Shown here: one piece after another, positions 1 to 51,234 of the stretch | Layout of the letters: the number at the start of each line of letters is the position of its first letter | Numbering within the stretch: the first letter of the stretch is position 1 | Position numbers and translations under genes: made by a program | Assembly (NCBI GenBank): GCA_003349915.1 | Contig: QFXE01000012.1 | Span: 1-51,234 of the forward strand | Direction of reading: 5' to 3' | DNA length: 51,234 nucleotides | Origin: an endosymbiont of Escarpia spicata | GTDB lineage: Bacteria > Pseudomonadota > Gammaproteobacteria > Chromatiales > Chromatiaceae | Notes under the pieces: generated by a model | The model's input: the letters and a program-made list of their open reading frames with translations, nothing else | Databases searched by the model: none | What the model was told of the DNA's origin: nothing

Positions 1-349
1 CGAAGTTCTTGATCAGGTCGTAATAGCGCGGGTTGGTCTCCGGATGTACGGTCTGCAGACGTGCGGAATAATCCACGTGGGTGATGGAGGGGATTTCAGA
101 GCGCGGCACGTTGAGTTTTTCGATGCCGAACAGCTGCTGCTGCTCTGCGCTCATCGGGATGCGCTTATCCTCATGCACCGGCGCCACGATCAGCATATAG
201 GGACTGACGTGTCTGTCGCTGTCGAACTCAAAGAACTCAGAGACGCGGTCGTGGGCCACAGAAGGGGCAAAGGGACGGAACGACTCGCGATACTTGATCT
301 TGAGATTCATCACCGACTGCATCTTCTTGCTGCGGGGGTCGCCGATGAT
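1..349. repeat. Direct repeat copy A (349 bp), identical to 21060-21408
   Basis: Bases 1-349 match 21060-21408 base for base, in the same orientation. Identity stops at the GATGAT of position 349, followed by AGAGCG here and CATGAA in the other copy. The repeat covers part of the carbamoyltransferase C-terminal domain. Copy A continues into an intact upstream gene; copy B continues into fleQ. The window begins inside the repeat, so its true left limit is unknown. Confidence 0.97.
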
Positions 350-1642
350 AGAGCGTCCGCCGAGGGCACGGGGTCCGAACTCCATGCGGCCCTGCATCCA
401 GCCGACCACATTTTCGCTGTCCAGTATCCCGGCCAGTTTGGGCATCAGCTCGCTGTCATCCAGGCGTTCATACTTGGCGCCCACTGAATCCAGATAGGCG
501 GTAATCTCATCGTCGGCATAGCGGGGACCCAGATAGGAACCCTGCATGCTGTCGTGCTTATCGACCGTGCGCTCGTTGTCCAGATACTCGTGCCAGACAG
601 ACATGGCGGCACCCAGGGCGCCGCCGGCATCGCCGGCTGCCGGCTGGATCCAGATATCCTTGAACGGACCCTCTCGCAGCAGACGGCCATTGGAGACACA
701 GTTGAGGGCCACGCCGCCAGCCAGACAGAGGTAATCGGTCTGCAGCTCTTTGTGCGCTGTGTTGGCGAGTTTGAGCACGATCTCCTCGGTGACCACCTGG
801 ATGGAACGGGCGATATCCATCTCACGCTGGGTCACCGGGGTCTCCGGGGTGCGGGGCGGTCCGCCAAACAGCTTGTCCATGTTCTCGTTGGTCATGGTCA
901 GACCGTTGGCATAGTTGAAATACTTCATGTCCATGCGGAAGGTGCCGTCTTCCTTCACATCGAGCAGATTATCGAGGATCAGGTCGACATAGACGGGTTC
1001 GCCGTAGGGCGCCAGCCCCATCAGCTTATACTCGCCGGAGTTGACCCTGAAGCCGGTAAAATAGGTGAAGGCGGAGTAGAGCAGGCCGAGAGAGTGTGGG
1101 AAGTCGATCTCCCACTGAGGCGTGAGCTTCTTGCCGTCGCCGAGCCAGACGGTGGAAGTGGCCCATTCGCCGACGCCATCCAGACACATGACAGCGGCCT
1201 TTTCGAAGGGGCTGGGATAGAAAGCGGAAGCGGCGTGAGACTGGTGGTGCTGAGTAAACAGCAGACTGGGTATCTCAGTGGGCTTGCACTCCCCGATCTT
1301 CGCCAGTTCCTTCTTGAGAAGATCCTTGAGGAAGAGTTTTTCCCGCAGCCAGACGGGCATAGCCGCGGCGAAAGAGCGGAAGCCGCTGGGGGCGTAAGCG
1401 AGATAGGTCTCAAGCAGACGCTCGAACTTGATCAGGGGTTTGTCGTAGAAAACCACATGATCGACATCGTCGAGGGAGAGGCCCGCATGGTCGAGGCAGA
1501 AGCGAACCGCGTGCTGCGGGAACCGCTCGTCATGCTTCTTGCGCGAGAATCGCTCTTCCTGGGCGGCGGCAGTGACTTTTCCGTCTTGGACCAGTGCCGC
1601 CGCACTATCGTGATAAAACGCTGATATTCCTAAAATGTTCAT
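1..1642 (-). CDS. Carbamoyltransferase (NodU/CmcH/TobZ family), C-terminus cut by window edge
   Basis: Predicted O-carbamoyltransferase that moves a carbamoyl group from carbamoyl phosphate, through a carbamoyl-adenylate, to a sugar or other hydroxyl; in this context a surface glycan is the likely acceptor (inference). The protein starts MNILGISAFYHDSAA, the family's typical N-terminus. A His-rich motif (HHQSHAASAF) lies near residues 130-140 and the signature FGPRALGGRSI near residue 424 opens the C-terminal domain. 547 codons are visible. The missing end should be about 68 residues, because the copy at 20854-21060 supplies a continuation. The ATG at 1640-1642 is the only start matching the family. 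Bases 1-349 of this gene are repeated exactly at 21060-21408. Confidence 0.9.
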   Translation of the reverse strand, partial: MNILGISAFYHDSAAALVQDGKVTAAAQEERFSRKKHDERFPQHAVRFCLDHAGLSLDDVDHVVFYDKPLIKFERLLETYLAYAPSGFRSFAAAMPVWLREKLFLKDLLKKELAKIGECKPTEIPSLLFTQHHQSHAASAFYPSPFEKAAVMCLDGVGEWATSTVWLGDGKKLTPQWEIDFPHSLGLLYSAFTYFTGFRVNSGEYKLMGLAPYGEPVYVDLILDNLLDVKEDGTFRMDMKYFNYANGLTMTNENMDKLFGGPPRTPETPVTQREMDIARSIQVVTEEIVLKLANTAHKELQTDYLCLAGGVALNCVSNGRLLREGPFKDIWIQPAAGDAGGALGAAMSVWHEYLDNERTVDKHDSMQGSYLGPRYADDEITAYLDSVGAKYERLDDSELMPKLAGILDSENVVGWMQGRMEFGPRALGGRSIIGDPRSKKMQSVMNLKIKYRESFRPFAPSVAHDRVSEFFEFDSDRHVSPYMLIVAPVHEDKRIPMSAEQQQLFGIEKLNVPRSEIPSITHVDYSARLQTVHPETNPRYYDLIKNF

Positions 1643-2213
1643 TCCCGAACTCTGAAGATATTAAAATTATAATGATTAGAAGGCTTGATGGGTGGTGATC
1701 GAGGTAGCTATGGCTTCCATTGGCGGGTCGGTGGGCCTAGGCTGAAATTTTCCCAACCTGTAGCGTACGCACTTCTTATTCCGTAATTCCAAATAGATTC
1801 CTTGTCCGATACCCTGGATAACAAGCCCGCGCAGTTTAGCATCTTTCTACTGCATGACAATACTCTGCGCGTGGGATCCTGGCTTGGTCAATCTGTGTTT
1901 ACATCAGTTTGCTAAATTGGGTAAAAAGCCACCACGCATAACCGAGTCGAATTCTAGTCGGCAGCTCGACAATCTTGTAAACGGTGAGGAATAGTAATCC
2001 TATTATGAGTATTCGATTTAGTCGTGAAATTCTAAAGCACTACCTCATCGAATACTGTGGACAGGCTCACATCGGGGACTTTAGAATGGACCATAAATAT
2101 AAGGGGAGTCGGTTACGCTGGCGTGGGCAATGCGCTAAAAAATGAGGATATGACCCCCCAATGATTCAGGGGAATCTGTTCCATATGATATTCTCCGATA
2201 ATCGTTCCAACGA
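1643..2213. other. Intergenic region between divergent carbamoyltransferase and SGNH hydrolase genes
   Basis: A 571-bp stretch with no convincing gene. On the minus strand a TATAAT (plus-strand 1666-1671) sits about 25 bp upstream of the carbamoyltransferase ATG and could be a -10 box, but no good -35 is visible. A 46-codon plus-strand frame (2005-2145) has no clear ribosome binding site or recognisable product, so it is not called. The rest is AT-rich sequence with no obvious repeat, RNA gene or insertion-sequence end. Confidence 0.5.
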
Positions 2214-2924
2214 ATGAAAAATGGCAAACAGACATACAGACGACTGTTCTATATATACCTGCTGCTGCTTCATATTGTCCTGGTTCTGCTCTTTCTCAAG
2301 TCGGACTTTATGGAGTCGTATGTAGGGAAGCGCTTTAAGCAGGAATTGACGCCGTATTACCATGCCTTAGTAGCCTTTCAATCCCGTGTCGATGCGAATC
2401 TGAATGCTGGATACACCTTCTTTATCGGGGATAGCCAGATTCAGGGGTTGTGTGTGACATGTGTTGAAGAAAAATCGGTTAACTATGGAATCGCTTCAGA
2501 TACCACAGTAGGTGTTCTGAATAGGTTGCCGGAATATAAATCTCTTGGGAACGCACGTGCAGTGGTTCTTCAGGTGGGTGTCAATGACCTGCCCAGGCGG
2601 GATGATAATGATATCGTCTCCAATTACCAAGCTATCCTGAATAGACTTCCCGTTGATTCGATTGTTGTATTGGCGGCAATTTTTCCCATTGACAGCGTCT
2701 TGGCAGAAAACCCATCTCGCAGTAACGGACGCATAAAATCCCTGAACATAAAGCTGAAAAAACTCTGTAGTAATGACCTGCGCTGCCGTTACATTGATAG
2801 TGGCGGCAGGTTACAGGATAATAGCGGAAATTTAAGAGCCGATTATCATTTGGGGGATGGCGTTCATTTGAACCCTGCCGGATATCGTGTCTGGATCAAT
2901 GAGCTGAAGCCGCAGCTGGACTAG
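2214..2924 (+). CDS. Membrane-anchored SGNH/GDSL hydrolase-like protein
   Basis: A 236-residue protein with an N-terminal hydrophobic anchor (about residues 11-28) and an SGNH-type hydrolase domain facing the periplasm. Block I is FIGDSQIQG with the candidate nucleophile Ser74, block III is GVNDLP, and the C-terminal Asp-x-x-His block is DGVHLNPAGY. Such enzymes often remove or add O-acetyl groups on cell-surface glycans. The gene is followed 36 bp later by an acyltransferase-3 gene on the same strand, so an acetylation/deacetylation pair on a polysaccharide is a reasonable inference. No strong ribosome binding site precedes the chosen ATG. The substrate cannot be told from sequence. Confidence 0.75.
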   Translation: MKNGKQTYRRLFYIYLLLLHIVLVLLFLKSDFMESYVGKRFKQELTPYYHALVAFQSRVDANLNAGYTFFIGDSQIQGLCVTCVEEKSVNYGIASDTTVGVLNRLPEYKSLGNARAVVLQVGVNDLPRRDDNDIVSNYQAILNRLPVDSIVVLAAIFPIDSVLAENPSRSNGRIKSLNIKLKKLCSNDLRCRYIDSGGRLQDNSGNLRADYHLGDGVHLNPAGYRVWINELKPQLD

Positions 2925-2960
2925 CTGGTGGATTCGCCACTCCAAATTTAGGATTGAAAT

Positions 2961-4037
2961 ATGCAAATCAAGGATAAGCAGCGCTACTATGAAATTGATT
3001 TGCTGCGTTTTCTTGCCGCCGTGGCCGTGGTGTTTTTTCACTTCACGTTTCGAGGGTTCGCGGCCAATGATATGAGTATCTTATCATTCCCTGTATTAGC
3101 AGAAGTCTTCAAATATGGAGCTTTAGGTGTAGACCTGTTCTTTATTATCAGTGGTTTCGTGATCTTGATGACCGCGGTCAACAAGGATTACACCGCATTT
3201 GTGATTTCTCGAATTACTCGAATTTATCCCGCGTTTTGGGCAAGTGTTACCCTGACCGCGTTAGTAATCGTATTTATCGGTGGTGATAGATACCAGGTTA
3301 CTTTTTCACAGTATATCTACAACCTTCCAATGATCAGCGGCTTCTTCGATATTAAATTTATCGATGGTGTGTATTGGAGTCTGTTGGTTGAAATTAAATT
3401 CTATTTTTTGATTTTCCTACTGGTCTTGACCAATACGCTCAAGTGGATCAAGTATTTTCTTGGTTTGTGGCTTGTTTTGGCATTGGTGAATGTCTTCTAT
3501 GACATGGGTGGGGTGCTTGGTTTTTTCTTTTTTCCTAAGTGGGCGGCCTACTTTATTGCTGGAGCGATGTTCTTCATTATTCGGCAGGAGGGGCCAAGCA
3601 TCTATAAAGTGGCCGTGATCATTTTGTCTTTCTACCTATCACTTCACTACTCTTTTGAGAGAGCCGATGTAGGAAGCGTGCATTTTAATACCCACTTCTC
3701 AAAGCTTGTGGTAGGTTTTGTGATTGCAGGGTTTTATGTATTGTTTGGTTTTATCGCGATGGGTAAAACCAGGTTGATTAATAAGAAAGTGTTTATCTTT
3801 TATGGGGCCTTGACCTATCCACTTTATCTCATCCACCAAAATATCGGTTTTATGATTTTTAATTCCCTTGGGGAGATTGTGAACAAATATGTTCTTCTTG
3901 TTGGTGTGATTGCTTTGGTGCTCTACCTCTCATTTTTGATTAACAAGCATGTGGAACGGCGATTTGGCAGGCCGTTTAAAAATCTGCTGACTGTCGGTGC
4001 TGAAAGGTTGATTCCAGCGACGGAGAAAGCGAGGTAG
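2961..4037 (+). CDS. Acyltransferase 3 family membrane protein (OafA/NodX type)
   Basis: A 358-residue integral membrane protein with about ten hydrophobic segments, typical of acyltransferase-3 proteins that O-acylate lipopolysaccharide, capsule or peptidoglycan. The N-terminus carries the conserved YYEIDLLRFLAA opening and the catalytic-type histidine His27 in VVFFHFTF. The following RITRIYPAFW matches the family's Arg-x-x-Arg motif. AGGATTGAA stands about 10 bp before the ATG. It probably forms a unit with the SGNH protein 36 bp upstream and ends at a strong shared terminator at 4065-4107. The acyl group and acceptor are not identifiable. Confidence 0.87.
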   Translation: MQIKDKQRYYEIDLLRFLAAVAVVFFHFTFRGFAANDMSILSFPVLAEVFKYGALGVDLFFIISGFVILMTAVNKDYTAFVISRITRIYPAFWASVTLTALVIVFIGGDRYQVTFSQYIYNLPMISGFFDIKFIDGVYWSLLVEIKFYFLIFLLVLTNTLKWIKYFLGLWLVLALVNVFYDMGGVLGFFFFPKWAAYFIAGAMFFIIRQEGPSIYKVAVIILSFYLSLHYSFERADVGSVHFNTHFSKLVVGFVIAGFYVLFGFIAMGKTRLINKKVFIFYGALTYPLYLIHQNIGFMIFNSLGEIVNKYVLLVGVIALVLYLSFLINKHVERRFGRPFKNLLTVGAERLIPATEKAR

Positions 4038-4064
4038 GGTAGCGATACTGCGTGTTGTTACGCA

Positions 4065-4107
4065 AAAATAAGGGGGCGGATGATAAATCATCCCCCCCCC
4101 TTATTTT
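4065..4107. terminator. Bidirectional Rho-independent terminator between acyltransferase and tRNA-Lys
   Basis: AAAATAAGGGGG pairs with the C-run plus TTATTTT across a short spacer that itself contains GGATGA/TCATCC. The A-run on one side and T-run on the other let it act on both strands, ending the plus-strand acyltransferase unit and the minus-strand tRNA-Lys transcript. Confidence 0.8.
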
Positions 4108-4115
4108 ATTGAGTA

Positions 4116-4191
4116 TGGTGGGTCGTGCAGGGATCGAACCTGCGACCACCTGATTAAAAGTCAGATGCTCTACCAACTGAGCTAACGACCC
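4116..4191 (-). tRNA. tRNA-Lys (anticodon TTT)
   Basis: On the minus strand, a 76-nt cloverleaf begins GGGTCGTTAGCTCAGTTGGT and ends ACGACCCACCA. The acceptor stem GGGTCGT/ACGACCC is perfect and the CCA tail is encoded. The anticodon loop reads CTTTTAA, with anticodon TTT. The T-arm contains GGTTCGATCC. No integrase gene or repeated tRNA end is visible nearby, so nothing suggests use as an island attachment site. Confidence 0.97.
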
Positions 4192-4223
4192 GCAATTTGG
4201 GAGGGGGAATGGTACCCTAACTT

Positions 4224-4258
4224 GCTATTGGAGTGAAGAGCCAATAGCCTATTTTTTT
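4224..4258 (+). terminator. Terminator-like hairpin, oriented for the plus strand
   Basis: GCTATTGG and CCAATAGC form a perfect 8-bp stem around a 9-nt loop, followed by CTATTTTTTT. The T-run is on the plus strand, although the flanking genes (tRNA-Lys and the DUF971 fusion) are on the minus strand. It would therefore stop antisense transcription or read-through from the acyltransferase. Confidence 0.6.
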
Positions 4259-4292
4259 GGCGAAACTTTTTCGGGTGATTCTGCAGGGAGAA

Positions 4293-4931
4293 TCAGGCAT
4301 TTGGCGTTGCCGGTGGTGTCGGGGAAGTGGGAATCAGCGCCACTTCGTCGCCATCCTCAAGCAGGGTAAATGACTCGGAAAACTGTTTATTGACGGTGGT
4401 CCGGATCAGTTTATCCTCGAACAGGGCGGCATAATCAGATTTACGCACGCGCAATAGTTTGAGAAGCGACTCTATATTGGTGACTGAGGGAGGGAGAATC
4501 ATCTCTTCGGTCTGTTTGCCCAATTTATTGACCAGCCAGGAGAAGTAGAAGATTTTGATGCGTCGTTCGGTAGATGGACTGGCATTTCGCTCATAACCAA
4601 CCGCTTTCAGACGAGCAAGGTAGTCTTGCCAATTCTGTAGGTGATTCTTTCCCAGGTTGTAGAGACTCTCCCATGAGAAAATGCCCGTGTCGTGTCCATC
4701 GTCGAAGATCGGGCGAATGGCGTACTGACCCTGGGGTTCAATCTTCTCGATATTCACATTTTCCTTTCCAGTAACTGGCGCCGGATCGGCTTTTACCTCG
4801 GCTGCAGTGGAAAAAACCCGCAAATATTCACAAGGCAGTTCAAAGCTTGCCCCGTCAGAAAAGCGTAATGTCAGCAGGCGTGATTTTTTGTGAAGGCTGA
4901 TTTCAACAGGATAAGGGGATTCTTTACTCAT
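4293..4931 (-). CDS. DUF971 domain fused to a MoaD/ThiS-like ubiquitin-fold domain
   Basis: A 212-residue two-domain protein of unknown function. Residues about 5-100 match DUF971, the domain found at the N-terminus of gamma-butyrobetaine hydroxylase (LTLRFSDGASFELPCEYLR, then AIRPIFDDGHDTGIFSWESL). Residues about 120-205 resemble a MoaD/ThiS-type beta-grasp domain (IKIFYFSWLVNKLG at the start, LLEDGDEVALIP at the end). The usual C-terminal Gly-Gly is missing and the tail is proline-rich (TSPTPPATPNA), so sulfur carrier chemistry is doubtful. The ATG at 4929-4931 is preferred over an upstream start 69 bp away because DUF971 similarity begins there. The gene is 80 bp downstream of a TauD-type dioxygenase and probably co-transcribed with it. 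Confidence 0.75.
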   Translation of the reverse strand: MSKESPYPVEISLHKKSRLLTLRFSDGASFELPCEYLRVFSTAAEVKADPAPVTGKENVNIEKIEPQGQYAIRPIFDDGHDTGIFSWESLYNLGKNHLQNWQDYLARLKAVGYERNASPSTERRIKIFYFSWLVNKLGKQTEEMILPPSVTNIESLLKLLRVRKSDYAALFEDKLIRTTVNKQFSESFTLLEDGDEVALIPTSPTPPATPNA

Positions 4932-5011
4932 GATTCTGCCCGGTACGGGATATGTGTTGCAGGGGGGCGGATGTTGGCACAGATTGGTCGTTCTCTTCAA
5001 CCTGCCTCTGT

Positions 5012-5896
5012 TCAGGTTTCCTTGATTCGGTCAAAATACCTGGCGCGGTAGAGTAGGCGCTGTTGCCCATGGTCTTCGAATCCACTCCGGGTGTGTAGTA
5101 CGTTATTACTGACAAGTCCCTGACCTGCTTGTAGTTTTCCCCGGTAGTGCCAAGCTGTGCTGGTTCTAAGGGTCTGTTTGAGAAAATCCACGGCTTCATC
5201 CAGCAAGGGAATCTCTCCCCATTCGATGCTGCGGGTACGGTCTGTGTAGCGCATGTGCAGGTGGCCATCCGGGTAGACTGCGAAAACCGGGCCGCTGCGG
5301 GCTGGGCGCAACTCTTTCCCATCTGCAATATTGGCTGGAATCGTCATTGCCCTGGGATGCATGAGGGCGCTAATGAAGTCGGGATTCTTATCACGGATCA
5401 GTAGATAGACGATTTCGTGGTCCAGCAGATCATTTTCACCACCTTCCGCTGCTGGATTGACACAGTGCAGCAGCAGGCCGTGGATCTGATGATCCAGCAG
5501 ATTGTAGTATCCATCTGTGTGCCAGGCGATCGGGCGGGTAGTGTAGGGGATATATCCCTGATGCAGTGCATCAGACTGGACAGTAAGCGAGGTGATTGCG
5601 TCTTCATCCGCACACATATTGTGATCCAGGTGCTCCAATCCGAAACGGCGGCCTAAATTACGAATTATATTCTTATCAGAGTCGTGCCCGGAGAGGCCGG
5701 CCCAGATGGCCATATTAGCCTTGCGGCAGAGACGGTGGATCTCCTGATATTCAGCGTCGCTCAGGTTTCGTGGATCTTTTATCTCCACTACCAGATCCCC
5801 AAGGGACTCAGGATAGTCCTTGAGTTTTGCCTCCCGCCAGGCCTTGTAAGCGCTCTCCTGATCCAGATCGAATGGATTTTTCACTGCTATGTTCAT
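5012..5896 (-). CDS. TauD/gamma-butyrobetaine hydroxylase-like Fe(II)/2-oxoglutarate dioxygenase
   Basis: A 294-residue protein of the TauD/TfdA superfamily. The iron ligands are visible as the HxD motif in IAWHTDGYYN (about residues 123-132) and a distal His in NNVLHTRSGF near the C-terminus. An Arg in LLYRARYF is in place to bind 2-oxoglutarate. Length and opening fit bacterial stand-alone TauD proteins. In eukaryotic gamma-butyrobetaine hydroxylases a DUF971 domain precedes this catalytic domain; here that domain is encoded separately just downstream, which makes a two-protein enzyme plausible (inference). The substrate is unknown. The gene diverges from ubiT, with 112 bp between the starts. 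Confidence 0.8.
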   Translation of the reverse strand: MNIAVKNPFDLDQESAYKAWREAKLKDYPESLGDLVVEIKDPRNLSDAEYQEIHRLCRKANMAIWAGLSGHDSDKNIIRNLGRRFGLEHLDHNMCADEDAITSLTVQSDALHQGYIPYTTRPIAWHTDGYYNLLDHQIHGLLLHCVNPAAEGGENDLLDHEIVYLLIRDKNPDFISALMHPRAMTIPANIADGKELRPARSGPVFAVYPDGHLHMRYTDRTRSIEWGEIPLLDEAVDFLKQTLRTSTAWHYRGKLQAGQGLVSNNVLHTRSGFEDHGQQRLLYRARYFDRIKET

Positions 5897-6008
5897 AAAA
5901 AGCGATTCTCGCAGATTGTACTGACTATTGGTATGATCTGAATAATTGACATCTCCACACCTTCAGTTTGTAGGAACCCGTAATTATTACATTGAATGAG
6001 CACTACTC

Positions 6009-6491
6009 ATGATGCAAGCCATAGCGAAACGCCCGCGTCTGCCAAGGCCTCTCTCCCTGCCGCTTCGTCTGGTACCTGAGCGAGCGCACAGCTTGGTTTT
6101 GGGCAAGATGCTGAATTATCTTTTTGCCACTGAACGTGCAGAGGGTGAATTGGACTTCCTGGAAGACCGGACTGTACGCATTCAGGTGATTGATGCGAGC
6201 TTGAGTTATGCCCTCTCACTGCGGGACGGTCTCATCGCTGGCGTGAACGGAGGTGAGCCTGCAAATCTCACTATCAGTGGAACTGTTTACGACTATATGC
6301 TGTTGATTACCGGTCGAGAAGATCCTGACACGCTCTTTTTTCAGCGGCATCTGCAAATGGAAGGGGACACCGACCTCGGGGTGCATCTGAAGAATATGCT
6401 GGCCGCCGTGGATCTGGATGCGCTTCCTGTTTCTCAGGCATTTCGGCCGATGATGGACCAATGTCTCTCTTTCTATGAAAGGTTGGCCTGA
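6009..6491 (+). CDS. ubiT: UbiT, SCP2-domain accessory factor for O2-independent ubiquinone synthesis
   Basis: A 160-residue SCP2 (sterol carrier protein 2) lipid-binding domain protein. SCP2 features include ISGTVYDYMLLITGREDPD and FFQRHLQMEGDTDLG. In E. coli UbiT (formerly YhbT) works with UbiU and UbiV to make ubiquinone without oxygen, probably by holding the lipid intermediates. ubiV and ubiU lie at 7526-9417 on the opposite strand, separated by murI, which supports the assignment. Two adjacent ATG codons (6009 and 6012) are possible starts. The C-terminal part (MDQCLSFYERLA) is typical of UbiT. Confidence 0.85.
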   Translation: MMQAIAKRPRLPRPLSLPLRLVPERAHSLVLGKMLNYLFATERAEGELDFLEDRTVRIQVIDASLSYALSLRDGLIAGVNGGEPANLTISGTVYDYMLLITGREDPDTLFFQRHLQMEGDTDLGVHLKNMLAAVDLDALPVSQAFRPMMDQCLSFYERLA

Positions 6492-6509
6492 CGGTCTTTC
6501 CGTCTTGCT

Positions 6510-6544
6510 GGGTGCGTAGGTTTAATGGTGCGCTTGGCGCACCC
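6510..6544. repeat. Palindromic REP-like element between convergent ubiT and murI
   Basis: GGTGCGC-TTG-GCGCACC (6527-6543) is a perfect hairpin, extended by an outer GGGTGCG at 6510. It sits between converging genes, where it could also slow RNA polymerase, although no T-run follows. A related half-palindrome (GTAGGGTGGGC and GTGCACC) occurs near 18890-18910, hinting at a dispersed family. Confidence 0.5.
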
Positions 6545-6554
6545 TACCGTAGAA

Positions 6555-7343
6555 TCAAACGGGTAGTGGATTGACCCGGTTGGGATCACCCCAGAGCCGG
6601 GAGATCAGTATTTCGGTTCGTTCCGGTGAGCCGCTGGTCCAAAATTGTGTGTTGCCGCCGGTTTTCGCCATTCCAAGCAGGTTGTTTAACCGGAGACGTC
6701 GCCTGAGTTCCTGGGCAACGGCAAGTCCCGTATCTATAACTAGGGTCTCTTTGCCGGCATAAATTCCGATAGTCTCTCTGAGGAAGGGGTAATGGGTGCA
6801 GCCCAGAACCAGGGTGTCGGCTCCCCGCTTGAGTAGCGGTTCGATCTGGTTTGCCACCATCTGCCGGGTTTCGGGGCTATCGTGCTCCCCGTGCTCGACC
6901 TGTTCCACCCAGCCGTTGCAGGGCTGGACGATAACTTCTGCCCCATTTCCGTGCTGTTCCAGTAGCGACTGAAATTTTTCGCTGCCCAGGGTGCCCTCTG
7001 TGGCCAGAATCGCTACCACACCGCTACGGCTCCCTTTGATACCGGGTTTTACCCCCGGTTCCATACCGATGATAGGGATGGGGAATTCGCTCCTCAGGAG
7101 AGAAACTGCGGCAACGGTTGCTGTGTTGCAGGCGACGACGATTGCCTTTGCTCCCTGCTGCTCTACCAGAAAACGGGTGATGGCAATTGCTCGTTGCACT
7201 ACATATTCACTGGTTTTTGAGCCGTATGGGAGATGCCCGCTGTCCGCGACATAGAGCAGATCTTCCGTCGGCATCAGATCGTGGATATGGCTGAGCACAG
7301 AGAGGCCGCCAATGCCTGAGTCGAAGATGCCGATGGGGGACAT
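6555..7343 (-). CDS. murI: Glutamate racemase
   Basis: A 262-residue glutamate racemase that makes D-glutamate for peptidoglycan. The protein starts MSPIGIFDSGIGGLSVL with the substrate-binding Asp-Ser (DSG). Both catalytic cysteines are present, in VACNTATVAAV (about residue 72) and LGCTHYPFL (about residue 181). Length matches the family. A heptamer repeat array lies 19 bp upstream of its ATG and could affect its leader RNA. The gene reads in the same direction as ubiV but is separated from it by 182 bp. Confidence 0.95.
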   Translation of the reverse strand: MSPIGIFDSGIGGLSVLSHIHDLMPTEDLLYVADSGHLPYGSKTSEYVVQRAIAITRFLVEQQGAKAIVVACNTATVAAVSLLRSEFPIPIIGMEPGVKPGIKGSRSGVVAILATEGTLGSEKFQSLLEQHGNGAEVIVQPCNGWVEQVEHGEHDSPETRQMVANQIEPLLKRGADTLVLGCTHYPFLRETIGIYAGKETLVIDTGLAVAQELRRRLRLNNLLGMAKTGGNTQFWTSGSPERTEILISRLWGDPNRVNPLPV

Positions 7344-7361
7344 GAGGCTAAAAAGGTATAA

Positions 7362-7424
7362 GGTTAAAGGTTAAAGGTTAAAGGTTAAAGGTTAAAGGTT
7401 AAAGGTTAAAGGTTAAAGGTTAAA
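7362..7424. repeat. Tandem array of nine perfect GGTTAAA heptamers
   Basis: Nine uninterrupted copies of the 7-bp unit GGTTAAA occupy 7362-7424, with degenerate flanking units (GGTATAA before, GGTAAAA after). The array lies between the murI start and the ubiV stop. A matching inverted piece (CCTTTAACC at 7519-7533) sits at the end of ubiV, so a transcript through the region could fold back. Arrays of this kind change copy number easily. The unit is too short and has no spacers, so it is not CRISPR. Confidence 0.95.
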
Positions 7425-7525
7425 GGTAAAAGGAGGCCGTGCCACCGGATAAGCCAAACGTTGTCGTTATTAAAATTCATAAAATACTTGCACATAACAA
7501 ATACCGACACATATTCTGAAAACCT

Positions 7526-8416
7526 TTAACCTTTTAATCTCTCCATCCCCGCGTCTCCATGCCAGTAACCATTGCAGGTTCCCAGGGGAACATAGCGGTC
7601 GAGCGGGGGTGGTGTTTCGTCCTGCAATGCCTGGTGGAATGCCTCGACGATGCGCCCGGTATGTTGAGATTGGGGGCTGATTCGCAGGACATCCACGCCA
7701 AGCCGTTTCATCTCCGCAGTTTCCGGCAACAGGTTGCAGGTGAGGGAGGAGACGGTCTGGATGCCGTTCAGGGCGAGGAACGGTTTTTTCTCCTGGGTGG
7801 AGAGGAGGCGGCCGTCGGGGTAATCCAGGCATTTGTACTGACAGTCATCCTTCGGGAGATTGTGTGAACGAGCGGTAAAGCAGCGGGCTGAAAGTGTCAG
7901 TGGCATCCGTCCAAAGGCAAAGATTTCAGTTTCCATCCCCTCGGGTCGTTCGGCCTGCATCTCCGCGAGCGTCTCCTTGGAGAGCTCAATCGGCATTACC
8001 CATCGCTTCAGGCCTTTGTTTGCCAATACCTGCAGGGTCGCCGGATTATAGACATTGACTGTCGGTCCGGTGACAAAGGGGACGCCCTGTTTGATGAGCA
8101 GCTGTACCGCGCCCATATCGTTGGCTTCCACCAGGAACCGCCCGTTTTCGCAGAGATGGCGCAGGGTCAGCATCTCAGATTCTGCCTCCAGCAGCGAAAG
8201 GGTGGAAAGCACCACCTCTTTTCCTGCACTGCTCAGCCGGTCAGCCAGATCAAACCAGTCTTCGGTGCGCAGGCTGCGGCGCTTTGAACAGACCGTTTCA
8301 CCGAGGTAGACGATGTCCACCGGCATCTCCGCCACTTCAGCATAGAAGTCGAAGATATCGTCACGCGACCAGTAAAAGAGATTGGGACCAAGGGAGAGTC
8401 GTGGGTTGCTGCTCAT
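7526..8416 (-). CDS. ubiV: UbiV, U32 peptidase-like Fe-S protein for O2-independent ubiquinone synthesis
   Basis: A 296-residue U32-family protein. It opens with LSLGPNLFYW, typical of UbiV. Four conserved cysteines suited to a 4Fe-4S cluster are visible: one in GETVCSKRRS (about residue 43) and three in SARCFTARS and DDCQYKCLDYP. In E. coli UbiU-UbiV catalyses ring hydroxylation steps without oxygen, using prephenate as the hydroxyl donor. The ATG at 8414-8416 is chosen over a TTG 15 bp upstream that overlaps ubiU. The last residues (ERLKG) and the stop are encoded by a TTAAAGG-type sequence related to the neighbouring heptamer array. The gene is 5 bp downstream of ubiU. Confidence 0.92.
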   Translation of the reverse strand: MSSNPRLSLGPNLFYWSRDDIFDFYAEVAEMPVDIVYLGETVCSKRRSLRTEDWFDLADRLSSAGKEVVLSTLSLLEAESEMLTLRHLCENGRFLVEANDMGAVQLLIKQGVPFVTGPTVNVYNPATLQVLANKGLKRWVMPIELSKETLAEMQAERPEGMETEIFAFGRMPLTLSARCFTARSHNLPKDDCQYKCLDYPDGRLLSTQEKKPFLALNGIQTVSSLTCNLLPETAEMKRLGVDVLRISPQSQHTGRIVEAFHQALQDETPPPLDRYVPLGTCNGYWHGDAGMERLKG

Positions 8417-8421
8417 AGTGA

Positions 8422-9417
8422 TTACTGCCAAGGGCGATAGTAGGGGCCGAGGGTGGTGGTGGCGCCTTCCGACACCTTGCCCAATTCACGATTCCATTCG
8501 GCCCGGGCGGAAAATCTGTCAGGATTCTGCTTACAGGCATTGATTGCCTGACGCCAGACTCGCGTGACCTGCGCCACATAGGCAGGACTGCGTTGCCGTC
8601 CCTCGATCTTGATTGCCTCGATGCCGGCCGCTTGCAGTTCAGGTAGCAGTTCCAGCGTATTGAGAGAGGTGGGTTCCTCAATGGCGTAGAAGGTATTCTC
8701 GCCAACTTCAAAACGCCCCTTGCATATGGTCGGGTAGCCTGCCTGCTCGTTTTTTCCATATCGATCTGTCAAGACATCGCCCAAGCGGGACTCCATGCCC
8801 TGAGGGGTCTCTTTGTAGGTGACAAATTTCGCTGGAGAGCAGGCCCCGCATGTGTTGGGGGATTCGCCGGTGACATAGGATGAGAGGATGCAGCGACCCT
8901 CCACCATCACGCAGAGGCTACCAAAACCAAAAATCTCGATGCCGACAGGGCTGTTCTCCACCACGTTTTTCACCTGGCTGAGGGAGAGCACCCGAGGTAG
9001 CACGGCGCGTTTGATGCCGAAGTTCTCCTGATAGAAACGCAGTGCCTCGTAATTTGTACTTGAGGCCTGAACCGATAGGTGCAGGTTGAGATCTGGCCAA
9101 CGGTTACTGGCGTAGTCGAGTACACCGATATCCGCGCAGATCAGCGCATCCACGCCGAGACTGGCGGCAGTGTCCACCGCAGCCTGCCAGCGTTCCCAGC
9201 CATCCGGACGTGGATAGGTGTTGATCGCCAAAAAGACCCGAACGCCTTTGCGACGCGCATAGGCGATGCCGTCGGTAGCTCGCTTCTCGTTGAAATTCAG
9301 GCCCGGGAAATGGCGGGCATTGGTATCGTCCCGCAGGCCGATATAGACCGCATCGGCGCCGTTGTCCACGGCAGCTTTGAGTGAAGGCAGGTTGCCGGCA
9401 GGGCAGACCAGTTCCAT
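8422..9417 (-). CDS. ubiU: UbiU, U32 peptidase-like Fe-S protein for O2-independent ubiquinone synthesis
   Basis: A 331-residue U32-family protein beginning MELVCPAGNLPSLKAAVDNG, the normal UbiU start. The cluster-binding cysteines appear in LCVMVEGRCILSS, NTCGACSPAKF and ICKGRFEV. It forms a heterodimer with UbiV, whose gene follows directly. Together with ubiT upstream, all three anaerobic ubiquinone genes are within 3.4 kb, implying the organism makes ubiquinone under low oxygen or while denitrifying (inference). The short GAGGAATCG leader before the ATG is a reasonable ribosome binding site. Confidence 0.93.
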   Translation of the reverse strand: MELVCPAGNLPSLKAAVDNGADAVYIGLRDDTNARHFPGLNFNEKRATDGIAYARRKGVRVFLAINTYPRPDGWERWQAAVDTAASLGVDALICADIGVLDYASNRWPDLNLHLSVQASSTNYEALRFYQENFGIKRAVLPRVLSLSQVKNVVENSPVGIEIFGFGSLCVMVEGRCILSSYVTGESPNTCGACSPAKFVTYKETPQGMESRLGDVLTDRYGKNEQAGYPTICKGRFEVGENTFYAIEEPTSLNTLELLPELQAAGIEAIKIEGRQRSPAYVAQVTRVWRQAINACKQNPDRFSARAEWNRELGKVSEGATTTLGPYYRPWQ

Positions 9418-9444
9418 ATTCGATTCCTCAGGGTGAAATATTAG

Positions 9445-10359
9445 CTATGCGACTTGTCGGCCGCTGGAGCGGCGCTGACGCAGTTCCTGTTCGATTGCGT
9501 TTAGTACGCGCCATTTTTCTGCGCACCATGCGGGAGCCAGCAGGATATCTCTGGTGGCGGTGCCGGTGAGGCGGTGCCAGACAACATCAGGTGGTGTCAT
9601 CTCCACCAGATCAGCTGCAATAGACACATACTCATCCATAGCCATCGGCTGGTAGCCACCCGCTCTCCAAGTGTTGGCCAATTGAGTGCCTTTTACCACA
9701 TGCAGGGGATGTAGTTTGAGTCCATCGGTACCCAATTCGAGCACGCGGTGCAGCGACTCATGGCAGTGGTGTGCAGACTCTCCAGGAAGCCCGGCAATCA
9801 GGTGGGTGCAGACCTTGATGCCGAGCTGCCTAGCGGCGAGAAGGGTTTTTCTGTACTCCGCAAAACCATGCCCCCTGTTGACACGTTGCAGGGTATCGTC
9901 AAAAGCGGATTGTAGCCCCAATTCCAGCCAGATCTCGGCGCCTTCATTCTGGTATCCCGCAAGCAGCTCAAGCACGGCTGTCGGCACGCAGTCAGGGCGG
10001 GTGCCGATGGAGAGTCCGACGATATCCGCCTCTGCCAGCGCATCGTCATACAGCCGCTTGAGTCGACCGATTTCGTCATAGGTGTTGGTGTACGCCTGGA
10101 AATAGGCGATATATTTTCGTGCACCTGTGCGCTTTCGGATAACCTTGCGACCGGCCTCTATCTGTGTGGCAATGGGCTTTGATTGACGGCCATTAGGGCT
10201 GAAGGATACGTTGTTACAAAAGGTACAGCCGCCTATGCCTTTAGTGCCGTCGCGGTTGGGGCAGGTAAAGGCCGCATCGATGGCAATCTTATGCACCCGC
10301 TCACCGTAGCGGTGCAGCAAATACTGACCGAAAGTGTTGACTTGATCCGCTAACGTCAT
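9445..10359 (-). CDS. TIGR01212-family radical SAM protein (YhcC-like)
   Basis: A 304-residue radical SAM enzyme. The cluster motif is atypical in spacing, CPNRDGTKGIGGCTFC, as usual for the YhcC/TIGR01212 family, followed by NNVSFSPNG. Downstream family motifs include IAYFQAYTNTY, SIGTRPDCVP, WLELGLQSA and THLIAGLPGE. The biochemical role of YhcC is not established. The ATG at 10357-10359 is preferred over an upstream in-frame start because GAGG stands just before it and the family begins near LADQVNTFGQYL. It lies 4 bp downstream of another radical SAM gene, and the pair is probably co-transcribed. Confidence 0.88.
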   Translation of the reverse strand: MTLADQVNTFGQYLLHRYGERVHKIAIDAAFTCPNRDGTKGIGGCTFCNNVSFSPNGRQSKPIATQIEAGRKVIRKRTGARKYIAYFQAYTNTYDEIGRLKRLYDDALAEADIVGLSIGTRPDCVPTAVLELLAGYQNEGAEIWLELGLQSAFDDTLQRVNRGHGFAEYRKTLLAARQLGIKVCTHLIAGLPGESAHHCHESLHRVLELGTDGLKLHPLHVVKGTQLANTWRAGGYQPMAMDEYVSIAADLVEMTPPDVVWHRLTGTATRDILLAPAWCAEKWRVLNAIEQELRQRRSSGRQVA

Positions 10360-10363
10360 CGCC

Positions 10364-10963
10364 TCAGCCGACCCGGTCCAGAACGCGTCGGCGGAAGTTG
10401 ACGCCGAGTTCCCGGGCAAGGGTTTCACAGGCCTCTATATCCACACCCTCCAGTCCGTCGATGGCAGTGGCGGTAACCTCGGAGATGAAACGGGGGGCGG
10501 CTTTTAGAAAATCCAACATTGCCTCATAAGAACCCGGCAGATTGGGGCAGCAGTGTAAATCATAGACTGCTTTATTTTGTGCGTTCATCGAGACCGAGAG
10601 GGCATCGACGCACTCACCCAGAGCCGGCAGGGTATTGTCTTTATGCACAAGGTTGGAGAGTCCGTCTGTATTGACCCGCACGCGTGTACCCCGGTCTTTG
10701 ATTGCACAAGCCACTTCCAGCAACACATTCAGCCGCAGGGTGGGCTCGCCGAAACCGCAGAAGACAACCTCGTCGTATTGTTCCGGGGCGCCGATGGCGT
10801 CGATTATCTCCTGTGCGCCAGGACGGTGGTTCATGGTGAGATCGAACTCATGCACCTGCATGCTGCCCTGAGTTTTAGGGCAGAAGGTGCACTCCAGGGT
10901 GCAACGGTCATTGATGCTGATATAACGGCTGTTGCCGATTGTATAGGCGATCTGTTGTGTCAC
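10364..10963 (-). CDS. Short radical SAM protein (TatD-associated type)
   Basis: A 199-residue radical SAM protein with the standard CxxxCxxC motif CTLECTFC near residues 22-29. The glycine-rich SAM-binding region is VVFCGFGEPTLR, and a strand motif VRVNTDGLSN follows. It is short compared with most radical SAM enzymes, matching the family often found beside tatD, although no tatD is present here. The C-terminal half (ALSVSMNAQNKAVYDLHC) is conserved in that group. Function is unknown. It precedes the YhcC-like gene by 4 bp on the same strand. Confidence 0.82.
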   Translation of the reverse strand: MTQQIAYTIGNSRYISINDRCTLECTFCPKTQGSMQVHEFDLTMNHRPGAQEIIDAIGAPEQYDEVVFCGFGEPTLRLNVLLEVACAIKDRGTRVRVNTDGLSNLVHKDNTLPALGECVDALSVSMNAQNKAVYDLHCCPNLPGSYEAMLDFLKAAPRFISEVTATAIDGLEGVDIEACETLARELGVNFRRRVLDRVG

Positions 10964-11040
10964 AGGTGGATAAGTTGTTTATGCTAAACCGATGTATCCT
11001 ATCGGCTCGTCCGGGCTGGACAATGATCTGAATCAAGCAT

Positions 11041-12492
11041 TTAGCGGGTCAGTTCCTGCATGGCACGACGGCATGTGGTTTTGAAATTGTTGAACTGATC
11101 CGTATTCAGGCTCCCGCCAGCGCTGCCCACGTCAGCATAGAATACACCAATTGGTTTGTCTTTGATGAAGACGGATATGATGAAAAAGCCACTGCTACAG
11201 ACGGTTCGAACGACCGATTCCGGGATCGAAGGCAGGTATTTTACCAGGTTGTCCGGGTTCAGCCACAAGGCTTGGGGTTTCTTCACCAGTATTGAAAAGA
11301 GATTGGGGGAGTGCAGGTCGACCTCGAAGGTTTTTAATGAAGCGCCGTTGTTTTTGTCCACGACAAATCGTGCCTTCAGTGTTTTTCGGTCTGGGGAGAG
11401 CATGGCGAACATAGCTCTCTCCAGACCGTGCTCATCACACAGGGCATGAAGGGTGCGGGTCAGAAGCGCCTGTAATGGATTGGCTTTTGGTTTTGCCTGC
11501 GGTGATTTGCCGCTAGCAGGAGGAGGTTTCACTGCCAGCCGATTTCCCCGGGGTTGCTCAATCTTTGTCACCGGCGCCTGGGGTTTTTTCTTCCTCGTCA
11601 CCCCGGTCTGGGGCAGCCTGAAGGCAGGTAGCGGCAGGGGAAGTGACTGCAACTGGTTGGCCGCAGTAACAGCCAGTCGATGCAGGTAGGTGGATGCCTG
11701 TGTTTCACTGATCCCGATGAATTCAGCCAACAGCTCCAGTTTGTCACTGGCATCATGGCTGTTCCAGCCCGACGCCGTGGCTCTGGCAACAGCAGCAGCC
11801 ATCATCACTGTCAGAGGGCGTGGCTGATAGCTGTTGAAGAGGCCTTGGGACTCTTGTACCAGCTCTGGAAGTTCCCAGCGGTTGCCCAGTCCCAAGTTCA
11901 ACTCTTCCAGGGTGAATCCCAGTACCTCCAGTGCGGCATCCTCGTGCCCGTCACCCTGTTTGATGTGCGCCTGCATATTTTTCATGGTGTCGGGTTCTGC
12001 GACCCAGAGTGCCATTTCGCCAATATCGTGCAGCAGCGCTGCATTGGCGAATGCTTCTGGATGGTGATGTCCCAAACGTTCTGCGAGATTTGCAGCATAG
12101 ATGGCGGCATGTGCGGCTCTGCTGTAGCAATCGAGGAGTCCACGTCTTGGAGGACCCTTGAGCAGATCTTCAAGAACCGGCAACTCACGGGTCATGCGTT
12201 CGATGGTGTCCATGCCGAGCAGGGGGATGGCATTGGCGATTTTTGTAACCGGCTCGCGTGATTTGTTGGGTAAGGTCCTGAGTTGTCTGAAGATGGCCAG
12301 ACTGAATCCGGGATCGTGTTCAACCAGTTTACTGATAGCAGCGTGACTGCCTGAAATGCTGTTCAGTACCTCTCTGACCTGTTTTAGAGTCCGGTGCAGT
12401 GCCGGTAGCGGATCAGTGTGGAGACGGCGTACCCAGTCATTGACGGAATCGGACATCGCGCTTGAGGTTCCTGCAGTTGGAGTTGTTTGCAT
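11041..12492 (-). CDS. HDOD-domain signalling protein with C-terminal GAF-like region
   Basis: A roughly 483-residue soluble protein. Residues about 40-230 form an HDOD domain, with ISKLVEHDPGFSLAIFRQL and the HD-like ALLHDIGEMALW. A basic, proline-rich linker (about 305-350) leads to a C-terminal region (FVVDKNNGASLKTF to GVFYADVGSAGG) that resembles a GAF sensor fold. HDOD proteins act in bacterial signalling and stress or motility control; the exact role here is unknown. The start is uncertain: ATG 12490-12492 is used, and ATG 12454-12456 (MSDSVNDW) is equally possible. An upstream in-frame extension has no support. The gene diverges from rpsF. Confidence 0.8.
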   Translation of the reverse strand: MQTTPTAGTSSAMSDSVNDWVRRLHTDPLPALHRTLKQVREVLNSISGSHAAISKLVEHDPGFSLAIFRQLRTLPNKSREPVTKIANAIPLLGMDTIERMTRELPVLEDLLKGPPRRGLLDCYSRAAHAAIYAANLAERLGHHHPEAFANAALLHDIGEMALWVAEPDTMKNMQAHIKQGDGHEDAALEVLGFTLEELNLGLGNRWELPELVQESQGLFNSYQPRPLTVMMAAAVARATASGWNSHDASDKLELLAEFIGISETQASTYLHRLAVTAANQLQSLPLPLPAFRLPQTGVTRKKKPQAPVTKIEQPRGNRLAVKPPPASGKSPQAKPKANPLQALLTRTLHALCDEHGLERAMFAMLSPDRKTLKARFVVDKNNGASLKTFEVDLHSPNLFSILVKKPQALWLNPDNLVKYLPSIPESVVRTVCSSGFFIISVFIKDKPIGVFYADVGSAGGSLNTDQFNNFKTTCRRAMQELTR

Positions 12493-12570
12493 TCTATTTG
12501 GAGCGGCGGAGGAGGGGAAATCTTTATGCTTTATTCTCCTGCTTCGTAACCTGCAGAAACTGCGTTGGTT

Positions 12571-12680
12571 GCGGAGAATCCCCCCTCTATGTAAAATGCG
12601 CGGTTTTCCCGGTACCCGATATCCGGGTGCCACTCCTTGCCTCACCGCAAATGCGGGAGGCTGCCTATGACCGAAAGGAG
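12571..12680 (+). promoter_or_regulatory. rpsF promoter/leader with two hairpins, possible S6:S18 autoregulatory element
   Basis: TTGGTT and TATGTA about 17 bp apart (around 12571-12600) could be a promoter. The leader then contains GGTACCCG-ATAT-CCGGGTGCC (12611-12631) and the perfect hairpin CCGC-AAAT-GCGG (12645-12656), followed by AAGGAG 5 bp before the rpsF ATG. Many bacteria control this operon by an S6:S18-binding leader RNA with a conserved CCG. The structural match here is suggestive but not proven by eye. Confidence 0.35.
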
Positions 12681-12685
12681 AAACA

Positions 12686-13135
12686 ATGAGGCACTATGAA
12701 GTTGTGTTTCTGGTCCATCCGGACCAGAGTGAGCAGGTCCCTGCCATGATCGAGCGTTATCGCGCTGGTATCGAAGCCACAGAGGGTGTGATTCACCGTT
12801 TGGAGGACTGGGGGCGTCGCCAGATGGCCTATCCCATCAACAAAATCCACAAAGCGCACTATGTGATGATGAACATAGAGTGCGGCAGAGAAGCACTGAA
12901 TGAGCTTGAGAGCGCATTTCGCTTCAATGACGCGGTATTGCGCAACATGATTATCTGTCGCGATGAAGCCATTACTGAGTCCTCGCACCTGGCCAAGTCC
13001 CAGGATGAAGGCGACGAGTCTGTGGGTGATAAGCGCAGAGAGTCTGCCGGTGATAAGCCTAGAGAGTCTGCGGGTGATAAACCCAGCGAGCCTGCGGGTG
13101 ATAAGCCCGAAGAAGCTTCTGCGGACGCCGAATAA
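12686..13135 (+). CDS. rpsF: 30S ribosomal protein bS6 with repetitive C-terminal tail
   Basis: A 149-residue bS6 that binds the central domain of 16S rRNA together with bS18. The start [19 protein letters not shown] and the [21 protein letters not shown] segment are typical. Residues 1 to about 105 form the normal S6 fold. The tail is a tandem octapeptide repeat ([32 protein letters not shown]) followed by an acidic end, encoded by four 24-bp DNA repeats at 13016-13111. Acidic tails occur on gammaproteobacterial S6, and in E. coli RimK adds glutamates there, but an AGDKP repeat is unusual. A strong AAGGAG site precedes the ATG. First gene of the rpsF-rpsR-DUF2232-rplI run. Confidence 0.97.
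13016..13111. repeat. Four 24-bp tandem repeats inside rpsF
   Basis: Units start at 13016, 13040, 13064 and 13088, each with the core GGTGATAA. They stay in frame and encode an eight-residue E-S/P-x-G-D-K-x-x repeat in the bS6 tail. A few substitutions separate the units, so the array is not freshly made. Confidence 0.95.
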
Positions 13136-13164
13136 CTCACAGGATTATCAAGAGGATATAGACT

Positions 13165-13389
13165 ATGGCGCGTTATTTTCGTCGTAAAAAGTACTGCCGT
13201 TTTACTGCTGAAGGCATCACAGAGATCGATTATAAGGATCTCAATCTGTTGAAGGCCTACGTCAGCGAGAGCGGCAAGATTGTGCCGAGCCGGATTACCG
13301 GGACCAAGGCTAAGTATCAGCGTCAGCTGGCCACCGCCATCAAGCGGGCCCGCTTCCTGGCGTTGCTGCCATACACTGACACGCACTGA
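13165..13389 (+). CDS. rpsR: 30S ribosomal protein bS18
   Basis: A 74-residue bS18, the partner of bS6 in the small subunit. It begins [17 protein letters not shown] and contains the conserved [19 protein letters not shown] and [20 protein letters not shown] segments; length is normal. AGAGGATATAGACT precedes the ATG. It lies 29 bp after rpsF and is followed 31 bp later by the DUF2232 gene, as in other gammaproteobacteria. Confidence 0.98.
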
Positions 13390-13420
13390 GGTATCTGACC
13401 AACCAGCAGGAGAAGTCTGA

Positions 13421-14323
13421 ATGAAGGGGTTGGCATCCTTCGTGATGCGGGGGTCTTCCCAGGCGGTGATGGTAACCACCGTGCTGGCGATGCTCTCTTT
13501 GATACTGCCCCTGCTTGGGATTGTGAGTGCGGCGGTTGTAGGCCTCGTTACTCTGCGTCAAGGGGCGGGTGCAGGACTGAAAATCAGTCTGTTTGCGACC
13601 ATCGCTTGCGGAGTCATGATGGGGGTTGCATTTGGTAATCCATTGCCGGCATTGGGTTTTCTGTTACTCCAGTGGTTACCGCTCTGCCTGCTGGGGGTGA
13701 TGCTGAGAAGCAATCGCTCTTTAAGCCTGACGACCCAGACGGCACTGGCTTTCGGAGTGCTGGCCATTGTGGCGCAGTACCTGATGTTCGGCGACCCGGT
13801 GGCTCAGTGGAAAGAACAGCTTCAGCCGCTGGCTGAGCAGTTTGAGCAAGCCGGTCTGTTTGACTCGACCCAGAGTGGGGATGTGGTCGAACGCATGGCG
13901 GGATGGATGGCCGGAGTGATTGCAGCCGGCATCTTCCTGCAACTGGCGTTCAGTCTCTTTCTGGCGCGATGGTGGCAGGCTCTGCTGTTCAACCCGGGAG
14001 GCTTCCGGGAGGAGTTTCACAGCTTCCGGCTGCAGAAGGCTTTTGCCGTGCTCGGTATCCCCGTATTGGTGGTGCTGCTGGTGCCTGCGGAACAGACGCC
14101 TGAGCTGGCGCGCTACCTGGGGCTGCTGTTGATGGCAATTCTGTTTCTACAGGGGCTGGCGGTGGCGCATGGCAGCTTGGCTGGGCGATCTTCGGGACAG
14201 CTCTGGCTGGTTGGTTTGTACTTTTTATTGATTGTTTTGATGCCACAGTTCGTGATGGTTCTGACGACCATTGGATTGATGGACATCTGGGTAGATTTTC
14301 GTGTTCGGTTTGCAAAGAAATGA
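13421..14323 (+). CDS. DUF2232 (YybS-like) integral membrane protein
   Basis: A 300-residue membrane protein with about eight hydrophobic segments and almost no soluble domain. It matches the DUF2232 family, usually encoded between rpsR and rplI in gammaproteobacteria. Typical features are the N-terminal FVMRGSSQAVMVTT and the C-terminal LYFLLIVLMPQFVMV. The function is not established. AGGAGAAGTCTGA gives a clear ribosome binding site. Being inside a ribosomal-protein operon ties its expression to growth (inference). Confidence 0.85.
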   Translation: MKGLASFVMRGSSQAVMVTTVLAMLSLILPLLGIVSAAVVGLVTLRQGAGAGLKISLFATIACGVMMGVAFGNPLPALGFLLLQWLPLCLLGVMLRSNRSLSLTTQTALAFGVLAIVAQYLMFGDPVAQWKEQLQPLAEQFEQAGLFDSTQSGDVVERMAGWMAGVIAAGIFLQLAFSLFLARWWQALLFNPGGFREEFHSFRLQKAFAVLGIPVLVVLLVPAEQTPELARYLGLLLMAILFLQGLAVAHGSLAGRSSGQLWLVGLYFLLIVLMPQFVMVLTTIGLMDIWVDFRVRFAKK

Positions 14324-14368
14324 AAACCGGCTGAGAAAGACATTTGACCTTATTTAAGGGTGAGAACA

Positions 14369-14818
14369 ATGGAAATTATTCTGTTGCAGAAAGTTGATAA
14401 CCTGGGAAATCTGGGTGACAAAGTAAACGTGAAGTCAGGCTTTGGTCGGAACTTCCTTATTCCTTCCGGCCATGCCGTACCGGCTACTGCCGATAATCTG
14501 GCGGCTTTCGAGGCGCGTCGTGCCGAGCTGGAAAAGGATGCTGCCGCAAAGCTGGCTTCAGCCGAATCCCGCAAAGAGAAACTGGAGACGCTCTCCATCA
14601 GCATCAGCCACAAGGCGGGTGATGAGGGCAAGCTCTTTGGTTCCGTCGGTACTGCCGATATTACAGCCGCTGTCGAGGCTGCAGGCGGCGAGATTTCGAA
14701 GCAGGAAGTCCGTCTGCCGAATGGCCCCTATCGTGTTGCTGGCGAATATGAGGTGGACATCCATCTGCATGCCGACGTCAACGCGGTTATCAAACTGACG
14801 ATCGTTCCCGAAGAGTAA
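14369..14818 (+). CDS. rplI: 50S ribosomal protein bL9
   Basis: A 149-residue bL9, which binds 23S rRNA near the L1 stalk. It starts [19 protein letters not shown] and has the family signature [17 protein letters not shown], then the long helix ([18 protein letters not shown]) and C-terminal domain ([12 protein letters not shown]). The ATG at 14369 is preferred over one 9 bp upstream because family similarity starts exactly there and AAGGGTGAG precedes it. Last gene of the ribosomal run; a hairpin follows at 14840. Confidence 0.98.
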
Positions 14819-14839
14819 GTTCTTTCGGCGTTCTATCAT

Positions 14840-14879
14840 TGCCCCGGCCGGTCATGCACTCGCCGGGGCATTTGTGTTT
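14840..14879 (+). terminator. Probable terminator after rplI
   Basis: TGCCCCGGC (14840-14848) and GCCGGGGCA (14862-14870) form a perfect 9-bp GC-rich stem, followed by an interrupted T-rich stretch (TTTGTGTTTG). It separates the ribosomal genes from dnaB. Confidence 0.7.
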
Positions 14880-14947
14880 GTGGCGTACTGAAAATCGATC
14901 GCTTTGGATGGTAATATGTCAGCCCGATCACAGCCTGCTTGAGACAA

Positions 14948-16354
14948 ATGTCTGAACCCGACTATCCACAAGAGATTGCCGATTACCCGGATCATGCCGC
15001 TGAAGCCCTGAAGGTTCCGCCTCATTCGATTCAGGGTGAACAGTCGGTATTGGGGGCACTGATGCTCGACAATGCCACCTGGGATCAGGTGGCAGACTTG
15101 GTGGTGCAGGATGATTATTATCGCAAAGAGCATCGACTGATCTTCGGGGCTATTGCCTCGCTGGCAGAGAATAGCCAGCCTTTTGACGTAGTTACCCTGG
15201 CCGAGACTTTGGAGCAACAGGGGGCTTTGGAGGATGCGGGCGGCCTGCCCTATCTGGTTCGCCTGGTGGAAGATACTCCCAGCGCCGCCAATATTAAGTC
15301 TTACGCCGGTATCGTGCGTGAATATTCTGTGATGCGGCACTTGATCTCCGTCGGTACGGAGATTTCAGATAGCGCCTTTCATCCACAGGGTCGGGACTCG
15401 GCTGAGTTGCTCGATAACGCCGAGCGCAAGGTTTTTGAGATTGCGGAGCAGCGCTCCAAAGGTGGCGGGGGATTTAGTCCGATAAAGTCGCTGCTGACCA
15501 AGGCGGTAGACCGGATCGAGGCGCTGTTTCAGCAGGACGAGCCGATCACAGGTGAAAGTACAGGTTTCACCGATTTTGATGCAATGACCTCCGGGCTGCA
15601 GCCCGCAGACCTGATTATCGTTGCTGGCCGGCCGTCCATGGGCAAGACCACTTTTGCCATGAATGTTGCGGAAAATGTGGCGATCAAGGGAAAAAAAGCG
15701 GTTGCAGTCTTCAGCATGGAGATGCCGGGGGATTCGCTGGCGATGCGCATGATGTCCTCACTGGGACACATCGATCAGCTACGGGTGCGTACCGGCAAGC
15801 TGGAGGATGATGAGTGGCCCCGCCTGACATCCGCAGTCAGTATGCTGGCGGAGACCAAGCTGTTTATCGATGATACCCCTGCCATGTCGCCAACCGAGGT
15901 GCGGGCTCGCGCGCGGCGCCTCAAGCGGGAAAACCCCGATCTGGGACTGATCGTACTCGACTATCTGCAACTGATGCAGGCGCCGGGTGAGGGGGATAAC
16001 CGCACCAACGAGATATCTGCCATCTCCCGCTCTCTCAAGGCATTGGCCAAAGAGTTGTCGGTGCCTGTTATGGCGCTGTCACAGCTCAATCGAAGTCTGG
16101 AGTCCCGCACCAATAAACGTCCCATCATGTCAGACCTGCGTGAATCAGGGGCCATCGAGCAGGATGCGGATTTGATCGTCTTCATCTATCGGGATGAGGT
16201 CTACAATGAAGACAGTACGGACAAGGGGCTGGCGGAGATCATCATTGGTAAACAGCGTAACGGTCCCATCGGCACCACGCGTCTCACTTTCCTCGGAAAA
16301 TATACAAAGTTCGAAAACTACATCGATGATGGCTATAGTGATGAGGGTTATTGA
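14948..16354 (+). CDS. dnaB: Replicative DNA helicase DnaB
   Basis: A 468-residue hexameric replicative helicase. The N-terminal domain includes VPPHSIQGEQSVLGALMLD. The RecA-like domain has Walker A in VAGRPSMGKTTFAMN (about residue 225), the FSMEMPGDSLAMRM helix, Walker B in LGLIVLDYLQLM, and SDLRESGAIEQDADLI. The length is normal and no intein is seen. The ATG at 14948 is chosen over an upstream TTG. Its TGA stop overlaps the ATG of alr (TGATG), indicating translational coupling. Confidence 0.98.
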   Translation: MSEPDYPQEIADYPDHAAEALKVPPHSIQGEQSVLGALMLDNATWDQVADLVVQDDYYRKEHRLIFGAIASLAENSQPFDVVTLAETLEQQGALEDAGGLPYLVRLVEDTPSAANIKSYAGIVREYSVMRHLISVGTEISDSAFHPQGRDSAELLDNAERKVFEIAEQRSKGGGGFSPIKSLLTKAVDRIEALFQQDEPITGESTGFTDFDAMTSGLQPADLIIVAGRPSMGKTTFAMNVAENVAIKGKKAVAVFSMEMPGDSLAMRMMSSLGHIDQLRVRTGKLEDDEWPRLTSAVSMLAETKLFIDDTPAMSPTEVRARARRLKRENPDLGLIVLDYLQLMQAPGEGDNRTNEISAISRSLKALAKELSVPVMALSQLNRSLESRTNKRPIMSDLRESGAIEQDADLIVFIYRDEVYNEDSTDKGLAEIIIGKQRNGPIGTTRLTFLGKYTKFENYIDDGYSDEGY

Positions 16355-17436
16355 TGACCTTTATTCCGCAGGCAACGATTGACCATCGGGCGCTGCGACA
16401 TAATCTGCAAAAGGTTCGAGAGACTGCACCTGAGAGCCGCATCTGGGCGGTAATCAAGGCCAATGCTTACGGTCATGGAATGGAGCGAGTCGCAGCAACG
16501 CTGCAGGCAGCGGATGGTTTTGCCGTGGCCCGCATCGAAGAGGCCCAGCGCCTGAGACATGCCGGTGTGACAAAGCCGATCCTGATCCTGGAAGGTGTCT
16601 TTACAGCGGGGGATGTCGAGTCTGCATCCGAGAACGGTTTCCAGCTGACTGTGCATCACTTACAGCAGGTTGGGCTGCTTGAAACCACGCCAATCAACTT
16701 CCCTGTTGAATGTTGGCTCAAAGTGGATACCGGCATGCACCGGCTCGGTTTTGCGCCGAGCCAGCTTAGTGAAGCTGCTTTGCGACTGCAGAAGGTTAAT
16801 GGGGTGGGTGATCTGCATCTCATGACCCACCTTGCGAACGCGGATGACAGGAATGATCCGGCCAGCCTGAAACAGTGCGAACGCTTCGACAGGCTTACAC
16901 TCTCTTCCTATACTGATCTTTCGATCGCCAACTCAGCGGGCCTGCTGGCCTTTGAAGAGACACATCGTGACTGGGTTCGGCCTGGCATCATGCTCTATGG
17001 TGTCACTCCCTTTCAGCACTCCATCGGATCGGATGATGGCTTGCAACCTGTGATGACCTTCAGCAGCCGGGTCTTAACGCTGAATCACTGCAACGCCGGT
17101 GACCGTGTCGGTTATGGCGGCACCTTTGAGTGCCTTGAGTCGATGCCGGTTGCGGTGATTGGTGTGGGTTATGGCGACGGCTATCCCCGCCATGCGAAGC
17201 CGGGGACGCCGGTCTTGATCCGCAATCAACGACTGCCCCTTATCGGTCGGGTTTCAATGGATATGATCTGCGTAGATGCCAGGGCCTTGCCGGACTTGCA
17301 GATTGGAGAGGAGGTTGTGCTTTGGGGCGAAGGATTGCCGGTGGAGTTGATTGCGCAATCGTCCGAAACCATTGCCTATGAGTTGCTGTGTGGTATTACC
17401 GGTCGTGTTGATTTCATCGATGTGGAAAAGGATTAG
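16354..17436 (+). CDS. alr: Alanine racemase (PLP-dependent)
   Basis: A 360-residue alanine racemase that supplies D-alanine for peptidoglycan. The PLP lysine is Lys35 in AVIKANAYGHG. The second catalytic residue is the Tyr in RVGYGGTFE (about residue 253). Further family motifs are VDTGMHRLGF, VRPGIMLYG and IGRVSMDMICVD. Length fits the family. It overlaps the dnaB stop and is followed 2 bp later by radA, so dnaB-alr-radA is probably one transcript. Confidence 0.97.
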   Translation: MTFIPQATIDHRALRHNLQKVRETAPESRIWAVIKANAYGHGMERVAATLQAADGFAVARIEEAQRLRHAGVTKPILILEGVFTAGDVESASENGFQLTVHHLQQVGLLETTPINFPVECWLKVDTGMHRLGFAPSQLSEAALRLQKVNGVGDLHLMTHLANADDRNDPASLKQCERFDRLTLSSYTDLSIANSAGLLAFEETHRDWVRPGIMLYGVTPFQHSIGSDDGLQPVMTFSSRVLTLNHCNAGDRVGYGGTFECLESMPVAVIGVGYGDGYPRHAKPGTPVLIRNQRLPLIGRVSMDMICVDARALPDLQIGEEVVLWGEGLPVELIAQSSETIAYELLCGITGRVDFIDVEKD

Positions 17437-17438
17437 TT

Positions 17439-18815
17439 GTGGCACAGGGAATAAAGAAGAACAGTAAATCGGTCTACGTTTGCAGCGCTTGTGGAGGTTC
17501 CTTTCCCAAATGGGCGGGGCAGTGTCCCGACTGCAAGGCATGGAATGTTCTGGAAGAGATGGCAGTAGCGCCAAAAGGGCCGGGCAGTGGCCGTTTTGCA
17601 GGTTATTCCGGCGAAGTGAGTCCTGAGATATACACCCTTGCCGCAGTGCAGGCGAACCAGGAGATCCGTGTCCCTTCAGGCAGCAAAGAGCTGGACCGGG
17701 TGCTTGGCGGAGGATTGGTTTACGGCTCGGTGATACTGTTGGGAGGAGACCCGGGTATCGGTAAATCCACGCTCCTTATCCAGACCCTGGCGCAGCTCTC
17801 GGTCTCCATGCAGACGCTCTATGTTTCCGGGGAGGAATCGCCTCGCCAGATCGCCCTGCGGGCGCAGCGTCTGGGACTGCCGGTGGATGAACTTCGCCTG
17901 CTGCCGGAGACCTGCGTGGAGCGGATTGTCGCCTCTGCGGAGAAGGAGAAACCGGCAGTTTTGGTGGTTGACTCGATTCAGACCATGTTTACTGAGCAGC
18001 TGCAGTCCGCTCCGGGTTCGGTTTCCCAAGTCAGAGAGGCTACCGCGCAACTGGTCCATTTCGCCAAGCGAAGCGGCACTGCGGTTTTTCTGGTCGGACA
18101 TGTCACCAAGGAAGGCAATCTGGCAGGTCCCAGGGTACTGGAGCACATGGTGGATACCGTGCTCTATTTTGAAGGTGAAGCGGGCAGTCAGTTCCGCCTC
18201 ATCCGTACGATCAAAAACCGTTTCGGCGCGGTCAACGAACTGGGTGTGTTTGCCATGACCGAGCGGGGTCTGAAAGAGGTGAGCAACCCCTCGGCGATCT
18301 TCCTCTCCCGACATACCGAAGCGGTGCCCGGCAGTGTGATTCTGGTGACCCGGGAGGGCACCCGGCCATTACTGGTGGAGGCTCAGGCACTGGTGGATGA
18401 GAGTCCGCTGGCTAACCCCCGGCGAGTTACCCTGGGCCTGGAACAGAACCGTCTCTCCATGTTGCTTGCGGTGCTGCATCGGCATTGCGGCATCAGCATG
18501 TTTGATCAGGATGTCTATGTGAACGTGGTTGGCGGGGTGCGTATCACAGAGACGGCGGCGGATCTGGCGGTATTGCTGGCGGTGCTTTCCAGTTTTCGCG
18601 GCAGTTCAATAGAGACAGGTCTGGTGACCTTTGGTGAAGTCGGTTTGACTGGCGAGATCCGGCCGGTGCCAAATGGTCAGGAGCGCCTGCGGGAAGCGGC
18701 CAAGCACGGCTTCAAAAGAGCAATCGTACCCAAAGCCAACGTGCCGAAACAGTTGGTCAAGGGGATTGAAGTCGTACCGGTGGAGCGCCTCTCTGAAGTG
18801 CTCGATGCAATCTAA
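17439..18815 (+). CDS. radA: DNA repair protein RadA
   Basis: A 458-residue RadA, a DnaB-like ATPase that processes recombination intermediates. It has a C4 zinc finger (Cys15, Cys18, Cys29, Cys32 in CSACGGSFPKWAGQCPDC), Walker A GGDPGIGKST near residues 102-111, the RadA-specific KNRFG motif near residue 258, and a Lon-protease-like C-terminal domain (VYVNVVGGVRITETAADLAV, GEVGLTGEIRPV). A GTG start 2 bp after the alr stop gives MAQGIKKNSK, the usual opening. Confidence 0.97.
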   Translation: MAQGIKKNSKSVYVCSACGGSFPKWAGQCPDCKAWNVLEEMAVAPKGPGSGRFAGYSGEVSPEIYTLAAVQANQEIRVPSGSKELDRVLGGGLVYGSVILLGGDPGIGKSTLLIQTLAQLSVSMQTLYVSGEESPRQIALRAQRLGLPVDELRLLPETCVERIVASAEKEKPAVLVVDSIQTMFTEQLQSAPGSVSQVREATAQLVHFAKRSGTAVFLVGHVTKEGNLAGPRVLEHMVDTVLYFEGEAGSQFRLIRTIKNRFGAVNELGVFAMTERGLKEVSNPSAIFLSRHTEAVPGSVILVTREGTRPLLVEAQALVDESPLANPRRVTLGLEQNRLSMLLAVLHRHCGISMFDQDVYVNVVGGVRITETAADLAVLLAVLSSFRGSSIETGLVTFGEVGLTGEIRPVPNGQERLREAAKHGFKRAIVPKANVPKQLVKGIEVVPVERLSEVLDAI

Positions 18816-18992
18816 ACCTCTTTTAACTTAAGTTTCGGAGTTTGTGGTGATGGCTGGCATGGGGTGCGGCATCTCTAAATGTGACGAACGTAGGGTGGGC
18901 CGCGTGCACCATGATTGCTTGCGGCGGGACAGTTTATTACGGATAATTTCCGGATTTCTTTGGCTGTAGACGTATCAACAATGAGGTTTTCG

Positions 18993-20147
18993 ATGCGAAG
19001 TTTTCTTAAGAATGTGCTTGCAATGGCAATTGGGATTGGGATTACCCTTCTTGCGCTTGAAGGGGTCCTGCGCACTACGCATCTGTTGGACGCACATACC
19101 GGCTATTCTGAACCGCATCCCCTCTATGGCTGGAAACTTGCGGCTGGCCGTGACTACTGGGCCGAACTGGAGGGTGGCCATGCGGAAGGCGTAATCAACA
19201 GCTATGGCTGGCGTGACAGGGAATGGCAGAAAGAGAAAGGCGATGGTGTCTATCGTGTTGCCATAGTGGGGGACAGTTTTGTGGAAGCGCTGCAGGTGGA
19301 GGAAGAGGAAACTTTCACCAGGATGGCGGAGCAGCTGCTGAATGATGAAGGCCAAAAAGTCGAGCTGATGAACTTCGGTCGTTCCGGAGCCACCACGACA
19401 GAGGAATTTCTTTTTATTCGTGAAGAGGTCATGGATTTCAAGCCCGACCTGGTTGTCGTCGTGTTTTTCCCCTATAACGACATCCGGGATATGGACCCTG
19501 ATCTGACCCATGACAATATACGGCCATTTGCCACCTTTGATGCAAACGGCAATCTGTCAATAGATACTTCTTTTACCGAGACCAGAAGTTACGCTTTAAA
19601 ATCGGCGATTAACCCGATGAAGCAGTCATCGGCATTTGTCAGCTTGATGGCTACACAGTACAACCAGTTGAAAGGCGCATTTTCCAAGAAAGCCAAGAGT
19701 GGCGATGTTAGCAGCCAGGAAGAGTTGTTGGTAAAGAAAGGTTTTCTGAGCCTTGCCACGGATTCCCCGGTTCCTGATTTCGAAAGGGCTTACGCGCTCA
19801 ATAAACGCATGCTGCTCGAGATCAAGATGCTTGTCGAAAAGGGCGGCGCGAAGTTTATGTTGATGAATCTTCCCTTTGCAACCCTGAAACCTGAGATCGA
19901 AGAGGATTATAAGCGGGTGGACGATACATTCGACCGCACCTATTTCGATAAGGATCTTGGAAAGTTTGCTCAGGAGGAGGGGATCGATTTTCTCCCGTTG
20001 GAGGATTCATTCCGGGATTTTTGGCAAGCCAATGATCTGGATATACTACCCGGGCATTTCAATCCTACGGGCCATCAGTTAGCCGGGAAATTGCTTGCAG
20101 AAGCAATTAAATCTGTGAAAGTTCGCTCAACGGTAGAAGACCGCTAA
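18993..20147 (+). CDS. SGNH/GDSL-type hydrolase-like exported protein (AlgX/AlgJ-like)
   Basis: A 384-residue protein with an N-terminal hydrophobic segment (about residues 4-22) and an SGNH hydrolase fold. Block I is VAIVGDSFVEALQVEEEETF, block II MNFGRSGATTTEEF, block III FFPYNDIRD, and the catalytic His lies in GHFNPTGHQLA. Proteins of this class often accompany carbamoyltransferase-SxtJ-DUF5989 genes in glycan clusters, and exactly those genes lie opposite at 20288-21408. A role in modifying an exported polysaccharide is inferred. ATG 18993 is chosen because GAGG stands 7 bp upstream; ATG 18981 is an alternative. Confidence 0.78.
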   Translation: MRSFLKNVLAMAIGIGITLLALEGVLRTTHLLDAHTGYSEPHPLYGWKLAAGRDYWAELEGGHAEGVINSYGWRDREWQKEKGDGVYRVAIVGDSFVEALQVEEEETFTRMAEQLLNDEGQKVELMNFGRSGATTTEEFLFIREEVMDFKPDLVVVVFFPYNDIRDMDPDLTHDNIRPFATFDANGNLSIDTSFTETRSYALKSAINPMKQSSAFVSLMATQYNQLKGAFSKKAKSGDVSSQEELLVKKGFLSLATDSPVPDFERAYALNKRMLLEIKMLVEKGGAKFMLMNLPFATLKPEIEEDYKRVDDTFDRTYFDKDLGKFAQEEGIDFLPLEDSFRDFWQANDLDILPGHFNPTGHQLAGKLLAEAIKSVKVRSTVEDR

Positions 20148-20194
20148 TCCTTGCACTTCCTTTCGTTTTGTTCTCTGCTTCCAACTGAAAGCTT

Positions 20195-20276
20195 CAGTTA
20201 AATCACCTCCAGCGTGGCTGGGGGTGATTTAACTGTTGATCATGCACGGAGCGGAGTCTCTCCCGGACTCCGTGCA
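20195..20276. terminator. Two strong hairpins between converging genes
   Basis: CAGTTAAATCACC/GGTGATTTAACTG (20195-20235) is a perfect 13-bp stem. TGCACGGAG/CTCCGTGCA (20243-20276) is a perfect 9-bp stem. They lie between the SGNH gene (plus) and the DUF5989 gene (minus). No long T-run follows either stem, so they may be attenuating or 3'-protecting hairpins rather than classic terminators. Confidence 0.55.
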
Positions 20277-20287
20277 GCATCAGCGGT

Positions 20288-20440
20288 TTAAAACAGGGTA
20301 TAGATAAAAGGCGCGACGGCGGACCCCTGAGACAGCACCACCAGAGCGCCAAGCAGCAGCATGATGATGATGATGGGCGCAAGCCAGAACTTCTTGCGTT
20401 CTTTCATAAAACCGAAAAGGTCTTTGATTAGGTCGATCAT
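20288..20440 (-). CDS. DUF5989 small membrane protein
   Basis: A 50-residue protein: a short cytoplasmic start ([19 protein letters not shown]), one transmembrane helix (APIIIIMLLLGALVVLS), and a short tail ending APFIYTLF. Size and pattern match DUF5989, which is commonly encoded right after SxtJ and a carbamoyltransferase. Its ATG overlaps the SxtJ stop (TAATG), so translation is coupled. Function is unknown. Confidence 0.85.
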   Translation of the reverse strand: MIDLIKDLFGFMKERKKFWLAPIIIIMLLLGALVVLSQGSAVAPFIYTLF

Positions 20441-20844
20441 TAGTAGGGGTTCTCCAAACTCTTCTTGTCAGGCGTGTGGCTGTCGATCCGGTAGGACTTG
20501 GCATCCGCATCGTACTTGCGCCGCATGGGGTCATTGAACAGCCGCATGATCAGACCTGCCGGGAAGATCACCAGGAAAAAAACGATGCCGAGGATCAGCG
20601 GCGTGGTGATCTTGCTCATCATCAGGCCAAACTTCATCCACACCTTGTAGACGGGGCCTAACGAGTTGGGAGCCACCAGCGCCCAGATGGCCAATATACC
20701 GGCCAAAACCCAGGGCCAAAGCGGGATACTGATATCCAGCAGCCAGGGGAAGAAGAGACCGAAGATGACTGCGATGATGCCGCCCGTTACCAGGCCGAAT
20801 TCCCGCAGTCCTTTTTTGTCGAGTTCAGGTATTGTGTGTTCCAT
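20440..20844 (-). CDS. SxtJ-family membrane protein
   Basis: A 134-residue membrane protein with three hydrophobic segments ([20 protein letters not shown], then [17 protein letters not shown], then [18 protein letters not shown]). It resembles SxtJ, named from the saxitoxin cluster but widespread beside NodU/SxtI-type carbamoyltransferases. The role is not established. It follows the carbamoyltransferase stop by 9 bp and overlaps the DUF5989 start. Its presence does not imply toxin production: no saxitoxin biosynthetic genes are here. Confidence 0.82.
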
Positions 20845-20853
20845 TGTTACAGA

Positions 20854-21408
20854 TCAATCCAGTTCGAATTCGTCTTTCCAGGAGTCGTCTTTTTCCCACT
20901 TGGGCTGTTCCGACTTGGACATCAAGTGGTTTTCAATCACCAGATAGTCCATTTCGGTGCGCATAAAACAGCGGTAGGCGTCCTCCGGCGTGCAGACGAT
21001 GGGTTCGCCCCGGACGTTGAACGACGTGTTGATGACTATCGGGCAACCGGTCTTCGACTCGAAGTTCTTGATCAGGTCGTAATAGCGCGGGTTGGTCTCC
21101 GGATGTACGGTCTGCAGACGTGCGGAATAATCCACGTGGGTGATGGAGGGGATTTCAGAGCGCGGCACGTTGAGTTTTTCGATGCCGAACAGCTGCTGCT
21201 GCTCTGCGCTCATCGGGATGCGCTTATCCTCATGCACCGGCGCCACGATCAGCATATAGGGACTGACGTGTCTGTCGCTGTCGAACTCAAAGAACTCAGA
21301 GACGCGGTCGTGGGCCACAGAAGGGGCAAAGGGACGGAACGACTCGCGATACTTGATCTTGAGATTCATCACCGACTGCATCTTCTTGCTGCGGGGGTCG
21401 CCGATGAT
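20854..21408 (-). pseudogene. Carbamoyltransferase C-terminal fragment, fused at its 5' end to fleQ
   Basis: 184 codons matching the C-terminal carbamoyltransferase domain, from [11 protein letters not shown] through SFRPFAPSV and [20 protein letters not shown] to the stop. The N-terminal catalytic part, including the HHQSHAA and GPRALG motifs, is absent because at 21408/21409 the DNA changes to fleQ. Bases 21060-21408 are identical to 1-349, where the same gene continues intact to its start at 1642. It is either a genuine broken duplicate or a product of assembly mis-joining. In both cases the ordinary downstream partners SxtJ and DUF5989 follow. Confidence 0.9.
21060..21408. repeat. Direct repeat copy B (349 bp), identical to 1-349
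   Basis: Exact copy of 1-349 in the same orientation. Its right end is the junction with fleQ coding sequence. No insertion-sequence end, target-site duplication or tRNA lies at the breakpoint. Confidence 0.97.
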
Positions 21409-22209
21409 CATGAAAAAGGGGCCTTTACCGGGGCAATCAGCGCCCGCAAGGGACGCTTCGAAATGGCCGAAAGCGGTACCCTGTTTCTTGATGAGATCGG
21501 TGACATGAGTATGCCGATGCAGGTCAAACTGCTGCGTGTTTTGCAGGAACGTACTTTCGAGCGTGTCGGCAGCAATAAGACACTGCACGCGAATGTCCGC
21601 ATCATTGCGGCGACCCATCGCAATCTGGAAGAAGCTATTGATGAGGGCAGATTCCGTGAAGATCTTTTCTATCGTCTGAATGTATTTCCCATAGAAATGC
21701 CACCACTGCGGGATCGGGTGGAGGATATTCCGGTACTGGTCAACGATCTGATTCATCGCATAGAGAATGAGAAGCGAGGGTCGGTACGTTTGACTCCCGC
21801 AGCCGTTGCGGCCTTGAGCCACTACCGATGGCCCGGTAATGTCAGGGAACTGGCGAATCTGATAGAGCGGTTGGCAATTCTCTATCCCTATGGGGTAGTC
21901 GACGTGGGCGATCTGCCCGACAAATTCCGGCCTGCTGGTGGATTGCTCGATACAGTGCAGCTGCCCGAAGTGACAATCCCTGGTGATGAGCCAGACACCA
22001 CGCTGCATGCCCCACGACTGCCCAACGATGGCATCGATCTCAAAGCCCATCTTGGCAGCCTGGAGCAGAGCCTGATCCAGCAAGCCCTCGAAGAATCGGG
22101 TGGTGTCGTCGCGCATGCGGCCAAGCGGCTCCATATGCGCCGCACGACATTGGTGGAAAAACTGCGCAAATATGGTCTTCAACGCCAGCATGAGTCGACG
22201 GGAATTTGA
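21409..22209 (+). pseudogene. fleQ: fleQ, N-terminally truncated sigma-54-dependent flagellar master regulator
   Basis: About 266 codons of FleQ, the enhancer-binding protein at the top of the polar flagellar cascade. Visible parts are the GAFTGA loop ([12 protein letters not shown]) that contacts sigma-54, Walker B ([11 protein letters not shown]), the sensor regions ([27 protein letters not shown]), [16 protein letters not shown], and a C-terminal Fis-type helix-turn-helix ([31 protein letters not shown]). The N-terminal FleQ receiver-like domain and Walker A are missing: the sequence upstream of 21409 is antisense carbamoyltransferase. No native start is present. An open frame running through the junction is accidental. 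The intact gene probably exists but is misplaced by assembly (inference). Confidence 0.88.
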
Positions 22210-22262
22210 CGTTTCTTAATAATTGAATTCACAACCCATTGAAATATAACAAATAATAAAAT

Positions 22263-22278
22263 AGGCACGGTTGTTGCT
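22263..22278 (+). promoter_or_regulatory. Sigma-54 (RpoN) promoter of fleSR
   Basis: AGGCACGGTTGTTGCT has the -24 GG and -12 GC exactly 10 bp apart (GGCAC, 5 bp, TTGC), matching the sigma-54 consensus except for one base. It lies about 53 bp before fleS. In polar flagellates FleQ with RpoN activates fleSR, which fits. Confidence 0.8.
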
Positions 22279-22330
22279 CTGTATCTGGGTGTCAAGATGA
22301 CATTCAACTGCAGAGACATAAAACGTGCCG

Positions 22331-23560
22331 ATGAACCGCTCAACGCCCGAACGCCAACAATCCCTCGAAGCGGCGTTTAATCTGTTCAATCAATTATCTG
22401 AAGAGCTGACCGGCTCATACCAGCAGTTACAGCATCAGGTATTACAGTTGAGCAGCGAACTGGCTGCTGCACGTAGCGAACGCATCCTTCAACTGGCAGA
22501 GAAAGAGCGTATCGCCGACCGGCTGGAACGTCTGCTAGAAACGCTTCCAGCGGCTGTGATCGTGCTTGATGGCGAAGAGTGCGTACAGGAGTTCAACCCG
22601 GCGGCACGGCGTCTGCTGGGTTCTATCAATGAAGGGGATGACTGGCGGGAGTTGCGCCGGCAGTTGTTTCAGATCCCGCAACATTCAGGGGACGACCTGC
22701 GACTCTGCAATGGCCGTATTCTCAGCATCTCATCCTGTGACCTTGAGCAAGCGCCTGGACGTATTCTGGTCATGCTCGACGTCACAGAAACCCGCAAACT
22801 GCAGGAGCGCCTGAACCGTCAGGAGAGACTGGGGGCGATGGGAGAGATGTCTGCACAACTTGCCCATCAGATGCGTACCCCTCTCAGTTCCGCCTTGCTC
22901 TACACCTCACACCTCTCACGCGACGATCTGACATCCGGTCAACGTCAACGATTTACCGGCAAACTGCGTTCCCGGTTGCAGCATATGGAACGCCAAATTC
23001 GCGATATTTTGATGTTTGCCCGAGGCTCATCGGAAGGTGAAGAACTCATCTCCCTGTCGGAGCTGTTGGGTGAATTTGCAGAGGGTATCAGGCCAGAACT
23101 GAACGATGTGGCGGTGACACTCAAGATAGAGGATCTCAGTGCTGGTGCTGCCGTGATAAAAGGCCGCCGTGATGCACTGCTCGGCGTATTGAGCAACCTG
23201 ACGGATAATGCATTGCAGCAAGGTGCAAATTGCATCACGTTGCTGCTGAGAGTTACAGATGACGTGGAATTACTGTTCAGTGATAACGGCTCCGGTGTCC
23301 CGGCTGAAATTCGAGAACAGATTTTTGACCCTTTCTTTACCAACCGGGCAGGCGGAACCGGTCTGGGTCTGGCTGTAGTACAGAACCTGGTACTCAGCCA
23401 TCATGGTGAGATCCGCCTGACCGATAGCCTGAATGGTGGTGCCTGCTTCCAATTGGCATTTCCTCTGGTTTCTCTCCAACAAACAGAACAACAGATAGCC
23501 GTTGAATTACCTGTGGTAGTTGCCGGAAGTCCTCTCATCGAGGCAAGGAGATTGTCATGA
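22331..23560 (+). CDS. fleS: Flagellar sensor histidine kinase FleS
   Basis: A 409-residue cytoplasmic kinase with no transmembrane segments, like FleS/FlrB. An N-terminal coiled coil (about 10-65) leads to a PAS-like domain (ETLPAAVIVLDGEECVQEFN). The phosphoacceptor is His179 in LAHQMRTPLSS. The ATPase domain has the N-box LTDNALQQGAN, the DNGSGVP box and GGTGLGLAVV. It phosphorylates FleR to switch on middle flagellar genes. ATG 22331 is chosen; a GTG 6 bp upstream is also possible. Its stop overlaps the fleR start (ATGA). Confidence 0.92.
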   Translation: MNRSTPERQQSLEAAFNLFNQLSEELTGSYQQLQHQVLQLSSELAAARSERILQLAEKERIADRLERLLETLPAAVIVLDGEECVQEFNPAARRLLGSINEGDDWRELRRQLFQIPQHSGDDLRLCNGRILSISSCDLEQAPGRILVMLDVTETRKLQERLNRQERLGAMGEMSAQLAHQMRTPLSSALLYTSHLSRDDLTSGQRQRFTGKLRSRLQHMERQIRDILMFARGSSEGEELISLSELLGEFAEGIRPELNDVAVTLKIEDLSAGAAVIKGRRDALLGVLSNLTDNALQQGANCITLLLRVTDDVELLFSDNGSGVPAEIREQIFDPFFTNRAGGTGLGLAVVQNLVLSHHGEIRLTDSLNGGACFQLAFPLVSLQQTEQQIAVELPVVVAGSPLIEARRLS

Positions 23561-24909
23561 GTCAGGCAACCGTTCTCATCGTGGAAGATGATCCTGCTCT
23601 GCGTGAAGCACTGAGCGATACCCTCGAACTTGCCGGTTACCCGGTAAGAGCCGCGGAAGGAGGCAGTGCGGCATTGGAGATATTGCGTCAGGAACCGGTG
23701 GGCATAGTGGTGAGCGATGTGCAGATGCGCCCGATGGACGGGCATCGCCTGTTACGCCGAATCAAGGCGGGATATCCAAATCTGCCAGTATTGCTGATGA
23801 CCGCTTTCGGAACGATCGAAAAGGCGGTGCATGCGATGCGTGATGGCGCAGTGGATTATCTGATCAAGCCCTTCGAGGCGGAGGTGCTGGTGAGTAAAGT
23901 CGCCGGGCATATCCTGTCTGCCGTGGACAAATTACAGCGTGGCCCGATTGTTGAAGACCTGCGCAGCCGTGAAGTTCTGGAGCTTGCCCGTCGTGTCTCT
24001 CACAGTGAAGCGACGGTATTGATTAACGGGGAGAGCGGCACAGGTAAAGAGGTGTTCGCCCGTTATATCCACCAGACTTCAGAACGGCGCGATGGCCCAT
24101 TCGTTGCCATCAACTGTGCGGCGATCCCGGAAAATATGCTGGAAGCCGTCCTGTTTGGCTACGAAAAAGGCGCCTTCACCGGTGCATACCAGTCTGCCGC
24201 CGGTAAATTCGAGCAGGCTCAGGGCGGTACCCTGCTGCTCGATGAGATCTCCGAGATGAGTATGCCGCTGCAGGCAAAACTGCTGCGCGTATTGCAGGAA
24301 AGAGAAGTTGAACGCCTTGGTGGACGCAAGATGATCGAACTCGATGTGCGGGTGCTGGCCACCACCAATCGCAAGCTGCGTGAGGAGGTTTCCGCCGGTC
24401 GTTTTCGTGAGGATCTCTTCTATCGGCTCAATGTTTTTCCTCTGACCTTGCCGCCGTTGCGGGAGCGCAAACGGGACATTATTCCCCTGGCCAGACATCT
24501 TATATCCCAGCACCTGCTGCCGGGGCAGTCGGTGCCGCCATTCAGTGAAGCGGCTCAGGTTCAGCTCTTATCCCACGATTGGGCCGGAAATGTGCGTGAA
24601 CTGGAGAACCTGATACAGCGTGCCCTGATCCTCTACAACGGCGAACAGATAGAGGCTGAAGACCTCGCGTTTGAGAGTGCGGATGACATTGAAGCACCCA
24701 GCGTACCTCCGGCAGCCGAAACTTCAGCAGGGAGACTGCCGGAAGACCTGCGTTCAGTGGAGGAGCAGATGATCATGGATGCCCTCCATGAAGGTGATGG
24801 AAGCCGCAAGCAGGCGGCGGAGCGCTTGGGCATCAGTCAGCGCACGTTGCGTTACAAGATAGCCCGCATGCGCAATGCCGGCATGGCGATTCCCGGCCGG
24901 GCCGGCTGA
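23557..24909 (+). CDS. fleR: Flagellar sigma-54-dependent response regulator FleR
   Basis: A 450-residue NtrC-type regulator. The receiver domain has Asp54 as phosphorylation site (VVSDVQMRP) with acidic Asp11/Asp12 and Lys in LIKPF. The AAA+ domain has Walker A GESGTGKE, GAFTGA in [10 protein letters not shown], Walker B GTLLLDEISEM and the [14 protein letters not shown] block. A Fis-type helix-turn-helix ends the protein (RKQAAERLGISQRTLRYKI). With FleS it activates sigma-54 promoters of basal body and hook genes; one such promoter follows directly at 24911, upstream of fliE. Confidence 0.95.
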   Translation: MSQATVLIVEDDPALREALSDTLELAGYPVRAAEGGSAALEILRQEPVGIVVSDVQMRPMDGHRLLRRIKAGYPNLPVLLMTAFGTIEKAVHAMRDGAVDYLIKPFEAEVLVSKVAGHILSAVDKLQRGPIVEDLRSREVLELARRVSHSEATVLINGESGTGKEVFARYIHQTSERRDGPFVAINCAAIPENMLEAVLFGYEKGAFTGAYQSAAGKFEQAQGGTLLLDEISEMSMPLQAKLLRVLQEREVERLGGRKMIELDVRVLATTNRKLREEVSAGRFREDLFYRLNVFPLTLPPLRERKRDIIPLARHLISQHLLPGQSVPPFSEAAQVQLLSHDWAGNVRELENLIQRALILYNGEQIEAEDLAFESADDIEAPSVPPAAETSAGRLPEDLRSVEEQMIMDALHEGDGSRKQAAERLGISQRTLRYKIARMRNAGMAIPGRAG

Positions 24910-24910
24910 T

Positions 24911-24926
24911 TGGTGCGGAATCTGCA
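24911..24926 (+). promoter_or_regulatory. Sigma-54 promoter of the fliE operon
   Basis: TGGTGCGGAATCTGCA keeps GG and GC exactly 10 bp apart, the defining spacing of sigma-54 promoters, and starts 1 bp after the fleR stop, 41 bp before fliE. The -24 block is TGGTGC instead of TGGCAC, so it is a weaker match than the fleS promoter. A FleR-regulated fliE operon is expected here. Confidence 0.65.
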
Positions 24927-24966
24927 TATTACAGATAGATCGATCGATTTGAGTGGGGAGTGAACG

Positions 24967-25284
24967 ATGAGCAACATGGATATCAACCAGGTTCTGGCAC
25001 AGATGCGGGTGATGGCCGCCCAGGCCGAAAATGCCCCAAAGCAGGTTGAAGAGGCGGGGCAGAGCAACTTTGGCGACCTGCTGAAAAATTCCATTGATCA
25101 GGTCAATGAGACCCAGCACGAGGCGAAGGCGCTTACCACTGCGTTTGAAACCGGTGAAGGGGATGTGGATCTTGCTCAGGTGATGATCGCAGTGCAGAAG
25201 TCGAGCCTATCCTTCGATGCGATGGTACAGGTTAGAAACAAGTTGGTCGAAGCCTATAAAGACGTAATGAATATGCCTATCTAG
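24967..25284 (+). CDS. fliE: Flagellar hook-basal body protein FliE
   Basis: A 105-residue FliE, which joins the MS ring to the rod and is exported by the flagellar type III apparatus. Conserved C-terminal features are VDLAQVMIAVQKSSLSFDAM and QVRNKLVEAYKDVMNM. The N-terminal region (NMDINQVLAQMRVMAAQAE) is variable in the family. GAGTGGGGAGTGAACG precedes the ATG. First gene of fliE-F-G-H-I-J. Confidence 0.95.
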   Translation: MSNMDINQVLAQMRVMAAQAENAPKQVEEAGQSNFGDLLKNSIDQVNETQHEAKALTTAFETGEGDVDLAQVMIAVQKSSLSFDAMVQVRNKLVEAYKDVMNMPI

Positions 25285-25349
25285 CTGTGACAGCACAAAT
25301 AATACGCAACTGAAAGAAAAGTCAGATTAATCAAGCCGGAATCGCAATC

Positions 25350-27029
25350 ATGGCACTTGCAACAACTGATGAATCGGGTAAGGCACTAGAAGTCAATCAG
25401 CGTCTTCAGGACAACCCCATCTTCCGCCAAATCGCAGTTATGGTCGGCATTGCCGCCAGCGTTGCGTTGGGTGTGGCAGTGGTGCTCTGGTCGCAGGCAC
25501 CGAACTACAGTCTGCTCTACGGCAATCTGGCGCAGAAAGATGCGATGGAGATTGTTCAGGCGCTGCAGCAGATAGGCATCGAGTATCAGGTGGATCAATC
25601 CACCGGTGCTGTGATGGTGCCATCTGCCGATCTGCAGGAGGCGCGGATGAAACTTGCCGGAGAGGGTTTGCCGCATAGCGACTCTCTTGGTTTTGAACTG
25701 CTGCAGCAGGATGCCGGTTTCAACACCAGCCGGATGGTTGAGGCTGCTCGCTATCAGCGTGCGATGGAGGGGGAACTGGCCCGCTCCATTGCCACGCTGG
25801 CAAATATCGAGACGGCCCGCGTCCATCTGGCTACACCCAAGCAGTCGGTGTTTGTGCGGCAGCGTAAGGTACCCAGCGCTTCGGTGGTAATCAAACTCTA
25901 TTCGGGACGGACGTTGGAGAAGGGGCAGGTGGAGGCGATCTCTCATCTGGTGGCGTCCAGCGTACCGGAACTGGATGTTGCCCAAGTCACTGTCGTGGAT
26001 CATAAAGGAAAGTTGCTCAGTGGTGCGGACAAATCCGCGCAGATGGCTATGTCCACCAGCCAGTTTGAATATACTCGTGAGTTGGAAGCGCATTTCAAAC
26101 AACGTATTGAAGATATTCTATCGCCCCTGTTGGGACAGGATAATCTGCGGGCCGAGGTCGCGGCCGAAGTCGATTTTACGGTGATTGAACAGACCCAGGA
26201 GAGCTATGATCCGGACATGAGTGCGCTGCGTTCCGAGCAGGTCAATGAACAGCAGAGTCGATTGAGCGAGATACAGGGTGTTCCCGGCGCACTGACAAAT
26301 CAGCCGCCAGCTGCAGGCAATGCGCCAGAGCAGGCAGGTGGCCAAGGGGGTGAAGGTGAGGCGGCGACCCCGATCAATACCAGCAAGCGCGCCACCCGTA
26401 ACTTTGAGCTGGACAAAACCATCAGTCATACCCGGTTACCCAGCAATAGCCTGCGTCGGCTTTCGGTGGCTGTGGTGGTCAACGACAGGGCCGCGCTGGG
26501 TGAGGACGGGGTGCCGCAACGGATTCAGCGGACACCGGAAGAGGTCACCCGCATTACCAATCTGGTAAAGGAGACGGTTGGTTTCAATATACAGCGTGGC
26601 GACAGCGTACAAGTGCTCAATGAGTCTTTCTTTATCCCTGCCCCCCCTGAGCCGCTGCCTGAACTGGCGATTTGGGAAGAGGCCTGGTTTTGGGATGCTG
26701 TACGGCAAGCCGGTGGTGTGTTGCTCGTACTGTTGTTGATCTTTGGCGTACTGAAGCCCACGATGAATCGTCTCACCGCACAGGTTGTGACGCCGGGCGT
26801 AGAGGGTGAAGGTGTCGCCGGTGGAGGTGTGGCAGGAGAAGGAGGGCTCGAAGGCACCCTGGAGGGCGCCGGGGGTGAGGGTCTCTCCCTGGAGGGGGAT
26901 GAAACAGTAAAGCTGCCTGGCCCTGGCAGTTATGAAAAAACCATCGATGCCGCGCGCGGTATGATCGAAAATGATCCCAAGCGTGTGGCACAGGTTGTGA
27001 AGAAGTGGATTGCAGAAGATGCCGGATAA
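25350..27029 (+). CDS. fliF: Flagellar MS-ring protein FliF
   Basis: A 559-residue FliF with two transmembrane helices flanking a large periplasmic region: one near residues 32-52 (VMVGIAASVALGVAVVLWSQ) and one near 453-472. The ring-building domain includes YSLLYGNLAQKDAMEIV and LAGEGLPHSDSLGFELL, and the YscJ-type part has ARVHLATPKQSVFVR. A low-complexity linker (about 320-340) and a Gly/Glu-rich segment before the C-terminus are typical. The FliG-binding tail ends in KRVAQVVKKWIAED. Its end overlaps fliG by 11 bp. Confidence 0.96.
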   Translation: MALATTDESGKALEVNQRLQDNPIFRQIAVMVGIAASVALGVAVVLWSQAPNYSLLYGNLAQKDAMEIVQALQQIGIEYQVDQSTGAVMVPSADLQEARMKLAGEGLPHSDSLGFELLQQDAGFNTSRMVEAARYQRAMEGELARSIATLANIETARVHLATPKQSVFVRQRKVPSASVVIKLYSGRTLEKGQVEAISHLVASSVPELDVAQVTVVDHKGKLLSGADKSAQMAMSTSQFEYTRELEAHFKQRIEDILSPLLGQDNLRAEVAAEVDFTVIEQTQESYDPDMSALRSEQVNEQQSRLSEIQGVPGALTNQPPAAGNAPEQAGGQGGEGEAATPINTSKRATRNFELDKTISHTRLPSNSLRRLSVAVVVNDRAALGEDGVPQRIQRTPEEVTRITNLVKETVGFNIQRGDSVQVLNESFFIPAPPEPLPELAIWEEAWFWDAVRQAGGVLLVLLLIFGVLKPTMNRLTAQVVTPGVEGEGVAGGGVAGEGGLEGTLEGAGGEGLSLEGDETVKLPGPGSYEKTIDAARGMIENDPKRVAQVVKKWIAEDAG

Positions 27030-28068
27030 AAAGATAAAGCCCGCTGCGGCTCCAGTGGAAGAATCGGATGCGATTGCCAAGATCGGCGGCGTACAGCGCT
27101 CCGCAATTTTGCTGCTGGCGCTGGGTGAAAAAGATGCCGCCGAACTGCTGAAACACATGGGGCCGAAAGAGGTGCAGGATGTCGGTATGGCGATGGCGAG
27201 TCTGACGAACGTCACTACCGACCAGATGGAAGCAGTGATGCGCCATTTTGTCTCCACCCTCGAGACACAGACCGCCCTTGGATTGGGCTCCGACGACTAT
27301 ATCCGAAACATGCTCACCAACGCTCTCGGTGAAGATAAAGCGGGTGGCGTGATCGACCGGATTTTGCTGGGCCGAAACAGCAAGGGCCTGGAACAGCTGA
27401 AATGGATGGATCCCCGTTCTATCGCTGAATTGATCCGACTGGAGCACCCGCAGATTATTGCCATCGTGCTCTCATTTTTGGATGCCGACCAGGCGGCACA
27501 GGTACTGAGCCAGTTTCAGGAGAAGGTAAGAACTGATGTCATTATGCGCATTGCGTCTCTGGATGGTATCCAACCCGCCGCACTTCAGGAGTTGGATGAG
27601 ATACTGGAGAAGCAGTTTTCAGGTGCCTCCAATGTCAAGTCCTCCAACCTTGGCGGTGTCAAAACCGCTGCAGAGATTCTGAATCTGCTGGATGGCGCGG
27701 TGGAGAGCAAAGTCATGGAGCAGATCATGGATGCTGATACCGATCTGGGTCAGGAGCTCCAGGACAACATGTTTGTTTTTGATAATTTGATCGATGTCGA
27801 CGACAGGGGTATTCAAACTCTGCTGCGCGAAGTGGCTTCAGAACAGTTGCTGCTCGCGCTGCGAGGTGCGGAAGAGGGCCTCAAAGACAAGATCTTCAAG
27901 AATATGTCCAAGCGAGCGGCTGAAATGCTCAAGGATGATCTGGAAGCAGCAGCACCCGCTAAACTCAGTGATGTGGAAGGCTCGCAAAAAGAGATTTTGC
28001 AGGTAGCGCGTCGCCTGGCCGATGCGGGTGAGATTATGCTTGGAGGTGGTGGTGAAGAGTTCCTCTAA
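27019..28068 (+). CDS. fliG: Flagellar motor switch protein FliG
   Basis: A 349-residue FliG, part of the C ring, which interacts with MotA to make torque. Family segments are GVQRSAILLLALGEKDAAELL, the EHPQIIAIVLSFLD middle domain, and the C-terminal MFVFDNLIDVDDRGIQTLLRE with the charged torque helix. The ATG at 27019 lies within the fliF end. Length is close to the family norm with a short N-terminal extension. Confidence 0.96.
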   Translation: MPDKKIKPAAAPVEESDAIAKIGGVQRSAILLLALGEKDAAELLKHMGPKEVQDVGMAMASLTNVTTDQMEAVMRHFVSTLETQTALGLGSDDYIRNMLTNALGEDKAGGVIDRILLGRNSKGLEQLKWMDPRSIAELIRLEHPQIIAIVLSFLDADQAAQVLSQFQEKVRTDVIMRIASLDGIQPAALQELDEILEKQFSGASNVKSSNLGGVKTAAEILNLLDGAVESKVMEQIMDADTDLGQELQDNMFVFDNLIDVDDRGIQTLLREVASEQLLLALRGAEEGLKDKIFKNMSKRAAEMLKDDLEAAAPAKLSDVEGSQKEILQVARRLADAGEIMLGGGGEEFL

Positions 28069-28741
28069 GATTTTGTCCGACAAAGAGACGGAGACGGTTC
28101 GCCAATGGTTACCACCCGACGTGGGGGGAGGTGGAAGCTCGCAGACGTTTCAAAAATCGATTCAGCCACCGGATGCGCCGCCCACAGCTGCTGAGCTGGA
28201 GGCAGTTCAACAGCAAGCTTACGAAGAGGGTTTGGAAAAGGGCAAAGAAGAGGGCTTTGAATTCGGTCACAGAGAGGGACTGGAGCAGGGGCGGGACCAA
28301 CTGCGGGAATATGCCATGCAGATGGATCGTTTGCTCTCAACTTTGGATCAGCCGTTACGGAACCTTGACAACAAGGTAGAAGACGAACTGGTGACTTTGG
28401 TGATCTCAATGGTCAGGCAGTTGGTACGCCGCGAGGTGAACAGCGATCCCAGCCAGATAGTGGGCGTGGTGCGCGAGGCCCTTGCCCTGTTGCCGGTCTC
28501 TTCACGCAATGTGCGTCTTCAGCTCCACCCGGAAGATGCCGAGTTGGTTCGGGATATCTATTCGCTGGGTGAGAGCGATCTTGGCTGGAAAATTATCGAG
28601 GATCCGGTGATCAATCGCGGCGGCTGCAAAGTGGTGACCGAGACGTCCCAGATCGATGCAACCCTGGAATCGCGACTCGCCAACCTGATTGCCCCGCTAC
28701 TGGCGGGTACGCGCACCATCGATGAAGAGGAGATGGAATAG
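28052..28741 (+). CDS. fliH: Flagellar assembly protein FliH
   Basis: A 229-residue FliH, the regulator that ties the FliI ATPase to the export gate. It has the family's long glycine-spaced helix (EEGLEKGKEEGFEFGHREGL, with repeated GxxxG-like spacing), then a C-terminal V/A-ATPase E-subunit-like domain (LVTLVISMVRQLVRREV, VRLQLHPEDAELV). The start is a GTG at 28052 with GGAGG 5 bp upstream, overlapping the fliG end by 17 bp; earlier in-frame ATG starts lie deeper in fliG and lack such a site. It ends directly before fliI. Confidence 0.88.
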   Translation: MKSSSKILSDKETETVRQWLPPDVGGGGSSQTFQKSIQPPDAPPTAAELEAVQQQAYEEGLEKGKEEGFEFGHREGLEQGRDQLREYAMQMDRLLSTLDQPLRNLDNKVEDELVTLVISMVRQLVRREVNSDPSQIVGVVREALALLPVSSRNVRLQLHPEDAELVRDIYSLGESDLGWKIIEDPVINRGGCKVVTETSQIDATLESRLANLIAPLLAGTRTIDEEEME

Positions 28742-30151
28742 ATGTCTTCACATCCTCCCAAAGCTGATCGGAGTGATATCTGGGTCAGCAGACTTCGTGA
28801 CCATGCCAAACGGATGGGTGAAGGACGCGGCCTGGTCGTCGAAGGCCGCCTGACACGCATGGTGGGACTGACCCTTGAATCCGTTGGTTGCCGGGCGGCA
28901 ATCGGTGGACAGTGTGATGTGGTCAGCTCAAACGGCACACATATTGAAGCCGAGGTTGTGGGGTTCGGTGAAGAGAGCCTCTATCTGATGCCCACCGGCG
29001 ATATTCGGGGGCTTGAGCAGGGTGCGAGAGTTATTCCTACGGGAAGCGTATGTGAAGCGGTGGTGGGCGACCATCTACTGGGCCGGGTCATTGATGGCGC
29101 AGGTCGTCCGTTGGATGGAAAAGGAGGACTGCATGCCGATGAGCGCCGTCCCCTCACCGGACAGACCTTTAATCCTCTGGCGCGAACGCCAATTCGTGAA
29201 CCTCTGGATGTCGGCGTAAGAGCGATCAATGCGTTACTGAGTGTGGGGCGGGGTCAACGGCTCGGTCTCTTCGCAGGATCAGGTGTCGGCAAGAGTGTGC
29301 TGCTCGGCATGATGACCCGCTATACCAACGCAGATGTGACCGTTGTGGGTCTGATCGGAGAGCGGGGCCGCGAGGTAAAAGAGTTCGTTGAAAACAGTTT
29401 GGGTGAAGAGGGGCTAAAACGGGCGGTTGTAGTGGCTGTGCCGGCGGACAATCCACCGCTGCGCCGTATGCACGGTGCCATGCTGGCCACCAGCATCGCC
29501 GAATATTTCCGGGAGCAGGGCAAGCACGTCCTGTTGCTGATGGACTCTCTCACCCGTTTTGCCCAGGCGCAACGGGAGATCGCCCTGGCGATCCATGAGC
29601 CACCCGCCACTAAAGGCTATCCTCCCTCGGTATTTGCCAAGCTGCCGCAACTGGTGGAGCGTGCAGGTAATGGGGATAAAGGCGGAGGTTCAATCACTGC
29701 ATTCTATACCGTGCTGGCGGAGGGTGACGATCAGAACGACCCCATTGCAGATGCGGCACGGGCGATACTGGATGGGAATATCGTGCTCTCCAGACGATTG
29801 GCGGAAGCGGGACACTACCCTGCCATCGACATTGAGGCATCAATCAGCCGGGCGATGAATGAGATCACCACCTATGGTCATCAGGATGCGGCCCGCTCAT
29901 TCAAACACCTCTACTCGCTCTATCAGCAGAACCGCGATCTCATCAGTGTGGGGGCTTATGAACAGGGCAGTGACGAACAGATCGATATCGCCATTGCTGC
30001 GATGCCGGCTCTGACAGAGTTCCTGCGCCAGGATATGCGTACCCCCGTTAACCTGCGTGAGAGCCTTGAAACGCTGGAGGCACTTTTTCCTTCTGAACCG
30101 GAAGTGGAGATGCCAGGAGACCTGCCCCTGCAACCGGCAGATCATGTTTAG
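28742..30151 (+). CDS. fliI: Flagellum-specific ATP synthase FliI
   Basis: A 469-residue export ATPase related to F1-beta. Walker A is [12 protein letters not shown] near residue 180, with [12 protein letters not shown] and Walker B in [19 protein letters not shown]. The signature [17 protein letters not shown] and the [15 protein letters not shown] block are intact. Its ATG follows the fliH stop without a gap. Confidence 0.97.
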
Positions 30152-30178
30152 AGAAAAGGACTTAGGGAAAAATAAAAA

Positions 30179-30610
30179 ATGTCACCATCAAAACGTTTGA
30201 AGCCTGTTCAAAGAGTTGCCAAATCGCGGGAGCAGACTGCCGCGCGCCAACTTGGAAGATCGAAAAAGTCACTGCACGAAGAGGAGACAAAGCTGACGCA
30301 GTTGAGGCAGTATCACCAGGAGTATCTGACGCGTTTTGAACAGGCGGCCAGCAAGGGCATCACTGCTGGCCATCTGCAGGAGTATCGTACCTTTATCGCC
30401 AAACTCGATGAGGCGATCAAACAGCAGGAATCTGTTGTGGCTGCCAGCAAGCAGAACCACTCGGTGAAAAAGAATACCTGGCGCAGTAAACATACCCGTA
30501 CCGAAGCACTTTCCAAGGTTGTCGATCGCTATGAGCGGGCTGAAAAAAAGGAGGAGGAGCGTTCAGAACAGAAAGAGAGCGATGATCGAAGCCAGAGACG
30601 ACCTGATTGA
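30179..30610 (+). CDS. fliJ: Flagellar export chaperone FliJ
   Basis: A 143-residue, almost wholly helical coiled-coil protein in the position of FliJ after fliI. It begins SPSKRLKPVQRVAKSREQTA and has the family's heptad pattern through LRQYHQEYLTRFEQAA and LDEAIKQQESVVAAS. FliJ works as the central stalk of the FliI ring. The C-terminus is very charged (EKKEEERSEQKESDD). Low conservation of the family lowers confidence in fine detail, not in identity. Last gene of the plus-strand flagellar run. Confidence 0.85.
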   Translation: MSPSKRLKPVQRVAKSREQTAARQLGRSKKSLHEEETKLTQLRQYHQEYLTRFEQAASKGITAGHLQEYRTFIAKLDEAIKQQESVVAASKQNHSVKKNTWRSKHTRTEALSKVVDRYERAEKKEEERSEQKESDDRSQRRPD

Positions 30611-30679
30611 TTCGTGCCCGTCCTGAAAGCGACTCCTGTAACATGGTTTCTCTGTAATTTGTTGAGCCATCGAAAAAGT

Positions 30680-30964
30680 TTACTCATAACCCGGCGGTCG
30701 CTTTCCCGACAGGATATAGGCGAAGGCGATCACCTCTGCAATAGCGCGATATAGGGCCTCAGGAATCTCATCACCCAGTGGGATCTGGGACAGCAGGGCA
30801 GCCAGTTCCGCATCTTCATGGAGCGGTACATCGTGTTCCTCCGCCAGTGCCAGAATGCGTTCAGCCACCTCACCACGTCCCTTGGCAGAAAGTTTTGGGG
30901 CATTCTCCCCATCGTAATTGAGGGCAATGGCCAGGTCCGGTTTGCTGTTTTTCTCTTCCTTCAT
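30680..30964 (-). CDS. Stand-alone FlhB C-terminal domain homologue (FhlB/YscU switch type)
   Basis: A 94-residue protein matching only the cytoplasmic switch domain of FlhB, without its four membrane helices. Conserved parts are PDLAIALNYDGENAPKLSAKG, ILALAEEHDVPLHEDAELAALL and IPEALYRAIAEVIAFAYILSG. The autocleavage motif NPTH is absent, as in FhlB-type short homologues. It probably has an accessory part in substrate switching of flagellar export (inference). Its ATG overlaps the fliK stop (ATGA). Confidence 0.9.
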   Translation of the reverse strand: MKEEKNSKPDLAIALNYDGENAPKLSAKGRGEVAERILALAEEHDVPLHEDAELAALLSQIPLGDEIPEALYRAIAEVIAFAYILSGKRPPGYE

Positions 30965-32091
30965 GCTTTTTCATCCAGCAGGGAGAGACCGCGCGGCAGT
31001 TGCTCATCGCCATCGCTTTTACCTTGGCACGCTTCCAATTTCATGACATCCAAACCGGCTTTTTCCAGAGCGGAACGCAGTTTTTCCAGATTGTTTTGAA
31101 TCAGCGAGGTTGTTTCCGCCTGCTCTGCCCAGAGTACGCTTGAGATTGCCTCCCCCTGCAGGCGAAGCTGTACACGCATGGGACCCAGAGGTTCCAGGTT
31201 CATGCGCAGGGCCAGGCTCCAGACGGCATCCTCTTTTTCGCCGCTCTTACCGGGTTCCTTCTGTAACCGGATCCGGAAAACATCCAGTTGTTCGTTATGC
31301 CGGACAGGTAGTTCAAACTGCCAGGTCTGTCGTGTCGGGTCTTCTTGCGGCAGAGAGGCGAGTTGATTGGATTGGATACGTGCCAGACCGCCGTCGAGTT
31401 GTTTCAGCAGATCCAGTAGAAACCGAAGCGGGGAATCGGGTGGTAATGGAGTGCCGCTACTATCAGATGCTGCTAGTGCGGCGGCGGATTGCTGGGGATT
31501 CAGGCCCTTCCCAGGTAGCAGAGTGTTGATCAGTTCAAATAGTCTGAGCAGGTTGAGTTTGAGGTCAGCGGGGTTGCCGCTGCCCTGCAACAGATGGGCT
31601 TCAGTAAAGAGCCCGCTGTTTTGTAAAGCTGTCCGTAATTGCTGCTGGAACTGAGGCTGGTCGGTGGAGAGCAGGCGACCGACCAATCCTTCAATTGCCT
31701 GGCGTACATTTCCAGGCGCTGGGTTGCTGCTGGTATTCGACAGTTGGATGGCAATTTTGTCAAAGAGTTGAGCCAGTGGCTGCTGGCGGGGGAGAAGCGT
31801 CTTCAGTGCATTGGCCTGCAGTTGTTCCCGGCTGAGGTTCGTGAGCAGGCGTAACTCTGGAAACTCACCCCCCTTTTCAACGCTCAGCGTAAGGTGCTGT
31901 CCGCTTCTTATCGACACCTGGGTCTGGGCGATCAAACGGGTCACGCCGATCTGTAGTTTGAGCTGGCTGTTCTGGGTGTCGCTCAGGGCCGTCGCCTGCA
32001 GTATCTGTCCCGGTTTGAGGTTCTGTATCGGGTTCTCCCGTGGCAGTGCGTTGGGCAGAGGCAGGACAATGTTGGAACCGGGTATGCGCAT
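30961..32091 (-). CDS. fliK: FliK-like flagellar hook-length control protein
   Basis: A 376-residue protein with a Gln/Leu-rich variable N-terminal part and a FliK C-terminal domain (WQFELPVRHNEQLDVFRIRL, then WSLALRMNLEPLGPMRVQLR and a final helical part with LRSALEKAGLDVMKLEACQG). FliK measures hook length and tells FlhB to change export substrate; a short FlhB homologue is coupled directly downstream. ATG 32089-32091 is favoured over a start 75 bp further upstream, which adds a Cys-rich segment not typical of the family. Confidence 0.83.
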   Translation of the reverse strand: MRIPGSNIVLPLPNALPRENPIQNLKPGQILQATALSDTQNSQLKLQIGVTRLIAQTQVSIRSGQHLTLSVEKGGEFPELRLLTNLSREQLQANALKTLLPRQQPLAQLFDKIAIQLSNTSSNPAPGNVRQAIEGLVGRLLSTDQPQFQQQLRTALQNSGLFTEAHLLQGSGNPADLKLNLLRLFELINTLLPGKGLNPQQSAAALAASDSSGTPLPPDSPLRFLLDLLKQLDGGLARIQSNQLASLPQEDPTRQTWQFELPVRHNEQLDVFRIRLQKEPGKSGEKEDAVWSLALRMNLEPLGPMRVQLRLQGEAISSVLWAEQAETTSLIQNNLEKLRSALEKAGLDVMKLEACQGKSDGDEQLPRGLSLLDEKA

Positions 32092-32220
32092 TTGTGACTC
32101 TGCTGAAGGCGTTGTTGGGAAAAAGTATATGCCACACGAATATTTCTGGCAGTGAAAACTATTCAACTCATCAGGATTGTTGCCGATAATCCTACGGAAT
32201 ACCCGAAAAAATTGGACGAT

Positions 32221-33003
32221 ATGACCGATCAGACACTAGACAATGCCCGCCTCTGGTTTTTGCGCAGTGTGGGCATCAAAAGAGGTCCCTACCCGAGCGG
32301 CCGTATCCGGCGCATGCTGCTTCAGGAAGAGATCGGGCTGGATGTGGAGATCAGTGCGGACCGCCGCAACTGGAAACCCATAGGAGAGGTTCCGGAGGTT
32401 GTTCCCCTGCAACTGCGGGCAGCAAGCGGTGATGCCTCTGCGCAAAAAACACTGGAAGCGCGTGATCAAACCGATGCCTTATCTGCTGATAGATCGACAC
32501 GAAAATTTCCCTTATTGGCTATGATTGTCAGTCTGCTGGTCTTGGGAGTTGTTGTCGGCCTGTCACTCTGGTCAGGGATGCCCAAGAGGATGGATGATCC
32601 CCAGTGTGATTCACCAGCCGCGCCAGGGGTTAACTGGCGGAGTTGCCTCTTGGTTGCTGTGGATGTGGGATCGGCCAGCCTGAGAGGGGCGACGCTGAAC
32701 AGTGCGGTGCTGCGACAGGCCAAACTGACTGCTACGGATCTCCGTGAGGCGGATATGCGTTATGCCGATCTTCGTTATGCGGATCTCAGTTATGCGCTGA
32801 TGGAGAGAGTCTTCCTGATCGGCGCAAATCTTCAGGGTGCAGATCTGACAGAGGCCGACCTCGTCAACGCGGATCTGCGATTTGCCGACCTGCGCGGTGC
32901 CCGAATGCAGGGCGCGGCACTGGAAGGTGCCAGGCTTGATGAAACGATTTGGGTCGATGGGGTGGCCTGTGGCACCGGTTCTGTTGGCAAGTGTCTACGC
33001 TAG
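32221..33003 (+). CDS. Membrane protein with GYF-like N-terminus and pentapeptide repeats
   Basis: A 260-residue protein in three parts. Residues about 1-55 (WFLRSVGIKRGPYPSGRIRR and a DRRNWKPIGE element) resemble GYF-type domains. One transmembrane helix follows at about residues 97-120 (LLAMIVSLLVLGVVVGLSLW). The C-terminal part has about ten pentapeptide repeats of A-D/N-L-x-x type (LREADMRYADLRYADLSYA, ANLQGADLTEADLVNADL), which should form a right-handed square helix outside the membrane. Function is unknown. ATG 32221 is chosen; a GTG at 32152 would add 23 residues. It diverges from fliK. Confidence 0.75.
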   Translation: MTDQTLDNARLWFLRSVGIKRGPYPSGRIRRMLLQEEIGLDVEISADRRNWKPIGEVPEVVPLQLRAASGDASAQKTLEARDQTDALSADRSTRKFPLLAMIVSLLVLGVVVGLSLWSGMPKRMDDPQCDSPAAPGVNWRSCLLVAVDVGSASLRGATLNSAVLRQAKLTATDLREADMRYADLRYADLSYALMERVFLIGANLQGADLTEADLVNADLRFADLRGARMQGAALEGARLDETIWVDGVACGTGSVGKCLR

Positions 33004-33044
33004 GACTGTGCAGCGCGTTCTGCAAACTTGAATCGGCCTATGCT

Positions 33045-33623
33045 TTAATCAGGAAACACCTCGGTTTCGTAGCGATGGATCTCCAAGGTCTCCGACCAAT
33101 GGTTTTCGGATAAACCGGCCTTGCGTTTAAGATGCCGAAGAAAATCCTCGGCTTTCGGTAGTGACTCCCAGACAGAAGGAAGAAAGGTGCCTCTGGCCAT
33201 CCCGTCCACCAGGATGAGTCCGTCGATCCCAGGGCGCAGCTGCTGAATCAGGTCGGTCTCGGATTCAAAGGGGAGGGGTACAGCGGGCGTGAGCACAGAG
33301 AGGTGAATGTCGAGTTCGTCATATTCATGGGGCGACAGCGGCGGAAATCGGGGATCGCGAAAGGCGGCAGAATAGGCATTTTCCGCGACATCCTCGATCA
33401 GCGGCTTCATTGCCTCCAGGTGTCCAATGCAACCGCGCAGTCGACCACGCTTGTTCAAGGTCACAAAGCTGGCGCGAATTGCCTGCAACTCTGCATTGTA
33501 ATCTGCAGCCTCGACAGGCAATGCTCTGCCTTTCTCCAAACCGTTTCGGATCGATGCACGGGCGACCTCCAGCAGCGTTTTCCAGCCATTTTCGCTGAGG
33601 TTTTTTTTCGGTTCGATAGACAT
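33045..33623 (-). CDS. AmmeMemoRadiSam system protein A (AMMECR1 domain)
   Basis: A 192-residue AMMECR1-family protein with the signature LRGCIGHLEAMKPL and later DPRFPPLSPHEYDELDIHLSVL and GLILVDGMARGTFLPSVW. In many bacteria this gene is accompanied by a Memo-like protein and a radical SAM enzyme; neither is adjacent here, so it may work alone or with distant partners. Biochemical function is not settled. It diverges from rdgC with about 140 bp between starts. Confidence 0.93.
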   Translation of the reverse strand: MSIEPKKNLSENGWKTLLEVARASIRNGLEKGRALPVEAADYNAELQAIRASFVTLNKRGRLRGCIGHLEAMKPLIEDVAENAYSAAFRDPRFPPLSPHEYDELDIHLSVLTPAVPLPFESETDLIQQLRPGIDGLILVDGMARGTFLPSVWESLPKAEDFLRHLKRKAGLSENHWSETLEIHRYETEVFPD

Positions 33624-33761
33624 TCTGGTTTTCCAATAAGGTTTGATTTTCTCTGTCGTCTATTAGAACCATGGGTCGATTTTTTTCAAAAAGCAAGGCT
33701 GGATAAGCCTGAGAACATCCGCCATAATCCGCCTCCCCATTCACCAGTCTGGCGTGCTCAT

Positions 33762-34673
33762 ATGTGGTTTAAAAATCTTCGTATCTACCAACTTCTTAAA
33801 CCCTTCGCGCTATCGGAGGAAGAGCTGCAGATACAGTTGGCGGAACGGGAGTTTCGAAGTTGCGGCAGCATGGAGCCTGCCACACTCGGCTGGACATCAC
33901 CGCTGGGCAGGCGATCGGACCGCCTGGCCCATGAAGTGAACGCTAGCATCATGCTCTGCCTGCGACAGGAGGAGAAGGTACTGCCCGCGTCAGTGGTTCG
34001 GGAGATGGTTGAAGAGAAAGCCGTATTGATAGAAGAGGCGGAAGCACGCCAGGTCTCCCGGCGGGAGAAGGGTGAGATTCGTGATGAGATCATCCAGGAT
34101 TTGATGCCCAGGGCGTTCACCAAATCGGCACGGATCTACGCCATGATCGATCGGACCAGCGGCTGGATTTTGGTCGACGCTGCCTCGGCCAACAAGGCGG
34201 AAGCATTGCTGGGACTGCTCCGGGAGACCCTGGGAAGCCTGCCGGTTCGCCCTTTGGATGTTGCAGTCGCTCCGCCCTCCGTGATGACTGAGTGGGTGCG
34301 CCGCCCGGAACAGTATGGAGATTTTGTGCTGCAGGACAGCTGTGAACTCCAGGATACTTCAGACGAGAAGGCGATTGTGCGCTGCAAGGGACATGATCTG
34401 GGTGCACAGGAAGTGCTCAACCACCTGGATGCGGGAAAACAGGTGGTCAAATTGGCAGTGGAGTGGAATGAGCGGCTCTCCTGCATGATTGAACCAGATC
34501 TTGCGCTAAAGCGGATAAAGTTCCTGGATATCATCCAGGAGGAGGCCGCTGATAGTGTGGCTGAGGATGATATTGCGCGGTTTGATGTCGATTTTTCCCT
34601 GATGGCCCTGGAGTTTCGCCGTTTTCTGCCTCGTCTGCTGGAACTCTTCGGCGGCGTACAGGATGAAAATTAA
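33762..34673 (+). CDS. rdgC: Recombination-associated protein RdgC
   Basis: A 303-residue RdgC, a ring-shaped DNA-binding protein that limits RecA activity. It starts MWFKNLRIYQLLKPF, the family's typical opening. Other matching parts are AREFRSCGSMEP-like (EREFRSCGSMEPATLGWTSP), ALGLLRETLGSLPVRPL-like and the C-terminal DFSLMALEFRRFLPRLLELF. Length matches the family. An open frame extends far upstream but similarity begins only at 33762. Two terminator-like hairpins follow. Confidence 0.93.
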   Translation: MWFKNLRIYQLLKPFALSEEELQIQLAEREFRSCGSMEPATLGWTSPLGRRSDRLAHEVNASIMLCLRQEEKVLPASVVREMVEEKAVLIEEAEARQVSRREKGEIRDEIIQDLMPRAFTKSARIYAMIDRTSGWILVDAASANKAEALLGLLRETLGSLPVRPLDVAVAPPSVMTEWVRRPEQYGDFVLQDSCELQDTSDEKAIVRCKGHDLGAQEVLNHLDAGKQVVKLAVEWNERLSCMIEPDLALKRIKFLDIIQEEAADSVAEDDIARFDVDFSLMALEFRRFLPRLLELFGGVQDEN

Positions 34674-34819
34674 GGGGTTTTGATGACGTTTCGTCCAGAT
34701 TAATTCCTTAGTGAAATGCAGGGTTTATTGATCTGCGTCATATTGGAGTCAATTAAGAATGGCTAATATTGCCTCCAGCTACACGCGGATTGGTCGTTTC
34801 CGTGGATAAGCGCTAGTCT

Positions 34820-34878
34820 GCGGGTGAGCAAACTTGATCCTTTCAGCCTCCTGGATCGGTTCTCACCCGCTTTTTTTT
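34820..34878 (+). terminator. Rho-independent terminator, plus strand
   Basis: GCGGGTGAG (34820-34828) pairs with CTCACCCGC (34862-34870), followed by eight T residues. An inner GATCC/GGATC stem extends the structure. It lies about 150 bp after rdgC. The 300-bp gap 34674-34973 otherwise holds nothing recognisable. Confidence 0.85.
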
Positions 34879-34884
34879 GCGCAT

Positions 34885-34921
34885 AAAAAAGCGGACCCCG
34901 GCATAACTGCCAGATTCCGCT
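34885..34921 (-). terminator. Rho-independent terminator, minus strand
   Basis: On the minus strand AGCGGA pairs with TCCGCT, continuing into CTGGC/GCCGG, and is followed by TTTTTT. It ends the three-gene sugar-nucleotide operon that stops at 34974. Confidence 0.85.
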
Positions 34922-34973
34922 CCTTAGTAGGCCTGATCAAGCGTAGCGGATCAGGCAAATTCTGCGTCAGATC

Positions 34974-35981
34974 CTAGTGCCCGTAGTACTCCTTGAACCA
35001 CTTGGCGAAAGCCGCTACACCATCTTCAAGCTTGGTGTCCGGTTTGTAACCCGTGTCCTTAATAAGGCTGTCCACATCGGCATAGGTGGCAACCACGTCG
35101 CCGTCCTGTAGTGGCAACATGTTCAGTTCGGCTTTCTTGCCAAGACTCTCTTCCAGCAGTTCAATGTAGCGCATCAGCTCTGTCGGGTTATTGCTGCCGA
35201 TGTTGTAGAGACGATAGGGCGCTTTACTGCTGGCGGTGTCCGGGTGATCGCTGTCCCAGTCGGGATTTGGCTGGGCCGGACGGTCCAGCACCTGAATCAC
35301 GCCTTCAACGATATCGTCGATGTAGGTGAAATCCCGTTGGTGCTTGCCATAGTTGAAGACATCAATGGGTTCGCCCTTCATGATCTTTTGGGCAAATTTG
35401 AGCATTGCCATGTCGGGACGGCTCCAGGGTCCATAGACCGTGAAGAAGCGCAAGCCGGTGGTGGGCAGGCGATAGAGATGGCTGTAGGTGTGAGCCATCA
35501 ACTCATTGGCCTTTTTGGTGGCTGCATAGAGACTCACCGGGTGATTCACATTGTCGTGAACCGAAAAGGGCATGGAGGTATTGGCGCCGTAGACAGAACT
35601 GCTGGAGGCGTAGACCAGGTGTTCGACGCCGTTATGGCGGCACCCTTCGAGAATATGCCCGAAGCCCATCAGGTTTGAATCAACATAGGCCAGCGGATTT
35701 TCGATGGAGTAGCGAACTCCCGCCTGGGCTGCCAGATTGACTACGCCGTTGGGTTTGTATTTGGCGAAACAGTCTGCAATGCCCTGGCGATCTTCCAGTT
35801 CAAGCCGCAGATCAGTGTAGTTCGGGTGATCCAGGGTACGGGCCAGGCGCGCCTTTTTCAGTTCAACATCGTAATAGTCGTTGAGGCAGTCGATGCCGAT
35901 GACCTTGTCACCACGATCCAGCAGCCGCAGTGCCAGGGCTGAACCGATGAAACCGGCGCTGCCAGTTATCAATACCTTCAT
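34974..35981 (-). CDS. NAD-dependent epimerase, UDP-glucuronate 4-epimerase type
   Basis: A 335-residue short-chain dehydrogenase/reductase-fold epimerase. The NAD site is GSAGFIGS (residues 7-14). The catalytic Ser-Tyr-Lys set is seen in YASSSSVYG and SLYAATKKANE. GLRFFTVYGPWSRPDMA and the HQRDFTYIDDIV block are typical of UDP-glucuronate 4-epimerases, which give UDP-galacturonate. It lies downstream of tviC- and tviB-like genes, so the operon supplies acidic sugar nucleotides for a capsule or O-antigen. The exact substrate needs enzyme tests. Confidence 0.88.
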   Translation of the reverse strand: MKVLITGSAGFIGSALALRLLDRGDKVIGIDCLNDYYDVELKKARLARTLDHPNYTDLRLELEDRQGIADCFAKYKPNGVVNLAAQAGVRYSIENPLAYVDSNLMGFGHILEGCRHNGVEHLVYASSSSVYGANTSMPFSVHDNVNHPVSLYAATKKANELMAHTYSHLYRLPTTGLRFFTVYGPWSRPDMAMLKFAQKIMKGEPIDVFNYGKHQRDFTYIDDIVEGVIQVLDRPAQPNPDWDSDHPDTASSKAPYRLYNIGSNNPTELMRYIELLEESLGKKAELNMLPLQDGDVVATYADVDSLIKDTGYKPDTKLEDGVAAFAKWFKEYYGH

Positions 35982-36020
35982 TGGGGGAGTTCCTTTTCGT
36001 AAACTAGCGCTAAATTGGGA

Positions 36021-37049
36021 TTAGGTCAGATCGTCGATGTACCAGTCCATCGCTTCATCAAGACCGGGTCCGATCTTGTGAGTCGGCTCATATCCCAGCA
36101 ATGTTTCTGATTTGGAAATATCGGCCAGAGAGTGCAGAACATCCCCGGCGCGGAAATCCCTGTAGGTTGGTGTTGCACCTTTGAGATGAGGAAAGCGCTT
36201 TTCCAGCAGTATACGGATCTCTTCGTACAAATCGGTCAATGTAGTGCGGTCGCCGACGGCAACGTTATAGACCTGGTCGACCGCATCAGGGTTTTCTGTG
36301 GTTGCGCCCAACAGATTGGCCTGTACGGCGTTGTCGATATAGCAGAAATCCCGGCTTGTTTTACCGTCACCATTGATGAAGACCTCTTCATCCTTGATCA
36401 TGGCATCGACCCACTTGGGTATGACGGCTGCGTATGCCCCATTAGGGTCCTGACGTTGTCCAAAGATATTGAAATAGCGCAGGCCGATGGTCTTGAAATC
36501 GTAGCAGCGGGCGAACACGCTGGCATACTGTTCGTTGACGACTTTGGTGACCGCATAGGGAGAGAGCGGGTTGCCGATCTCGCCTTCAACCTTCGGCAGA
36601 CCTGGATGGTCGCCATAGGTGGAACTGGAGGCTGCGTAGACAAACCGTTTGACACCGGCATCACGAGCCGCCACCAGCATGTTCAGATAGCCGGTGATGT
36701 TGTTCTCATTGGTGGTGATCGGATCGTCCAGGGAACGGGGTACCGAACCGAGGGCAGCCTGATGCAGCACGTAATCGACGCCGTCGCAGGCTTTTTTGCA
36801 GTCATCCAGAGAACGGATATCACCTTCGATGAAGGTGAAGTTGTTCCATTGGGCTTCCGAGACCTGTTCCTGCACCTTGTCGAAATTGTAGCGGTGCCCA
36901 GTACAGAAGTTATCCAGGCCGACAACGGACTGGTTGAGCTTCAACAGGGTTTCCAACAGGTTAGAGCCGATGAAACCGGCAACACCGGTCACGAGCCAAG
37001 TGGACTGGTTGCTTTCCAGGTGTTGTTTGAGCTTATCGTAGCTATTCAT
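36021..37049 (-). CDS. tviC: UDP-N-acetyl-hexosamine/uronate C4-epimerase, TviC/WbpP type
   Basis: A 342-residue SDR epimerase. The NAD site is [13 protein letters not shown] near residue 21, later than usual because of a 20-residue N-terminal extension typical of WbpP/TviC. Catalytic motifs are [16 protein letters not shown] and [15 protein letters not shown]. The [20 protein letters not shown] block separates this group from glucose/galactose epimerases. It probably interconverts UDP-GlcNAc(A) and UDP-GalNAc(A). The gene sits 29 bp downstream of the tviB-like dehydrogenase. Confidence 0.88.
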
Positions 37050-37078
37050 AAAGTCTGTATTCCAGGTCGTTTTACTGC

Positions 37079-38356
37079 TTACAGACGACCGTCGACATCA
37101 TCCACAGGCAGAAGGTTCTTAACATCGAAGAGCACACCGTCAGGTTTGCACAGGGAGCGGATCTTTTCACTGCCCATCTCGGCAAACTCTTTGTGTGACA
37201 CGGCCAATATAACGGCATCATAGTGCCCTTCCTTTAGCGTATCGATGGTGCGAATGCCATATTCGTGCTCAGCCTCGTCGGGGTTGACCCAAGGATCATA
37301 GACGTCCACTGCTGTGCCGTAGTCCTGGAACTCTGCAACTATATCCACCACGCGGGTATTTCGAAGATCCGGACAGTTCTCCTTGAAGGTGAGGCCCAGA
37401 ACCAGTGCCTTGCTGTCGGTGGACGCGGTGCCGCGTTTCATCATCATCTTGATGACGGAGTGGACCACATAGGCGCCCATGCCGTCGTTGAGACGGCGAC
37501 CCGCAAGGATGATCTCCGGCTGGTAGCCGATCGATTGCGCCTTGTGCGTCAGGTAGTAAGGGTCGACGCCGATGCAGCGGCCGCCAACCAGACCGGGGCG
37601 GAAGGGGAGAAAGTTCCACTTGCTGCCGGCGGCCTCAAGTACCTCCAGGGTATCGATTCCGAGACGATTGAAGATCAGCGCCAGTTCGTTGATCAGGGCA
37701 ATGTTGACATCGCGCTGGGTGTTTTCGATGACCTTTGCCGCCTCGGCAACCTTGATGCTGCTTGCCTTGTGGGTGCCGGCAGTAATGATGCTGCGGTAGA
37801 GTTCATCGACGAAATCCGCCACTTCGGGCGTGGAGCCTGAGGTCACTTTCTTAATGGTGGGCAGGCGGTGCTCCTTGTCGCCAGGATTGATGCGCTCAGG
37901 GCTGTAACCGACAAAGAAGTCCTTGTTGAAGATCAGGCCGGAGTCCGCTTCCATGATCGGGACGCAATCCTCTTCGGTGGCGCCTGGATAGACCGTGGAT
38001 TCGAAGATGGCGATATCGCCGGGTTTGATCACCTTGCCCAGCGCATGGCTGGCGCCGATCAGCGGCGAAAGGTCGGGCTGTTTATGCTCGTTGATCGGGG
38101 TGGGGACTGTGACGATAAAGACGTTGCACTCTTTGAGGTCATCCAGATTGCTGGTGTAGGTAAGATGGGGCACCTTTGCGAGTTCTTCGGGCTCCACTTC
38201 CAGAGAGCTGTCGCGGCCCTCTTTCAATTCCTGAACCCGTGCCTCGTTGATGTCGAGACCAATGGTGGGAAATTTCTTTCCGAACTCCACTGCCAGTGGC
38301 AGCCCTACATAACCGAGGCCAAGCACGCCGATACGTGCCTTCCTGAGGTCGAACAT
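37079..38356 (-). CDS. tviB: UDP-N-acetylglucosamine C6-dehydrogenase, TviB/WbpO type
   Basis: A 425-residue UDP-sugar 6-dehydrogenase. The N-terminal NAD site is [15 protein letters not shown], the middle domain holds [13 protein letters not shown], and the catalytic cysteine lies in [13 protein letters not shown]. The C-terminal UDP-binding part has [17 protein letters not shown]. This pattern is that of TviB/WbpO enzymes oxidising UDP-HexNAc to the uronic acid. First gene of the tviB-tviC-epimerase operon. The 187-bp upstream gap has no clear regulatory signal. Confidence 0.92.
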
Positions 38357-38543
38357 GTTGAATCCCTATGATTTAAGCTGTTGAAAACAAAGAGTGATTT
38401 AGTAATTCTATTAGTGTGCCAAGCGCACAACAAAACAGCTGAATCATAGCGCGAGAAATGGGGAAACGCGAGTGTTTTGTCCGAGGTTTTCAAAACAGTT
38501 AACAACTCCTTGCCTTCCTCACATGTTTTGCTTCTTTGAACGG

Positions 38544-39347
38544 TCAGTCGGTGATTATTCCTGAGTGCCGCAGTTGCGAGAGTGTCTTAGCCTGCTCGCT
38601 CTCATCTGCATAGAGGACAACGACCCTGAAACGCTGTTCGGGCAGTTTAAACCAGTCAAACCGCAGGTCGGGAAAGCGCTTCTGCAGTGAACTCACATAG
38701 GCCTCGACCCGGTAGGGGCGGTTGAACTCGATGAGTGCCCGTCTCTTTTCCGCTGAATAGGGCTGTTGCGATTCGGTGGATCCGCGGTGGTTGATATCCG
38801 TCACATAAGTGAGGTGACGATAGATATAGCGGCTGTACCATTCTGCGCCGTCTGGTATGTCCCCTCCGGTTTTGGATATCCGGCCGGGGCCATAATTGTA
38901 GGCAGCCAGTGCCAGGTGCAGGTTGTTGTTATATCGCGCAAGCAGTTCTTTGAGATATCGGGTGCCCGCATCCACATTTCGACAGGGATTGTAGAGGTCT
39001 GCAATCCTGTTGATTCCTAGATGTTTCGCGGTGCCCGGCCATTGGATCTGCATCAGACCATGGGCATTTGCGTGGGAACGGGCCGCAGGATCGAAATCGC
39101 TTTCACCTCGTGAGACCGCCAGCAGCAGGGTCAATGGCAGATCGTGAGTTGCTGCAGCCCGGCGGAAGCAGTGCAGATAGGGGAAGTGTTTGCTCGGTTC
39201 TGTGCTGTCTGCTGAAGACAGGTAGTTTTTCCAGGTCTCTGAAAGGGTTGTTGTCCTGTTATCCGCCGCGCTACTGGCGAACTGGGAAAAGATCATTCCA
39301 GCCAGCAGGCAGAATAGGAGCGTTCTATTTCTATTTATCCGGATCAT
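38544..39347 (-). CDS. Exported lytic transglycosylase (SLT family 1)
   Basis: A 267-residue peptidoglycan-cleaving enzyme. A signal peptide (LLFCLLAGMIFSQFASSAA) is followed by the SLT domain: catalytic Glu82 in AVSRGESDFDP, the AHGLMQIQWPGTAK block, NVDAGTRYLKELLARY and ALAAYNYGPGRI. After residue about 200 a further region (RFRVVVLYADESEQA, TLSQLRHSGI) looks SPOR-like, which would direct it to bare glycan strands at division sites. It is the last gene of a seven-gene operon and overlaps the preceding gene by 17 bp. Confidence 0.88.
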   Translation of the reverse strand: MIRINRNRTLLFCLLAGMIFSQFASSAADNRTTTLSETWKNYLSSADSTEPSKHFPYLHCFRRAAATHDLPLTLLLAVSRGESDFDPAARSHANAHGLMQIQWPGTAKHLGINRIADLYNPCRNVDAGTRYLKELLARYNNNLHLALAAYNYGPGRISKTGGDIPDGAEWYSRYIYRHLTYVTDINHRGSTESQQPYSAEKRRALIEFNRPYRVEAYVSSLQKRFPDLRFDWFKLPEQRFRVVVLYADESEQAKTLSQLRHSGIITD

Positions 39348-39840
39348 GGGATGCCTGCTCTATTTCGAGGCCGCTTGCTGCAGCAATTTGTGTGAGGGCG
39401 ATGGAGCGGTCTGTTTCACCCCAATGCGAAAAAACAACCTGATACCTGCCCGATTCTTCCTGTTGGACACGCATTTGGCGTCCCGTCAGGCGTTCAATAC
39501 GAGTGGCAAATCCGCTGGCGGAGCGTTCACTGTGGAATGGGCTCCAGAACGGCTGCCACTGTTGTTCGATTGTCTGAAGTTCGATATTGGATACGGGTGG
39601 CTCCTCAGTCGTGGGTATGTCGACCGGGATTGGAGGGGCTTCCAATAGGCGATCGTCTGCCGTTGAGGTTGTGTGTGATACCTCGACCGATTGGTTGGGT
39701 GTTGCCGGAACACTTTGTGATGGCATTTGAGTGGGTTGGGGAGTACTGGAGACCCGCTGAGTCGGTGTCGGGTTGAAAACCATGCCCAGGAGGAAAACAG
39801 CCACCCCGAAACCTGCAATAAGTCCGATGAATTTTGTCAT
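39331..39840 (-). CDS. Membrane-anchored protein with SPOR-like C-terminus
   Basis: A 169-residue protein: a membrane anchor (FIGLIAGFGVAVFLLGMVF), a long Pro/Ser/Thr-rich periplasmic linker (about residues 25-90), and a C-terminal compact region (SGFATRIERLTGRQMRVQQE to IALTQIAAASGLEIE) with the size and pattern of a SPOR domain. SPOR domains bind denuded peptidoglycan. The ATG at 39838-39840 has GAGG 8 bp before it. The gene is 14 bp after the large lipoprotein gene and overlaps the transglycosylase gene. The SPOR call is by appearance only. Confidence 0.6.
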   Translation of the reverse strand: MTKFIGLIAGFGVAVFLLGMVFNPTPTQRVSSTPQPTQMPSQSVPATPNQSVEVSHTTSTADDRLLEAPPIPVDIPTTEEPPVSNIELQTIEQQWQPFWSPFHSERSASGFATRIERLTGRQMRVQQEESGRYQVVFSHWGETDRSIALTQIAAASGLEIEQASHDPDK

Positions 39841-39854
39841 GATATTCCTCACTA

Positions 39855-41381
39855 TTAATAAATACTAATCAATGAGTTATTGTTATTACTTAATGTAATA
39901 TCTCTTGATGTCCATGCCACATTTGAAGCGTGCTTCAACATCAATTGGTCAAGTTTCTGCAACCAACTCATTAGTTCTTCAGCATTGAGTTGTGGATCTT
40001 CGTAACCGTGGCAACTCTCTGGCAGGAGGGCGAGATGGGCGGCGACTACCCCAGCGCTGAGATCATCATTGGTGATTATCGCGTAGTAGGTCTCTCGTTC
40101 GGAATGGTCATCACTATGCAGCACGCCCTCCACGCCTCGCCGATGCCGTGAAGGTAGACGCAGGGTCTTTCCACTGGAATTCCGGGAAGACCGCACTCCA
40201 AGATGCCGGCACTCTGATGGGGCGAGACGAAACAGTGCGCCGTCGCCACGCTTTTTGAAGAAGAACCCCCGGCTCTCTGCAGGCGCAGCTATCTCCAAAG
40301 CAAAGCACCCCTGCTTGGGAATAGCCGCCTGCCCATTGAGTACGCGCTCTCCAGAGCGCCAGGGATGGCGTGTGCCGCAGAGTGACAGTTTTCTCGGTGT
40401 GATGATCTGGAGAACGCCGGCGCTTTTTGCCGCTCTCACCGGCCTCTCTTTTTGGGCAGGGATGGCCACGGTGGTAGTGGCCTGTGCAGGGCCAGATTGA
40501 AGATAGGTGCTGACACTGATATCCGGCAGTGCCGAAGCAGCCTCGGCAGGTTGAACCAGAATCCAGAATTGTTGCAGATTTCCTGAGATCCGGTGAGTTT
40601 TTCCCTTTATCGTCAGATCGGCATCAGCCTGATTGTTTTCAATATGAACATCGCCGAAACGGGCGAGATAGTGGGTGAGCAGTTCCATGGTTGTACGAGC
40701 CTGTGCTTCACCACTCTCATAAGGCTGAATATGAAGTTTGGGATTTTGAACAGGCAACTGTTTAAGACGGCAGTAGAGGTCATCAGCCAGTTGTCTGGCC
40801 ATAAGATCCGGCTGGCCTTGAACAAAAGGCAGCATTCGCAGGCCTCGAAGTGACTCATCCAGATGCACAGTGCGTAGCAATTCTGCCTGCTGACGGGATG
40901 CCTCTCCCTGCCATTGCAGGCTGAACCCGGAGATCCAACTGTTCTGTTGCAGATCCAATGCCCTGAGGGTCAGATTCAACTGCCGACTGCTGTCGAGTCT
41001 GAGATCCAGGCCGATGAAATAGTGGATCGGCTGTTCACCATCGCAAGGTTTAGTGGGTCTATCCCGATGACTCCAGTGTTTGTCCCGTTGTTGTCGGGCC
41101 AGATGAATACCAGGAGTCGCCAGTAGTTCGGCGTTGATTTTATCGCGGATGTCCCGTGTCAGTTGATCCAGTTTTGGTTGAATCGCACCGTCGTTTAGTC
41201 TGCCCAGCAATATGGATTCTCCCTGGAAACGGGGATGTTGGCTGAGTTGTGTTTTGAGATAAGGGATAAGATCCTGCTCGACCCACTGGTCAAGCGTGGA
41301 TTGTGATGCAGGTCTGGTCTGTTGGGTGACACAACCACTCAGGCCTATCAGAAGCAGAGTAAGACAGATTGATCTAAACAT
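39855..41381 (-). CDS. Large lipoprotein with DUF4384-like C-terminal region
   Basis: A 508-residue lipoprotein: the signal CLTLLLIGLSGC has a clear lipobox ending at Cys16. The N-terminal half (LDQWVEQDLIPYLKTQLSQH, FIGLDLRLDSSRQLNLTLRAL) may be an ABC-transport-auxiliary or CsgG-like fold. The C-terminal half (GFFFKKRGDGALFRLAPSEC, ETYYAIITNDDLSAGVVAAH) resembles DUF4384-type domains. The role is unknown. Its ATG lies 8 bp inside the end of the ExbD-like gene, showing tight coupling. The product is likely tethered to the outer or inner membrane on the periplasmic side. Confidence 0.7.
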   Translation of the reverse strand: MFRSICLTLLLIGLSGCVTQQTRPASQSTLDQWVEQDLIPYLKTQLSQHPRFQGESILLGRLNDGAIQPKLDQLTRDIRDKINAELLATPGIHLARQQRDKHWSHRDRPTKPCDGEQPIHYFIGLDLRLDSSRQLNLTLRALDLQQNSWISGFSLQWQGEASRQQAELLRTVHLDESLRGLRMLPFVQGQPDLMARQLADDLYCRLKQLPVQNPKLHIQPYESGEAQARTTMELLTHYLARFGDVHIENNQADADLTIKGKTHRISGNLQQFWILVQPAEAASALPDISVSTYLQSGPAQATTTVAIPAQKERPVRAAKSAGVLQIITPRKLSLCGTRHPWRSGERVLNGQAAIPKQGCFALEIAAPAESRGFFFKKRGDGALFRLAPSECRHLGVRSSRNSSGKTLRLPSRHRRGVEGVLHSDDHSERETYYAIITNDDLSAGVVAAHLALLPESCHGYEDPQLNAEELMSWLQKLDQLMLKHASNVAWTSRDITLSNNNNSLISIY

Positions 41382-42219
41382 TCCCTTGTCTCCTATCCAG
41401 TTTGACATGGCCCAAGGCATCGATAATGAGCAGACCGCCACTGGACTCCTGCATCAGTCGTTGAATTTTTTCCTGTAACAGACTGGGTAGTTCCACGCCC
41501 CAGACAACCGGTGTGCCCGATGTCGTGACGGGCAGTTGCCGATAGGCCTGTAGAACCTCGCCGGGGACTGTTTCAGACGTCATTTCATGGTAGCGCCGGG
41601 GAAAGGGTGTAACATGAAACACCGTTTTTCCATTGGTAAATGTAAGTTTCCAGGCTGCCTCAGAGCCTAGCGCATAGAGTTGAATCCTCTTGTTTTGTAC
41701 GAGGTGTTTCAAGGCTTGATCTGAAGAGAACCTGAGTTCAAATCCTGGTTCTTCATCTTTAGCGGTGTTTGTCTTCTGCACCTCGACAGGAGTGACGGTT
41801 TGAGGCTTTTTCTTTAACTGCTGATCCAGGGCGGACAGATCTTTCTGGCGCTGCTTGATTTTCAAATTCAATAGAGAGAGTTGCTGCTGTTTCTGTTGAG
41901 ACTGTGTCGTCAGCGCTTTCTGTTCGTCAGTAATCCTGCGTTGCTTTTGCTGCTGTTGCTCGAGGTCTGCATTGAGTTGCTCAAGAGATGCGATGAGGGT
42001 CTGCTGTTCCTGTTCCAATCGACTGTTGTCGGTTTTCTCTTCAACGACTTTGGGCTCTTCCGAAGCGGCCTGCGGCAGTGACTGCACCAAGGCAAAGATC
42101 GCCATCAGGCAAAAGCCGAGAATTGCCATAAAGCGCATGACATCGGTCTGCAGTTCATCCGTGCCGCCGGATCCCGCATGGGGGTCAGCGCTGTAAATTT
42201 GTGAGTGCCAGAGGTTCAT
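41374..42219 (-). CDS. ExbD/TolR-like membrane protein with periplasmic coiled coil
   Basis: A 281-residue protein. After a short cytoplasmic start (MNLWHSQIYSADPHAGSGG) the single transmembrane helix has an acidic residue at its beginning (ELQTDVMRFMAILGFCLMAI), as in ExbD/TolR/MotB, where that Asp carries protons. A long Gln-rich coiled coil follows (about residues 60-150), then a periplasmic domain (FELRFSSDQALKHLVQNKR to GLLIIDALGHVKL). The coding start overlaps the ExbB-like gene by 35 bp. The ExbD relation is inferred from topology and context, not from strong identity. An upstream in-frame extension is not supported. Confidence 0.65.
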   Translation of the reverse strand: MNLWHSQIYSADPHAGSGGTDELQTDVMRFMAILGFCLMAIFALVQSLPQAASEEPKVVEEKTDNSRLEQEQQTLIASLEQLNADLEQQQQKQRRITDEQKALTTQSQQKQQQLSLLNLKIKQRQKDLSALDQQLKKKPQTVTPVEVQKTNTAKDEEPGFELRFSSDQALKHLVQNKRIQLYALGSEAAWKLTFTNGKTVFHVTPFPRRYHEMTSETVPGEVLQAYRQLPVTTSGTPVVWGVELPSLLQEKIQRLMQESSGGLLIIDALGHVKLDRRQGNV

Positions 42220-42862
42220 CCCGATTCTCTTGGTGGTGACTGATTTGTTGCAGGTGGCTGTCGATGCGATCCAGTGAGGACTGTACTGCCGTGTTGTGCT
42301 GCTCGGCCAGATGGCTGTAGTAGCGCTGTAGTTCACCACCAACGGCAACTGCCTTGATGACACGCATCAGATAGCCGCCAATGCCGCCGAATATTGTGGT
42401 GGAGAGCGCGAGCAGGATCCCTCCATCGACCAACCGTTGCAGAATGACGAAGGCACCGAGTTGCGCTGCGGTCTCAGGGTCGCCTAGAGCGAAGAGTAGG
42501 GCGCTGCGCATTCCGATGGCGGTCCAGATCACGCCAATACCGAAAAATAGCCCAATCCAGATATCGGTCAAGTGTGCGGCCTGGACGATCCTGTCGATGG
42601 ATTGTCCCGCGGTAATGCGTTGCCGCAGGGTACGCAGACTTAGCAGAAACAGCAGCAATACGAGGGTGAAGGGCCAAACGGCCATGCCCATATTGCGGCT
42701 GCTCCAGCTAAGCAGGTTTTGCAAGCCCGCCAGAGATTCGACTGAGATTGTCACCAGGTTCTGGGTCGACAGCAGCCACAATAGCAGGCCGCCAATACTC
42801 AGAGTGATAGACATACCCAGCAGAAATCCCTTCAGAAAGCGACTGAGATATCCCCTTTTCAT
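42185..42862 (-). CDS. MotA/TolQ/ExbB-like proton-channel membrane protein
   Basis: A 225-residue protein with four hydrophobic segments: about residues 12-33, 50-75, 100-122 and 140-165. The last pair (WIGLFFGIGVIWTAIGMRSA and VDGGILLALSTTIFGGIGGY) has the look of ExbB/TolQ helices, including small-residue-rich Gly/Ala/Thr lines. A C-terminal cytoplasmic helix (HNTAVQSSLDRIDSHLQQIS) follows. The neighbour directly downstream is ExbD-like, as in known proton-driven pairs. The ATG at 42860-42862 is used; the longer frame has no support. Confidence 0.65.
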   Translation of the reverse strand: MKRGYLSRFLKGFLLGMSITLSIGGLLLWLLSTQNLVTISVESLAGLQNLLSWSSRNMGMAVWPFTLVLLLFLLSLRTLRQRITAGQSIDRIVQAAHLTDIWIGLFFGIGVIWTAIGMRSALLFALGDPETAAQLGAFVILQRLVDGGILLALSTTIFGGIGGYLMRVIKAVAVGGELQRYYSHLAEQHNTAVQSSLDRIDSHLQQISHHQENRDEPLALTNLQR

Positions 42863-42878
42863 CGCTTCTCTTCCCGCG

Positions 42879-43424
42879 CTAATTGGCACCACAAGCGGTG
42901 CAGGTGGCTTCCAGCACAAGTTCCGTCTCTTTCAACAGTCGGTCCGCGCGCTGATAACTACCGGTATCCCGACTGATCTTTACCAGGCCGCGTTCCTTGT
43001 CGAGTAGCTCCTGTTCCATGTTTGACAGCACCTCCTGCTGTTTTGGACAGGTCAGGCTGCAGTTGTTGTAGTCCCCCATCAGGGAGACATATTTGACGTT
43101 GAAATAGCGATTGTAGATCGATTTAGCCTGCTGTTTGCTCAACAGACCTGCCTGATTTGACCAGAGCAGGAATTCGCTGAACTTCTCTTTGTTTGCAGGT
43201 TTTGGATCGCTCTCTGCAATATTCATCAGACGCTCAAGGTAGGCATTGAACTGGAAGCCGCAAACATCACTCAAATCACTCTTCGACTGGCTCACAGCGA
43301 CATCCAGATCGTGACCCTGTGGTGGGATGCAGGCGTTGGCCTTGACCGGTTGGGTGTCGCAACCAGCGGCGAATGAAACGGTGGCAAACAGTGCCGCTGA
43401 GATAAGTGCTTTCGTGCTATTCAT
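42879..43424 (-). CDS. Cysteine-rich lipoprotein of unknown function
   Basis: A 181-residue lipoprotein with the signal MNSTKALISAALFATVSFAAGC, lipobox FAAGC (lipidated Cys22). The mature part is helical with several cysteines (NACIPPQG, DVCGFQF, NNCSLTC, and ATCTACGAN at the end), which could form disulfides in the periplasm. No known domain is recognised. It lies between the ExbB-like gene (16 bp downstream) and the exported coiled-coil gene (12 bp upstream), so it should belong to the same complex or pathway. Confidence 0.7.
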   Translation of the reverse strand: MNSTKALISAALFATVSFAAGCDTQPVKANACIPPQGHDLDVAVSQSKSDLSDVCGFQFNAYLERLMNIAESDPKPANKEKFSEFLLWSNQAGLLSKQQAKSIYNRYFNVKYVSLMGDYNNCSLTCPKQQEVLSNMEQELLDKERGLVKISRDTGSYQRADRLLKETELVLEATCTACGAN

Positions 43425-43436
43425 GATGTTTCTCCC

Positions 43437-44282
43437 TTAGAGGCTGAGTGGACTCTGGCATGCTGTGCTGTCAGCAGTGGTTGGAGGTGCCGCAAGGGGC
43501 ATTTCACTCTCCGGATCACCAAACAGGATGCCCTTGACTCCGTTCACCACCTCCTGCATCTCAGGCGTGATGGTGCCGAAGGATTGATTGAGCTGGCCCA
43601 TGAGGGTGGCTCGGCTGATCTCCTGTCGGGTGCGGGCGATCAGATCTGAGGTCTCTTCCATGTCCAGGTAGATGTCGGAGGCGATGACCGCCATGGAAGA
43701 ACCCTGTGACGAAGAGCTGTTGGAGACCAGGTTGTAATACTGGCTGAAGCGGTCGCTGAGCCGCATGCCGGAGCGCCCACGCAGGTTGGGCCGGGTCTGT
43801 GATGCCTGCTTGCCGGACTGTCCGCCGAGTAGGTTTTCCTGCAGGGTCCAGGGTGTCATGCCATTCCCCAGCTCCTTGCGAAGACGTTTTGCGAGACTCT
43901 TGCGGGTTGTCTCCACCGCCTGTTCCATAGTGGGCAGGTTGCTCTCCATAATGTTAAGCATTTCGAGATAGGTTGCACCAAGTTGCTTGTTCAACTGGGC
44001 ACAGCCGGGATCGTCATCCGCCTCTTCGCATTTACTGTCGATGATCAATTGCTGCTGTTGATCCAGGCGGGATATCACCTCCTGCAACCCGCTCTCCATC
44101 TCCTTGGCAACGCTGCCGGTGTGGCGAATGTCCTCAAGTACCGTGGTGGGGAAGAGCTTGAGGGTAGGGGTGTTGGATGCCTGGGTCGGGATGGCGAATA
44201 GCAGCATCCAGGCAAAAACAAGTGCCGAAAATGGTTGCACGCCGGTTGAATCTGATAGGTTGAATTTGCTTGGGGTGCTCAT
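43437..44282 (-). CDS. Exported helical protein of unknown function, first gene of the envelope operon
   Basis: A 281-residue protein with a late signal peptide (FSALVFAWMLLFAIPTQAS, cleavage probably after TQA). The mature protein is rich in helices with coiled-coil character (VAKEMESGLQEVISRLDQQQ), two cysteines near residue 85-95 (KCEEADDDPGC) and a basic, glycine-rich region (RPNLRGRSGMRLSDR). The C-terminal end is Pro/Thr-rich. No family is recognised. First gene of the seven-gene minus-strand operon. It diverges from the B12-binding radical SAM gene with 145 bp between the starts. Confidence 0.68.
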   Translation of the reverse strand: MSTPSKFNLSDSTGVQPFSALVFAWMLLFAIPTQASNTPTLKLFPTTVLEDIRHTGSVAKEMESGLQEVISRLDQQQQLIIDSKCEEADDDPGCAQLNKQLGATYLEMLNIMESNLPTMEQAVETTRKSLAKRLRKELGNGMTPWTLQENLLGGQSGKQASQTRPNLRGRSGMRLSDRFSQYYNLVSNSSSSQGSSMAVIASDIYLDMEETSDLIARTRQEISRATLMGQLNQSFGTITPEMQEVVNGVKGILFGDPESEMPLAAPPTTADSTACQSPLSL

Positions 44283-44427
44283 GGTTTTATCCCTCCTGAT
44301 TGAGCGGTGACCCTTGCCATCCTCGAATGGCGATTTAGGATCTCTGTTGGAGATTGTGGAGGCTGTTAACTGAACGGAGCCTGAACGGTGTTCAGAAATG
44401 GCGCGGTCACGTATATTTCAATGCACT

Positions 44428-46152
44428 ATGTCAAACCCGGAAATTACAACCCGATCCGAGACGCCAGCGATTGCACTGGTGACCTTGCATGCAGGCTACA
44501 GCCACTCCTCATTGGCGCTGCAGTCGATTGCCGCTTACTGTCACGACGAGCCTTTCTACGACGAGATCCACATCTTCGAGTCTCTGGTTAATGTGAATCA
44601 CCACCAGCTGATCGAATCACTGGTGGCGTTGGCGCCGGCAGTGATCGGATTCTCAACCTATCTTTGGAATATCCAGGCATCCCTTAGACTGACACGGTTG
44701 CTGAAGCAGCTTCTGCCGGAGTCGCTTTTTATTTTCGGTGGTCCTGAAGCGGGACCGCGAGGCGCTGAATTGCTGGGCAGAGTGGATGCAATCGATTTCA
44801 TTGTGGACGGGGAGGGTGAAGCCGCTTTTCGTGATCTGGTGCGGTGGCGTCTTTACGGTGAAGGTGATCTTTCAGATACATCGGGGCTGATCTGGCGCAA
44901 AGATGGAACGATAGTGATCAATCCGATTCGGATGCTGCCGGTGGAGGAGATTCCCTCACCGATTACCCTGGGTTTGACTGATTTCACCAAGCCACTGGTC
45001 TACTGGGAGACCTCCCGTGGTTGCCCCTACCGCTGTACCTTCTGCACCAGTGCCACCGACCGGCTGCGTGCATTTCCTGTGGAGAGGGTGGAAACCGAAC
45101 TCCAGATACTGGAGGGGCTTGAGGCCAAAACGGTGAAACTGCTCGATCGCAGTTTCCATCTCGGAAAAAAGCGCACAGTAGAGCTTCTGCAGCGATTCGC
45201 CCATACGCCGGAGAGCCTGCGTTTCCACCTGGAGCTGAATCCGGACCGGATCTCTCCCGAGGCAATGGTGGTATTTCGCCAGGCAGCACCGGGGAAGTTT
45301 CAGTTTGAGATCGGACTGCAGACCCTGAGCGAGCCGGTGCTCGATGCCATCGACAGACAGATGGATATTCCCAAGGCACTGGCGAATATTCGTGAGTTGG
45401 TTGAACTGAAAAAACACCCGGTTCACCTTGACCTGATCATCGGGCTGCCGGGAGAAGATGCAGCACAATGCGGTGACTCCCTGAACCGTGTATTTCGACT
45501 CCATCCTGGCCATCTTCAGCTAGGCACCTTGAAAATGCTGCCTGGTACACCCCTACAGATGCAGGCGGGGCCACTGGGTTATCGTTGGGACAGGGAGCCG
45601 CCCTATGAAGTGCTCTCACATCCAATGCTTACTTTTCAGGAACTATCGCGATTTAAGCTCTATGCGGAATTGCTGGAGCGTCTCTGGAACAGCGACTATT
45701 TGGTACATACTTTGATGTGGCTGGTACCGCGTTATTTTGACGATGAGATCGTCGCCAGTTTCAATGCATTGTTAACCGCGACTGGTGAGCGACTGGCGCG
45801 TGAAAATATGCAGCCCGACCGGTTATTCAGCCTGGTCGTAGATTTCCTCCAACCCATGCTTGCAGGAGACCCGCTGTTGCGGGAGTTGCTGCTCTGGGAC
45901 TACAGCCGATTCAGTCTGGTTAATGGCAAGACGCCAACCTGGATCGCTGAGCATCTGCATGAGCGTGGAAAATTCGTGGTGCAGGGCAGTCGCCGCCAGC
46001 TGCCGATACTGTCACTCTCCAGCGAGGCGGCAGAGATCATCAGCCGCCGTGCCCTGGAACCGATTGCAGCAGGTCGTTATGCAGTCTGGCCGCGACAGCA
46101 CAAAAAAGGCAAGCCGGTGGAAATCTTTGAGGTGAAGAAGATTGGTGGTTAG
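44428..46152 (+). CDS. B12-binding domain radical SAM protein (DUF4080 type)
   Basis: A 574-residue enzyme. Residues about 10-140 form a cobalamin-binding-like Rossmann domain (ALVTLHAGYSHSSLALQSIA, IFGGPEAGPRG). The radical SAM domain has CxxxCxxC in SRGCPYRCTFCTS near residues 195-205, with GLQTLSEPVLDAIDR and LIIGLPGED. A C-terminal DUF4080 region follows (LWDYSRFSLVNGKTPTW). Such proteins are common but their reactions are largely unknown. ATG 44428 is preferred over upstream codons because similarity starts near the domain. It marks the left border of the AT-rich accessory region. Confidence 0.85.
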   Translation: MSNPEITTRSETPAIALVTLHAGYSHSSLALQSIAAYCHDEPFYDEIHIFESLVNVNHHQLIESLVALAPAVIGFSTYLWNIQASLRLTRLLKQLLPESLFIFGGPEAGPRGAELLGRVDAIDFIVDGEGEAAFRDLVRWRLYGEGDLSDTSGLIWRKDGTIVINPIRMLPVEEIPSPITLGLTDFTKPLVYWETSRGCPYRCTFCTSATDRLRAFPVERVETELQILEGLEAKTVKLLDRSFHLGKKRTVELLQRFAHTPESLRFHLELNPDRISPEAMVVFRQAAPGKFQFEIGLQTLSEPVLDAIDRQMDIPKALANIRELVELKKHPVHLDLIIGLPGEDAAQCGDSLNRVFRLHPGHLQLGTLKMLPGTPLQMQAGPLGYRWDREPPYEVLSHPMLTFQELSRFKLYAELLERLWNSDYLVHTLMWLVPRYFDDEIVASFNALLTATGERLARENMQPDRLFSLVVDFLQPMLAGDPLLRELLLWDYSRFSLVNGKTPTWIAEHLHERGKFVVQGSRRQLPILSLSSEAAEIISRRALEPIAAGRYAVWPRQHKKGKPVEIFEVKKIGG

Positions 46153-46179
46153 GCGCGCAGGAAACAAACCCAATCCATT

Positions 46180-46533
46180 TTACGTATCTGACCAAACAGC
46201 ATATTCATTACCGCTAGGGTCGCAAAAATGAAAACGACGACCGCCTGGAAATGAAAAGACCGGTTTTACCACGGTGCCTCCAGCCTCCTGTATTTTCGTT
46301 TGGGTTTTCTCTATGTCATTACTATAGAAAACGACAAGGGCACTACCATTTTCAGTAGAAGAGGATAGATCTGATTTGAAAAAACCACCATCAATACCTT
46401 CGTCAGAGAAGGCTGTATATTCAGGGCCATAGTCGACAAACGACCAGTTAAAAGCAGTGGCGAAAAACTGTTTTGTTGCTTCTATATTTTTTGCAGGAAA
46501 TTCAACGTAATTTATCTTTTCATGCTTATTCAT
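46180..46533 (-). CDS. VOC-family (glyoxalase/dioxygenase fold) protein
   Basis: A 117-residue protein of the vicinal-oxygen-chelate fold. It opens INYVEFPAKNIEATKQFFAT, continues with WSFVDYGPEYTAFSDEGIDG, and closes with FHFCDPSGNEYAVWSD, the usual metal-site and end motifs. Family members include lyases, dioxygenases and resistance proteins, so the substrate cannot be stated. The gene is AT-richer than the chromosomal genes to the left and is the first of a minus-strand set. Confidence 0.82.
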   Translation of the reverse strand: MNKHEKINYVEFPAKNIEATKQFFATAFNWSFVDYGPEYTAFSDEGIDGGFFKSDLSSSTENGSALVVFYSNDIEKTQTKIQEAGGTVVKPVFSFPGGRRFHFCDPSGNEYAVWSDT

Positions 46534-46609
46534 GATGATGAGCTCACTAATTATTCTGTTTTTACCCACAAAATGCGCTAGCCATTTATGAGTCCCTGTT
46601 GATTTGCAG

Positions 46610-47119
46610 TCAGACGATTGTTTGTGCGCGACTTTTTCCGCCGGAAATCAGCCAACGCAAAAATTTAACCCACAAAGTCCATTCTGAAACTGTTGGTGTA
46701 AGATTTAACCGTAGTTCAGCAAAACTGAGTGAATCTTCGATTAAAGCATCATGCAGTGGACAAAAGATCAGTGGCCACGATAGTTGTGCCATTCCATGGG
46801 TTTTCATTTTTAGTGTTTCACGTAGCTCTGTTTTATTGTTTTCGAGCTCAACTACATCATAACCGTGATAACCATCAAATCCATTTGGTCCAGTAAAGCG
46901 AAATACAATGCGTTTGCCAACCACATACTCTTCCACAAAGTAGCAAATTGGACCGTGTCCGCCATTTGCAGATACGGACAGTGGCTTGTCAAATTTCATT
47001 CGAGGCCAAAGTTTATGAGGCCACAGTAAATCATTATTAGAGGATAACGTATCCACTAAGGCACCAACTTTGTCTGATGGCACTTGATATGTGCGACTAT
47101 GAATATTGGTTACTCTCAT
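46610..47119 (-). CDS. SRPBCC-superfamily protein (polyketide cyclase/START-like)
   Basis: A 169-residue protein with the pattern of the SRPBCC ligand-binding fold: an opening strand (IHSRTYQVPSDKVGALVDTL), a mid-section with GGHGPICYFVEEYVVGKRIV, strands FRFTGPNGFDGYHGYDVVEL, and a C-terminal helix (HDALIEDSLSFAELR). Function unknown. ATG 47117-47119 is used; a GTG directly before it is possible. Confidence 0.65.
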   Translation of the reverse strand: MRVTNIHSRTYQVPSDKVGALVDTLSSNNDLLWPHKLWPRMKFDKPLSVSANGGHGPICYFVEEYVVGKRIVFRFTGPNGFDGYHGYDVVELENNKTELRETLKMKTHGMAQLSWPLIFCPLHDALIEDSLSFAELRLNLTPTVSEWTLWVKFLRWLISGGKSRAQTIV

Positions 47120-47153
47120 CACTTTCTTCTTTTACTGTTGTATTCAGTGTGAT

Positions 47154-48080
47154 TTACATGGAAACGATGTGTATCGACTGCTCTTTTTCCTTGCATTGTT
47201 CTTGCTGATAGCCCTTTTTTGCATCACTCACTGTTACAAGCTGATCTGTTGCAATCCAAGCAACACCTTCTATATTGCAATAAACAACATTTCCATTCAC
47301 ATTCTTTGGAAACCTGTAAACCACTCCATCATCAACAACTTTCCAGTTCATTAGATCTAATCCTGCAACAAAAATGGCAGACGATTCTTGCGAAGTGATT
47401 GCCAACATATTATCACTATTGATATCTATTCCAGAATAATCAATAAATTCCAATGTTCGCGGTAACCTTATTGATGCAACATATTTCCATTTTTTCTGTT
47501 TCTTCTCGAAAACCTTGATTCTGCCCGCTCCATTAATCTTACTTGCAGACCCTGCGTCACAGTCATTGCCTTCGCATAAGGCGAGAATATAACTATTATT
47601 ATCCTTAACTACAGTAGTAATGCCTTCGAATCCTTTATTATTTTTCTGGAAGTTATATTTAAGCCACTTTTTCTTTTCCAATGAAAACTTATTATTTGTA
47701 ATGTTTATTCGTGCATTCAACGCCCCGTCATTATCATTTGATTCCTCAATCAGATAAAACTTACTGTTTACATTATCGTGACTTATCCCTTCATAACCGA
47801 TCCCCTTTGTTGCTGTGCCGAATAGTTCTGCCTTGTGAAGGTCAGAATCAATTCGAGCAACCCTGCTATGGTTATCAAAAACAATAAAGAATGAATTATT
47901 TGCAAATAACACGCCACTTGCCTCGTGTTTTTTTTCTTTGCTTTTATTTACCAGAAGTTCATGTAAATTCCTTTCATTCATAACATTCAATATGCTGCTT
48001 CTGATTGTATATTCTTCTGCGAAACAGCCAAATGACGTCAAAATGATCAACAAGAATACTATAAATCTTTCTATCGTCAT
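47154..48080 (-). CDS. Exported beta-propeller-like protein
   Basis: A 308-residue protein with a signal peptide (ERFIVFLLIILTSFGCFAEE); cleavage after CFA or lipidation of that Cys are both possible. The rest has repeated strand patterns (FFIVFDNHSRVARIDSDLHK, GIGYEGISHDNVNSKFYLIE, NKGFEGITTVVKDNNSYILA), including two YEGI/FEGI motifs. These resemble SdiA-regulated or phytase-like propellers. The base composition is very AT-rich and Asn/Lys-heavy, unlike the core genes here, a sign of foreign origin. Function unknown. Confidence 0.65.
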   Translation of the reverse strand: MTIERFIVFLLIILTSFGCFAEEYTIRSSILNVMNERNLHELLVNKSKEKKHEASGVLFANNSFFIVFDNHSRVARIDSDLHKAELFGTATKGIGYEGISHDNVNSKFYLIEESNDNDGALNARINITNNKFSLEKKKWLKYNFQKNNKGFEGITTVVKDNNSYILALCEGNDCDAGSASKINGAGRIKVFEKKQKKWKYVASIRLPRTLEFIDYSGIDINSDNMLAITSQESSAIFVAGLDLMNWKVVDDGVVYRFPKNVNGNVVYCNIEGVAWIATDQLVTVSDAKKGYQQEQCKEKEQSIHIVSM

Positions 48081-48268
48081 GTCTGCTCGCCTCATAATTG
48101 ATTGGCTGAATCTGTATCTTATTGATGCGCGATGAGCCTGTAGAATAAACATTGTTGAGCAAAAAATTATTTAAATATTTTGTATGCGACTGTCTGAAAG
48201 TTATGGATTTACCGGGGAGGTTAGCATCCGTGTGAAGTTCCCTTGGAGCTTGATGTAGGCAAGTAATC

Positions 48269-48868
48269 TTACGGGATTATATCCATGATATTTGAAGCAA
48301 TATTCTGTGCTAGTTCAATACCAAGTATATTCCCAATGAATATAGCTATTGCTGTCCACATAGCAATTACAAAAACCACTTTTACTATTTCAAAAATAAC
48401 TTTTAAAACATAATACAGGATGTGCAAGGCGACTCCAGAAATAACCCATACGATTATTCCTGAAATTATGGCTTGACCAAAATCACTCTTTTCACTGTAT
48501 ATAATAAAACCAAGGAAAAGCCCTAAAACAAATGATATTGACCAAATAGCTTCTGATGGAGCATTTTGTTTCTCTTTCGCTGTTGAGTTAGATGAACTTG
48601 AACTAGTGGAACCAGATGAATTCGAACTAGTAGAGCTATTCTTTTTAGAGGATGTATGATTAACAGAGGCATTCTCATCAATAGTGCCTGCACCGTAACA
48701 TTTCCAGCACTGTTCTTTTATTTCAGTTGTGGACTTCCCGCTTCCACCACATGAGGAACATGCTTGATCTGTACTTGAACCATACCCCCTACCGCCACAT
48801 GAATAACAATTCTCGTACTCTCCTTTAGGAATATTGCCTACACCAAAGCATATATCACAAACTGCCAT
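48269..48868 (-). CDS. DnaJ-type zinc finger protein with membrane-spanning C-terminus
   Basis: A 199-residue protein. The first 65 residues contain exactly four CxxCxGxG motifs (CDICFGVG, CYSCGGRG, CSSCGGSG, CWKCYGAG), the pattern of the DnaJ cysteine-rich zinc domain, but with no J domain. A Ser/Asn-rich linker (about residues 75-100) leads to three hydrophobic segments (WSISFVLGLFLGFIIY, ISGIIVWVISGVALHILYY, and IVKVVFVIAMWTAIAIFIG). The layout suggests a membrane protein exposing a zinc-binding domain to the cytoplasm. No known family is identified with certainty. It is AT-rich. Confidence 0.75.
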   Translation of the reverse strand: MAVCDICFGVGNIPKGEYENCYSCGGRGYGSSTDQACSSCGGSGKSTTEIKEQCWKCYGAGTIDENASVNHTSSKKNSSTSSNSSGSTSSSSSNSTAKEKQNAPSEAIWSISFVLGLFLGFIIYSEKSDFGQAIISGIIVWVISGVALHILYYVLKVIFEIVKVVFVIAMWTAIAIFIGNILGIELAQNIASNIMDIIP

Positions 48869-48894
48869 ATCAATAATCTCTCTCTAATAAATGA

Positions 48895-49380
48895 TCAATT
48901 AGAAGTGCGCAAAACAGAGGTAGATTCCCGGCGCTTTAAACTGTCTGAGTTAATTTGCCTTGTATGCGGTGCTTTGTTTGCAATTGAAGCATCGAATTTC
49001 TCTTTATTTATTACGAAACGCTCGTGCAGCCCTTTTGAGATTAAATCTATTCCATCGTGTGCTTCTACAGAAAACAATAATTTTCTTCCATCAACCTTAA
49101 TTAGTTCAACTGTTGCCGTCACTTCAAGGCCTGGCGGTGTTGCAGCATCATGGCTTACATTAATATGAATACCGACAGTCTGTTCCTTTGGCCAATCAAG
49201 ATGAGGATTAATTGCCTTTATACATGCCCACTCAAGAAATCCAACTAAGAACCCGGTCGCAAAAACCTCAGGCATTACAACGAATTCTTGTGACTCTGGA
49301 TAGAGGGCTGGAACAGTCTTTGTATTTGGCACCACGAACTTGTGTTCGTATCTGATACCTGGTTTCAATGTGTCTTTCAA
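48895..49380 (-). CDS. FlK-like thioesterase (hot-dog fold)
   Basis: A 161-residue protein matching the fluoroacetyl-CoA thioesterase-like group: FVVMPEVFATGFLVGFLEWA, then GIHINVSHDAATPPGLEVTA with the conserved His, and LLFSVEAHDGIDLISKGLHE. The C-terminal 35 residues (NKAPHTRQINSDSLKRREST) are an extra basic tail. It may hydrolyse an acyl-CoA; the fluoroacetate link is only the family name. Its ATG lies 15 bp from the attC site of the next cassette. Confidence 0.8.
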   Translation of the reverse strand: MKDTLKPGIRYEHKFVVPNTKTVPALYPESQEFVVMPEVFATGFLVGFLEWACIKAINPHLDWPKEQTVGIHINVSHDAATPPGLEVTATVELIKVDGRKLLFSVEAHDGIDLISKGLHERFVINKEKFDASIANKAPHTRQINSDSLKRRESTSVLRTSN

Positions 49381-49395
49381 TTTTTCTCCTATTAC

Positions 49396-49459
49396 GCATA
49401 ACGTTCAAGCTGTGCGGTGCAAACGACGCGCAGCGTAATTTGCGTCCGAACTGCTATGC
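49396..49459 (-). other. attC site 1 (integron cassette recombination site)
   Basis: On the plus strand GCATAAC begins and GCTATGC ends a 64-bp imperfect palindrome with inner GTTC/GAAC and a central GCTGTGCG/CGCGCAGC hairpin. On the minus strand it ends GAACGTTATGC, the R-prime type core. It is nearly the same as the site at 51008-51074. It follows the 3' end of the 49482-49736 gene, so it is that cassette's attC. One core base is changed (GCTATGC for GTTATGC). Confidence 0.8.
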
Positions 49460-49481
49460 GCTGCAATTGGACAATAGCGGC

Positions 49482-49736
49482 TCATTTTTTTGTCGATGCA
49501 GGATGTTTCATTTTCATATACACACCACCGACTTTTAGTTCATGCAGCATTTGGTTTAGACGTTTTTTCTTTGTTTCTTCTTTTTTTGCACACGCTATCC
49601 AACCCAGATAGTCATTTCTTTGATATGCGGGGCGTGCCATATAATCTTGTTTTACACCATTATCCTTTAATGCTTTTTCAATATAGTCAGGCATTGGATT
49701 AAGTTTTCTTTTTAATCTCTGGTTGTCTTTTCTCAT
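49482..49736 (-). CDS. YdeI/OmpD-associated family small protein
   Basis: An 84-residue basic protein (MRKDNQRLKRKLNPMPDYIE, RPAYQRNDYLGWIACAKKEE, KRLNQMLHELKVGGVYM). This matches the C-terminal half of the YdeI/OmpD-associated or bacteriocin-protection family. Its precise function is unknown. An in-frame ATG at 49752-49754 is part of the attC core (GTTATGC), so the core could supply an alternative start adding six residues. Cassette gene with attC site 1 behind it. Confidence 0.78.
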   Translation of the reverse strand: MRKDNQRLKRKLNPMPDYIEKALKDNGVKQDYMARPAYQRNDYLGWIACAKKEETKKKRLNQMLHELKVGGVYMKMKHPASTKK

Positions 49737-49750
49737 TGATGTTTTTTTAC

Positions 49751-49878
49751 GCATAACCGTCTAGTTAAGGGGCAGCTAGCATGGAGCGGTGTTTGCGTAA
49801 TAATGGCGAAGCCATGCGCAAAAAGCCGCGGAGTGCTAGCTGTCCCAGTGAGCGAAGCGAACGCCTTGAACTGATTGT
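49751..49878 (-). other. attC site 2, interrupted by a group IIC intron
   Basis: Starts GCATAAC (plus strand) and runs 128 bp with a long palindrome (GGCAGCTAGCA pairing with TGCTAGCTGTC, and an inner ATGGCGAAGCCAT hairpin). It breaks off at TTGT (49875-49878) where the intron begins. Joining GT with TATGT after the intron (50520-50524) restores the core GTTATGT. It should be the attC of the cassette holding the 50557-50988 gene. Confidence 0.8.
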
Positions 49879-50519
49879 GTGTGCCCGGCATGGGCATGAT
49901 ATTATGAGGTGAAAGTCCTCTGTATATATTCCAGAAAGGAGACGAAAAGTCACCTTTAAAAAGTACTAGCCGATGGCAAGGGCGGAAGGGCGACCAACCG
50001 TCTGAAAGAAGCCTAAGTGCAAACCTGCGAGCTGACGAACAGAAATCGCATATAAGGCCGAACCCCTGGGTGAGTGAGCACAACATCACGAAACCCGCCT
50101 GGAGAACATGGGGGATGGTAAATGCGGCAGTTGTGCAGGGAAAGATCATGTTCTTACCCGGGGAGATCTGCCTGGCTTTGCGTCCACCGTTGGTGGGAGC
50201 GCCCCATGTAGTAATGCATGGGGTGACTGGGCAGAAGTCAGCAGATGGCATAGTAGTGGATTCTTAACAGATGAAGCGAAGGCCTGAAGCCAAGAGAGAA
50301 AATTTCGCATCATGCTCTATTCTCAGTTTGAGCCGACCGGCTCTCATAAGAGGTGATAGGCGCGCTGGTGAGTACGTTATTTTCAAAGTTAATCAAGTCT
50401 CTGTACCTTGGTTAGCTTGTCCGACTACGGTTCGACGCTTTTGGTAACCGCCATGGTACGGACCCGTATGCCTGGTGGTGTGGGAGGGAGGGGGATCAAA
50501 ACCCCCTTCCTATCCCTCT
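49879..50519 (+). mobile_element. Group IIC (attC-type) intron without reverse transcriptase gene
   Basis: The 5' end GTGTGCCCGGCATGGGC is that of group IIC introns. Further family blocks are TTCTTACCCGGGGAG (50151-50165), GCAGAAGTCAGCAG, and a domain V hairpin AACCGCCATGGTACGG / CCGTATGCCTGGTGGT (about 50446-50480), followed by a GGGGG/CCCCC domain VI. No open frame of reverse-transcriptase size exists, so it needs an intron-encoded protein in trans. It lies opposite to the cassette genes, inserted after TTGT in attC site 2, as IIC-attC introns do. The 3' border is deduced from restoration of the attC core. Confidence 0.88.
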
Positions 50520-50556
50520 TATGTTTTGATATTTATACCCACCAATATATTCTCAG

Positions 50557-50988
50557 TTACACCAGCAACACTTTAGCTGAATATACGATGAGTGTCATAC
50601 CGATAATTGCCATAAAGATATAGGTAAAAAAGAATAATTTTTTCTGTTTTTTGGAACCTACTCTAAAACCTTCTTGGCGTAGGCTAATATTTTTTACTGC
50701 TTCTCTACCTGAAGTATCAAAATAGATCGCACCAGCTAGCAATGAAATTATTGGCCACCATTCATGGTCAACTATCATAAGGAAGCCAGCTAAAGGCATC
50801 CACCCCAAAGTTAACAAATCCCAAAATGCTATATATCTTTCCAATGTTTGCACGACTGAATCTGTTTCTTTTGGATCTTCCTGAATTCCCAATCGTTGAC
50901 CTAGTTTGAAGTCAATGCTTGATATAATTTGAGCTGTATATAACAAGCCACCCAATATCAACAAAGCCCACCCAATTGCTATTTGCAC
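50557..50988 (-). CDS. Small membrane protein in an integron cassette
   Basis: A 143-residue protein with three or four hydrophobic segments (IGWALLILGGLLYTAQIISS, WPIISLLAGAIYF, LFFFTYIFMAIIGMTLIVYS). A cytoplasmic stretch contains GRLGIQEDPKETDSVVQ-like charged residues. No family is recognised. AT-rich. The gene is bounded by the intron-split attC site 2 behind it and attC site 3 in front, so it is one cassette. Possible start confirmed only by frame; function unknown. Confidence 0.68.
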   Translation of the reverse strand: MQIAIGWALLILGGLLYTAQIISSIDFKLGQRLGIQEDPKETDSVVQTLERYIAFWDLLTLGWMPLAGFLMIVDHEWWPIISLLAGAIYFDTSGREAVKNISLRQEGFRVGSKKQKKLFFFTYIFMAIIGMTLIVYSAKVLLV

Positions 50989-51007
50989 AACTTCTCCATT
51001 TTCTTAA

Positions 51008-51074
51008 ACATAACGTTCAAGCTGTGCGGCGCAAGCGAAGCGCAGCGTAGATTGCGTCCGAACGAGCGCCTTGT
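51008..51074 (-). other. attC site 3, interrupted by a second group IIC intron
   Basis: Starts ACATAAC on the plus strand and matches attC site 1 closely (GTTCAAGCTGTGCGG, GCGCAGCGTA, TTGCGTCCGAAC). It ends at TTGT (51071-51074), exactly where the second intron begins, so only one side of the split core is in the window. Confidence 0.82.
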
Positions 51075-51234
51075 GTGTGCCCGGCATGGGCATGATTTTA
51101 TGGGGTGCAAGTCCCCTGTACCTTATCTGGAGAGGAGTCATTGACCCCTTTAAAAGTACTAGCTGACGGCAAGGCGCGGAAGGGTGACCGACCCGCTGAA
51201 AGAAGCCCGAGAGCAAACCTGTGAGCCGACGGAC
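51075..51234 (+). mobile_element. Second group IIC intron, 5' end only
   Basis: 160 nt beginning GTGTGCCCGGCATGGGC, clearly related to the intron at 49879 but differing at many positions. A domain I stem is GAGG/CCTC in the first copy (49906-49909 with 49917-49920) and GGGG/CCCC here (51102-51105 with 51113-51116), a compensatory change. Insertion is after TTGT in attC site 3, on the same strand as the first. The rest, including any reverse transcriptase gene, is outside the window. Confidence 0.85.

What the first reader, a model, noticed from the sequence alone, without database searches (positions are those of the whole stretch)
49879..50519. ORF-less group IIC intron inside an integron attC site
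The element has IIC-type 5' end, conserved inner blocks and domain V, but no reverse transcriptase gene in about 641 nt. It sits after TTGT in an attC, on the strand opposite to the cassette genes; removing it rebuilds the core GTTATGT. It must be mobilised or spliced with help from a protein made elsewhere, or self-splice only.
Basis: partly seen in the sequence, partly recalled or inferred. Interest (0 to 1): 0.72.

Follow-up and report, generated by a model that had tools for sequence, protein, structure and literature searches.

The report
Enzyme-less mobile intron in an integron
A short catalytic RNA intron without its own copying enzyme sits inside an integron cassette site of a bacterium related to tubeworm symbionts; relatives in other genera suggest a family of hitchhiking introns that borrow enzymes, and perhaps whole pieces, from full-length introns.

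Summary
Confirmed. Window 49879-50519 (+) is a 641-nt group IIC intron without reverse transcriptase (RT). Rfam D1-D4 models score 133 and 66 bits. It splits an integron attC at TTGT^T, opposite to the cassette genes, like IIC-attC introns. The missing RT is not a sequencing error: a 664-nt ORF-less relative, 95% identical over D3-D6, lies in an attC of Candidatus Thiodiazotropha, and cut relatives lie in three more genomes. One search found 14 RT-less copies with both ends, in 8 genomes. One single-contig genome (G040) has eight D5-D6 copies; four are 99.3-100% identical at different sites, one inside a GGDEF-EAL gene, yet its nine RT matches are only 28-43% identical to an IIC-attC RT. The copies look mosaic: an ORF-deleted 3' module (D3-D6) joined to 5' modules resembling those of RT-bearing introns. 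Best reading: a non-autonomous IIC-attC intron, spliced and mobilised in trans. The likely helper here is an RT-type intron whose ends sit at three contig ends, one in the neighbouring attC, with its interior unassembled. No splicing or mobility was tested. New variant of a known kind; the precedent is the ORF-less introns of Thermosynechococcus.

The parts
49879..50519 (+). ORF-less group IIC-attC intron, 641 nt
   Evidence: RF02001 and RF01998 over gathering scores; D5-D6 by model R1; exon junctions TTGT^TATGT read directly
49879..50190 (+). 5' module (D1); 84% identical to D1 of RT-type intron L126 and 83% to L045; end approximate
   Evidence: alignment and identities
50080..50083 (+). proposed EBS1, ACAA in a hairpin loop, complementary to IBS1 TTGT (49875-49878)
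   Evidence: read from sequence; GCACAA also read in relatives; assignment is inference
50232..50519 (+). 3' module: D3, ORF-deleted D4, D5, D6
   Evidence: trees of 5' and 3' modules; D3-D6 95% identical to the Thiodiazotropha copy (263 of 277 aligned bases, summed)
50288..50444 (+). domain IV without RT gene; holds a CCGACCGG hairpin motif, also seen near the start of the RT ORF in some RT-bearing relatives
50444..50519 (+). domains V and VI; CGC triad; one bulged U in D5
49751..49878 (.). most of the interrupted attC, ending in TTGT; the rest of the core GTTATGT follows the intron at 50520-50524
   Evidence: sequence and fold of joined flanks
50557..50988 (-). cassette ORF before the interrupted attC in cassette orientation, 143 aa, no Pfam or NCBIfam match
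49482..49754 (-). next cassette ORF, 90 aa, OmdA/YdeI-type domain (PF13376)
51008..51074 (.). second attC, interrupted at the same TTGT position
   Evidence: read
51075..51234 (+). 5' end of a second IIC intron (RT-type by its relatives), cut by the contig end; candidate helper
   Evidence: 99% identical to the C21 contig end, and 91%, 89% and 94% to L045, L126 and L046

Best explanation
It is a non-autonomous group IIC-attC intron. Its RNA keeps a catalytic core and attC-targeting parts, but D4 holds no RT/maturase gene. Shown by sequence: structure, site, absence of the ORF, relatives. Inferred: it is spliced with the help of an RT/maturase made by a related RT-bearing IIC-attC intron, and inserts by reverse splicing at TTGT^T beside the attC hairpin, the same RT making the cDNA in trans. 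In this genome the likely helper is the intron whose 5' ends lie at contig ends C23:51075 (the next attC of this window) and C21:10989 and whose 3' end lies at the start of C16. The lineage arose by loss of the RT gene, and its 5' part is exchanged with RT-bearing introns.
For: Rfam core hits. attC site at TTGT^T, opposite to the cassettes, as described for IIC-attC introns in PMC7923331 (passages). ORF-less relative in an attC of another genus. D5 keeps its pairing: the pair beside the bulged U is A-U here and U-A in L089. D5-D6 over 20 rows, RT-bearing ones included: 97.4% of cells paired (0 of 500 shuffles as high) and 12 of 23 pairs with changes on both sides (12 of 500 shuffles as high). 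14 RT-less copies with both ends, 579-991 nt, in 8 genomes, among 45 D5-D6 hits processed of the 49. G040: four copies 99.3-100% identical at different sites, one splitting a GGDEF domain between profile positions 36 and 39; the 925-codon frame is open when the flanks are joined. Ends of an RT-type intron at three contig ends of the own genome.
Against: No IIC RT is present in the assembled own genome; the hidden helper is inferred. The two relatives of the candidate helper that show RT sequence, G002:C27 (L045) and G187:C67 (L126), have RT in pieces or incomplete. The five type-A-like copies read in G001 and G002 are each cut or interrupted (L041, three places in L042, L044). RF00029 is below its gathering score. 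For the D5-D6 covariation, the number of further pair types is not unusual (74 of 500 shuffles as high). No transcript, splicing or mobility data.
Confidence: 0.72

Rival explanations
1. A dead fossil: a copy that lost its RT and no longer splices or moves.
For: The type-A-like copies read in G001 and G002 are cut or interrupted; the own-genome C18 copy loses similarity after about 250 bases; no IIC RT is assembled.
Against: The same ORF-less form is 95% identical in D3-D6 in another genus and recognisable in a third (G050, D4 115 of 146); D5 pairing is kept by a compensatory change; both splice junctions are intact. A recent local deletion would not give the same D4 in three genera.
Confidence: 0.17
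2. A self-sufficient ribozyme that splices alone, as reported for C.te.I1 of Clostridium tetani, and does not depend on an RT for splicing.
For: Core recognised by Rfam; PMC4424553 (passages) reports that C.te.I1 self-splices in vitro with no IEP-related gene in its genome; G040 and G036 hold ORF-less IIC introns and no RT close to an IIC-attC RT was found in them.
Against: Spread to new sites needs some RT for cDNA; near-identical copies in G040 imply an RT source.
Confidence: 0.11

Closest known systems
Group IIC-attC introns (S.ma.I2 and relatives; reference copies here L188 from a Shewanella plasmid, L189 from a Klebsiella plasmid)
   Same: IIC-like 5' end, TTGT before the intron, opposite orientation to the neighbouring cassette genes; TTGT/T attC site as described in PMC7923331 (passages)
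   Different: The two reference introns carry an annotated RT gene of 1350 and 1356 nt; this one has none
ORF-less TeI3 introns of Thermosynechococcus elongatus (PMC2882425, passages)
   Same: RT gene deleted from domain IV; many copies beside RT-bearing relatives; there tested in mobility assays with driver IEPs
   Different: 17 introns of one genome, derived from one deletion with clear ORF remnants; here several genera, attC targets, and apparent exchange of the 5' part with RT-bearing introns
C.te.I1 of Clostridium tetani (PMC4424553, passages)
   Same: ORF-less intron in a genome without a related IEP gene (compare G040, G036)
   Different: Called there the sole known exception; here near-identical multiple copies are seen in G040
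ORF-less group II introns of the survey PMC8919778 (passages)
   Same: 888 of 13,041 bacterial introns had no IEP, so the category is known
   Different: The passages read describe no attC-associated ORF-less group and no mosaic structure

Membership tests
Group IIC intron RNA | D1-D4 matches the group II models matched by RT-bearing IIC-attC-type introns | tested here: met
   RF02001 and RF01998 over gathering; the same pair in RT-bearing L048 and L116
Group IIC intron RNA | CGC catalytic triad in D5 (assignment to IIC recalled, from no call) | tested here: met
   ACCGCC in the window; the eight D5 of non-IIC RT introns printed read AGC, except L171, AGT
Group IIC intron RNA | general D5/D6 model RF00029 at its gathering score | tested here: not met
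   28.8 bits against 40. Not class-defining: the general model is met weakly, the family-specific model R1 gives 71 bits (window in training set)
Group IIC intron RNA | splices by group II chemistry | not testable with these tools
   needs RNA
IIC-attC introns | insertion in attC bottom strand at TTGT/T, opposite to cassette genes | tested here: met
   criterion from PMC7923331 passages
IIC-attC introns | EBS1 complementary to IBS1 TTGT | tested here: met
   ACAA loop at 50080-50083, by reading; pairing not proven
IIC-attC introns | encodes an IIC-attC RT in D4 | tested here: not met
   hence filed as an ORF-less variant, not as an autonomous member
T. elongatus-like trans-mobilised ORF-less introns | RT deletion in D4 with ORF remnants | tested here: inconclusive
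   by eye, types B and C keep CCGA(C/G)CGGG and CCAG(C/T).(T/C)TG-like stretches of the RT N-terminal coding part; type A keeps only the first motif
T. elongatus-like trans-mobilised ORF-less introns | related RT-bearing intron in the same genome | tested here: inconclusive
   ends of a related intron at three contig ends, RT not assembled
T. elongatus-like trans-mobilised ORF-less introns | mobility with RT supplied in trans | not testable with these tools
   needs a mobility assay

The most novel reading that the evidence does not exclude
A SINE-like lineage of bacterial retroelements: an ORF-deleted IIC 3' module (D3-D6) that spreads between genera, repeatedly takes D1 or D1-D2 from resident RT-bearing introns (for example by template switching of the RT from parasite to helper RNA during cDNA synthesis, which starts at the 3' end), and can be copied by non-cognate group II RTs, as in G040.
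Probability: 0.3. Interest if true: 0.78.

Novelty: new variant of a known kind. Interest (0 to 1): 0.56.

Why it matters
ORF-less group II introns in bacteria are described as rare and nearly always tied to a related RT-bearing intron in the same genome (PMC4424553, passages). Here a set of them in one bacterial family shows loss of the RT gene, apparent exchange of parts with RT-bearing introns, and near-identical copies in a single-contig genome where no RT close to the IIC-attC type was found. These are natural test cases for how RNA parasites of retroelements arise, a step assumed between group II introns and nuclear introns or SINE-like elements. The copy that splits a GGDEF domain in G040 gives a direct splicing test.

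Tried and rejected
RT hidden by a frameshift: rejected; a like D4 without RT is present in L089, L042 and L043.

Conserved small protein in D4 or on the antisense strand: frames of 55 codons or more exist in each of the 12 ORF-less copies listed, but positions and lengths do not agree by eye; no test of coding was made. The 172-aa antisense ORF at 49733-50251 is taken as chance.

The own-genome RTs at C2, C8 and C17 as cognate helpers: rejected. C2 and C8 stand beside FGE-sulfatase-fold genes, which I read as diversity-generating retroelements without testing for template repeats; C17 matches Drt8; all three are under the TIGR04416 cut-off.

Single origin of all ORF-less introns as whole elements: rejected for the 5' module (p-AU 2e-62), not rejected for the 3' module (p-AU 0.12). 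The groups were chosen after the sequences had been seen.

An empty copy of the window attC: looked for only by BLAST among loci already fetched; none found. A consensus scan of 49700-50600 put neither of its two promoter-like sites inside the intron. A loose attC scan gave 22 candidates and was not used. One pattern scan of viral contigs found none. Plasmids: 364 records match, 0 cover 80% of the query. E. coli: 10 of 5426 genomes match, none covers 80%. Papers PMC2747902 and PMC2525955, which I recall as relevant, are not held and were not seen.

Rows dropped: one search processed 45 of the 49 hits (left out: L072, the second L027, L076, L077). For one search, G005a_RT and G235_RT failed the patterns (25 of 27 rows left); the 3' tree also leaves out G005b_RT (damaged end), A_G001a_OL and G187_RTb (no D5 found), giving 22 rows. 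One search scored 150 of 1393 first-look candidates.

Full report
What is there. The window is the whole of contig C23 (51,234 bases) of a 4.06 Mb, 23-contig genome. At 49879-50519 lies a 641-nt group II intron. RF02001 (133.1 bits) and RF01998 (66.2 bits) pass their gathering scores. RF00029 reaches only 28.8 of 40 bits. A D5-D6 covariance model from 20 sequences, the window among them, gives 71 bits. D5 reads ACCGCCAUGG-UACG-GACC-CGUA-UG-CCUGGUGGU: a CGC triad, which I recall as the IIC form. The eight D5 of other RT-intron types printed read AGC there, except L171 with AGT.

Site. The 5' exon ends TTGT and the 3' exon begins TATGT; joined, they give the core GTTATGT of an attC that folds into a long imperfect hairpin. 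ORFs on both sides run on the minus strand, so the intron has the bottom-strand orientation. That is the IIC-attC habit: R'' box, TTGT/T, opposite to the cassettes (PMC7923331, passages). The next attC (51008-51074) holds a second IIC intron that starts at 51075 and is cut by the contig end. Of 17 ORF-less insertion sites tested, 11 have a strong upstream hairpin (z -2.7 or lower, mononucleotide shuffles) and 6 do not, so attC or hairpin sites are not the only targets.

No RT. No RT frame exists in the element. In the assembly three RTs are found and none passes the group II RT cut-off. C2 and C8 stand beside FGE-sulfatase-fold genes and look like DGR RTs; C17 matches Drt8 with 435 bits. But C23 and C21 end inside the 5' part of one intron type (99% identical to each other, 94% and 92% to L046 of G002), and C16 begins with D5-D6 of the type that ends L046. 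Model R1 finds two D5-D6 in the assembly. Introns with a like D1 (L126, L045) are followed by RT sequence, in pieces or incomplete. I infer a repeated RT-type intron whose interior did not assemble.

Relatives of the same type (type A). One pattern from D4 hit three records of genome contigs: endosymbiont of Lamellibrachia barhami (two places), Gammaproteobacteria isolate Bco_10, and Candidatus Thiodiazotropha sp. ex Epidulcina cf. delphinae. The first has the contig length of G001, a genome of the window's genus; hence my inference of a vestimentiferan-symbiont genus. The Thiodiazotropha copy (L089) is 664 nt and, by eye, lies in an attC. Against the window, positions 1-310 are 83% identical (256 of 309, summed), D2 36 of 43, D3 45 of 45, D4 145 of 157, D5-D6 73 of 75. 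Beside the bulged U of D5 the pair is A-U in the window and U-A in L089; D5 fragments in G178 and G174 have G-C there, and the G050 copy lacks the extra U. The other type-A-like copies, in G001, G002 and G050, are cut, interrupted or run off a contig.

Other ORF-less IIC introns. DNA matches to the window intron, many of them short, occur in 45 of 210 genomes of the family. Of 45 processed D5-D6 hits, 14 pair with a 5' end at 579-991 nt without an RT gene: window, G187, G009 (two), G036, G103, G154, G038 and G040 (six). The G154 copy gives one 34-residue RT-like match. By eye the G038 copy (579 nt) lacks part of D1. Two further copies, in G002, are only 211 and 309 nt. Relatives with a 5' end and RT matches are 1502-2002 nt (eight copies, some with broken RT); one more (L113) is 530 nt with RT remnants.

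G040, a single contig of 4.56 Mb, has eight D5-D6 above 85 bits, and two weak ones. Of the eight, five introns are 704-707 nt, two carry the same insert of about 284 nt in opposite orientations, and one is cut in D3. Four copies are 99.3-100% identical (gap columns left out) at different sites. One splits a gene with NIT, GGDEF and EAL domains inside the GGDEF domain; the 925-codon frame is open when the flanks are joined and broken by the intron. The nine RT matches in G040 are 28-43% identical to an IIC-attC RT, against 49-85% among the five IIC-attC-type RTs compared. Of the seven G040 RT loci scanned, five match RF02005, one RF01999, and one has no hit. In the RT tree the three G040 RTs and the one G036 RT that were included fall outside the IIC-attC clade (100/100). 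G036 (two contigs) has two ORF-less copies, one interrupted, and four RT matches of 31-35%. A plasmid missing from these assemblies could still carry an RT.

Mosaic structure. In a tree of D1-D3 cores (30 rows) the ORF-less label needs 5 changes, at least 4 forced by starred branches. In trees of the 5' module (25 rows), ORF-less introns as one clade are rejected (p-AU 2e-62) and type B mingles with RT-bearing introns. In the 3' module (22 rows), B and C ORF-less introns form one clade (86/84, not starred), all ORF-less as one clade is not rejected (p 0.12), and B with its RT-bearing 5' relatives as one clade is rejected (p 1.8e-4). For five of five B introns, a MaxChi-type scan puts the break at query positions 471-505, near the D2-D3 boundary, 0 of 2000 shuffles as high in each of 20 comparisons. 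The three control queries gave 14 of 2000 (G115_RT), 94 of 2000 (G038_RTb) and 0 of 2000 (C_G038_OL, itself ORF-less), so weaker mosaic signals are not confined to type B. B_G009a is 94-100% identical to an RT-bearing intron of another genus (G103_RT) in windows up to position 300, 84-96% in windows from there to 500, and 54% or less in windows at 501-600. In type A, D1 of the Thiodiazotropha copy is 90% identical to the RT-type intron L126 of its own genome and 83% to the window (31 against 10 informative sites), while its D3-D6 is 95% identical to the window. So D1 seems to have been exchanged there too. The groups were named after looking; homologous recombination and template switching could both do it.

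How it probably works. The RNA has a core and an EBS1 candidate (ACAA, 50080-50083) matching IBS1 TTGT. D4 holds a hairpin motif (CCGACCGG) shared with most type B and C copies and with the RT start of some RT-bearing introns; that it binds the RT is a guess. I propose splicing and mobility in trans by an RT of the IIC-attC family in the window's genome, and by some other RT in G040.

Literature. The ORF-less TeI3 introns of Thermosynechococcus are the model: one deletion, ORF remnants, driver IEPs that mobilise ORF-less introns (PMC2882425, passages). PMC4424553 calls bacterial ORF-less introns rare and names one exception to the rule of a related IEP (passages). PMC8919778 counts 888 introns without IEP among 13,041 (passages). 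My nine searches listed no paper that, from titles, abstracts' beginnings and the passages read, describes ORF-less IIC-attC introns or such mosaics. Two papers that I recall as relevant are not held.

Noticed in passing
L054 3108-4616 (G009) and L187 (G154:C186): Two ORF-less IIC introns stand head to tail with no exon between them (755-nt period); in G009 the second lacks its first base or two at the junction CCCGAT. The second G154 copy runs off the contig.
   Followed up: partly
L047 4594-4804 and L046 4513-4821 (both G002): Very small IIC derivatives of 211 and 309 nt with both ends but most of the inside missing.
   Followed up: no
L051 about 2225-2277 and L052 about 2492-2534 (G029); L169 (G040:C1, D5-D6 at 280925-280996): Intron 3' ends without the 5' part (D5/D6 or D3-D6 only), as incomplete cDNA synthesis would leave.
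   Followed up: no
L125 and L170 (G040): The same insert of about 284 nt sits at different places and in opposite orientation in two ORF-less introns.
   Followed up: partly
L041 and L042 (G001): Several type-A-like introns are cut by the same element end (AATACGTAAC.GAACGAAGTA), probably an IS.
   Followed up: no
L007 (G000:C17): A Drt8-like reverse transcriptase gene; 86 bases just upstream of it are 78% identical to the attC next to the window intron, so it may be an integron cassette.
   Followed up: partly
L005 and L006 (G000:C2, C8): Two RTs beside FGE-sulfatase-fold genes, likely diversity-generating retroelements; template repeats were not looked for.
   Followed up: partly
G000:C22:471-1412, C21:1142-2062, C19:13629-14564: Three integron integrases over the TIGR02249 cut-off in one genome; the C21 reading holds one TAG.
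   Followed up: no
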